35,288 nucleotides of DNA from Puniceicoccaceae bacterium (GTDB taxonomy: Bacteria > Verrucomicrobiota > Verrucomicrobiia > Opitutales > Coraliomargaritaceae), in the NCBI GenBank assembly GCA_902587165.1, contig CACIKF010000012.1, positions 1-35,288 on the forward strand, read 5' to 3'. The notes under the pieces are model-generated. The model was not told where the DNA came from and did not search any database. It saw only the letters and a program-made list of their open reading frames with translations. Of this stretch, positions 1 through 35,288 are shown one piece after another (the stretch's first letter is position 1; every line of letters begins with the position of its first letter). The translations under genes were made by a program, and so were the position numbers.

Positions 1-1
1 T

Positions 2-772
2 GGCCTGAAGTATGGCCTCACTCACAACTATACGGGTTATCCCATGGTGAAACAAGCGCGGGAGATGGTGCAAAGCAGTGAACTCGGCAAAATCCGTAAG
101 GTCGTAGTCGAATACCCGCAAGGTTGGTTGGCCACTCCTTTAGAAAAAGAAGACCAAAAACAAGCCGCATGGCGCACCGATCCAAAACGGTCCGGCGCAG
201 CTGGCTGCATGGGCGATATCGGCACACACGCCGAAAATCTAGCCGAATACCTGACAGGCTTAAAAATTAAAGAACTCGCCGCTGACCTCACCGCCTTCGT
301 CGATGGGCGCCTCCTCGATGACGACGGTAACGTCCTCCTCCGCTTCGAAGGGGGAGCTAAGGGGATTCTCTATGCCTCGCAGATCTCAGTGGGCGAAGAA
401 AACTCGCTCAACATACGTATCTACGGTGAGAAAGGCGGCCTCGAGTGGCATCAGATGGAACCGAACACCCTCCTCGTCCACCGCCTCGATCATCCCACTC
501 AGATCTACCGCACAGGCAATGGCTACCTTGGCGAAAGCGCAAGCGCGCACAGCCGTATCCCAGCGGGGCATCCAGAAGGCTACCTGGAAGCCTTTGCCAA
601 TATCTATCGAAACTTCGCCGCAGATATTGCGGCAGAACTCAGCGGCGAACCCGCGCCTAGCTATGCCAAAGATTACCCCACAATCAAAGACGGCGTCCGC
701 GGCATGGCATTCATCGAAGCAGTTGTGAAAAGTAGTCAAAACAACGCCGCTTGGACGGAGCTTGAGCTTTAG
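2..772 (+). CDS. Gfo/Idh/MocA-family oxidoreductase, 3' part
   Basis: The reading frame is open from base 2, so the start codon and most of the N-terminal Rossmann (NAD(P)-binding) domain lie outside the window. About 256 residues are visible. The first ones read GLKYGLTHNYTGYPMVKQAR, which matches the region just after the nucleotide-binding domain of the family. The GDIGTHAENLAEYL segment carries the conserved Asp and His of the active site, followed by the alpha/beta substrate-binding domain. Such enzymes oxidise or reduce sugars, inositols or sugar derivatives with NAD(P). The isomerase/epimerase gene begins 27 bp downstream on the same strand and a second family member follows, so a sugar-catabolic operon is likely. 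An internal ATG at base 44 is not the true start. The substrate cannot be told from sequence. Confidence 0.9.
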   Translation, partial: GLKYGLTHNYTGYPMVKQAREMVQSSELGKIRKVVVEYPQGWLATPLEKEDQKQAAWRTDPKRSGAAGCMGDIGTHAENLAEYLTGLKIKELAADLTAFVDGRLLDDDGNVLLRFEGGAKGILYASQISVGEENSLNIRIYGEKGGLEWHQMEPNTLLVHRLDHPTQIYRTGNGYLGESASAHSRIPAGHPEGYLEAFANIYRNFAADIAAELSGEPAPSYAKDYPTIKDGVRGMAFIEAVVKSSQNNAAWTELEL

Positions 773-799
773 TAGGGAGTTAAACCCGCCCAGTTTAAT

Positions 800-1573
800 A
801 TGTCCCTACCACAAATCTCTGTTCAACTCTACTCTCTGCGTGACGCCCTCGAAGCCGACTTCGAAGGCACGATACGTAAACTTGCCGCCATCGGCTACCC
901 TTGCGTGGAGCCAGCTGGCTTACATGGCTGCAAGCCTGCCGAAGTCGCCAAACTCTTGATCGATTTGAATCTAACTGCGCCCAGCGCGCACTGCGAACTC
1001 CCTCTCGGCGATGCAAAAAACGAGATCATCGAGACCGCCCTCGAGCTAGGGCATCGCTATTTAATTACAGGCGTCCCTCCCGGCGGGCAGGATGACTACA
1101 CCAGCACTGATCAAGTCAAAGCGATCGCCGAACAGTATTGTATTGCGAGCGATAATGTCGCCTCTCACGGCCTCCAAGTTGGCTACCATAACCACGATTG
1201 GGACCTGGCGCAATTCGAAGCTCAGCCCGCTTATCACACCTTTCTCGCACACACACCAGAGAGCGTTCTCTTTGAAGCCGACCTCTTCTGGATTGCCCGT
1301 GCCGGAATCGACCCAGTGGGATTTTTGCATGAGATCGGCCCTCGGGGTAAAGTCCTCCATTTCAAAGACGGACACATCACTGACCACTCCATAGAAATCC
1401 CCTTCTTACCTGCTGGCCAAGGCGAGGTCGATCTAATCGCCGCCGCTAAAGCAGCCAACTATGCCGAATACATTGCAGTCGAACTCGACGACTACGACGG
1501 CGATATGCTCAACGCGGTTGAGCAAAGCTATCTTTACCTCTCGGTAAATAAGATCGCTGGCGGCAAAAAATGA
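800..1573 (+). CDS. Sugar phosphate isomerase/epimerase (xylose isomerase-like TIM barrel)
   Basis: The 257-residue protein starts MSLPQISVQLYSLRDALEAD, the usual opening of AP endonuclease-2/xylose-isomerase-like TIM barrels (IolE/IolI/hydroxypyruvate-isomerase superfamily). Metal-site-type residues are visible: YHNHDWD near residue 130, FEADLFWIARAG near 158, LHFKDGH near 185 and AVELDDYDGD near 226. These supply the Glu/Asp/His set that binds a divalent metal in the family. The protein is cytoplasmic with no signal peptide. It lies between two Gfo/Idh/MocA dehydrogenases and its stop overlaps the start of the next gene by 4 bp (ATGA), so translation is probably coupled. Likely role: isomerisation or epimerisation of a keto-sugar or inositol derivative made by the adjacent dehydrogenases. 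Exact substrate unknown. Confidence 0.88.
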   Translation: MSLPQISVQLYSLRDALEADFEGTIRKLAAIGYPCVEPAGLHGCKPAEVAKLLIDLNLTAPSAHCELPLGDAKNEIIETALELGHRYLITGVPPGGQDDYTSTDQVKAIAEQYCIASDNVASHGLQVGYHNHDWDLAQFEAQPAYHTFLAHTPESVLFEADLFWIARAGIDPVGFLHEIGPRGKVLHFKDGHITDHSIEIPFLPAGQGEVDLIAAAKAANYAEYIAVELDDYDGDMLNAVEQSYLYLSVNKIAGGKK

Positions 1574-2685
1574 GTTCACCTGAAGATCGGATCGGCGTCG
1601 GCATCATCGGATGCGGCAAAATCTCTCAAGCCTACTTTGACGGTGCAAAAACTTTCGATGTGCTCAAGATCCTTGCCTGTGCCGACCTCAACGAAGCCAC
1701 CGCTCATGCCAAAGCTGAAGAAAACGGCTGCGAGGCAATGACCATCGCCGGGCTACTGGCACATCCCGAGATCCAGCTCGTTATTAACCTCACGATCCCC
1801 GCTGCCCACGCTGCGGTAAGCCGCGACATTCTTAAAGCAGGCAAACACGCTTACTGCGAAAAGCCACTCACAGTGCAGCTCGAAGATGCCCAAGATTTAC
1901 TGGTTCTGGCAAAATCTAAGGGCCTGCTCATCGGTTGCGCACCCGACACCTTCTTTGGAGCCGGTATCCAGACCTGCCGAGAAATCGTCGACTCTGGTGA
2001 GGTCGGTACTATCACTAGCGGGACCGCCTTTATGCTCTGCGCTGGCCCCGAATCCTGGCATCCGAACCCTGGATTCTATTATCTTTTGGGCGGTGGCCCT
2101 GTCTTTGACATGGCACCCTACTATTTGACCGCGCTCGTTAATCTGATTGGTCCGATCAAACGTGTCTGCGCCATGACTACAAAGGCGCATGAGAGTCGCA
2201 TCGCTAGCTCTCCAGAGTGCGACGGCGAAGTCCTCCCAGTCGAAGTCAACACCCATGCATCCGGCACCCTCGAATTTCACAGCGGTGCCATTATTACTGC
2301 CGTCTTCTCCTTTGACGTCCATGCCGCCGAGCACAGCCCCATTCAACTCTACGGCACCCAAGGCTCGATTAAGGTGCCCGACCCCAATACCTTCGGTGGT
2401 CCTGTCGAACGCTTGATCGCCAAAGACGAAGCCCGCGAGTGGAAAGAGGTCGAGCTGACGCGCCCCTACTCTGAAAACACACGTAGCATCGGCGTGGCCG
2501 ACATGGCACGCGCTATTCTAAATAAACGCCCGCACCGAGCTAGTGGCGCACTCGCTTGCCATGTACTCGAAGTCATGCACGCCTTCGACCAGTCCTCCGA
2601 GTCAGGCCGAACGATCGAGATTGAGTGCAGGCCAGAACGACCCGCTGCATTCCCCGCAGGACTAGCTCAAGGCAAACTCGATTAG
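1570..2685 (+). CDS. Gfo/Idh/MocA-family oxidoreductase
   Basis: This is a complete 371-residue dehydrogenase. The N-terminal Rossmann fold shows GVGIIGCGKISQAYFDGA near residues 9-26. AYCEKPLTVQLEDA near residue 102 contains the family EKP motif, whose Lys is catalytic or cofactor-contacting. The second half is the substrate-binding domain, with GGGPVFDMAPYYLTALVNLIGP near residue 183 in the place of the usual GG-DxG-H segment. His is replaced by Tyr-Tyr around the active-site position, so the substrate may be unusual. The ATG overlaps the upstream isomerase stop by 4 bp. No terminator-like hairpin is clear downstream. Likely role: NAD(P)-dependent oxidation or reduction of a sugar or cyclitol in the same pathway as its neighbours. 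Confidence 0.88.
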   Translation: MSSPEDRIGVGIIGCGKISQAYFDGAKTFDVLKILACADLNEATAHAKAEENGCEAMTIAGLLAHPEIQLVINLTIPAAHAAVSRDILKAGKHAYCEKPLTVQLEDAQDLLVLAKSKGLLIGCAPDTFFGAGIQTCREIVDSGEVGTITSGTAFMLCAGPESWHPNPGFYYLLGGGPVFDMAPYYLTALVNLIGPIKRVCAMTTKAHESRIASSPECDGEVLPVEVNTHASGTLEFHSGAIITAVFSFDVHAAEHSPIQLYGTQGSIKVPDPNTFGGPVERLIAKDEAREWKEVELTRPYSENTRSIGVADMARAILNKRPHRASGALACHVLEVMHAFDQSSESGRTIEIECRPERPAAFPAGLAQGKLD

Positions 2686-2757
2686 ATCCGTTCATCGGCT
2701 CTAAAGTATTGGAAGGGGCAATCTTGACAAGCTCCGGGCACTGGCGAATCTGACTGT

Positions 2758-3240
2758 ATGCGTTTTCTAATCACCGCTATCATCTGCTCGCTTTGTGCGG
2801 GCTGTGCGTCGACACCCAAGCAAGCGGTGACTTCAATCGAAATTAAGGAGATCAAGCCACGCTATTTCGAGACAGAGCAGTTTAAACGCATCAGCGAATA
2901 TATGACAGGCAAAGAGCATGTCGGTGAGCGCCTCATCTTGCGCACACAGCCCGAACATCGCGCGGGCTATTACTTTATTCTCGTCCTCGACGAAGATGTG
3001 CGCCGCTTACCCATTGGCACTATCGTGGTCGGCGAGTTTTACACCCCGAAGTCATTAGGAAAGCAAACACACGAGTTTACATTGCCTAGCCAAAGAGCCA
3101 GCACAGACGAGATTCATATCGGATTAACCGGTGAAGATTGGCCAAAAAAAGGCGGCGTCCCGGCTGCCTGGCGCTTCACGATCAAAGATGCCAACGGGGC
3201 CGTGCTCGGTGAAAAACAAAGTTATCTCTGGAGTCTGTAG
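2758..3240 (+). CDS. Small predicted lipoprotein, function unknown
   Basis: The protein has 160 residues. It opens MRFLITAIICSLCAGCASTP, a short signal peptide ending in a lipobox-like LCAGC, so Cys16 would be lipidated and the protein tethered to a membrane on the periplasmic side. The rest is a compact soluble domain with alternating hydrophobic residues (YYFILVLDEDVRRLP, IVVGEFYTP, WRFTIKDANGAVLGE), consistent with a beta-sandwich. I do not recognise the family. It stands 72 bp downstream of the dehydrogenase, with a TTGACA hexamer at 2724-2729 that could be a -35 box. The glycosylase gene starts 4 bp after its stop, so the two are probably co-transcribed. Confidence 0.75.
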   Translation: MRFLITAIICSLCAGCASTPKQAVTSIEIKEIKPRYFETEQFKRISEYMTGKEHVGERLILRTQPEHRAGYYFILVLDEDVRRLPIGTIVVGEFYTPKSLGKQTHEFTLPSQRASTDEIHIGLTGEDWPKKGGVPAAWRFTIKDANGAVLGEKQSYLWSL

Positions 3241-3244
3241 AGGC

Positions 3245-4123
3245 ATGCCCAAGCCCTACGGCGCATGGAAAGTCTGGGAAGATGCCCCCACATTTACAGC
3301 GATTTCATTCGCTGAAACAATTGACGGGGGACAAGCCTTCCGCTGGCAAAAAATAGAAAACTTTTACGAAGGGCGCTGGGATAAAAATGCGGTTCGACTA
3401 AGATATGAGAATGAGCAAATCGAGTTTGCCATCCCGCTGGGCACTGATCCAGAAGCTGCCAAGCAAAATCTAGCGAGCTACTTTGCCTGCGACGTCGATT
3501 TTACCCGACTTGCAGATACGCTGCCATGGCGTAACGATCCAGTGCTAAATACTGCGATCCAGCATTTTAGCGGTCTACGTATTTTGCGCCAACCCTTTGC
3601 CGAAACACTCTTTTGCTTTCTCTGCTCGTCGACGAAACAAATCCCGCAGATCAAAGCGATCTGTGAAGCCGTCGCGCTCGATATGGGCGAAGCTTTGGCC
3701 GATGGCAGTACCGCGCTCCCAAGGTGGAAAGCCATCGCCGAGGCTGGCGAAACCCGTCTCCGCGCTGCCAAACTCGGTTACCGCGCTCGTTATATTTACC
3801 AGACCGCGCGCTTCTTGGCAGAACGACCGGGCTGGCTCGAAAGCACCGAAGCCGCCCCAACAAAAGAAGCTCGCGCGCGCCTCTTAGAGCTACCGGGTGT
3901 TGGCAGAAAAATTGCCGACTGCACGCTCCTCTTCGGCGCAGGTCGCCTTGAGGCTTTCCCCATAGATACCTGGGTCGAAAAAATACTCACCCACAGTTAC
4001 CAACTAGAAGGCTGGAAACTAGCACAACTCCAGGATTTCGCACGCATCCATTTTGGCAATAGCTCTGGCTACGCGCAACAATATCTTTTCGCGGCGGCAA
4101 GAGCTGGATTAATTAGCTCCTAG
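3245..4123 (+). CDS. 8-oxoguanine DNA glycosylase/AP lyase, OGG1 type
   Basis: This 292-residue base-excision repair enzyme removes 8-oxoguanine. The longer frame opening at 3131 overlaps the lipoprotein gene, so I take the ATG at 3245. The N-terminal half ([12 protein letters not shown] near residue 20) corresponds to the OGG1 N-terminal domain. The helix-hairpin-helix reads [14 protein letters not shown] and is followed by [11 protein letters not shown]. The catalytic Lys falls at residue 222 and the catalytic Asp at 241, the same 19-residue spacing as Lys249/Asp268 in human OGG1. The [19 protein letters not shown] segment also matches OGG1. The 3' end overlaps the convergent psd gene by 11 bp. 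Eukaryote-like OGG1 is less common in bacteria than MutM. Confidence 0.9.
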
Positions 4124-5030
4124 AGGAGTGTCCGCAAGGCTCACCCATCTTCGCATAGACCTCGCGACCGGCAGCCGCCTGCTCCAGCAAATCAGCATCT
4201 AGCTGGATCGCGCCATTTTGATAAATAGTCGTCACGCAGGAACCGCCAAAAGAAAAGTAGCCCTTGGGTGCTCCCTTCACGACGGCGCCCTCTTTATAGG
4301 TAGAATGCATCCCACCAACACAGGTCGCACCGACTTCCATCACGATGACTTTACCAAAATTTGGGGAGTCCACCACTGTCCGCGCGCGACGGTTCTCCCA
4401 AAAAATCGAAAGCTGGCGCCGCAATGCCAGTGGACTGACCGAGCGCAAGCTACCGTCAAGTGTTTGCACCGAACCCGCTTGGCCAGAGACGGGGAAATGA
4501 TAGCGATGATAGTCCACTGGGCAAAGTCGCGAGATTATGATGGAGCCACCAACAAATTCTTTAGCCAAGTCAGCGTCACCAATAAACTTCGCCAGATCAA
4601 AGGACTGCCCTTTAATGTAAAATTGATCCGCCACATCTACGTTCTCGATCGCCAGGTGCCGACCATCGGCGGGAAAGACCGCAACGCTTGGATCCGCATC
4701 GACAGGCCGCGCCTCAGGCTTCAAACGGCGATAGAAAAACTCATTAAATGTCGCATAAGTCTCTACCGGGTCAGCAAACTCAGCAGGATCGACACCGTAG
4801 TTGTCAATGAAGGCCTGCACCCTCTCGCGGCTCTTAGGCTGATCCATCCGCCAGCCATACCAGCGTGAAAACCATAAACGCTTTACTGCCACCGCTACAC
4901 TCAAGCGACCAAGCGGATTACCATATGCCCAGCGCAAAAAGCCCTCGCCATAAATCTCCTCAATCGCTACCTGCCCGGTGGAGCGATCATAGAATTCGAT
5001 AGGGGCGTTTGCTTGCGTGGAATCTGTCAT
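4113..5030 (-). CDS. psd: Phosphatidylserine decarboxylase proenzyme
   Basis: The protein (305 residues) decarboxylates phosphatidylserine to phosphatidylethanolamine at the inner membrane. It has the conserved [15 protein letters not shown] (residues ~94-108), [17 protein letters not shown] in the middle and a C-terminal self-cleavage site FGGS in place of the classical LGST. Cleavage would fall between Gly263 and Ser264, giving a pyruvoyl-carrying alpha chain of about 42 residues. The length and the FGGS site fit the longer psd type found outside Enterobacteria. The end overlaps the OGG1-type gene on the other strand by 11 bp. Two crcB genes lie just upstream on the same strand. Confidence 0.93.
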
Positions 5031-5041
5031 AGACTTAAAGT

Positions 5042-5434
5042 TTATGTATTATTATGCCCATGCATGGCGAGCGAAAGCCCAAACCAAACCGCTAGCATGC
5101 CAAAGGCAATACTGCCCGCGGCATAGGCACCTGCTAGTGTGCCCTCACCCGCGCGCACCAGATCAAGGACTTGCCAACTAAAGGTCGAAAAAGTGGTGTA
5201 GCCCCCGCAGAAACCTGTGATCCAGAAATGCCACCTGCAGGATCTAGGCGAGAAGGCACCGTCATTGGCCCAGACTCCGGCCAAGTAGCCGATCACTAAG
5301 GAGCCACTCACATTAATCAAAAAGGTCGAGACGGGGAATGCGGCCAGACCAACATTAAGCGCCAATAAATCTAGCAAATAGCGCAAGCAGCCACCTAATC
5401 CGCTACCGAGCCCAAGCCAAAGAAGCTGCCTCAT
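5042..5434 (-). CDS. crcB: CrcB/Fluc fluoride channel, second copy
   Basis: Fluc channels export fluoride ions through the inner membrane. I place the start at the ATG at 5434, inside a longer open frame, because it overlaps the stop of the upstream crcB by 4 bp (ATGA), has GGAGGGG just upstream, and gives the typical N terminus [19 protein letters not shown]. The resulting 130 residues fit the family. Four hydrophobic segments and the signature [13 protein letters not shown] (pore Phe/Thr/Ser residues) are present. Together with its neighbour it could form a heterodimer, as known for paired fluc genes, in contrast to single-gene dual-topology homodimers. Confidence 0.92.
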
Positions 5435-5880
5435 TGGGTAAGCCCCTCCCCTATGGAATAGCCACTGAACACACAAAAGACACAGAGCAGCACACTACCC
5501 AGAATGTTAGCGAGCGCTTTACCCCAGGCCTGTTTAGAAATGAGCGAAAAAGTCTGAAGACTGAAAGTCGAAAAGGTCGTCAACCCGCCACAAAAACCAA
5601 GCGCAGAAAATGCGTAGGCACCATTAGAGGATAGCCAAAGCTCTTTTGCTACGAAGCCACTACCTAAAAAAAAGCCCAATAAAAAACTGCCGACCGCATT
5701 GACGACCAAGGTGCCCCATGGAAAACCTTCGCCGAAGAATTTGGCGATCAATAGTGTCCCCAGATAACGGAACACCCCACCGAGGGCACATCCTATGAAT
5801 GTGAGTAGAATAAGCACGACTCTTGCTTGGCGTGTAAGTAGCCTGCTGTAAAGCCTACCATTTTTGCGACCAGAGTCCAT
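5431..5880 (-). CDS. crcB: CrcB/Fluc fluoride channel, first copy
   Basis: This 149-residue membrane protein shows GCALGGVFRYLG near the N terminus, VNAVGSFLLGFFLG in the second helix region and the signature GFCGGLTTFSTFSLQ, all typical of Fluc. The N terminus (MDSGRKNGRLYSRLLTRQAR) is longer and more basic than usual. A GTG 21 codons downstream could be the true start, but its ribosome-binding site is poor. It is the first gene of a two-gene unit with the second crcB, overlapping by 4 bp. The divergent small basic protein gene lies upstream. No fluoride-riboswitch consensus could be recognised in the upstream region. Confidence 0.9.
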   Translation of the reverse strand: MDSGRKNGRLYSRLLTRQARVVLILLTFIGCALGGVFRYLGTLLIAKFFGEGFPWGTLVVNAVGSFLLGFFLGSGFVAKELWLSSNGAYAFSALGFCGGLTTFSTFSLQTFSLISKQAWGKALANILGSVLLCVFCVFSGYSIGEGLTQ

Positions 5881-6018
5881 CCAATGCGAATCCTTTAGAA
5901 ATCAATTTTGATGCGCTCGTAGCTTCAAAGCCCCTTAAAAATAAGCCGATTAAACCTTGATCTTTGAAGAATGCCCCCATTTATTGCCCTGCTTTCACTT
6001 TTAACAAGGAGTCCCATT

Positions 6019-6177
6019 ATGTCACAACACAACAGTTTTAAAGCTTCCGGCGGCGGAGGTAAAAAGAATCGCACCGTCCTTAAACGCTTCGAGCGTGTCG
6101 ACCTGCTCCGCAAGCGCGGTGAATGGGAAGATGGTAACCGAGTGATCGGTCTTAAAAAGACCAAGCCGGAAGAATAA
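6019..6177 (+). CDS. Small basic protein (PVC-type)
   Basis: The 52-residue protein reads MSQHNSFKASGGGGKKNRTV at its N terminus and continues with KRFERVDLLRKRGEW. It is strongly basic, with a Gly-rich stretch near the N terminus. From memory it matches the short conserved 'small basic protein' family of Verrucomicrobia, Chlamydiae and relatives, thought to be ribosome- or RNA-associated but without an established role. The start is the ATG at 6019, preceded by AAGGAG at a good distance. An upstream ATG at 5971 in the same frame lacks such a site. A strong terminator follows 24 bp after the stop, so it is a single-gene unit. Confidence 0.85.
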   Translation: MSQHNSFKASGGGGKKNRTVLKRFERVDLLRKRGEWEDGNRVIGLKKTKPEE

Positions 6178-6201
6178 GCCGACCAAACAGATTTCATGAA
6201 C

Positions 6202-6231
6202 AAAACCCTCCCTTAAACGAGAGGGTTTTTT
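6202..6231 (+). terminator. Rho-independent terminator after the small basic protein
   Basis: The arms AAACCCTC and GAGGGTTT enclose a 10-nt loop, and the distal arm runs into a T tract (6225-6231). It lies 24 bp after the stop codon of the small basic protein gene. An A-rich 5' flank is also present, so it may act weakly on the other strand. Confidence 0.85.
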
Positions 6232-6355
6232 CGTGGGCTCATTCAGCCAACAAGTAAATCAGGTAGGCAAAGAACCCAATCTAAGAGTATGGCAGAGACT
6301 AGCCGTAAGGTAGAATCAAGCTTGCATTTTTCGAGAGAAGCGTGAGCTTGTGTGC

Positions 6356-6420
6356 GTTCTTTGAAAGAACCTCCGCTACTAGCGGACACAGTTCTTTCCG
6401 TAAATCCTAAAGGAATTTCT
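6356..6420. repeat. Cluster of short inverted repeats upstream of ssrA
   Basis: Two near-adjacent palindromes stand about 50-80 bp before the tmRNA 5' end. GTTCTTTGAAAGAAC (6356-6370) has 7-bp arms around one base. CCGCTACTAGCGG (6373-6385) has 6-bp arms around one base. A second GTTCTTTCCG follows at 6391-6400, and AAATCC/GGAATTT arms at 6402-6418. They may be a regulator-binding region or RNA hairpins in the ssrA leader. I recognise no known operator. Confidence 0.45.
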
Positions 6421-6436
6421 TAAATGTTATTTTTAA

Positions 6437-6789
<353 letters not shown>

Positions 6790-6873
6790 AGTTTTTATGG
6801 GGCTTCAGGGGCTATAGCCAAATTATTGCCCGATTATTGCCCATATTTTGATGGGCGTATTGAAATCATTTAT

Positions 6874-7680
6874 CTACTCCCGCCTTCGCCAAAAAGCATA
6901 TCCGAGGGCGCTTACACCAATTATGAGTGCATAAATCGAAGGTTCGGGTACAGAGCTGACCTCAAAGTTGTCGAATCGAGCTGTGTTTAGTGTGTAATTT
7001 GAATACAGGTTGATATAGTTTTGGCTCGTGTTTGACCAAGAGAACGCCCCAGTCTTGACAATACTATCATTAACGGAGGCTTCGTAATTCACATTAGTAC
7101 CTACATTAAAATCAGAAAAACTATGGAATCTCACTGAGATATTCGCTTCCGAACCTAGATTAATTGTTTGTTGAAAATCCTGTGTTCCCCCAAGAAAAAC
7201 TTTAATCTCAGTTGTACCAGTAGGATCATATCCAATAAAAAAATCTGATGTGAAAGTGCTAGGATTATTAGCAGACCAATTAGTGAGATCGCCCAGTGTA
7301 TTTCCGACCGAAAAGCCACTGAAGCGTGTACCGCCTGTACTTCCTAAATTGATCAAATCCACCGAAACGGTAAATTCGCCTGAATTGTAAATCTGGCTAT
7401 CCGTGAAGTTGTGGTTCATCCAAGCGATTGACCATCCGCCTGCGGCACTAAATTCACCAAGTTGTAATTGATTGCTTACGATCTCTGGAGAGCCTTGGTG
7501 AGAAATCTCATTCCAACTGACGTGGGCCAAACTGCCAGATTTGCCAGTACCATCAGCGTTTAAATTTGTGTTATTAGTTCGATTGAAAGTATCACTTATA
7601 AGCACATTTATACTGCCCTGAGCTGCGCTAGCTAAAGTAAGATAAAATAAAACTAAGTGTGAGAATCTCAAATTATTCAT
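6874..7680 (-). CDS. PEP-CTERM sorting domain protein
   Basis: The protein (268 residues) opens with a signal peptide (MNNLRFSHLVLFYLTLASAAQG). A long beta-rich, Asn/Ser/Thr-rich domain follows, with a laminin-G/concanavalin-like pattern (SDTFNRTNNTNLN, WSIAWMNHNF, ARFDNFEV). The C terminus is a clear PEP-CTERM signal: VPEP, a hydrophobic segment (SIYALIIGVSALGYAFW) and RRRE. In the family, exosortase cuts at this signal and the protein is delivered to the surface or exopolysaccharide matrix. No exosortase gene is in the window, so it must act from elsewhere. The gene is AT-rich relative to flanking core genes and lies just inside the ssrA attachment repeat, consistent with acquisition. Substrate or ligand unknown. 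Confidence 0.88.
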   Translation of the reverse strand: MNNLRFSHLVLFYLTLASAAQGSINVLISDTFNRTNNTNLNADGTGKSGSLAHVSWNEISHQGSPEIVSNQLQLGEFSAAGGWSIAWMNHNFTDSQIYNSGEFTVSVDLINLGSTGGTRFSGFSVGNTLGDLTNWSANNPSTFTSDFFIGYDPTGTTEIKVFLGGTQDFQQTINLGSEANISVRFHSFSDFNVGTNVNYEASVNDSIVKTGAFSWSNTSQNYINLYSNYTLNTARFDNFEVSSVPEPSIYALIIGVSALGYAFWRRRE

Positions 7681-7761
7681 AATAATCTTATGAAAGCACC
7701 AAAAGATTTGGATGATTGATATTTTACTACACGAGCAACGTGCAGAAATATATGCAATATC

Positions 7762-7826
7762 TTTTTCTAAGGCCCTTGATGTATGTACACACCATCAAGA
7801 GACCAGCCAAGCGAACCCCCGCCCCA
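7762..7826. repeat. Dispersed ~63-bp repeat, copy 1
   Basis: This stretch recurs at 10178-10240. It includes CTTGATG and CATCAAG arms, able to form a hairpin, then a highly conserved AGAGACCAGCCAAGCGAACC and a C-rich tail. Copy 1 sits in the 160-bp gap between the two minus-strand PEP-CTERM genes. The block shared between the two copies is nearly identical, with changes confined to the hairpin-loop region. It has no coding sense and is not an IS I recognise. Confidence 0.8.
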
Positions 7827-7840
7827 GCAAATAGGAAGCA

Positions 7841-8485
7841 TTAACGCCTACAAAGAGTTACAAGCCCAAGGGCTAGACCTCCGAGTAGTAGGGCGTAGCT
7901 GGATGGTTCGGGGACAATAACCAATTCAATCAATGTAGTCCTCAAGTTTGGTTCGGCGGTTTCAAACTCGTTCGTGTATCTACCAATATTAAAATTATGA
8001 AAAGATGCGTTTGCGGAGTAATCTGATAAATCAATAACTGCAGTTCCACTGATTTGATAATCAGCACCAACTTGCAGAGACGTTGCGTCAACACCTTCTT
8101 CAGCCTTGAGCCTGAAATCATCATTAAAACTTAGTTCGTCGGGACCAGTATCACCGAGAGTGTCATCGTCAATCATGACACCCACAATCTTAAAATCCTC
8201 GCCCACATCCTGCTGCACTACAACTTCGCCTATCAAAGGTATTGTCCAGGCTTCATTGGGGTATCCATTATTGTCGATACCCGTAACAAAATCACCACTC
8301 CAACCTGTCCTACCACGAATTAAGGAGCCTCGATAAGCTCGCTCCCAGGTTCCTCCTCCGCTAAATTCGAGCTTTATCAGATTTGGTGCATTTCCTAAAT
8401 CAACTGGAGATATATAAATGGTCATACCATTTGAAGGACCTACTAAGAGGGTAATAAAAGCAATTAGCAAAAAGGTAGATTTCAT
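7841..8485 (-). CDS. PEP-CTERM sorting domain protein
   Basis: I take the start at 8485, where MKSTFLLIAFITLLVGPSNG gives a normal signal peptide. The open frame extends 42 codons upstream, but that part (with CCTYVGWGRKN) is not signal-like. The mature part (about 170 residues) is beta-rich and acidic, with GGTWERAYRGSLIRGRTGWSG and IGEVVVQQDVGEDFKIVGVM. The end shows the sorting signal VPEPSSYALLLGGLALGLVTLCRR: PEP motif, hydrophobic helix and basic tail. It is probably exported and exosortase-processed. It is the second such protein in the 3.6-kb segment between the two ssrA-derived repeats. Function of the mature domain is unknown. No obvious Shine-Dalgarno sequence precedes the chosen start. 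Confidence 0.85.
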   Translation of the reverse strand: MKSTFLLIAFITLLVGPSNGMTIYISPVDLGNAPNLIKLEFSGGGTWERAYRGSLIRGRTGWSGDFVTGIDNNGYPNEAWTIPLIGEVVVQQDVGEDFKIVGVMIDDDTLGDTGPDELSFNDDFRLKAEEGVDATSLQVGADYQISGTAVIDLSDYSANASFHNFNIGRYTNEFETAEPNLRTTLIELVIVPEPSSYALLLGGLALGLVTLCRR

Positions 8486-8762
8486 ACCAATTCGGTAAGC
8501 ATCACTAGTAAATCTAGCAACCTTAAACCCATCGAGGCTGTAATTTTTTCGACCCCACCCAACGTATGTACAACATCCAGCAGCATCCATCAAAATACCC
8601 CGTCCTTGCACAAGGATTCTGACCTAGGAGTCCCTACAAGCCCTTTGCGTTTCTATTTAGGGGAGTGGAAAGGGAACAGTTTAGGTAAGCGTACGGAGAG
8701 AAATAGGTACGATTATTTCATCTCGTTGATTGAAATATAAATAGTTAGCTATCTATTGTAAG

Positions 8763-10151
8763 ATGTTTAGAAACTTTATTATGAAATACATTTACCCAAT
8801 CTCCTTAATTTTACTGTCATCTTACCAATTATGTTTTTCTAACACTATAAGCGTTGGCAATGCTACATATACCATACCTGAAGATTGGACCACTGATTAT
8901 GCTTATACATTCAGAGCAGGAGTGAGTGATTCTTCAAACTCTAGGTATTTTGAAATAGGAACAGGATACGCATTCAGAGCTGATTATCTTCCTGATGAAG
9001 AATATAATTACGTTCAAGATACTTCAGGATTTGAGAATGGTTCGATTCAAAGCTCCGAAAGCGTATTTGCTATAATAAATAAATTAGACACTGATATCTA
9101 TCGTGCAATGCATCTAAATAACGAATGGAGAAGAGCCCACGACCCAATCTATCTAACAACATCATTAACGCCTGTTTCGTTTGTGTTATTAGCTGAGGGA
9201 GCCTACGAGAGAGTATATTCTTATACACTTATAACAGATAGTGGTATGTCCTCATTTGATAGACGCACAACTGAGACAGGTACTATCGGTATTATAATTG
9301 ATGCAGATTCAATCTCCTATTATAAAGAAGTGGAAAATAATCCTGATTATAATTCATTAACTTTGGAAGAAACTTCTACTTTATATAATATTTCTGATTC
9401 CTACACGACTAGCAATCCTCTGACTATAATCGATAAGCCCACCGATTCTGATGTTGATGGAATACCCGATGTGATTGAAACTTATCTTGGTAATGATCCT
9501 AATGATAATTCAGATGCCCAAGCATCTTTAGATGGGATACAAAGCAAGTATTCTCTAGATGAAATAGTAGACTTAAGAGCTGGCTCAACTATGATATCAG
9601 TAGAAAACGAAACTGCGACTCTGAGTATGGAAATTGAAAAAAGTTCAGATCTTTCAAATTGGACCTTTGATAGAACTACAACTGTTGACATCCCAATCGA
9701 GGATGGAGTCGAAACTCAGTTCTTCCGCTTCAAGATGGCGGATCCTGCTACTACTATTACAGTCACAGTAGGTGTAGATACAATTGCAGGACAAAATACT
9801 GGTGTATTCTATTTTAATGGAGCAGAGAAAGCAGTTCTAGAATTTGAGAAGGGTACTAAATATACCTTTATCCAAAATGACTCGTCTAATGCTACCTATG
9901 GTTCTGCAAATCATCCATTAATGTTCAGTACAGGAGCAGGTGGAGATCTTTTTGGAAACGGACATTATACGGCCGGAGTAGTTTATAAGCTAGATGGTGT
10001 TACTGTAAATATGGCAGGTTATGTAAGTGGATTTGTGGCTGCCAGTGATAGAAGAATAGAATGGACGGTATCTAGTGACGCTCCATCCACTCTTTACTAC
10101 TGGTGTCATATCCACACAGGTCAAGGAGCAGCAATGACTGTGATTGACTGA
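8763..10151 (+). CDS. Secreted protein with calcium-type repeat and C-terminal cupredoxin-like domain
   Basis: The protein has 462 residues. The first or seventh Met may start it; MKYIYPISLILLSSYQLCFS is a signal peptide either way. Residues 30-220 form a beta-rich domain I do not recognise. Residues ~228-250 (DSDVDGIPDVIETYLGNDP) are a thrombospondin-type-3-like Asp-rich, probably Ca-binding linker common in secreted Verrucomicrobia proteins. From about 335 to the end lies a plastocyanin-like domain. It has SANHPLMF supplying a His and a terminal YYWCHIHTGQGAAM in which Cys448, His451 and Met458 resemble a type-1 copper site. The Met spacing is longer than in plastocyanin. There is no PEP-CTERM tail. 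The gene is strongly AT-rich compared with the core and is island cargo. A redox or copper-binding role is inferred. Confidence 0.75.
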   Translation: MFRNFIMKYIYPISLILLSSYQLCFSNTISVGNATYTIPEDWTTDYAYTFRAGVSDSSNSRYFEIGTGYAFRADYLPDEEYNYVQDTSGFENGSIQSSESVFAIINKLDTDIYRAMHLNNEWRRAHDPIYLTTSLTPVSFVLLAEGAYERVYSYTLITDSGMSSFDRRTTETGTIGIIIDADSISYYKEVENNPDYNSLTLEETSTLYNISDSYTTSNPLTIIDKPTDSDVDGIPDVIETYLGNDPNDNSDAQASLDGIQSKYSLDEIVDLRAGSTMISVENETATLSMEIEKSSDLSNWTFDRTTTVDIPIEDGVETQFFRFKMADPATTITVTVGVDTIAGQNTGVFYFNGAEKAVLEFEKGTKYTFIQNDSSNATYGSANHPLMFSTGAGGDLFGNGHYTAGVVYKLDGVTVNMAGYVSGFVAASDRRIEWTVSSDAPSTLYYWCHIHTGQGAAMTVID

Positions 10152-10177
10152 GGACTAAGCGAGGGATGCCTGAGTAA

Positions 10178-10240
10178 TTTTTTCTAAGGCACTTGATGTA
10201 TACACATCAGCAAGAGACCAGCCAAGCGAACCCCCGCCCC
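10178..10240. repeat. Dispersed ~63-bp repeat, copy 2
   Basis: This is in the same orientation as copy 1 at 7762-7826. The hairpin region is altered (CTTGATG, then TACACATCAGCAAG), but the following AGAGACCAGCCAAGCGAACC and C-rich tail are identical. It begins 27 bp after the stop of the cupredoxin-like gene and ends about 140 bp before the second ssrA-derived repeat. The two copies enclose the second PEP-CTERM gene and the cupredoxin gene. Confidence 0.8.
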
Positions 10241-10382
10241 CTACTCTAAATTCCTCCAAATTCCTACGAACTTCCTGACCTAATATGAGCTTTTGTGACC
10301 TCTCTTATTTTAAGGAAGTAAAGTAGAACATTTGTAATATATTGCAGTAGATATACTTACGGACTAAATTATTTTTCAGGGT

Positions 10383-10418
10383 GCGGGTTCGACTCCCGCC
10401 ACCTCCACCATTTTGCCC
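10383..10418 (+). repeat. 36-bp direct repeat, second copy of ssrA 3' end (putative att junction)
   Basis: The sequence is identical to 6754-6789: GCGGGTTCGACTCCCGCC, then the acceptor strand, CCA and TTTTGCCC. It is not preceded by the rest of a tmRNA, so it is a displaced 3' end and not a second gene. It separates the PEP-CTERM/cupredoxin segment from the sigma-54 segment and suggests two tandem insertions. Confidence 0.82.
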
Positions 10419-10466
10419 GATCATTATGAGCCTGGGGTTAATGCTAAATCACTACTAATTGAATAG

Positions 10467-10685
10467 CTATCTTTGCTTATTAATTTTTAATCTTTTAATA
10501 GATTTCGTTAAATCATCCCAATTAGCAAACAAGCTACCGACTGCAAATATTGCGAGTCCGTGATGGGATGCAAAAGCCTCAAATTCGTGTAGTCCTAATT
10601 CTACAGAAATTTCCAATAGGCAGGAAATAAGTAGAATTCCGTAAGTTACTATGCCGAGGATTGGGGATTTATTGAAATCAATCAT
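10467..10685 (-). CDS. Small hypothetical membrane protein
   Basis: The protein has 72 residues. A hydrophobic segment (ILGIVTYGILLISCLLEIS) is followed by a more polar turn, a second moderately hydrophobic stretch (GLAIFAVGSLFA) and a basic C terminus (KSIKRLKINKQR). This suggests a one- or two-pass inner-membrane protein. I recognise no family. It lies in the AT-rich segment after the second ssrA-derived repeat. No clear Shine-Dalgarno sequence precedes the ATG. It could be a genuine small gene or a chance frame; length and residue pattern favour a gene. Confidence 0.5.
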   Translation of the reverse strand: MIDFNKSPILGIVTYGILLISCLLEISVELGLHEFEAFASHHGLAIFAVGSLFANWDDLTKSIKRLKINKQR

Positions 10686-10914
10686 AATTATTTTTTACTG
10701 CGCATCTGAGTCCTAAATAAGGGGAATCTTGGGAGGCAATTAACGTGTTTGAAAAGATGATTTAGCAATTAGCATACCATCCCGCTAACTGACGTATTTT
10801 TAAGCAGGTAGCTGGTGTTTATAGGCACCCGCTCTGATCAGTAAGCGCCACAAGCATTTAGCAGCCCTTTTTGAGATGCTCCATCCCAACCCACAAGGCA
10901 TGACCTAGTAGATC

Positions 10915-12354
10915 CTACGAACCCCTTGGGTGACTGCTAGGATGTTTTCCATATAATTTGAGTTTTTCCCTCAATGTGAAACGTGAGACACCCAGTAAAC
11001 GTGCCGCTTTAGCTTGGTTTCCATCGGATCTCTCTATTGCCATGGTATAAACTTCCCGTTCAAACTTCTCTGTTAAAATGGGTAAAGCCGCTTCAATTTC
11101 ATTTGCTGCCACACGATTAAATTCAGATTCAATAATCTGTTTTAGCTGATCTTGTTTTTTAGCTAAAATTTTCGATTCTTTAATGATATTATCGAAATGT
11201 TCTACATCGAGGGTCGTATTTTTAGAGCTTAATAAAGCCTTACTAATTACATTCTGTAACTGCCGTATATTACCTGGCCACTCAAGCTGTGTCAGATAAT
11301 CAATCGCTTTCTTGGAAAAGTTTGGAGTCGCCAGACCGTACTCAGTGGCAAACTTCTGCAAAAAATAACTCACTAAATCAGGAATATCCTCTCGCCGATC
11401 CCTTAGAGGTGGAATGTTTATCGAGATAACATTGAGCCTATAAAATAGATCTTCACGAAATGTGCCCTCAGAAACCATTGATTCCAAATTTCTGTGCGTA
11501 GCTGCGATTATGCGAACATCTACTGGAATGTTCTTAGAACTTCCTACGCGCTGGATTGTTTTTTCCTGTAAAACACGTAGTAGTTTTACCTGTAGTGATT
11601 GATCCAAGTCGCCAATTTCATCAAGGAATATAGTGCCTCCGTGCGCTTGTTCAAATCTTCCAACTCGTAACTGGCTTGCTCCAGTAAAGGAACCTTTCTC
11701 ATGCCCAAAGAGTTCACTCTCTAGCAAGTTCTCTGGTATCGCCGCGCAATTTACGGCTACAAATCCTTCGTGTGCACGATGACCGTGCTGATAAATTGCT
11801 CGTGCAATGAGTTCTTTACCAGTTCCGGTCTCGCCTCTGACTAATACAGTCACTGTTTGTGAGGCAATTCTTCCTAGTTGCTTGTAAATATCACGCATAG
11901 CGCGACTTCGCCCAATTATTGTATCTTGATCACTAAATACCTCACCTATTTCAACTGGCTTAGAATTTAATCTCAGATCAATTAGCGCTTGGTTAATTGA
12001 ATCAAGAAGCTCCCGTGTCGTTACTGGTAACAAAAAGAAATCATAGGCCCCTGCCTTAATGATTTCTATCGCTAAGCTACTCTTCTTATTTTCGCTGAGA
12101 ACAATAATTGGAACTAAGCGCTGTATTTTTTTTATTTTCAAAAGCACAGCTAATGGCGCCAGATCATTAAGATCACTCATTACCACAATCTCTGTCCTAC
12201 AATTTTTTGAGGTCAAATGGCTATAGGCGTCATCTAGGTCATCAAAATATTCAAATCCAGAACCCTTATGCAGTAATTTTTGGATCTGTGTGCGCAGCTC
12301 TGAGCTTAAGCCTAGGTATAGTAGGTTCGTTACTGGTTTAGAATTATCATCCAT
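10915..12354 (-). CDS. Sigma-54-dependent transcriptional activator with degenerate receiver domain
   Basis: The protein (479 residues) has NtrC-type order. Residues 8-128 are a receiver-like domain, 145-380 an AAA+ sigma-54 interaction domain and ~430-470 a Fis-type helix-turn-helix. Walker A is GETGTGKE (174-181), the sigma-54 contact loop is GSFTGA (221-226, a variant of GAFTGA) and Walker B is GGTIFLDEIGD (239-249). The DNA-binding part reads GNQAKAARLLGVSRFTLREKL. The receiver lacks the acidic pair after strand 1 (NLLYLGLSSE) and the conserved Lys (FFLLPV instead of a KP motif). Only Asp61 lies near the phosphoacceptor place, so normal phosphorylation is doubtful. No histidine kinase is adjacent. 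It is divergent from the YRG-repeat gene, which has a sigma-54 promoter, so that gene is the probable target. GAFTGA-loop divergence is mild and activity is likely. Confidence 0.92.
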   Translation of the reverse strand: MDDNSKPVTNLLYLGLSSELRTQIQKLLHKGSGFEYFDDLDDAYSHLTSKNCRTEIVVMSDLNDLAPLAVLLKIKKIQRLVPIIVLSENKKSSLAIEIIKAGAYDFFLLPVTTRELLDSINQALIDLRLNSKPVEIGEVFSDQDTIIGRSRAMRDIYKQLGRIASQTVTVLVRGETGTGKELIARAIYQHGHRAHEGFVAVNCAAIPENLLESELFGHEKGSFTGASQLRVGRFEQAHGGTIFLDEIGDLDQSLQVKLLRVLQEKTIQRVGSSKNIPVDVRIIAATHRNLESMVSEGTFREDLFYRLNVISINIPPLRDRREDIPDLVSYFLQKFATEYGLATPNFSKKAIDYLTQLEWPGNIRQLQNVISKALLSSKNTTLDVEHFDNIIKESKILAKKQDQLKQIIESEFNRVAANEIEAALPILTEKFEREVYTMAIERSDGNQAKAARLLGVSRFTLREKLKLYGKHPSSHPRGS

Positions 12355-12389
12355 CTTTTTGTCTACTTCTTATCTATCAAGGCTTACTA

Positions 12390-12426
12390 ACATAAGCAAT
12401 AGCTTATGTGGTAAATTACTTACCAC
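12390..12426. promoter_or_regulatory. Two adjoining palindromes, candidate activator (UAS) sites
   Basis: ACATAAGC-AATA-GCTTATGT (12390-12409) is a perfect inverted repeat with 8-bp arms. It shares two bases with GTGGTAA-ATTAC-TTACCAC (12408-12426), which has perfect 7-bp arms. They lie 36-72 bp upstream of the activator's start codon and roughly 125-160 bp upstream of the transcription start expected from the -24/-12 promoter at 12523. That is where NtrC-type activators usually bind. The two arms differ in sequence, so they may be two sites for one protein with relaxed specificity or sites for two proteins. Confidence 0.65.
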
Positions 12427-12522
12427 TTTAAGAGAAATCATTGACCATATAGTGCAAGTGAATTTTTTATTTTTATTTTTAAATAACTGTATATCAGTAT
12501 TTTATAATTTACAAAAAAAAAT

Positions 12523-12538
12523 TGGCACGGTGAATGCA
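12523..12538 (+). promoter_or_regulatory. Sigma-54 (-24/-12) promoter of the YRG-repeat gene
   Basis: TGGCACGGTGAATGCA matches the consensus TGGCACG-N4-TTGCA with one mismatch and exact GG-N10-GC spacing. Transcription would start about 12 bases downstream, near 12549, leaving a leader of about 33 nt before the ATG at 12582. The divergent gene encodes a sigma-54 activator. Confidence 0.85.
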
Positions 12539-12581
12539 TATATAATTACCTCTATTAAAAATCTAACCTAAACATCAAAAA

Positions 12582-12824
12582 ATGAATAATAATATCATCA
12601 ACTACAGAGGCGCAACGACTACTGCTAACGACGTAAAAGCTGGGAATCTATCTCACGCAAATTCGCTGCAAAATAATAATCCAGAACTAAGCTACCGCGG
12701 ATCACATTCCGATCATGCGAGTGTAACTGCTGGAAATCAGAAACATAACGAAGATCTTCGAAATGTTGATCCAACAATTACCTACCGCGGAGCATCTGTA
12801 AAATATTCAGAAATCCACGGATAG
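12582..12824 (+). CDS. Small YRG-repeat protein, function unknown
   Basis: The protein has 80 residues, very Asn-rich and polar, with no signal peptide or membrane segment. YRG occurs at residues 8-10, 38-40 and 68-70, an exact 30-residue period. The repeats share YRG, then a V/I, AGN, a His, a Leu, an Asp/Asn-Pro and an aliphatic residue before the next YRG. There are thus two full repeats and a short third. The YRG-plus-aromatic pattern recalls the small DUF4278 proteins known mainly from cyanobacteria, but I cannot confirm kinship. The gene has a near-consensus sigma-54 promoter and a strong terminator, so it is a dedicated single-gene transcript. Its ATG lacks a recognisable Shine-Dalgarno sequence. 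A structural, binding or peptide-precursor role is possible; none is shown. Confidence 0.82.
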   Translation: MNNNIINYRGATTTANDVKAGNLSHANSLQNNNPELSYRGSHSDHASVTAGNQKHNEDLRNVDPTITYRGASVKYSEIHG

Positions 12825-12842
12825 TACTTATCTAAAATTGCT

Positions 12843-12878
12843 AAAAAGCCGCTAAGTGTATCACTTAGCGGCTTTTTT
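12843..12878 (+). terminator. Strong rho-independent terminator after the YRG-repeat gene
   Basis: GCCGCTAAGTG (12848-12858) and CACTTAGCGGC (12862-12872) form a perfect 11-bp stem around a TAT loop. Five A precede the stem and six T follow it. It could terminate in both directions. It begins 19 bp after the stop codon. Confidence 0.93.
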
Positions 12879-13060
12879 GTGTTCTAAATTATACCATTAG
12901 TTATAATTAAGAGTGGTTCAGTAGTAGAAAGTCATAACAACAGAGCTACTTTTTCGTGACAGACAAACGCCCAAACATTTTTACTCAGAGACATAAGCTT
13001 GAAGCTTCCTCTTAACATTTTGCTGAAGACAAAACTACAAATAAGCCTATTTATGGTAAG

Positions 13061-13082
13061 ACGAATTCGACTCCTGCCACCT
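13061..13082 (+). repeat. Decayed third copy of the ssrA 3' end
   Basis: The stretch ACGAATTCGACTCCTGCCAC plus CT matches the ssrA repeat (starting GCGGGTTCGACTCCCGCCAC) at 18 of 22 positions, including TTCGACTCC and GCCACCT in register. It occurs just before msrA, where AT-rich sequence gives way to core sequence. It is most simply the original 3' end of ssrA pushed outward by insertions and now decaying. Confidence 0.6.
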
Positions 13083-13120
13083 GTGTTATATAAGGCCCAA
13101 AAAATTAGCCACCTTCAATC

Positions 13121-13594
13121 ATGGAAGAAATCTATTTAGCAGGCGGCTGCCTTTGGGGGGTCCAAGAATTCTTACGTCACTTGCCGGGCGTTTGCCAGAC
13201 TGAGGCGGGTCGAGCTAACGGCACACAAACGGACACTGAAGGAGACTATGACGGCTATGTCGAATGTGTGAAAACACATTTTGATCCCAATCTAGTCACA
13301 GTTGAGGAGTTGATGGCTAAGCTTTTTGAGATCATTGATCCCTATAGCCTAAATCAACAGGGTAAAGATGTTGGCGAAAAATACCGAACAGGGGTCTACA
13401 GCCTGAACCCCAATCATCTCAAGCAAGCATCCAACTGGATCGTGCAGCGTCCCGATTCAGCAAAGATCGTGGTCGAGGTGCGCCCTCTCACCCACTACCT
13501 GCGGAGCGATCAAGTACATCAGGATCGGCTGACTCGATGCCCAGAAGACATCTGTCATTTACCCAAAGAGCTCCTGCATAAATACAAAAAATAG
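13121..13594 (+). CDS. msrA: Peptide methionine-S-sulfoxide reductase
   Basis: The enzyme reduces methionine S-sulfoxide in proteins and peptides. At 157 residues it is a short single-domain form. The catalytic Cys is residue 10 in AGGCLWGVQE (GCFWG in most members). The substrate-site segment FEIIDPYSLNQQGKDVGEKYRTGVY agrees well with the family's DPTSLNRQGxDxGxQYRS region. LRSDQVHQDRL replaces the usual xEDYHQxYL. The resolving cysteines common near the C terminus are represented by Cys residues in RCPEDICHLP. The gene begins 38 bp after the decayed third ssrA repeat and appears to be the first core gene beyond the island. Confidence 0.92.
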   Translation: MEEIYLAGGCLWGVQEFLRHLPGVCQTEAGRANGTQTDTEGDYDGYVECVKTHFDPNLVTVEELMAKLFEIIDPYSLNQQGKDVGEKYRTGVYSLNPNHLKQASNWIVQRPDSAKIVVEVRPLTHYLRSDQVHQDRLTRCPEDICHLPKELLHKYKK

Positions 13595-13740
13595 CCGGGG
13601 TTCCATTTCAAGATGCCCCCTTGCGGTCTAACTTGAGTCGCAGCAGCTATTTCTCCATGAACGACTCGCATTAAAGCTAGTTTCACAAAACAGTTTCTCG
13701 ACATCGCAGAGTGTAGGCCTAGTTTTTCGAATTCTTTACT

Positions 13741-14886
13741 ATGAATCCTGCTATAAAGCCAAATCGTCCTTTCTTTTCATCCGGTCCCTGCAGTAAGCGC
13801 CCAGGCTGGTCGCTCGACTCACTTAGCGGCTCGCTCGTCGGTCGCTCGCACCGTGCAAAACCTGCTAAGGCGCGTATCGAAGAGGTCATTGAAAAATCTT
13901 CCTCAATACTTGGGCTGCCCGAGGGCTACGTCTGCGGAATCGTCCCAGCCTCCGACACGGGCGCAGTCGAGATGGCCATGTGGTCGCTACTTGGCGAGCG
14001 AGGGGTTGAGATGTGTGCTTGGGAATCTTTCGGCTCTGGTTGGGTCACGGATGTGATTAAACAGCTCAAGCTAGAAAACGTAAGCAAACACGAAGCCGAC
14101 TACGGCCTGCTACCTGATTTCTCTAAGGTAAACTTTGATAACGATGTGGTTTTCACTTACAACGGCACGACCTCGGGTGTGAAACTGCCTAACCTCGACT
14201 TCATTCCAGCCGACCGCAAAGGCCTCACTATCTGCGACGCCACTTCAGCGGTCTTCGCAATGGATATCGATTTTAACAAGTGCGATGTGGTGACTTGGTC
14301 TTGGCAAAAAGTAATGGGCGGCGAAGGTGCCCATGGCATGATCGTGCTCAGCCCGCGCGCGATTGACCGCCTTGAAAGCTACACCCCAGCTTGGCCTCTA
14401 CCAAAGATCTTCCGCATGACTAAGGGGGGTAAACTAATTAAGGGCATTTTCAGCGGTGCCACCATCAACACTGTCTCCATGCTCTGTGTGGAAGATGCGG
14501 TCGACGGTCTACGCTGGGCGGAAAGTATCGGCGGCCTACCTTCACTGATCAAGCGCTCGGATGCCAACCTCAAGGCCATCGCTGATTGGGTGGCCAAGAA
14601 TGATTGGATCGATTTTCTCGCGGAAAATCCCGCTACGATCTCTAACACATCGATCTGCCTTAAAATCACAGCCGATTGGTATCAAGCACTCCCTGCCGAT
14701 GAGCAAGCCGCCAAAGCCAAAGCGCTGGTCAGCCTACTCGACCAAGAAGGCGTCGGCTACGATTTCGGCAGTTACCGCGATGCGCCCCCAGGACTACGTA
14801 TCTGGGGTGGCGCTACGGTCGACACTGCCGACATCGAGGCGTTGTTGCCATGGCTTGATTGGGCTTTTGCTGAGATTCAAAAGTAG
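13741..14886 (+). CDS. serC: Phosphoserine aminotransferase
   Basis: This 381-residue PLP enzyme of serine biosynthesis converts 3-phosphohydroxypyruvate and glutamate to phosphoserine. The N terminus contains [15 protein letters not shown] and [16 protein letters not shown], which define the SerC subtype found in alphaproteobacteria and archaea and not the E. coli type. The PLP-binding Lys is residue 190 in [29 protein letters not shown] and [13 protein letters not shown] line the cofactor site. The C-terminal [22 protein letters not shown] is also typical. It stands alone, convergent with smc, whose stop is only 6 bp away. No strong terminator hairpin was seen between them. Confidence 0.93.
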
Positions 14887-14892
14887 ATCGTT

Positions 14893-17800
14893 CTATTCAG
14901 CTAGCAAATTGGGTCTTTTCTTTGCTTTCTCTTCTTGATTGAAGCGCATGGAGAGTAAGGTGGAGACTCCCTTTTCTGGCATAGTCACACCGAAGACGGT
15001 ATCCGCATTTGAAATAGTACGCTTGTTGTGCGTCACGATGAGGAACTGTGACTTATCGGTAAAGCCATGCAAGGTCTCACAGAAGCGGCCGATATTCGCA
15101 TCGTCGAGTGCGGCATCAATCTCATCGAGCACGCAAAAGGGACTGGGCTTGACCATGTAGATGGCGAAGAGCAGCGCGACGGCAGTCATGGTGCGTTGAC
15201 CCCCAGAAAGCAGTGTTACGCTTTTGAGGCGAGTGCCTGGGGGCCGCGCAATGATTTCGATACCAGACTCCAGCGGATCGTCGGAATCGACCAGTTGGAG
15301 ATCCGACTCGCCACCACCAGAGATCTTACCGTAGGTGAAAGCGAAATTTTTCTTCACTTGTTCAAAGGTGTCTTGAAAGAGTGTTTGCGAGGTTTCGTTG
15401 ATCTCGTCGATCGTTTGAACCAGCTTGTTCTTCGAGTTCCATAGGTCTTCGCTTTGGCCTTTAAGGAAGTCGTGGCGCTCTTTAAGGTCGGAGTATTCAC
15501 TGATCGCTTCGAGATTGACGGGGCCCATGTTGGCGATGCGACCTTTTAGCTCGCTGACTTCCTCTTCGATGGTCGACCAGTTTGTGTGATCCATTCCGGC
15601 GAGCTCTTCCTCTGTAGGATCACGGCGCTCGTGTTTGGGCTGCGCAGCGAGCTTATCGGGGTCATCCATATCGTCGAGATTGAGGCGCTTCTCGAACTCG
15701 ATATTACCCTCCCAAAGCTCGGTCTTCCAATCGACTTTTGAGAGGTCTGTTTGATATTCATCTTGGGCATTGCTTTGGATGAAACCAAGCTGTGAACGCT
15801 CCTCTGCAAGACGAATTTCTAACTTAGTTAATTCTTGGTCAAAGCTTCGGTTCTCGTTACGGCGACCTGTGAGGCCGTCTTCAATTTCGGTGATAACGCT
15901 GTCGATTCCTTTAAGTTGCTCACGATCTTTGGCCAATTCATCCGTAGCGATACTTAAAGTCTTAGCGAGCTCCTCACTCTTACTCACTTCCCTCGCACCT
16001 GATTGTTTGAGCGCCGTGATTTGCTCGTTGATCGTGTCGATCTCTTGGTTGCGGCGTAGGATTTGGTGCTGCAGGTTAGCAGTCTCGCGTTGGACTTCAC
16101 CGAGGGCACGATCGGCCGATTCAAGTCGCTGCTTCTTCTCGGCAAGTTCAAGGCGTACGTCGGCGAGAGCTTCTCGCTTATGGTCGCGGGCTTCGCGAGT
16201 GCGCTCAATAGCGGCTTCCAGATCGGCACCCACTTGGCGCTCCTCTTTGAGCCCTTTCTCTGCTGCAGCCAGTTCTTCTCTCGCAGTTTCAAGTTCGGTA
16301 ATTGAGTCGCCATGCTTGGCATCGAGGCGGACGACCTCGTCCTCCACCTGCGTGCGGTTGCGGGCGTTGTGTTCGATCTTCTGAGTCTGGTTACGTTCCT
16401 CAGCTACCAGCCCAGAAGCTTCGCTGGCAAGATCGCTCTGGCGCTTTCGTTGCTCTTCGACAGTGGCTTCTGCTGTATTACGAAGTTCATCGAGACCGTT
16501 CACTTGTTCGCGCAGTGCATTGAGCGCCTTTCGCTCCGCTTCAATTTCTTTACGTAGTCGACGAATCTCGGACTCTCGCTCGAGCACGCTGGAGGATTTT
16601 TTACCCGTGCTGCGACCACCATGAATGAGACCACGGCAGTCGACGATCTCACCACTGCGGGTCGCAACAAGGAGGAAGTGGAAGTCCGGATTCGCTTTCC
16701 AGAATTCGATAAATTGATCGAGACTATCGGCAAAATAACAAGCCGTGAGCAATCGGTCGACGGGGCTTTGTAAGTCCGAGTCTCGGGTGGTGACAACAGA
16801 CTGCGCGGCAACAAGACCAGAGGGTAAGTCGATGGCATCGCCCGCAGTGGCAGGCGCGAGGTCAATCTGCAGGCAGGCGCGGCCAAGGAAGTCGGCATCA
16901 AGCTTACCGATGACCGACAGTGCTTTGGCAGAATCACCAATATAAAGCGCGTCAGCAGCCGAAGCTAGTAAGGTTTCAAGCGCGGTTGTGTAGATACTGT
17001 CTACGGTCAGTTCTTTCGAAATAATGGAGACACTACCTTTGGAAACGACCTCGTTTAGTTTGTCGCCGAGGATCGCCTTGGCGCCCTCACCGAAGCCTTC
17101 GAATTTCGCTTGAAGGTCTTCGAGCACGTTGAGCTGCGCGGTCTTGCGCGCAATGCCGCGATCTTGTTCTTGAATCCGCTCCTGTAGACTGCGGAACTGG
17201 GTCAAAATATCGCGCGAATTACTGCGGGCTTTTTCAACAGCTTCTTCACTGGCTAATTGCTCAGTGCGCCGTTTATCGAGTAGGCGCTGAATCTCCACGA
17301 GCCCTTGTTCCAAAATGGCGACCTCCTCTTTAAGCTCAATCGCACTCTCTGTCAGTGAGGCGTGTCTAACTTGGTAAGTCTTCAGGTCGACTTCCAATGT
17401 GGTGCAACGGGAGCGGGCACGGTTGATGCGGTTCTCGGCAGTGAGCACATCTTGACGATTTTTTTGCAGCGCGCCTTCCATCTCGCCAAGCTTCTCTTGT
17501 GCAGCGACGAGCTCATTATTACGCTCGCCGAAAATACGGTCGGAATCGTCAACTACGCCTAACTGCATTTGCTTGTTTTCGGATTCGTCCTGGGCACGGC
17601 TCGCGAGCTCAGATTTTTGCTTTTCAAGCTCGGCGATCTCTTTTTGGTATTCGCCAATGCGCGCCACCATGTCTTTCGAACGGATGATCGAAAATTCAGA
17701 TTGGTTATCGGCGTTCTCTTTTTCGGAGCGGAGATTATAAACTCGCTGTTGAAGTTCTTCCATCTTTTGGGAAAGACCAGCACGTTCCGCTTTTTTCTCC

Positions 17801-18609
17801 ATCAAGATCGATTCGTCACGCTCGAGCGTGCCAGTGTGGGTATCGACCTTCTTGCGAAGCTCAGTGGCACGTTCGGCAACCTGGTTGATCGACTGGCTTA
17901 AATCGGAATGGCGATAGGCGCTGAATGCAAGGTCGAGATGCTTGAGGCGGTGCTTGATTCGCTGGTAGCGAAGTGCCTTGCTCGCCTGGCGCTTAAGCGA
18001 GCCGATCTGACGGGAAACTTCCTCGATCACGTCGGTCACACGGGCGAGATTAGCATCGACTAGCGCCAGCTTGTTGAGGGCTTCTTTGCGCTGAGCCTTG
18101 TATAAAGTGATTCCGGCAGCTTCTTCGAAGATGGTGCGTCGCTCGGCTGGGTTAGTCGATAGAATCTGGTCAATCTGACCTTGTAGCATGAAAGAGTAAG
18201 AAACACGTCCCACCCCTGTATTGGCAAAGAGTCGTTGAATGTCTTTGAGGCGAGAAGCTTTGCCGTTGATGAAGTAATCGCTGCTGCCGTCGCGGGTCAC
18301 GCGGCGAGTAATCGCGACTTCATTGAACTGAGTGCCAAGCTCGACTTCGCAATCGGCAAAAGTCAGCGTAACTTCACATGTGGGTAGTGCTTTGCGCTTA
18401 TCGGTGCCTTCGAAGATGACGTCTTGCATCGAAGCACCGCGCAGCGCTTTAGCGCTTTGCTCACCTAGCACCCAACGGATCGCATCGACGATATTACTCT
18501 TACCGCAACCATTAGGACCTACTACGGCGGTCACTCCTTTTCGGAGGTCTAAGCGGGTGCGGTCGGCAAAACTCTTAAAGCCACTAATGACGATCTCTTT
18601 AAGATACAT
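14893..18609 (-). CDS. smc: Chromosome segregation protein SMC
   Basis: The protein has 1238 residues with the canonical SMC plan. An N-terminal ATPase half begins MYLKEIVISGFKSFADRTRL, with Walker A GPNGCGKSN near residue 32. A long coiled coil follows to about 500, then a hinge (~500-650, containing FEGFGEGAKAILGDKLNEV and the Gly-rich GLIHGGRS). A second coiled coil leads to the C-terminal ATPase half with signature LLSGGQRTMTAVALLFAIY and Walker B FCVLDEIDAALDD. SMC forms a ring with ScpA and ScpB that compacts and separates chromosomes. The yggS-type gene lies 84 bp upstream on the same strand, so the two may be co-transcribed. The length is slightly above the bacterial average owing to a long coiled coil. 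Confidence 0.97.
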   Translation of the reverse strand: MYLKEIVISGFKSFADRTRLDLRKGVTAVVGPNGCGKSNIVDAIRWVLGEQSAKALRGASMQDVIFEGTDKRKALPTCEVTLTFADCEVELGTQFNEVAITRRVTRDGSSDYFINGKASRLKDIQRLFANTGVGRVSYSFMLQGQIDQILSTNPAERRTIFEEAAGITLYKAQRKEALNKLALVDANLARVTDVIEEVSRQIGSLKRQASKALRYQRIKHRLKHLDLAFSAYRHSDLSQSINQVAERATELRKKVDTHTGTLERDESILMEKKAERAGLSQKMEELQQRVYNLRSEKENADNQSEFSIIRSKDMVARIGEYQKEIAELEKQKSELASRAQDESENKQMQLGVVDDSDRIFGERNNELVAAQEKLGEMEGALQKNRQDVLTAENRINRARSRCTTLEVDLKTYQVRHASLTESAIELKEEVAILEQGLVEIQRLLDKRRTEQLASEEAVEKARSNSRDILTQFRSLQERIQEQDRGIARKTAQLNVLEDLQAKFEGFGEGAKAILGDKLNEVVSKGSVSIISKELTVDSIYTTALETLLASAADALYIGDSAKALSVIGKLDADFLGRACLQIDLAPATAGDAIDLPSGLVAAQSVVTTRDSDLQSPVDRLLTACYFADSLDQFIEFWKANPDFHFLLVATRSGEIVDCRGLIHGGRSTGKKSSSVLERESEIRRLRKEIEAERKALNALREQVNGLDELRNTAEATVEEQRKRQSDLASEASGLVAEERNQTQKIEHNARNRTQVEDEVVRLDAKHGDSITELETAREELAAAEKGLKEERQVGADLEAAIERTREARDHKREALADVRLELAEKKQRLESADRALGEVQRETANLQHQILRRNQEIDTINEQITALKQSGAREVSKSEELAKTLSIATDELAKDREQLKGIDSVITEIEDGLTGRRNENRSFDQELTKLEIRLAEERSQLGFIQSNAQDEYQTDLSKVDWKTELWEGNIEFEKRLNLDDMDDPDKLAAQPKHERRDPTEEELAGMDHTNWSTIEEEVSELKGRIANMGPVNLEAISEYSDLKERHDFLKGQSEDLWNSKNKLVQTIDEINETSQTLFQDTFEQVKKNFAFTYGKISGGGESDLQLVDSDDPLESGIEIIARPPGTRLKSVTLLSGGQRTMTAVALLFAIYMVKPSPFCVLDEIDAALDDANIGRFCETLHGFTDKSQFLIVTHNKRTISNADTVFGVTMPEKGVSTLLSMRFNQEEKAKKRPNLLAE

Positions 18610-18693
18610 ATTACAGAAATTGGTGCAGTTACTGGGGTATAAAAACGTTCACAACAAAGTGCCAATGAACGCCTCGCAACTCTAAAAGCCGAC

Positions 18694-19389
18694 TTAATAC
18701 TCACGCTCGCCATAGAGTGCGGTGCCGACACGAATCTGAGTTGATCCAGCAGCAATAGCTTGCTCGAGATCAGCTGTCATTCCCATGGATAGCTCGGGTA
18801 GCGGCACGGCAAAGCGCTCCGAAAGTACGTCTCGAAGCACCCTCAGGCTTTTAAAGGCTGCACCCGCTACCTTGGGGTCATCGTCGAGCGGTGCAATCGT
18901 CATCAGTCCATCGACCTGCAAATTCGGCATCTTAAGGGCGACTTCGATCACTGAGGGAACTTCTTCTTCTGCAAACCCATATTTATTTGGGTCTTTGCCC
19001 GTATTGCACTGGAGCAGGATGGCTAACTTTTTGCCCTGCTCACCCGCGAAACGATCCAAACGGCGCAGAAGCTTGAGAGAGTCGACCGACTGAATTCGAT
19101 CAAAGACCGCCACAGCATCCTGAGCTTTGTTGCTTTGCAAATGCCCGATTAATTCCCATCGCAGCTCATCGGTGTATGAGTCGCGCTTATCCGAAGCCTC
19201 TTGCACACGATTCTCGCCGACTGCCTTCAAGCCACTTTGCACCGCATATTCGATCGCCTCCACGGGATGATTCTTCGTGACAGGGAGCAGAGAAACAGAG
19301 CTTTCCGACCGGCCGCTAAGCTCACACGCTCTCGCCACTCGTGCTCGGACTAGCGATAAGTTTTCTTCATATTTAGGATAATTGATCAT
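18694..19389 (-). CDS. YggS/PROSC-family PLP homeostasis protein
   Basis: This 231-residue single-domain PLP-binding TIM barrel belongs to the YggS/PLPBP family, which buffers cellular pyridoxal phosphate. PLP would bind Lys39 in LLPVTKNHP. The characteristic GENRVQEA, WELIGHLQSNKA, LLQCNTGKDPNKYGF and C-terminal LSMGMTADLEQAIAAGSTQIRVGTALYGER are all present. No catalytic activity is expected. The gene is divergent from a LysR regulator across a 94-bp gap and stands upstream of smc on the same strand. Confidence 0.93.
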   Translation of the reverse strand: MINYPKYEENLSLVRARVARACELSGRSESSVSLLPVTKNHPVEAIEYAVQSGLKAVGENRVQEASDKRDSYTDELRWELIGHLQSNKAQDAVAVFDRIQSVDSLKLLRRLDRFAGEQGKKLAILLQCNTGKDPNKYGFAEEEVPSVIEVALKMPNLQVDGLMTIAPLDDDPKVAGAAFKSLRVLRDVLSERFAVPLPELSMGMTADLEQAIAAGSTQIRVGTALYGEREY

Positions 19390-19463
19390 TAGAAACTCAG
19401 AAATAACTCTAATACGGAAGCCAGCATTAGTTTTACTTAAATTGATATTGTATATCCATTAAG

Positions 19464-19480
19464 TATGTTTATTTAACATA
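19464..19480. promoter_or_regulatory. Inverted repeat, candidate LysR operator
   Basis: TATGTT-TATTT-AACATA ends 3 bp before the ATG of the LysR gene. LysR regulators typically bind interrupted palindromes of this kind (T-N11-A) and repress themselves in the divergent gap. The position favours autoregulation, and the site also lies upstream of the divergent yggS-type gene. Confidence 0.45.
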
Positions 19481-19483
19481 ATC

Positions 19484-20413
19484 ATGCACGTCGAAAATTT
19501 TAAAATATTCTCAGACTTGGTTGAAAGCGAGAGCTTCTCACGCGCAGCCAAACTTAATGGCATAACACAATCTGCGGTAAGCCAACAGTTGCGAGCGATG
19601 GAGAAGCATTTCAGTATCTTAATCGTAGATCGCAGCCAAAAGCAATTTCGACTCACACGTGAAGGACAAAAACTCTACGAATCTGCCAAAGAAATCCTCT
19701 ACATCTATGAAAAGCTGAATAGTGAGCTTCAAGAAATGAAGAAGGTAATCAGCGGCACGATCCACATCTCAACTGTTTATAGTATTGGTCTCCATGAGTT
19801 GCCACCTTACGTGAAAGCCTTTTTGTCGAAATATCCAGAAGTCAACATTCGCGTCGAATACCGTCGCGCAAACAACGTTTACGAAGACATTTTGACCAAT
19901 TCGATTGATCTAGGTCTCATCGCTTACCCACAACATCACAAACAGCTGGAAGTGCTCCCTTTCCACGACGATATACTCATACTTGTAGTCAGCCCCGAGC
20001 ATCCATTGGCGGGAAAGAACAACATCACATTGCAAGAAATCGCCGATCAAAAGTTTATAGGTTTTGAGCCCGACATTCCGACACGCAAGGCGACTGACCA
20101 GATTTTTAAAGACGAAGGCATCGAGATGGAGCCCGTTATGGAATTTGACAACGTCGAAACGGTGAAACGTGCAGTCGAAATCAACGCAGGTATCGCTATT
20201 CTTCCGCAAACCACCGTGACGCGCGAAGAAGCACAGGGATTACTCAAGGTGATCAAATTCAAGGACAAGATTTACAAACGGCCACTTGCGCTCATTCATC
20301 GCAAAGGTCGTGCCCTCACACCCGCAATGAAAAAGCTGATTGACCTGCTGACTTCGAAAGACCTCAACCGCCTTGAAAACGACGTGGGAGGCAATCAAGG
20401 GTCGATAGCGTAA
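19484..20413 (+). CDS. LysR-family transcriptional regulator
   Basis: The protein has 309 residues. The N-terminal winged helix-turn-helix (1-60) reads MHVENFKIFSDLVESESFSR and continues with AAKLNGITQSAVSQQLRAMEK. A linker helix follows, then a periplasmic-binding-protein-like effector domain (residues ~90-295) with GTIHISTVYSIGLHELPPYV and NAGIAILPQTTV. The effector is unknown; the overall pattern resembles CysB/CysL/CbbR-type members. It is divergent from the YggS-type gene and has a palindrome at its start codon. No obvious metabolic partner gene is adjacent, so its targets are elsewhere or are the flanking genes. Confidence 0.92.
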   Translation: MHVENFKIFSDLVESESFSRAAKLNGITQSAVSQQLRAMEKHFSILIVDRSQKQFRLTREGQKLYESAKEILYIYEKLNSELQEMKKVISGTIHISTVYSIGLHELPPYVKAFLSKYPEVNIRVEYRRANNVYEDILTNSIDLGLIAYPQHHKQLEVLPFHDDILILVVSPEHPLAGKNNITLQEIADQKFIGFEPDIPTRKATDQIFKDEGIEMEPVMEFDNVETVKRAVEINAGIAILPQTTVTREEAQGLLKVIKFKDKIYKRPLALIHRKGRALTPAMKKLIDLLTSKDLNRLENDVGGNQGSIA

Positions 20414-20461
20414 AAAATAGCAGGTTTAACCATGCTTATGGTCACCCAAAGCTGGAGCTAG

Positions 20462-21232
20462 CTACTCTGACACAGCACCACGGCGATACTGTGTGTAGCC
20501 ATTTTTTAACGAGCTATACGGATCAATTGAGCTACCCTTGAGTTGCTTGTAACGCTCAACGATCTGGGGACTACGTGCAATGTAATCAGCACTAAACGTA
20601 GCGAGTTGCCATTCCCACTCCCAATCGTCGATCATACTGAAAGGCTCTTTGATCGGATTAATCGCTCGGTCGCCGAAAAGACCAGCTAGGTCTCGTAGAT
20701 TAGATGGCCCAAGGAAAGGCAACACAAGGTAAGGTCCTTCGCCAATTCCCCACGCACCAAAAACTTGACCGACATCTTCAGACTCGATGGGAGCAAAGCT
20801 CTCGTAATCATCCGCAGGTGTCAGAATGCCCACAATACCGAAAGTACTATTGATCGCGAAGCGGCCAGTCTCGATCCAAGCCCCTTTAAAGCGGCCTTGC
20901 AGGAGGTTCGACGCGAGCCTAACCGGGTAACGAAGGTTGTGAAAGAAATTGCTAGCGCCCTCTTCTACTATATCTGGTGTGATCGCCGTGTAAGTATCCA
21001 CCAATGGCTGAAGAGTATTGGAAAAAACGTAATCGTTATACTTGAAAATGTAGCGATTCACACTTTCAAAAGGGTCATACACGCCCGCACTCTCATCGAA
21101 TTCTTCGTAGAAGAATGCTTCGTCCTCTGTTAGCTTACCGTCTTGGGCGGTGAGACTCGCTACGCTGAGCAGCCCAATGAGGGAAGCCCAAGCAAGTGGT
21201 CTTTTAAATTTTTGTATCTCCACTGATTTCAT
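20462..21232 (-). CDS. mlaA: MlaA/VacJ-family outer-membrane phospholipid transport protein
   Basis: MlaA extracts phospholipids from the outer leaflet of the outer membrane. I take the ATG at 21232 (256 residues); the earlier TTG lies deeper inside mlaC. A signal peptide ends near SLTAQ, but there is no lipobox Cys, unlike E. coli MlaA. The core motif is visible: YDPFESVNRYIFKYNDYVF, NFFHNLRYPVRLASNLLQGR, RFAINSTFGIVGILTPA and GEGPYLVLPFLGPSNLRDLAG. It is the last gene of a minus-strand mlaE-F-D-C-A operon and overlaps mlaC by 29 bp. Its presence in the operon, instead of elsewhere as in E. coli, is usual in several phyla. Confidence 0.92.
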   Translation of the reverse strand: MKSVEIQKFKRPLAWASLIGLLSVASLTAQDGKLTEDEAFFYEEFDESAGVYDPFESVNRYIFKYNDYVFSNTLQPLVDTYTAITPDIVEEGASNFFHNLRYPVRLASNLLQGRFKGAWIETGRFAINSTFGIVGILTPADDYESFAPIESEDVGQVFGAWGIGEGPYLVLPFLGPSNLRDLAGLFGDRAINPIKEPFSMIDDWEWEWQLATFSADYIARSPQIVERYKQLKGSSIDPYSSLKNGYTQYRRGAVSE

Positions 21233-21821
21233 CTTTAGCGAGTAAATCTTTAAGTCGAGCAATCAAGTCGGCAGCACTCCCCTTACGAAAATGATCGTCG
21301 ATTTGCCCGCGATAGTTAGAACTCATGCTGACATTTTCCGCAACAATGTCGTAAATTTGCCAGCCAGAATCCATCTGTCTTAAGCGATACAGGATGTAAT
21401 AGGTCTTCATGTCTAAGACCATAGTGGATTCAATCTCAATGCGAGCCTTACCAATCTCAGTAAGCTCACCGAACGTTACTGATGGGCGATCTTTACCTTC
21501 TAGGCCGATCACATATGCCTTGAGCACCAATTGTTTGACCAGTTCCAATACTTCAAGCTGCTCTTGCTCGTTCATGCGTCGCCAATTTTTGCCGATGGCA
21601 TAGCGGATCATTACATCCAAATCGTAGCTGGATTCGATCTTCTCACGCACTTTAAGCTTTTTTTCATCGGCGGAGAGGCTCGCATGGGACTCAGAATAGA
21701 TCACATCCAAGGTCGCATCGATCATCCCCTGCAGCTTTTCTTTTTGCAGCTCCTGAGCCGAGACAGAAGCCACCAAAAGTAGCCCTAAGACCAAGTAAGC
21801 CATATAAGAGAAAGATTTCAT
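21204..21821 (-). CDS. mlaC: MlaC-family periplasmic phospholipid-binding protein
   Basis: This 205-residue soluble carrier moves phospholipids between the outer-membrane MlaA complex and the inner-membrane MlaFED complex. A signal peptide (MKSFSYMAYLVLGLLLVASVSA) is followed by an all-helical/beta domain typical of the Tol-Tol-Ttg2 family. Recognisable parts are YDLDVMIRYAIGKNWRRMNEQEQLE (the classical D-x3-R-x-ALG-x-WR pattern), TYYILYRLRQMDSGWQIYDIVAENVSMSSNYR and the C-terminal LIARLKDLL. It lies between mlaD and mlaA in the same operon. All key parts of the family appear intact. Confidence 0.92.
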   Translation of the reverse strand: MKSFSYMAYLVLGLLLVASVSAQELQKEKLQGMIDATLDVIYSESHASLSADEKKLKVREKIESSYDLDVMIRYAIGKNWRRMNEQEQLEVLELVKQLVLKAYVIGLEGKDRPSVTFGELTEIGKARIEIESTMVLDMKTYYILYRLRQMDSGWQIYDIVAENVSMSSNYRGQIDDHFRKGSAADLIARLKDLLAKDEISGDTKI

Positions 21822-21836
21822 AGCGATCAGATAGAC

Positions 21837-22292
21837 TTATTCTGCTTTATCGTCAATCCCTCCGAGCGCGAATCGGCTAATCAAACTCTCGATATCAAGA
21901 GCGGACTCGGTATCCACAATCTCATAGCCTGGCTCCATCGGAAAGCCACCACCAGGTGATAAATCAATAAATCGATCGCCGATTAACCCGGCGGTCTTAA
22001 CAGAGGCGATCGTGTCTTCGTCTAGTTCGAGGCTATTCGGTAGCTCCAGCGTGACGATGGCGTCGAAGAACTCGTCCAATACCACATCTTTCACTGTGCC
22101 AACACGCACACCGGCGATCTCCACCCGGCTACCGGGATTCACCCCACTCGCGCTACTGAAGCGTGCGGTCACTGTATAGCTGTCACTTCCAAAAAAACGT
22201 GCACTACCCACCTGGATGGCGAGGTAGAGCACTGCGGCCAGACCAAGGAGGACAAAAGAGCCCACGAGAAATTCAATGCTTCGATTCTTCAT
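21837..22292 (-). CDS. mlaD: MlaD-family MCE protein
   Basis: The protein has 151 residues. It has one N-terminal transmembrane helix (FLVGSFVLLGLAAVLYLAIQV) and a single MCE domain: YTVTARFSSASGVNPGSRVEIAGVRVGTV is split across strands, and SVKTAGLIGDRFIDLSPGG is the conserved end. MlaD forms a hexameric ring above the MlaFE transporter, with a hydrophobic channel for lipids. Order and strand agree with mlaE-F upstream and mlaC-A downstream, with gaps of 3 and 15 bp. Confidence 0.93.
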   Translation of the reverse strand: MKNRSIEFLVGSFVLLGLAAVLYLAIQVGSARFFGSDSYTVTARFSSASGVNPGSRVEIAGVRVGTVKDVVLDEFFDAIVTLELPNSLELDEDTIASVKTAGLIGDRFIDLSPGGGFPMEPGYEIVDTESALDIESLISRFALGGIDDKAE

Positions 22293-22295
22293 AAT

Positions 22296-23069
22296 TTATT
22301 CATTCGCTCCATTCAGCGGTGAGGACTTAAGACCATAGTTGGCCTTACTCAAAAAACCCGACAGCGCCGACTGCGCATTCGTGTTCAAGTCCTCTGGTTT
22401 TCCAAAAAATTTAATTTGCCCCTCGTCCAACCAAGCCACCTGATCACTGATCTCAAAGACCTCTGGTATATCGTGACTAACCAGTAGGGCTGTAAAGCCA
22501 AAGCGCTCACGGTAGTCTGCGATCATTTCAAATACACTAAACTTACGCTCAGGGTCAAGCCCTGTGGTCGGCTCGTCAAAGAGCACCACTTGAGGCTTCG
22601 TGATTAGCGCACGCCCCAGGGCCACTCGCTTCTTCATTCCTCCCGAAAGTTCACCTGGGTAGCGATCTGCAGAATCGCTCAATTCCAAATGCACCAGCAT
22701 TTCGTCGACCCGCTCTTGGATCTCCGCTTTGTTTAGCTTAGACGCCTCGCGTAGCGGTAGCGCCACATTTTCAAATGCCGTCAGCGAATCAAAGAGCGCA
22801 TTATTCTGAAACATATAACTAAAGGATACACCGGCATCGATTTGCGCATTACGGCGGCTTTGCGAAATCGCTTGGCCGTCCAGTTCGATTATGCCTGCCT
22901 CTGGCTGCAAAAGATTGGCGATGCACTTTAAGAGCACCGACTTGCCGATCCCACTTTTACCTATGATCGTCATAACTGAGGCCGCCGTCACATCGAGATC
23001 GATGCCGTCGAGCACACGATTGTCACCAAAATACTTTTTTAGTCCACGAATCTTTAAAAAGCTATCCAT
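22296..23069 (-). CDS. mlaF: MlaF-type ABC transporter ATPase
   Basis: The 257-residue ATPase powers phospholipid transport by the MlaFEDB complex. It contains Walker A GKSGIGKSV near residue 38, the signature LSGGMKKRVALGRAL near 140, Walker B VVLFDEPTTGLDP near 160 and the switch His in LLVSHDIPE. The GxDP/GLDPE region is typical of MlaF. It starts 1 bp after the mlaE stop, so translation is coupled. All catalytic motifs are intact. Confidence 0.95.
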   Translation of the reverse strand: MDSFLKIRGLKKYFGDNRVLDGIDLDVTAASVMTIIGKSGIGKSVLLKCIANLLQPEAGIIELDGQAISQSRRNAQIDAGVSFSYMFQNNALFDSLTAFENVALPLREASKLNKAEIQERVDEMLVHLELSDSADRYPGELSGGMKKRVALGRALITKPQVVLFDEPTTGLDPERKFSVFEMIADYRERFGFTALLVSHDIPEVFEISDQVAWLDEGQIKFFGKPEDLNTNAQSALSGFLSKANYGLKSSPLNGANE

Positions 23070-23070
23070 A

Positions 23071-23848
23071 CTACATGAGGAAAGAAGTGATTAAATAGTC
23101 CGCCGCCAATACTGTGACGCTTGACCAGACAACTGCCCGAGTGGCCGATTCGCTCACCCCCCGCACACCGGGGAAGGATGCCTTCCGGTGGGTATTATAA
23201 CCACGATACGCGCAGATCGAAATCGTCAGCAGTCCGAAGACAAGAGCCTTGATATATCCGCCCTGCACATCTGCCCAAGTCACACTCTCAAAGACACGGT
23301 TCCAGTAAACGCCCGAGTCCACATTGAGCAGCACCGAGCCAGTCAAATAGCCGCCAAAGATACCGATCAAATCAAAAATCGCCGTCAAAATCGGGAAACA
23401 GATCAAGGTCGCGACCAGCCGAGGACCTACCAGAAATCCGAGTGGATCAATGCTCATGGTCTGCAAAGCATCGATTTGCTCATCATTACGCTGGATACCC
23501 AGCTCCGAAGCCATCGCCGAGCCAGCTTGCCCCACCACCATCAGCGCTGTGAGCACGGGCCCCAATTCACGGATGAGCGAGAGTGCGACCGCAGTACCCA
23601 AGGCAGACTCAGCGCCAAATTTAACCAGCGTATAATAGAGCTGCAGCCCCATGACTAAGCCCGTAAAAAGCCCCACCGTAGCAATGATTGGGAAACATCG
23701 CACCCCAATCTCGTGGATTCCTTGGGTCAATTTGACCAAGCGACTACGCTGCGTAAAGAAGCCACGTAAAGCCCCCCCAGCCAAAGAGAGAAATCTCCCC
23801 TAAGTCAAAAACCACACTCATTGCCGAGCGTCCAAGCGTGCGTATCAT
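23071..23848 (-). CDS. mlaE: MlaE-type ABC permease with a single-base frameshift in a G run
   Basis: The C-terminal 237 residues are open from a TTG at 23784 and match MlaE: GVRCFPIIATVGLFTGLVMGLQ, MVVGQAGSAMASELGIQRNDEQIDAL, LIGIFGGYLTGS and VRGVSESATRAVVWSS. An in-frame TAG at 23800-23802 blocks any longer form. In the neighbouring frame an ATG at 23848 opens MIRTLGRSAMSVVFDLGEIS followed by LFGWGG, which is the missing MlaE N terminus. The two frames join exactly at seven G (minus strand; 23772-23778). Removing one G gives a continuous LFGWGALRGFFTQRSR and a protein of about 258 residues, the normal size. The extra base may be a real indel, phase variation or a sequence error. This is the first gene of the mla operon; no clear ribosome-binding site was seen for the ATG. 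Confidence 0.82.
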
Positions 23849-24042
23849 AATGTAAAAATTCGATTTGTAAGAAGCTAACCTAGTTTATGTCATACATACC
23901 CCAAAGAAGGGAAGCCGAAACATCTCACACAACGAGCCCACGAAGGAGGAATGTTAGGCAAGTGAGCTTAGAGCGATTTTGACGAACTGCCTAACAAACA
24001 TGCCAAACCCAGTTACAAGAGCGGAATTAGATTTCTGCGAAA

Positions 24043-24119
<77 letters not shown>

Positions 24120-24234
24120 ATCGACATACCTAAGTTGGTGAAAGAACTCGAACTGGCAAGAAAATCTAGCAATGGGAATCAAGTTTGCGGTTTAATAATA
24201 TCTTGACCGGATAAATTTGGAAATCCACTCTTCC

Positions 24235-25788
24235 CTAGCGCTTTTTATCGCTCTTATTGTGAGCGGCTTTGACTTGAGTAATGCGTTTACGGCGTTCGGG
24301 GTGGTTGGTATCCATTTTAGCGGCGTCAGGACCCATCTTCCTTATGCGGGCTTTGTTTTGAATAGTGTCGCTCTGACGCGGCACGTTTTCACCTTCGCCC
24401 TCTTCGTAGCGGCGTGCTTTGCCCACGAGGTCAAACCTGACAGGGCAACCGCTCAGACGGAACTCGTGGATGATCGCCTTTTCCAAATAACGTCGATAGC
24501 CGGGGTCGAGACGCTCGACTCGGTTACAAAAGAAACGGATGCGTAGTGGACGAGAGCCTGTCTGCACGGCGTAGAAAACCTTAAACCGCTTTGTGCCGAC
24601 AATCTTGGGTGCGCGGGCTTCAAAAAGTTTATCGATAAGATTATTTAGCTTACCAGTGGGCAGCTTCATATCGAGGGTGGCTTGGATACTCGCAGCGGCG
24701 TTCAGCATCGACTCGATCTCAAATCCCGTTACTGCAGAGACGAAGAGCACAGGCGGATTCGGCAGAAAGAACATCTCTTTACGCAGCGACTCTTCGTAGC
24801 TTTTTAGGAAATGTTTTAAGTTTTTGAAGCCATCGATGGGATCATGTGTCCAACGATCTATAATTAAGTCCCACTTATTGACCACGATCACGAGGGCGCG
24901 GCCAGCATCTAGGATGTCGCCAGCAAGGGCTTGGTCTTGCTTGGTCACACCATCGACCGCGTCGATCACAAGGAAGGCGACATCCGAGCGCTCAAGGGCA
25001 GCTTGAGTGCGTACGGTGGAGAAATATTCTACTGGGCTGTCGACCTTGCGCTTCATTCGCAGACCCGCGGTGTCCGCGAGCCGGAACTTAAGTAGCTCGC
25101 CATCCTTGTGTTGGTAGTCGAGATCGAGTTCAACCGAATCGCGAGTGGTGCCCGGGACATCACTAACGATAAGTCGAGTGGACTTGAGCAGGCGATTGCC
25201 AATAGACGATTTGCCGACATTGGGACGCCCGAGAAGAGATATCCGGATGCGATCCGTCTGATCGACCTCGATACCTTCAGGCTTAGGACCTAACTTTTCG
25301 TCGATGGCGGCTTCGAGATCAGTGATACCACGACCGTGCTCAGCGGAAACGCACAAGGCTTGGCCAAGACCTAGGCGGATGAATTCATCAGCCAAATCTT
25401 CGTTTTCTTCGAAGTCTACCTTGTTGGTCACCAGGAGCACATGTTTTCCGTAGCGGCGGAGCTTTTGCGCGACGATTTCGTCCAGGTTAGTAATGCCCTC
25501 GCGGACATCGACGACGAAAAGAATAACGCTGGCTGCTTGGATGGCGAATTCGACCTGCTCCTCAGCAGCGACAGAAATCTTCTTTGAGGTCATCTCGATC
25601 TCCATGCCGATACCGCCGGTGTCGAGCAGAACGTAGTCGTCGCGCACTTCGGTGGAAATCAGGTCGCGGGTGACTCCGGGCATATCATGGACGATGGACA
25701 TGCGCTTTCCGCAAAGCCGATTAAAGAGACGGCTTTTCCCGACATTAGGGCGCCCGACTAGGGCGACGGTTCTGGATGGATCGATCAT
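24235..25788 (-). CDS. der: Ribosome-assembly GTPase Der (EngA)
   Basis: The protein (517 residues) carries two tandem G domains and a KH-like C-terminal domain, which is unique to Der; it helps 50S subunit assembly. G1 motifs are GRPNVGKS at about residues 12 and 187. G3 motifs are DTGG and DTAG, and G4 motifs are NKVD and NKWD, both conserved. The KH-like part begins near TKRFKVFYAVQTGSRPLRIRFF. A basic tail of about 50 residues follows the normal end and is rich in Lys and Arg (RRKRITQVKAAHNKSDKKR); it makes the protein longer than most Der and may contact rRNA. The gene follows the aminotransferase by 124 bp, with a hairpin in that gap. Confidence 0.95.
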   Translation of the reverse strand: MIDPSRTVALVGRPNVGKSRLFNRLCGKRMSIVHDMPGVTRDLISTEVRDDYVLLDTGGIGMEIEMTSKKISVAAEEQVEFAIQAASVILFVVDVREGITNLDEIVAQKLRRYGKHVLLVTNKVDFEENEDLADEFIRLGLGQALCVSAEHGRGITDLEAAIDEKLGPKPEGIEVDQTDRIRISLLGRPNVGKSSIGNRLLKSTRLIVSDVPGTTRDSVELDLDYQHKDGELLKFRLADTAGLRMKRKVDSPVEYFSTVRTQAALERSDVAFLVIDAVDGVTKQDQALAGDILDAGRALVIVVNKWDLIIDRWTHDPIDGFKNLKHFLKSYEESLRKEMFFLPNPPVLFVSAVTGFEIESMLNAAASIQATLDMKLPTGKLNNLIDKLFEARAPKIVGTKRFKVFYAVQTGSRPLRIRFFCNRVERLDPGYRRYLEKAIIHEFRLSGCPVRFDLVGKARRYEEGEGENVPRQSDTIQNKARIRKMGPDAAKMDTNHPERRKRITQVKAAHNKSDKKR

Positions 25789-25844
25789 TTTTAAAGAATT
25801 TAGAAGTCAGTAGCTATGAAACTACTCTAAGATCATATTTTGTA

Positions 25845-25868
25845 GGGTGCTTTACTTGTAAAGCACCC
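25845..25868. other. Perfect 11-bp inverted repeat between aminotransferase and der
   Basis: GGGTGCTTTAC (25845-25855) and GTAAAGCACCC (25858-25868) form a perfect stem around two bases. It lies in the 124-bp gap between the two minus-strand genes. No T tract follows it on either strand, so it is not a classical terminator. It could be a processing or attenuation hairpin or a binding site. Confidence 0.5.
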
Positions 25869-25912
25869 CGAGACTCAGTGCTTGTTATCTACGGGAATGA
25901 CAAGTTGCGCCT

Positions 25913-27088
25913 CTACGTTCGAATAGAGTTCATATACCGCTCAATACGGTCGGTGGCTTCTAGAATACGTTCGTAGCTAGTGGAGAAGCTAGCACGAACG
26001 AAGCCTGCGCCGCTGGGGCCAAAAGCAGTACCCGGAACGACAGCGACTTCCTCTTGATCGAGGAGTCCATTGCAAAAGCTCATGGAATCGAGACCAGTAG
26101 ACTGGATCGAAGGGAAGGCGTAGAAGGAACCTTTAGGCGAGTGGCAGTCGAGCCCGGCTTCGTTGAAACGACGCACAATGAGATCGCGACGTTTATGATA
26201 GGCGTCTTTCATTTTGGTGACAGCTGGTACCCCGTTTTTGAGCGCTTCGATCGCGGCCTCTTGTGAAAGTATGGGCGCACAGAGCATACTATACTGGTGC
26301 ACCTTCATCATGGCTTCGATCAGTGGTTGAGGACCACAAGCATAGCCGATGCGGAAACCTGTCATGGCATAGGCTTTAGAGAAGCCGTGCAGGAAGATTG
26401 TTCGCTCTCGCATGCCGGGGAGCGATGCAATGCTGGTGTGCTCGCCCTCAAAGGTAAGCTCGGAGTAGATTTCATCGCTGATGACTAGCAAGTCTTTCTC
26501 AATCGCAAATTTAGCGAGGCGCTCGAGCTTGGCGCGTTCAGTCACACCACCTGTCGGGTTGGTGGGGAAGTTGAGCATGAGCACTTTGCAGCCAGGCTCC
26601 CAAGCAGCTTCGACACGCTCCGGATCGATACCGAATTGATCTTCAGCCGAGGTGCCCACAGCGATGGGCTGGGCGTGCGCAAGCACGATGCTCGGGCTAT
26701 AGGAAACGTAGCAAGGTTCGTGGTAGAGGACCTTATCCCCAGGATTGAGTACAGCGCGAAGTGCGATGTCCAAAGCTTCAGAGACACCGACCGCAACGAG
26801 CACATCCGTCTCCGGGTGGTAACCGATGCCAAAATTGTTTTCCACGTAAGTACTGATCTCACGGCGCAGACGGATCAATCCGAGATTATCGGTGTAACTG
26901 GTCTTGCCCTTTTCAAGAGCGAAAATAGCGGCCTCGCGGATGTGCCAAGGCGTGACGAAGTCGGGCTCACCGATACCAAGCGAAATCGCCTGCGGCATAG
27001 CCGCGACTATCGCAAAGAAATCGCGAATACCCGAACGGGGCAGACCTGCTACATGGTCTGCCACAAAATGTTGACCGTTATCACTCAT
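25913..27088 (-). CDS. Class I/II pyridoxal-phosphate aminotransferase
   Basis: The protein (391 residues) shows the aspartate-aminotransferase-family order: SLGIGEPDFVTPWHIREA near 36, YTDNLGLIRLRREIS near 65, NFPTNPTGG near 173 and the PLP Lys at 238 in FLHGFSKAYAMTGFRIGYA. The substrate-binding Arg lies in the VRASFSTSYE segment near the end. The exact amino acid is not decidable; this subgroup often acts on aromatic or aspartate-like substrates. Its ATG shares one base with the TAA of the upstream Lrp/AsnC-type gene (TAATG), so the two are translationally coupled and the regulator may sense the enzyme's substrate. Confidence 0.92.
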   Translation of the reverse strand: MSDNGQHFVADHVAGLPRSGIRDFFAIVAAMPQAISLGIGEPDFVTPWHIREAAIFALEKGKTSYTDNLGLIRLRREISTYVENNFGIGYHPETDVLVAVGVSEALDIALRAVLNPGDKVLYHEPCYVSYSPSIVLAHAQPIAVGTSAEDQFGIDPERVEAAWEPGCKVLMLNFPTNPTGGVTERAKLERLAKFAIEKDLLVISDEIYSELTFEGEHTSIASLPGMRERTIFLHGFSKAYAMTGFRIGYACGPQPLIEAMMKVHQYSMLCAPILSQEAAIEALKNGVPAVTKMKDAYHKRRDLIVRRFNEAGLDCHSPKGSFYAFPSIQSTGLDSMSFCNGLLDQEEVAVVPGTAFGPSGAGFVRASFSTSYERILEATDRIERYMNSIRT

Positions 27089-27570
27089 TAGGGACTGACC
27101 GCGGGTTTGTCTTCGCCATCAAGGGGCGAAAGGAGTAGGTGCCCCTGCTCTTTGTAAGCACGCAGCATAAAATGAGTGGCAGTCGAGAGCACACCCTCGA
27201 CGCTAGCAAGACGCTCAGAAACGAATGTGGCGACTTCGCGCAGATCCTTACCCACAGCAAATACGAGCAGATCGTAAGCACCTGACATGAGGTAGCAGGA
27301 CTCGACCGCGTCAAAACGTGCAATACGGCTAGCCAAGCGATCAAAGCCTCCATCGCGCTCTGGGCTGATCTTGACCTCAATGACCGCGCGAACAACAGCT
27401 TCTTGTGCGCGCTCAGGATTGAGTACGGGGCGCCAACCGAGGAGTATCTCTTCAGCTTTCAGACGGGTCAATTCGGCGTCGATCTCAGACTCGGGCAGGC
27501 CAAGAATCTGCGCCATTTGGGCAGTATCGAGGCGCTCACCTTCTAGGAGCAATTGGAGGACAGAACTCAT
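27088..27570 (-). CDS. Lrp/AsnC-family transcriptional regulator
   Basis: The protein has 160 residues. An N-terminal winged helix-turn-helix (MSSVLQLLLEGERLDTAQMA and on) is followed by an Lrp-type RAM ligand-binding domain (VVRAVIEVKISPERDGGFDR, YLMSGAYDLLVFAVGKDLREVATFV, STATHFMLRAYKEQG). Such proteins sense amino acids and act as multimers. The start at 27570 is preceded by GGAG-like sequence. It is coupled by TAATG overlap to an aminotransferase gene, a common arrangement that suggests a local amino-acid-responsive control. Confidence 0.9.
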   Translation of the reverse strand: MSSVLQLLLEGERLDTAQMAQILGLPESEIDAELTRLKAEEILLGWRPVLNPERAQEAVVRAVIEVKISPERDGGFDRLASRIARFDAVESCYLMSGAYDLLVFAVGKDLREVATFVSERLASVEGVLSTATHFMLRAYKEQGHLLLSPLDGEDKPAVSP

Positions 27571-27678
27571 AAGCGTGGAGTAAAGGCGGAATTCTCCAAA
27601 AAAGCAAATAACATTCTCACTCTGGATTTATCCAAGTATTATCCAATTCGTAGCTAGGGCTTTTGAATTGGAGTGCCG

Positions 27679-28581
27679 CTAATCCTCTAAAAAACCTCGG
27701 ATACATGACCAAGCCTGTTTGCCACCATCTTCCAAAATGTAGTGCCCGTGATTCGGGTAAACGACCGACTCTGCATTAGGAAAAAACTCCTTAAACCGCT
27801 CATAAAACCGCATGCTAAAACAAAAGTCTTTGGCACCCCAGACTAGTTGGATTGGTTTATCCGCGATCCTAGCAAGCCCCTCTTCAACTTCAGTCAAGGT
27901 CTGGAAACTACGATGCGACTTTCGCAAGGGGATATCTTTAACGAAGTTCCATACCGCTACACGATCTGCCCATGAGCGATATGGCCAGAGCAAGCCCCGC
28001 TTCACGACAGGCTTGAGTGGAGTCTTCACAGACATGATCGCAGCAGGCCCTGCAAAGCCGTTCATTGCTCGGATTACAAACTCGCCGATAAGGGGCACTT
28101 TAATCGCAGCAATACGGAAGGGAATGAGTTTTGATCGGAAAGCTCCCGTGTTCAACAAGACGAGTTTCTTCAGAGCATCTGGCCGACGCCCCGCCAAACC
28201 ACAACCGATCGCACCGCCCCAGTCATGCACCACTAAGCTGAATTGGTCGATTTTGAGATGGTCTAACAAACTTTCGACATCCTCGATCCGCTGAACCAAG
28301 GTATAATTATAATCCTGAGGTTTGTCGGAAAGCCCGCAACCAACATGATCAGGTACTACACAACGAAAGCCAGCCTGCACCATAACTTTGACCAAATTAC
28401 GAAAATAAAAAGACCATGTCGGATTACCATGCAGCATGACCACTATAGGCCCTGTGCCCTCGTCGATATAATGCATTGTCGCACCATTGATCAGGGGCAG
28501 CGTGTGGCTAGTAAAAGGATATTCAATCCGCACATCGGGCGGTAATTCGCTGGCACGTGAGATACTCACACCGTGGGCCAC
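27679..28581 (-). CDS. oleB: OleB-type alpha/beta hydrolase (beta-lactone decarboxylase)
   Basis: The 300-residue haloalkane-dehalogenase-like hydrolase shows HGNPTWSFYFR (51-61) for the oxyanion region, the nucleophile Asp120 in VVHDWGGAIG and the catalytic His280 in NHGHYILED. OleB decarboxylates the beta-lactone made by OleC, giving a cis-olefin in long-chain hydrocarbon synthesis. The call rests on its immediate downstream position and 16-bp overlap with an OleA gene, together with the dehalogenase-type motifs. A general haloalkane dehalogenase is the main alternative. oleC and oleD are not in the window; the next minus-strand gene is the Lrp-type regulator. Confidence 0.8.
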   Translation of the reverse strand: MAHGVSISRASELPPDVRIEYPFTSHTLPLINGATMHYIDEGTGPIVVMLHGNPTWSFYFRNLVKVMVQAGFRCVVPDHVGCGLSDKPQDYNYTLVQRIEDVESLLDHLKIDQFSLVVHDWGGAIGCGLAGRRPDALKKLVLLNTGAFRSKLIPFRIAAIKVPLIGEFVIRAMNGFAGPAAIMSVKTPLKPVVKRGLLWPYRSWADRVAVWNFVKDIPLRKSHRSFQTLTEVEEGLARIADKPIQLVWGAKDFCFSMRFYERFKEFFPNAESVVYPNHGHYILEDGGKQAWSCIRGFLED

Positions 28582-29606
28582 TCCACAGCCATCATAATAC
28601 TGCTCAAACCACTGCCAATTCCTAACAGCGCCGCCTTCTGTCCTTCACAAAAGGCTCCTTGCTCCATCGCAGTCGCTAGTGTAATCGGGCACGAAACTGA
28701 ACCTACATTACCCAGGGTTTCAAAAGTAGTAAAGTCTTTGGTCAGATCGAGGCCCAGCGCTTTAAAAAGTTCGCGCGAATGCGCCTTCCCAACTTGGTGG
28801 GTAATGATTCGGTCAGGCGTATTCACAGTCCAAGCAGTTGCCCCAACAAACTGTGCCCATGCACGGGTGGCAACACCGATACCAGCGACCAAGAGCTCCT
28901 CCGAGTCGGTAAGCATTTCCAGAGCGTTGCCCGCGCTGTCACCTTGGCAAAGTTCATTGTGCGAGCTATCCGTCTCAACGACCGCAGCAGTCATCAGCGG
29001 ACACGAACTCAGCGCGAGATCCTTGCGGCAAAGAACCGCCGAAACCGCACCTGCACCGATCGTAAGATTTGCGAAATAGGGTTTGATCGATTTACGAGTC
29101 AGCTCGGGCTTGAGCAATTGCTGAAGTGTATTTTCGACGAGCGACCGACCATTCTCCCCCGAGCAAATTAATGCACGTTCAATCTGACCACTCTCAATCA
29201 TACTACCAGCGACCACCATCGCATTGAGAAAGCCGAGGCAAGCATTAGACAGATCGAATATCTGTGTCTTTCCTGAGAGTTTGAGTAAACCATGCACATA
29301 AGCAGCCGTGGCAGGCTCCAGACGATCGCGGCAAACCGCTGAGTGAATCAACAAATCGATCTGGTCACGCTCAAAAGAAGACTTGGCCAAAGCCGCTTCC
29401 CCTGCCTGAGCTGAAGCCACAGAAGCGGGCGTGCCCGCAGGATAGAAACGGCGCTCTTTAATACCGGTCATTAACTCCAGTCGCCCCTCAGGCAAGTGCA
29501 AGCGTTCATAGACAGTTGCCATTTTCGCCTCCAAATCAGCCGAAGTCCAAACCTCATCCGGAAGCCCGTAGGCAATCGATTCAATGGCTACGTTATTAAA
29601 ATTCAC
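28566..29606 (-). CDS. oleA: OleA-type thiolase-fold enzyme (acyl-CoA head-to-head condensation)
   Basis: The protein has 346 residues. OleA joins two fatty acyl-CoAs to a beta-keto acid, the first step of head-to-head olefin synthesis. The active-site Cys is residue 123 in DLSNACLGFLNAM. His270 in ITHQVGKAH and Asn300 in LGNVGSVS have the same 30-residue spacing as His285/Asn315 of the Xanthomonas enzyme. Glu97 in CRDRLEPATAAYV matches its base Glu117. SSHNELCQGD and LLGIGSGLSS also fit OleA better than FabH. The gene lies upstream of and overlaps oleB by 16 bp. FabH-like KASIII is the alternative. Confidence 0.85.
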   Translation of the reverse strand: MNFNNVAIESIAYGLPDEVWTSADLEAKMATVYERLHLPEGRLELMTGIKERRFYPAGTPASVASAQAGEAALAKSSFERDQIDLLIHSAVCRDRLEPATAAYVHGLLKLSGKTQIFDLSNACLGFLNAMVVAGSMIESGQIERALICSGENGRSLVENTLQQLLKPELTRKSIKPYFANLTIGAGAVSAVLCRKDLALSSCPLMTAAVVETDSSHNELCQGDSAGNALEMLTDSEELLVAGIGVATRAWAQFVGATAWTVNTPDRIITHQVGKAHSRELFKALGLDLTKDFTTFETLGNVGSVSCPITLATAMEQGAFCEGQKAALLGIGSGLSSIMMAVEWPTV

Positions 29607-29812
29607 AGCACAGGAGATAAGCCACGCATGCTAGCTTGCGAGTGAAAAGTTCAAATAATAGATACTCAGCATTTGTATTTACTGCCGTCTATCTATTCAA
29701 AAACAAAGGATATGGCTCTAGATCGCCTATCCGAATTTTCCCTATTTTAATTCTGGAATGCTTGGAAATCCTCGTAGACTCTGTTATCTTACGATATAGT
29801 TCATCATTATCA

Positions 29813-30784
29813 ATGAGTAATCATCAATCTCCCCTATCCAGCTTTCAAGAAATCAAGGACCGTATTGCCGAGGTTGTCGTTGGGCAGGACGCACTGATTG
29901 ACCGTCTATTGTTAGCGCTTGTCTGCAATGGTCACGTATTGCTAGAAGGCGTACCTGGTGTCGCCAAGACATTGACGGTCAGTAGCCTAGCACGGGCAAT
30001 CCATGTACAATTTAGCCGGATACAGTTCACGCCCGACCTACTCCCAGGCGACTTAACCGGAACACTTGTCTACGACCCAAAGGCCCACACCTTCACCCCC
30101 GAAAAGGGCCCTGTCTTCACGAATCTTTTGCTCGCCGATGAAATTAATCGCGCTCCCGCCAAGGTCCAGAGCGCACTCCTCGAAGCAATGCAGGAGAAAC
30201 AAGTGACCCTCGGCAAGGAAACCTTCGACTTACCTCAACCATTCCTTGTTCTGGCCACGCAGAACCCGATTGAGCAAGAAGGCACCTACCTTTTACCTGA
30301 AGCGCAAGTCGATCGCTTTATGTTCAAATTGAAAGTTGGCTATCCCACAATGGATGAGGAGCACATTGTAATGCAGCGCATGGCTAGTCCTCAGCCAACG
30401 CTGACGGTTGATCCTGTTCTCACAATTGAGACCTTGATGAAGCTTCGCGAACAACTAGGCAAGGTCTTCATTGATCCAAAAGTCGAACGTCACATCCTGC
30501 GCATTGTCGATGCCACCCGCAACCCTGCCAAATACGATCTCGACATTGGTCGCTATCTTCGGTTCGGCGCATCGCCTCGGGCTAGCATTTACCTTTCACT
30601 AGGTGCACGCGGGCAAGCCCTCATGTCCGGTCGCGACTACACTACCCCGCAAGACGTGAAAGATGTCGCCCACGATATATTGCGCCACCGTATTGCCATT
30701 TCGTATCGCGCGGAGGCCGAAGGCCTCAACTCCGACGATCTACTCGACACCCTACTCAAGCAGGTGCCGATCACTGAAGCTTAA
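29813..30784 (+). CDS. MoxR-family AAA+ ATPase
   Basis: The protein has 323 residues from the ATG at 29813; an upstream frame from 29636 adds an AT-rich, non-family extension. Walker A is LLEGVPGVAKT, Walker B is LLLADEINRAPAKVQSALLEAMQE, and the sensor segment is FLVLATQNPIEQEGTYLLPEAQVDRF. The FSRIQFTPDLLPGDLTGT segment is a MoxR hallmark. MoxR proteins act as chaperone-like ATPases with the VWA-containing partner proteins encoded next to them. It is the first gene of a plus-strand operon with DUF58 and Bat genes. Confidence 0.95.
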   Translation: MSNHQSPLSSFQEIKDRIAEVVVGQDALIDRLLLALVCNGHVLLEGVPGVAKTLTVSSLARAIHVQFSRIQFTPDLLPGDLTGTLVYDPKAHTFTPEKGPVFTNLLLADEINRAPAKVQSALLEAMQEKQVTLGKETFDLPQPFLVLATQNPIEQEGTYLLPEAQVDRFMFKLKVGYPTMDEEHIVMQRMASPQPTLTVDPVLTIETLMKLREQLGKVFIDPKVERHILRIVDATRNPAKYDLDIGRYLRFGASPRASIYLSLGARGQALMSGRDYTTPQDVKDVAHDILRHRIAISYRAEAEGLNSDDLLDTLLKQVPITEA

Positions 30785-30802
30785 ACTAGCCCGCTGTCGG
30801 AC

Positions 30803-31672
30803 ATGCTCGACCACATAGCACATCGCCTCAACCTACTTGAGCTTAAGTGTCGACGCCCCGTCGAACACGTGCTCGCGGGCGAGTATCAGTCAGTTTTCCG
30901 AGGCCGTGGACTCGAGTTTGAAGACGTACGCGCCTACCAATACGGTGATGATGTCCGCGCAATGGACTGGAAGGTCACCGCGCGCACGGGCAACCCGCAC
31001 ATTAAACGTTACATCGAAGAGCGCGAACAAGTCGTCTATCTCCTCGTAGATGTCTCTGCCTCAATGCGCCACGATAATTCAGGGAACAAGCGTGAAACAC
31101 TGACCGAACTCTGCGCCCTAATCACCCTCGCCGCCATCAAGAACCAAGACCGCGTTGGCCTCATTCTGTTCAGCGATCAAATCGAACAAATCATCATGCC
31201 CTCGAAAGGCCGTCGCCATGCAATGCGAATCATCGACGAACTCATAAATTTCAAACCAAGGAACAAAAAAACTGATCTCGCCAGTATGCTTGAGCGCTTC
31301 CGTCTCTTATCGCGCAAGTACTCCATTGCTTTCTTAATATCAGACTTCTTGACGGATCCGAATACCTTAGAACTCCAAGCGCTTTCTAATGTCCATGACC
31401 TGAATACCATTCAGATTCTCCACCCAGCCAATAAGTCAAAACAAAGGCGCGCACTGATCCGCATCGAAGATGCCGAGACAGGCCAACAACAAGTCATCGA
31501 TTCCGCGCATCAATATACGCAGCAGGTGGCACAACAGGCGCAACTCAAGGAGGAAATGCTCAAGGCAGGCGTCAACCTTCTGCAAATCGAAATCGGTGCT
31601 GACTGTGTCGACGCTCTCACCAATTATTTCCATCAGCGCCAGCGCCGCGAAACCGATGAAACCGGTGGCTAA
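30803..31672 (+). CDS. DUF58 (VWA-like) protein
   Basis: The 289-residue DUF58 protein shows the family core FRGRGLEFEDVRAYQYGDDV continuing with RAMDWKVTARTGNPHIKRY. A VWA-type fold follows with VDVSASMRHD (MIDAS DxSxS) near 95. It has no signal peptide and no membrane helix, so it acts in the cytoplasm as the usual MoxR partner. It follows the MoxR gene by 18 bp, and its stop directly abuts the next ATG (TAA-ATG). The role is inferred from the MoxR/DUF58 pairing, not from a known substrate. Confidence 0.93.
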   Translation: MLDHIAHRLNLLELKCRRPVEHVLAGEYQSVFRGRGLEFEDVRAYQYGDDVRAMDWKVTARTGNPHIKRYIEEREQVVYLLVDVSASMRHDNSGNKRETLTELCALITLAAIKNQDRVGLILFSDQIEQIIMPSKGRRHAMRIIDELINFKPRNKKTDLASMLERFRLLSRKYSIAFLISDFLTDPNTLELQALSNVHDLNTIQILHPANKSKQRRALIRIEDAETGQQQVIDSAHQYTQQVAQQAQLKEEMLKAGVNLLQIEIGADCVDALTNYFHQRQRRETDETGG

Positions 31673-32416
31673 ATGATCGCACGCTTCATTCTTATTTGGG
31701 TAACGCTTCCCCTCTACTCACTCCTCGCGCAAGAGATCACCATGACCCTTATGCCCGAGGAGTGTGCGCCAGGCGATCTAGTTCGACTCAGCTTCGAGCT
31801 AGAGTCGGAGACATTTACAGAGATGACGATAGGCTACCTTAGCCCAGAAGGCATTCACCCAGTCGTCACCGAGAAAATACCGATCGAATTCAACTCCCAG
31901 ACACAGCGCTATGTGCAAAAAGAATACTGGATCTTACAAGCAATGCACTCAGGTGAGTTCCTGTTTTCAGACCTAATGGTCACGCTCGATGGTCTCGCCG
32001 ACATTAAACCAATCAAAATGGAGCCTATTCGGCTAAGTGTGACTGGCTTTGCCAGAACTGAAGACAGCGCCACTCCAGAGGCGTGGCCCCCATACCTCGA
32101 AGACCAAGCACCTATATCTCGCTGGTTCTGGGCCGTCGTCATGATCGCGATTTGCTTCGCTTTTTATCAATTGATACAGAGCAAAAAAAAGGGGAAACTT
32201 TTGCAACAAGACCTCACCACCGAGGACCCCTTAAGCCTCATAAGTCATCGCCTGCGTTGCGGCGAGTTCCCCGCAAATGCTATCGAGAGCTGGCTCGAAA
32301 CAGACGATGCTCAGGGCAAGCATGCTCTTCGCACTTCACTCCAACAGGCCCTCTATGCAAAAACCTACGACCCCGACGCCTTACTTGAGCATTTAGATAA
32401 GGAGACACAAATATGA
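31673..32416 (+). CDS. Single-pass membrane protein of the MoxR/Bat operon, unknown function
   Basis: The protein has 247 residues. A signal peptide (MIARFILIWVTLPLYSLLAQ) leads to an extracytoplasmic beta-type domain of about 125 residues. One transmembrane helix (FWAVVMIAICFAFYQLI) and a cytoplasmic tail of about 75 residues follow. The layout and position between DUF58 and VWA genes resemble the BatD/DUF4381-like components of such operons. The residues alone do not fix the family. It is adjacent to DUF58 and overlaps the following VWA gene by 4 bp (ATGA), so expression is coupled. Confidence 0.8.
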   Translation: MIARFILIWVTLPLYSLLAQEITMTLMPEECAPGDLVRLSFELESETFTEMTIGYLSPEGIHPVVTEKIPIEFNSQTQRYVQKEYWILQAMHSGEFLFSDLMVTLDGLADIKPIKMEPIRLSVTGFARTEDSATPEAWPPYLEDQAPISRWFWAVVMIAICFAFYQLIQSKKKGKLLQQDLTTEDPLSLISHRLRCGEFPANAIESWLETDDAQGKHALRTSLQQALYAKTYDPDALLEHLDKETQI

Positions 32417-33438
32417 GTTTTCAATACCCATGGTTTTTAGCACTCATTCCAGTCTTACTCTGGCTCTTCAGACGGAAACAATCCCGCACATCAGTGACGG
32501 TGGACGCGATCACAGTAGCAAGCAATATGGAGCCGGGACGCGCCCGCTACCTCTGGCTTAGCGGATGCTTACGAAAGTTATCAGTCCTTGCAGTTCTTAT
32601 CGCGCTGGCTGGCCCTCGAGCGCCTGCTTCCTTTGATCGAGAGGTGAACGAAGGCATTGCCATTCAACTACTGGTCGATGTCTCCAGCAGTATGGACATG
32701 CCCACGAGTAGTGCTTCAGGACAAAAAGTTAGCCGGATAGAACTCGCCAAGGAGATTGTTGAGGAATTTGTCGGCGGTGATGGGGATACCCTAGCTGGCC
32801 GCCCACATGATCTGATCGGACTGATTACCTTTGCACGCTATGCAGACACGCGGAGCCCACTCACATTTGGACACGAAGCACTTATTCAGATCGTGCGTAA
32901 TCTAGAGATACAAGAACGGCCAAACGAGGATGGCACTGCTTATGGTGATGCTCTCGCCATTGCTGCTGCACGGCTAAAGAATCTTGAAGAACTCAAACAC
33001 CGCAAAGATCTCGTCGACTTGGAAGCAATCAAGAGCCGCGTTATCATCCTCCTTACCGATGGTGAGAATAACTCTGGCGCTCACCTACCGATCGAATCAG
33101 CCGGATTAGCCAAAGCATGGGGTTGCCGAATTTACAGTATTAGCTTTGGCGAGAGCGTCCAAACCAACAATGAAGCAAGCACCTTCGAGACGCTATCACC
33201 TTCTGAAAAAATCCTTGAGCATATTAGCAATGAGACGGGTGGCCTCTTTCGAAGAGCTTACGGCTATGAATCCCTGCGTCTGGTTTATGAAGAGATCGAT
33301 CAACTCGAACGCACGGAGATCAGCCTTCGTCAAGCAGAGCATCTCGCTAGCTTTACTTGGTTGCCCGCCGTAATTGGGCTTGCCGCATTAACCCTAGGTT
33401 TAATCCTTGAAGCCACATGGCTTCGCGTTGCACCGTGA
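32413..33438 (+). CDS. BatA-type VWA-domain membrane protein
   Basis: The protein has 341 residues. An N-terminal membrane anchor (FQYPWFLALIPVLLWLFRR) and a second hydrophobic segment near 55-75 (LRKLSVLAVLIALAGP) precede a VWA domain. Its MIDAS is VDVSSSMDM near residue 95, with LITFARYADTRSPLT and VIILLTDGENNSGAHLP as further metal-site segments. A C-terminal helix (LPAVIGLAALTLGLILEATWL) anchors the end. Bat proteins form a membrane complex with MoxR; roles in stress tolerance and envelope integrity are reported in some bacteria. The start overlaps the previous gene by 4 bp and the stop overlaps the next gene's upstream start region. Confidence 0.92.
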   Translation: MSFQYPWFLALIPVLLWLFRRKQSRTSVTVDAITVASNMEPGRARYLWLSGCLRKLSVLAVLIALAGPRAPASFDREVNEGIAIQLLVDVSSSMDMPTSSASGQKVSRIELAKEIVEEFVGGDGDTLAGRPHDLIGLITFARYADTRSPLTFGHEALIQIVRNLEIQERPNEDGTAYGDALAIAAARLKNLEELKHRKDLVDLEAIKSRVIILLTDGENNSGAHLPIESAGLAKAWGCRIYSISFGESVQTNNEASTFETLSPSEKILEHISNETGGLFRRAYGYESLRLVYEEIDQLERTEISLRQAEHLASFTWLPAVIGLAALTLGLILEATWLRVAP

Positions 33439-33440
33439 GT

Positions 33441-35123
33441 ATGTTCACCTTTCAGTGGCCGAGCGCATTACTGCTTATTTGTTTGTTGATACCGATCAGC
33501 TGGCTCCAACATCGCGCGCGCAGGGAGCGCATAATCATCCTTCGTTCGATGGGAGCTGAACGCAAAACGCATCGCCCCATTCAGGATGGATTGCGCTTGA
33601 TAGCATGGGCACTAATTGCCCTCGCCGTCGCTCGGCCTGGATACGCTCCTTACCAAGAGGCGAACTCACAAACAGGTCGCGATGTTGTCTTCGCACTTGA
33701 CGTGTCCCAGAGCATGCTCGCTCGAGATGTTTCGCCCAATCGCCTAGAAGTCGCCAAGCAGGGAATCCGCGATGCCCTCGATCATTTTAGTAACGAACGC
33801 GTCGCTCTAATCGTCTATGCTGGCACTGCATCGATCCTATGCCCCTTAACCTACGATTACGACTTCGTGCGCTACATGCTTGAACAAGCGAATCCACGCA
33901 CAGTCGACTTCGGCGGTACTACCTTGCAGTCTGCGATCGAGAAAGCAGTCGACCAGATATTCGATCCCGAGCGTGATGGCGTGCAAGACTTAGTAATTCT
34001 GAGCGACGGCGGCGACCACGGCTCGCGGATGGAGCGAGTTGAAACGCTACTAGCTGAGAGCAATACAGGCTTACTTATCGTGGGACTGGGCGACCCTAGT
34101 AATGGCTCTCCAATCCTCCTCCCTCAAGAAGATGGTAGCCTGGAAACACTCGAAATAGACCAAGAAACGGTCCTGACCAAACTAGAGGACGCGCTACTGC
34201 GTAATTTGAGCGCCACCTATCCGAATGCAGAATACATTGCTGCTGAAACTAAGCCCTTTCATTTGGGGCAAGTTTACAATGAGTACGCGACCGATAAATC
34301 GACGCTGGCCAGCAAAGCCAATAGCGGAAAACTCATCTACCAAGAAGCCGCTTTATTGTTTCTCATCCCTGGCCTTATTTGCCTTCTACTTGCTGAGCGT
34401 TGGGGCCTTCGCAGGCTAGGTTCTAGCGCGATAGTGCTCTCTTTATTTTTCTGTGGATTTCCGCAATCATCAGTCCGAGCCGAGACTGCGCTCAAGGCCC
34501 TAGAAACAGATTTTGAAAAGGCGACCGAATTCATACAAAGCGAGGCCTATGACGAAGCGCTCGAAATTTTAAACACCACATTCGGACAGAACACCTCCGA
34601 CCTGCTCTCTGCCGAGCAAATGGCGGCAAGCCAATTGAACCGAGGGCTTTGCCTGATAGGGCTATCGGAGCAGCAAGCCGAACAATCACCGATCGCTGCA
34701 CTTGAACTGGCCCAAAAAGCCCGCTTAGCCTTCCTACAATCAAAAGCATATAAGCAGGACTTCGAACGTGCAGGTCTGCGCATTGAGCTTAGCTCCACAT
34801 GGATCCAAGAGCTAAAAGGCCTAATCGAAGAGGAGGGAAATCAAGCGTCGGATGATTCCAGACAGCAAAGCTCTGAAGACGGTGAGAACGAGAGTTTTGA
34901 AGACTACGAAGACATGTACGAGGAGGATTATTCCGAGATGAGTGAAAGCATGCCCGATAGCAGCTACAACGAAGGCGACCTCGCTGCAGGATCTAGCATG
35001 CAGCCACTTCCCGCTCCTAATTACACAATCGAAGACATTCTACTAGAGGAAAAAGGGAACCTTCAATTTCGGCAACAGAAACGTGCGAATGCCAATGCGG
35101 CTAAAGTGGAGAAAGACTACTGA
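33441..35123 (+). CDS. BatB/BatC fusion: VWA domain followed by TPR-like region
   Basis: The first ~320 residues are BatB. N-terminal helices (PSALLLICLLIPISWL; LIAWALIALAVARPGY) precede a VWA domain with VFALDVSQSMLARDVSP and DLVILSDGGDHGS. A helix (AALLFLIPGLICLLLAERWGL) follows. After a further hydrophobic segment the C-terminal ~200 residues are helical with TPR character (TDFEKATEFIQSEAYDEALE and on), then a very acidic Glu/Asp/Ser stretch. This matches BatC, usually a separate gene. I take the ATG at 33441. A GTG at 33435 makes a 4-bp GTGA overlap with batA and is an equal candidate; an earlier ATG at 33417 gives a non-family start. The stop shares one base with the next ATG (TGATG). 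Confidence 0.9.
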   Translation: MFTFQWPSALLLICLLIPISWLQHRARRERIIILRSMGAERKTHRPIQDGLRLIAWALIALAVARPGYAPYQEANSQTGRDVVFALDVSQSMLARDVSPNRLEVAKQGIRDALDHFSNERVALIVYAGTASILCPLTYDYDFVRYMLEQANPRTVDFGGTTLQSAIEKAVDQIFDPERDGVQDLVILSDGGDHGSRMERVETLLAESNTGLLIVGLGDPSNGSPILLPQEDGSLETLEIDQETVLTKLEDALLRNLSATYPNAEYIAAETKPFHLGQVYNEYATDKSTLASKANSGKLIYQEAALLFLIPGLICLLLAERWGLRRLGSSAIVLSLFFCGFPQSSVRAETALKALETDFEKATEFIQSEAYDEALEILNTTFGQNTSDLLSAEQMAASQLNRGLCLIGLSEQQAEQSPIAALELAQKARLAFLQSKAYKQDFERAGLRIELSSTWIQELKGLIEEEGNQASDDSRQQSSEDGENESFEDYEDMYEEDYSEMSESMPDSSYNEGDLAAGSSMQPLPAPNYTIEDILLEEKGNLQFRQQKRANANAAKVEKDY

Positions 35124-35288
35124 TGCATCTTACTCAAATTAGCTTTTTATTCTTTATCACAGCATTGGTATTTAATGCCTGTTTTGCGGAACCAATCCCC
35201 GTCATACTGAAAACTCAGACTTTCTATGATGATCGGGACGCAACAGCCGTGGCCTATTTTACGAAAGCAGTCACCGCACCCGATATTG
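35123..35288 (+). CDS. Secreted protein, 5' part (next gene of the Bat operon)
   Basis: The ATG at 35123 overlaps the BatB/C stop (TGATG) and the frame stays open to the window edge, giving 55 residues. The start is a signal peptide: MHLTQISFLFFITALVFNACFA, then EPIPV. BatD or another Bat-operon member usually stands here, but the visible residues (FYDDRDATAVAYFTKAV) are too few to decide. The translational overlap shows it belongs to the same operon. Confidence 0.75.
   Translation, partial: MHLTQISFLFFITALVFNACFAEPIPVILKTQTFYDDRDATAVAYFTKAVTAPDI

Follow-up and report, generated by a model that had tools for sequence, protein, structure and literature searches.

The window, the whole 35,288-nucleotide stretch of Puniceicoccaceae DNA analysed here, raises the question of whether a sigma-54 activator and a small divergent gene form a regulatory unit of their own, and what such a unit might control. 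The original prediction was that activator, site, promoter and one gene make up a self-contained sigma-54 module, and comparison of genomes supports it. Confident small-protein relatives are encoded at nine loci, and all nine carry the activator, a 19-bp palindrome, a -24/-12 promoter and the small gene. The activator adjoins the small gene in divergent orientation in every one of them, which answers the objection that such activators might never lie next to YRG-repeat genes. The parts and their joint conservation can be read directly from the sequence, and the regulatory anatomy of the module is well supported. A one-gene regulon next to its own sigma-54 activator is a known architecture. What is new here is the cargo of the module and its spread.

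The module is sporadic, and it spans close marine relatives and another order of the class. There are four confident carriers among 384 genomes of the class, and four lineages are represented (the window clade, G124, G313 and G193). The activator alignment covers nine loci (the window, L008-L011, L012, L013, L041 and L006); L013 and the G124 locus (L002, L005) are one contig and enter the count once. The activator is 90, 75, 70 and 46% identical to its relatives and the small protein 81, 64, 50 and 33%, the same order of divergence, with the lowest values at the most distant locus, that of G193. The exact palindrome together with the promoter pattern occurs three times in the 384 genomes, each time at a module, and never in the control. 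The small-protein model used to search these genomes already contained the window, G124 and G193 proteins, so that only G313 was new there; the G193 locus was first found through a Pfam search. A model of all nine proteins gave three finds in 387 genomes of the phylum, a sample that overlaps with that of the class. The module was not found in the three genomes of the same genus that were searched. Weaker matches in five of the nine genomes from the class search (E 0.03-0.04; L033-L037) and in G200 (E 0.0055; L004, L007) were taken as chance, as the loci searched there showed no relative of the activator. A 72-aa open reading frame at 10467..10685 on the minus strand travels with the module in close relatives and is not a core part. 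It has no Pfam family, and tblastn matches it in L008-L011 only, the L012 contig ending too near the activator to tell.

The promoter and terminator of the small gene are as originally predicted. The -24/-12 promoter, TTGGCACGGTGAATGCA (12522..12538, plus strand), agrees with 12 of 13 consensus positions, a single mismatch, and predicts a transcription start near 12549. It is the best such site in the window, while the reversed window has none at 12 positions and three at 11. Its TTGGCA and ATGC are retained in all nine loci, and the genome of the window encodes RpoN. Dependence of the small gene on sigma-54 is considered very likely. The intrinsic terminator hairpin (12843..12877, plus strand) has a minimum free energy of -23.5 kcal/mol (z -8.4), and none of 200 shuffles folds as well. 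Its stem shows a compensatory change in L009-L012.

Conservation separates the two palindromes in the intergenic DNA. Both of those predicted about 125-160 bp upstream of the start are present, at about -159 to -123 relative to 12549, and they overlap by two bases. In shuffles of this AT-rich gap, arms of at least 7 bp arise in 109 of 300, so the palindromes alone are not beyond chance. GTGGTAA-N5-TTACCAC (12408..12426) is regarded as real because it is exact in all nine module loci, and it is the predicted binding site of the activator. Its distance from the promoter motif is 93-95 bp in eight loci and 107 in one. The second palindrome (12390..12409, 8-bp arms) is not conserved in relatives and is probably incidental, and the operator role proposed for it is not upheld. 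Among 12 genomes counted, G000, G124 and G193 have a single exact copy of the palindrome and the other nine have no exact copy. With up to two mismatches it is no commoner than the reversed control in any of the 12 (4 versus 8 in G000), so near-matches mean nothing. Four viral contigs with the palindrome and TTGGCA are likewise attributed to chance, since they lack GC at the -12 place, an activator and any significant small-protein match (best E 0.99).

A wider sigma-54 regulon for the module was considered and rejected. The strict promoter pattern occurs 2 times in G000 (control 0), 3 in G124 (control 1), 12 in G313 (control 2) and 3 in G193 (control 2), where the count excludes the site of the module itself, which ends in C. 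Of the two sites in G000, the one outside the module stands 105 nt upstream of a UVR-motif gene, and the locus examined there has no palindrome.

The activator (10915..12354, minus strand; 479 aa) is of the NtrC type and divergent from the small gene, as the original prediction held, and its receiver domain looks degenerate. The AAA+ domain matches Pfam Sigma54_activat (E 1.3e-74; 249.9 bits against a cut-off of 20.2) and the Fis-type helix-turn-helix matches HTH_8 (E 2.4e-12; 46.8 bits against 22). The Walker A, GAFTGA-type and Walker B motifs are intact in the activators, as is the helix-turn-helix; the loop reads GSFTGA in the window and L008-L011 and GAFTGA in L012, L013, L041 and L006. 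These features place the protein among the sigma-54 activators. It resembles NtrC in domain order and in its best NCBIfam match (TIGR01818, 422.2 bits), but the score is below the curated cut-off of 558.6 and the aligned acceptor column has no Asp. In PADLOC its AAA+ and helix-turn-helix regions, which such activators have in common, match three RtcR/PspF models (best E 1.3e-118). Response_reg scores 27.6 bits, below its cut-off of 30.2. Column 59 of alignment A7, the acceptor column, holds M in four activators, I in two, and T, A and E (L006) in the others; at column 109 all have L except L006, which has K. In this register the receivers lack the phosphoacceptor Asp of phosphorylated NtrC-type response regulators, and all but that of L006 lack the conserved Lys, so that a histidine kinase is probably not what switches the activator. 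The column register rests on this alignment together with a match to an NtrC-family protein of solved structure, and D61, which is conserved in eight of nine receivers two residues beyond the acceptor column, leaves it in some doubt. D61 may be a shifted phosphorylation site. The neighbours of the activator in G193 include a histidine kinase and a LuxR-type regulator; these neighbours and D61 were counted against kinase-independent switching.

The small gene (12582..12824, plus strand) encodes an 80-aa protein with YRG repeats that belongs with a known domain family. Relatives are 33-99% identical, and dN/dS is 0.08-0.29 against the five with measurable dS, pointing to purifying selection on the coding sequence. 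The unit length of 30 residues is as first described; the repeats are not exact, units 1 and 2 being identical at 11 of 30 residues. Nor is the protein without a family, as had been supposed. All nine module proteins match Pfam DUF4278 (PF14105) and no other family. The window's protein does so below threshold (22.1 bits against a gathering cut-off of 25.3, E 2e-4), and a whole-genome Pfam search of its genome gave no DUF4278 match at E 0.01. The G193 protein passes the cut-off (32.1 bits against 25.3, E 1.5e-7) and aligns with the other module proteins across three YRG sites. YRG is not simply a common tripeptide, as it is absent from 7,800 residues of 20 hand-picked window proteins. The eight 80-aa proteins are neutral to acidic (pI 5.3-7.0, charge -2.4 to -0.1). 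The best AlphaFold model has a pLDDT of 88.5 and a pTM of 0.52 (pLDDT 69.5-76.2 for the other four), and fold comparison gave no match at E <= 0.001 among 34 from the PDB or 209 viral ones. A sequence search for solved relatives returned a single match (E 0.87).

DUF4278 offers a link to nitrogen control. Passages of one account of cyanobacteria describe DUF4278 as the N-terminal part of IF17 (GifB), a glutamine-synthetase inactivating factor, place glutamine riboswitches mainly upstream of DUF4278 genes, call the inactivating factors rich in residues such as arginine, and report the N-terminal part of IF17 as dispensable for its function (PMC6316151). The module proteins share with this family small size and YRG units, and in one genome a position beside P-II. 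They differ in that the window's protein is below the family cut-off, has three spaced units and no further domain, and the basic, Arg-rich character of IF7 and IF17 is absent from the eight 80-aa proteins. The promoter here is of the sigma-54 type, while IF17 is controlled by NtcA and a glutamine riboswitch. No such riboswitch was found near the module: in the window, L005 and L006, only tmRNA, two tRNAs and 6S RNA reach the Rfam gathering threshold. In G193 a P-II gene (E 1e-32) begins 63 nt downstream of the small gene, and the gap has no terminator or sigma-70 promoter on that strand. P-II is a neighbour in this one of the four lineages, and among nine P-II loci in the four genomes the flanks covered hold the exact palindrome at just one, the locus in the module of G193. 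Many sigma-54 nitrogen genes are active in starvation, while IF17 and PMM1846 are produced in nitrogen excess; this timing was counted against a nitrogen role, as were the sub-threshold score, the lack of basic character, the reported dispensability of the N-terminal part of IF17, the rarity of the palindrome at P-II loci and the single P-II lineage.

Overall the module may be a sigma-54 switch devoted to one gene, that of a DUF4278 adaptor with a probable link to nitrogen status, a reading in which we have middling confidence. The activator would bind the palindrome ending 93-107 bp upstream of the promoter motif and reach RNA polymerase-sigma-54 through DNA looping. It would activate one short transcript that stops at its own terminator, and in G193 the transcript appears to continue into the P-II gene. 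The input would be activator abundance, a ligand or a protein partner, and probably not a histidine kinase. The product would be a small soluble chain of hairpin-helix DUF4278 units, most likely a protein-binding adaptor in the control of nitrogen assimilation, as proposed for cyanobacterial DUF4278 proteins. The nitrogen link taken separately is tentative, falling a little short of an even call, and direct binding of the small protein to glutamine synthetase or a P-II partner is doubtful.

The same anatomy recalls the PspF-pspA system, and a feedback loop of that kind is the least unlikely of the alternatives. Here the small protein would bind and restrain its own activator, envelope or other stress would release it, and nitrogen would not be involved. 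PspF-pspA has a divergent activator and target, a common intergenic enhancer, a sigma-54 promoter and no switching by receiver phosphorylation. The layout of divergent genes around one common intergenic palindrome with a -24/-12 promoter is found in all nine loci, the two proteins diverge in parallel, and the altered receiver makes an input other than phosphorylation likely. On the other hand, the activator has a receiver-like domain, which PspF is not known to have, and the target is a different protein, with no family match except DUF4278; this match and the P-II neighbour point away from such a loop.

An island origin of the module is plausible, and it is an improbable further step that the protein serves a phage or mobile element and not nitrogen control. 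The original prediction placed the module as cargo in an island at ssrA. At 10383..10418 (plus strand) 36 bp repeat the 3' end of ssrA and its flank exactly and resemble an att site; a 17-bp piece at 13066..13082 (plus strand; 16 of 17 identical) would be a decayed one and could be chance (E 0.17). Such pieces bracket the module in four of nine loci, the window's second piece being doubtful. An integrase fragment lies near the G313 module, with repeats on both sides and no tRNA or tmRNA gene in the stretches examined. Six proteins of the window that lie between ssrA and 13082 were scanned, and none is the integrase expected of an island. G010 does not carry the module, and there the 1.5 kb before msrA hold no ssrA or ssrA-like piece. 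Mobility would fit the sporadic distribution and the absence from same-genus genomes, and all nine proteins weakly match phrog_5049 (best E 4e-4); the top viral fold match, a cyanophage S-PM2 protein, is not significant (E 0.16). Against this, a pattern scan of viral contigs and a search of plasmids found no relative of the small protein, phages gave no confident one (best E 0.7), no PADLOC model matches it, and an msrA-serC flank is common to five close loci including the window.

A role at the cell surface is about as improbable, or slightly more so. The activator would then be a regulator of the PrsR kind, and the small protein would have an accessory part in making PEP-CTERM proteins or exopolysaccharide. 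PrsR (TIGR02915, PEP_resp_reg) is the second-best NCBIfam match of the activator, its gene has two PEP-CTERM genes no more than about 4 kb away, and G313 has sigma-54-like sites upstream of secreted-looking proteins. The match of 389.8 bits is below the cut-off of 502.6, no signal or sorting domain was matched in the small protein, and five flanking proteins (L009, L012 and two of G313/L041) and the G193 kinase are not PEP-CTERM by Pfam. As described in Haft 2006 (PMC1569441), the PrsR/PEP-CTERM regulon of Proteobacteria also has an NtrC-like activator, a motif upstream of the -24/-12 site and single-gene units, with many targets and a PrsK partner; its motif 1 ends in TTTACA and averages 63 nt (maximum 92) from the promoter motif. 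Here the palindrome is 93-107 bp away, and G000, G124 and G193 each have a single exact site.

It is very improbable that YRG-repeat (DUF4278) proteins act as multivalent mimics of the T-loop of P-II. In this view every repeat would present a hairpin tip with YRG, mostly YRG-[A/S], resembling the TEIYRGSEY tip of P-II. The alignment with the T-loop is limited to the YRG site (P 0.076, probability 0.7%) and is not evidence of homology. If true, one sigma-54-induced small protein would occupy several P-II partners at once, which would explain why glutamine controls DUF4278 genes in cyanobacteria and why one lies next to P-II in G193.

The likeness of the small protein to a portion of a protein with which cyanobacteria shut off nitrogen assimilation gives a testable lead for an uncharacterised family. 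A compact unit of an activator, a likely DNA site and one small-protein gene occurs in some marine and other Verrucomicrobiota, and its small size makes it testable in a laboratory host. Its single-site, single-gene layout and altered receiver make it a clean system in which to study the switching of such activators. DUF4278 is a domain of unknown function linked in cyanobacteria to glutamine sensing and glutamine synthetase control. Its occurrence in another phylum, together with an activator of its own, an enhancer-like site at a fixed place and, once, a P-II gene, provides an independent genetic handle on its function.

The best-supported reading of the module is that a private enhancer-sigma-54 switch would drive one small adaptor protein, and the support for its regulatory anatomy is as strong as sequence alone can give. 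In the window a sigma-54 activator of 479 residues (10915-12354, minus strand) is divergent from an 80-residue ORF for a small YRG protein (12582-12824, plus strand). A 19-bp palindrome, GTGGTAA-N5-TTACCAC (12408-12426), and a -24/-12 promoter (12522-12538) lie between them, and a terminator hairpin (12843-12877) lies 3' of the small ORF. The genome also has an RpoN gene. The promoter agrees with the consensus at 12 of 13 positions and is the best in the window, while the reversed window, scanned as a control, has no site at 12/13 and three at 11/13. The palindromes by themselves are unremarkable (arms of at least 7 were found in 109 of 300 shuffles), and support must rest on comparison.

The relatives were found with searches that made no use of the activator. 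Two small proteins were aligned, and the alignment, scanned against genome contigs, gave six loci, all with a full-length relative (64-99% identical). Among whole genomes, a protein search across 132 members of the order yielded genome G124; 384 genomes of the class were searched twice, with Pfam DUF4278, which yielded G193, and with an HMM, which yielded G313. One contig is common to the contig-scan and whole-genome sets, and there are nine distinct loci including the window. In all nine the divergent neighbour of the small gene is a sigma-54 activator, the 19-bp palindrome is exact, and the TTGGCA and ATGC of the promoter are kept; the co-occurrence that the original prediction proposed as a check, and its promoter, are both borne out. 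Two palindromes had been claimed, but the second (12390-12409) is not conserved in the relatives. The distance from palindrome to promoter motif is 93-95 bp in eight loci and 107 bp in G193. Identity to the window drops in the same order for the activator (99, 97, 97, 97, 90, 75, 70, and 46%) and the small protein (99, 98, 98, 95, 81, 64, 50, and 33%).

The exact palindrome occurs once each in the window's genome, G124, and G193, always at the module position, and is absent from nine other genomes searched; with two mismatches allowed it is not commoner than the control in the same genomes. The combined palindrome-promoter pattern is found in three of the 384 class genomes, in every case at the module; in reversed form, as a control, it occurs in none. 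The pattern did not detect G313, whose promoter has TTGGCATA where G was required. The predicted terminator also stands, with a folding z of -8.4 in the window and -7.2 in L012, a relative's locus, and compensatory changes in the stem among L009-L012. The G313 stretch, tested with its T-run excluded, has a z of -2.3, and 6 of 200 shuffles were equally good.

The activator combines a strong AAA+ sigma-54 domain with a Fis-type HTH, and it falls under both the NtrC and PrsR cut-offs. Judged from the receiver sequence, the usual kinase switching is unlikely. The acceptor column of the nine-sequence alignment holds Met in four activators, Ile in two, Thr, Ala, and, in G193, Glu; in our reading of the match, the Asp of a solved NtrC-family protein aligns with the same window residue. 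The conserved-Lys column has Leu in eight of the nine and Lys in G193, where a histidine kinase and a LuxR-type regulator adjoin the activator. A shifted phosphorylation site is possible because those eight activators have a Ser-Asp pair in common, at the first and second positions past the acceptor column. A Psp-like feedback loop is a rival reading of the module.

The small protein has dN/dS values against the window of 0.29 (L008, based on two differences), 0.14 (L009), 0.08 (L010), 0.25 (L011), and 0.18 (L012); synonymous sites are saturated in two more distant 80-residue relatives. Its repeat units are 30 residues long as first described, but they are not exact, with units 1 and 2 identical at only 11 of 30 residues. 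It had also been described as having no recognised function, yet all nine small proteins match a Pfam family, DUF4278, and no other. The window's protein is below the cut-off (22.1 vs 25.3 bits), that of G193 is above it (32.1 bits), and in a DUF4278 search the window's genome had no hit at E 0.01. In the structure predicted from the nine-sequence alignment, which has a low pTM (0.52), the units run strand-YRG turn-strand-helix. There is a weak match of all nine proteins to phrog_5049, a phage family without known function (best E 4e-4). In the viral fold comparison the first-ranked match was a cyanophage S-PM2 protein of 56 residues (E 0.16). Related proteins may be carried by cyanophages.

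A surface-protein role is another rival. G313 has 12 strict -24/-12 sites vs 2 in the control (including L067, L071, L074, L076, and L082). Several directly precede proteins that look secreted by eye, and three are identical (TTGGCACAAAAGTTGCA) and precede similar proteins. These sites may form a sigma-54 regulon of surface proteins outside Proteobacteria; passages of a 2006 paper report sigma-54 PEP-CTERM motifs in Proteobacteria only (PMC1569441).

The third rival is that the module is element cargo. An island at ssrA had been claimed, and an island origin is plausible. A 36-bp exact copy of the 3' end of ssrA (6437-6781) is found at 10383-10418, and a 17-bp piece of doubtful status lies at 13066-13082. 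In L010, L011, and G313 the module is flanked on both sides by pieces of 20-27 bp; those in G313 are 12.5 kb apart, and there a phage-integrase fragment adjoins the module. Such bracketing is absent in five of nine loci (L005, L006, L008, L009, and L012), some on short contigs. The window and L008-L011 share an msrA and serC flank, and in G010, a genome lacking the module, the 1.5 kb before msrA contain neither ssrA nor any clear part of it. The distribution is sporadic, with the module in 4 of 384 genomes and in none of three same-genus genomes.

The ssrA repeat runs beyond the gene (6754-6823 vs 10383-10449, 81% over 70 bp). The stretch between the repeats looks like an inserted segment, because 7762-7825 and 10179-10240 form a further repeat pair (64 bp, 92%). 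Between ssrA and its repeat are two PEP-CTERM proteins (6874-7680 and 7841-8611, both minus strand) as well as a protein of 462 residues that matches no family above cut-off (8763-10151, plus strand). A 72-residue ORF without a Pfam family (10467-10685, minus strand) has counterparts near the module in L008-L011 (92-96% identity). A glucose/sorbosone dehydrogenase-domain protein of 764-767 residues adjoins the module in L012 (2331-4625, minus strand) and lies upstream of it in L009 (749-3052, minus strand). Two adjacent small ORFs at 5042-5880 (minus strand) presumably resemble a paired CrcB-type fluoride channel.

In the literature searched, with most subscription journals outside its scope, DUF4278 appears in cyanobacterial work only, PF14105 is not mentioned, and nothing links Puniceicoccaceae with RpoN. 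The activator-YRG pair is undescribed among the matches listed for Verrucomicrobia with sigma-54, NtrC, or nitrogen regulation (same scope), and among those listed for YRG repeats or motifs, all plant genes by title. Passages of two reviews describe DUF4278 as covering the N-terminal part of the glutamine synthetase inhibitor IF17, and DUF4278 genes as the main location of cyanobacterial glutamine riboswitches, which lie upstream (PMC6316151; PMC7760959). In passages of a third paper, the glnA and Downstream-peptide RNAs are originally reported as riboswitch candidates, glnA RNA adjoins clear nitrogen genes, and expression is apparently lowered via both RNAs on nitrogen depletion (PMC2864571). 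The eight small proteins of 80 residues are neutral to acidic (pI 5.3-7.0) and so are not inactivating factors as such.

G193 has a P-II gene 63 nt 3' of the DUF4278 gene on the same strand, and between the two genes that strand carries nothing resembling a terminator or a sigma-70 site. With four P-II matches in the 5.9 Mb of G193, adjacency by chance is unlikely; we estimate it at about one in a thousand. In the other three lineages no P-II gene was found next to the module, the P-II matches of the window's genome, G124, and G313 lying elsewhere, and among nine P-II loci of the four genomes the palindrome is at the G193 module only. A weak sigma-54-like site in G193 (L058:1408-1424, 11/13) begins 93 bp before another P-II gene; such scores also arise by chance. 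The boldest reading is that the YRG hairpins mimic the P-II T-loop, because of a short motif shared with TEIYRGSEY, which is present in all eight P-II proteins read (the ninth match, L064, was left out). A profile comparison did not support homology of the YRG protein with the T-loop (P 0.076). Overall, nitrogen control is the leading guess for the role of the module, because of the DUF4278 family and the one P-II neighbour.
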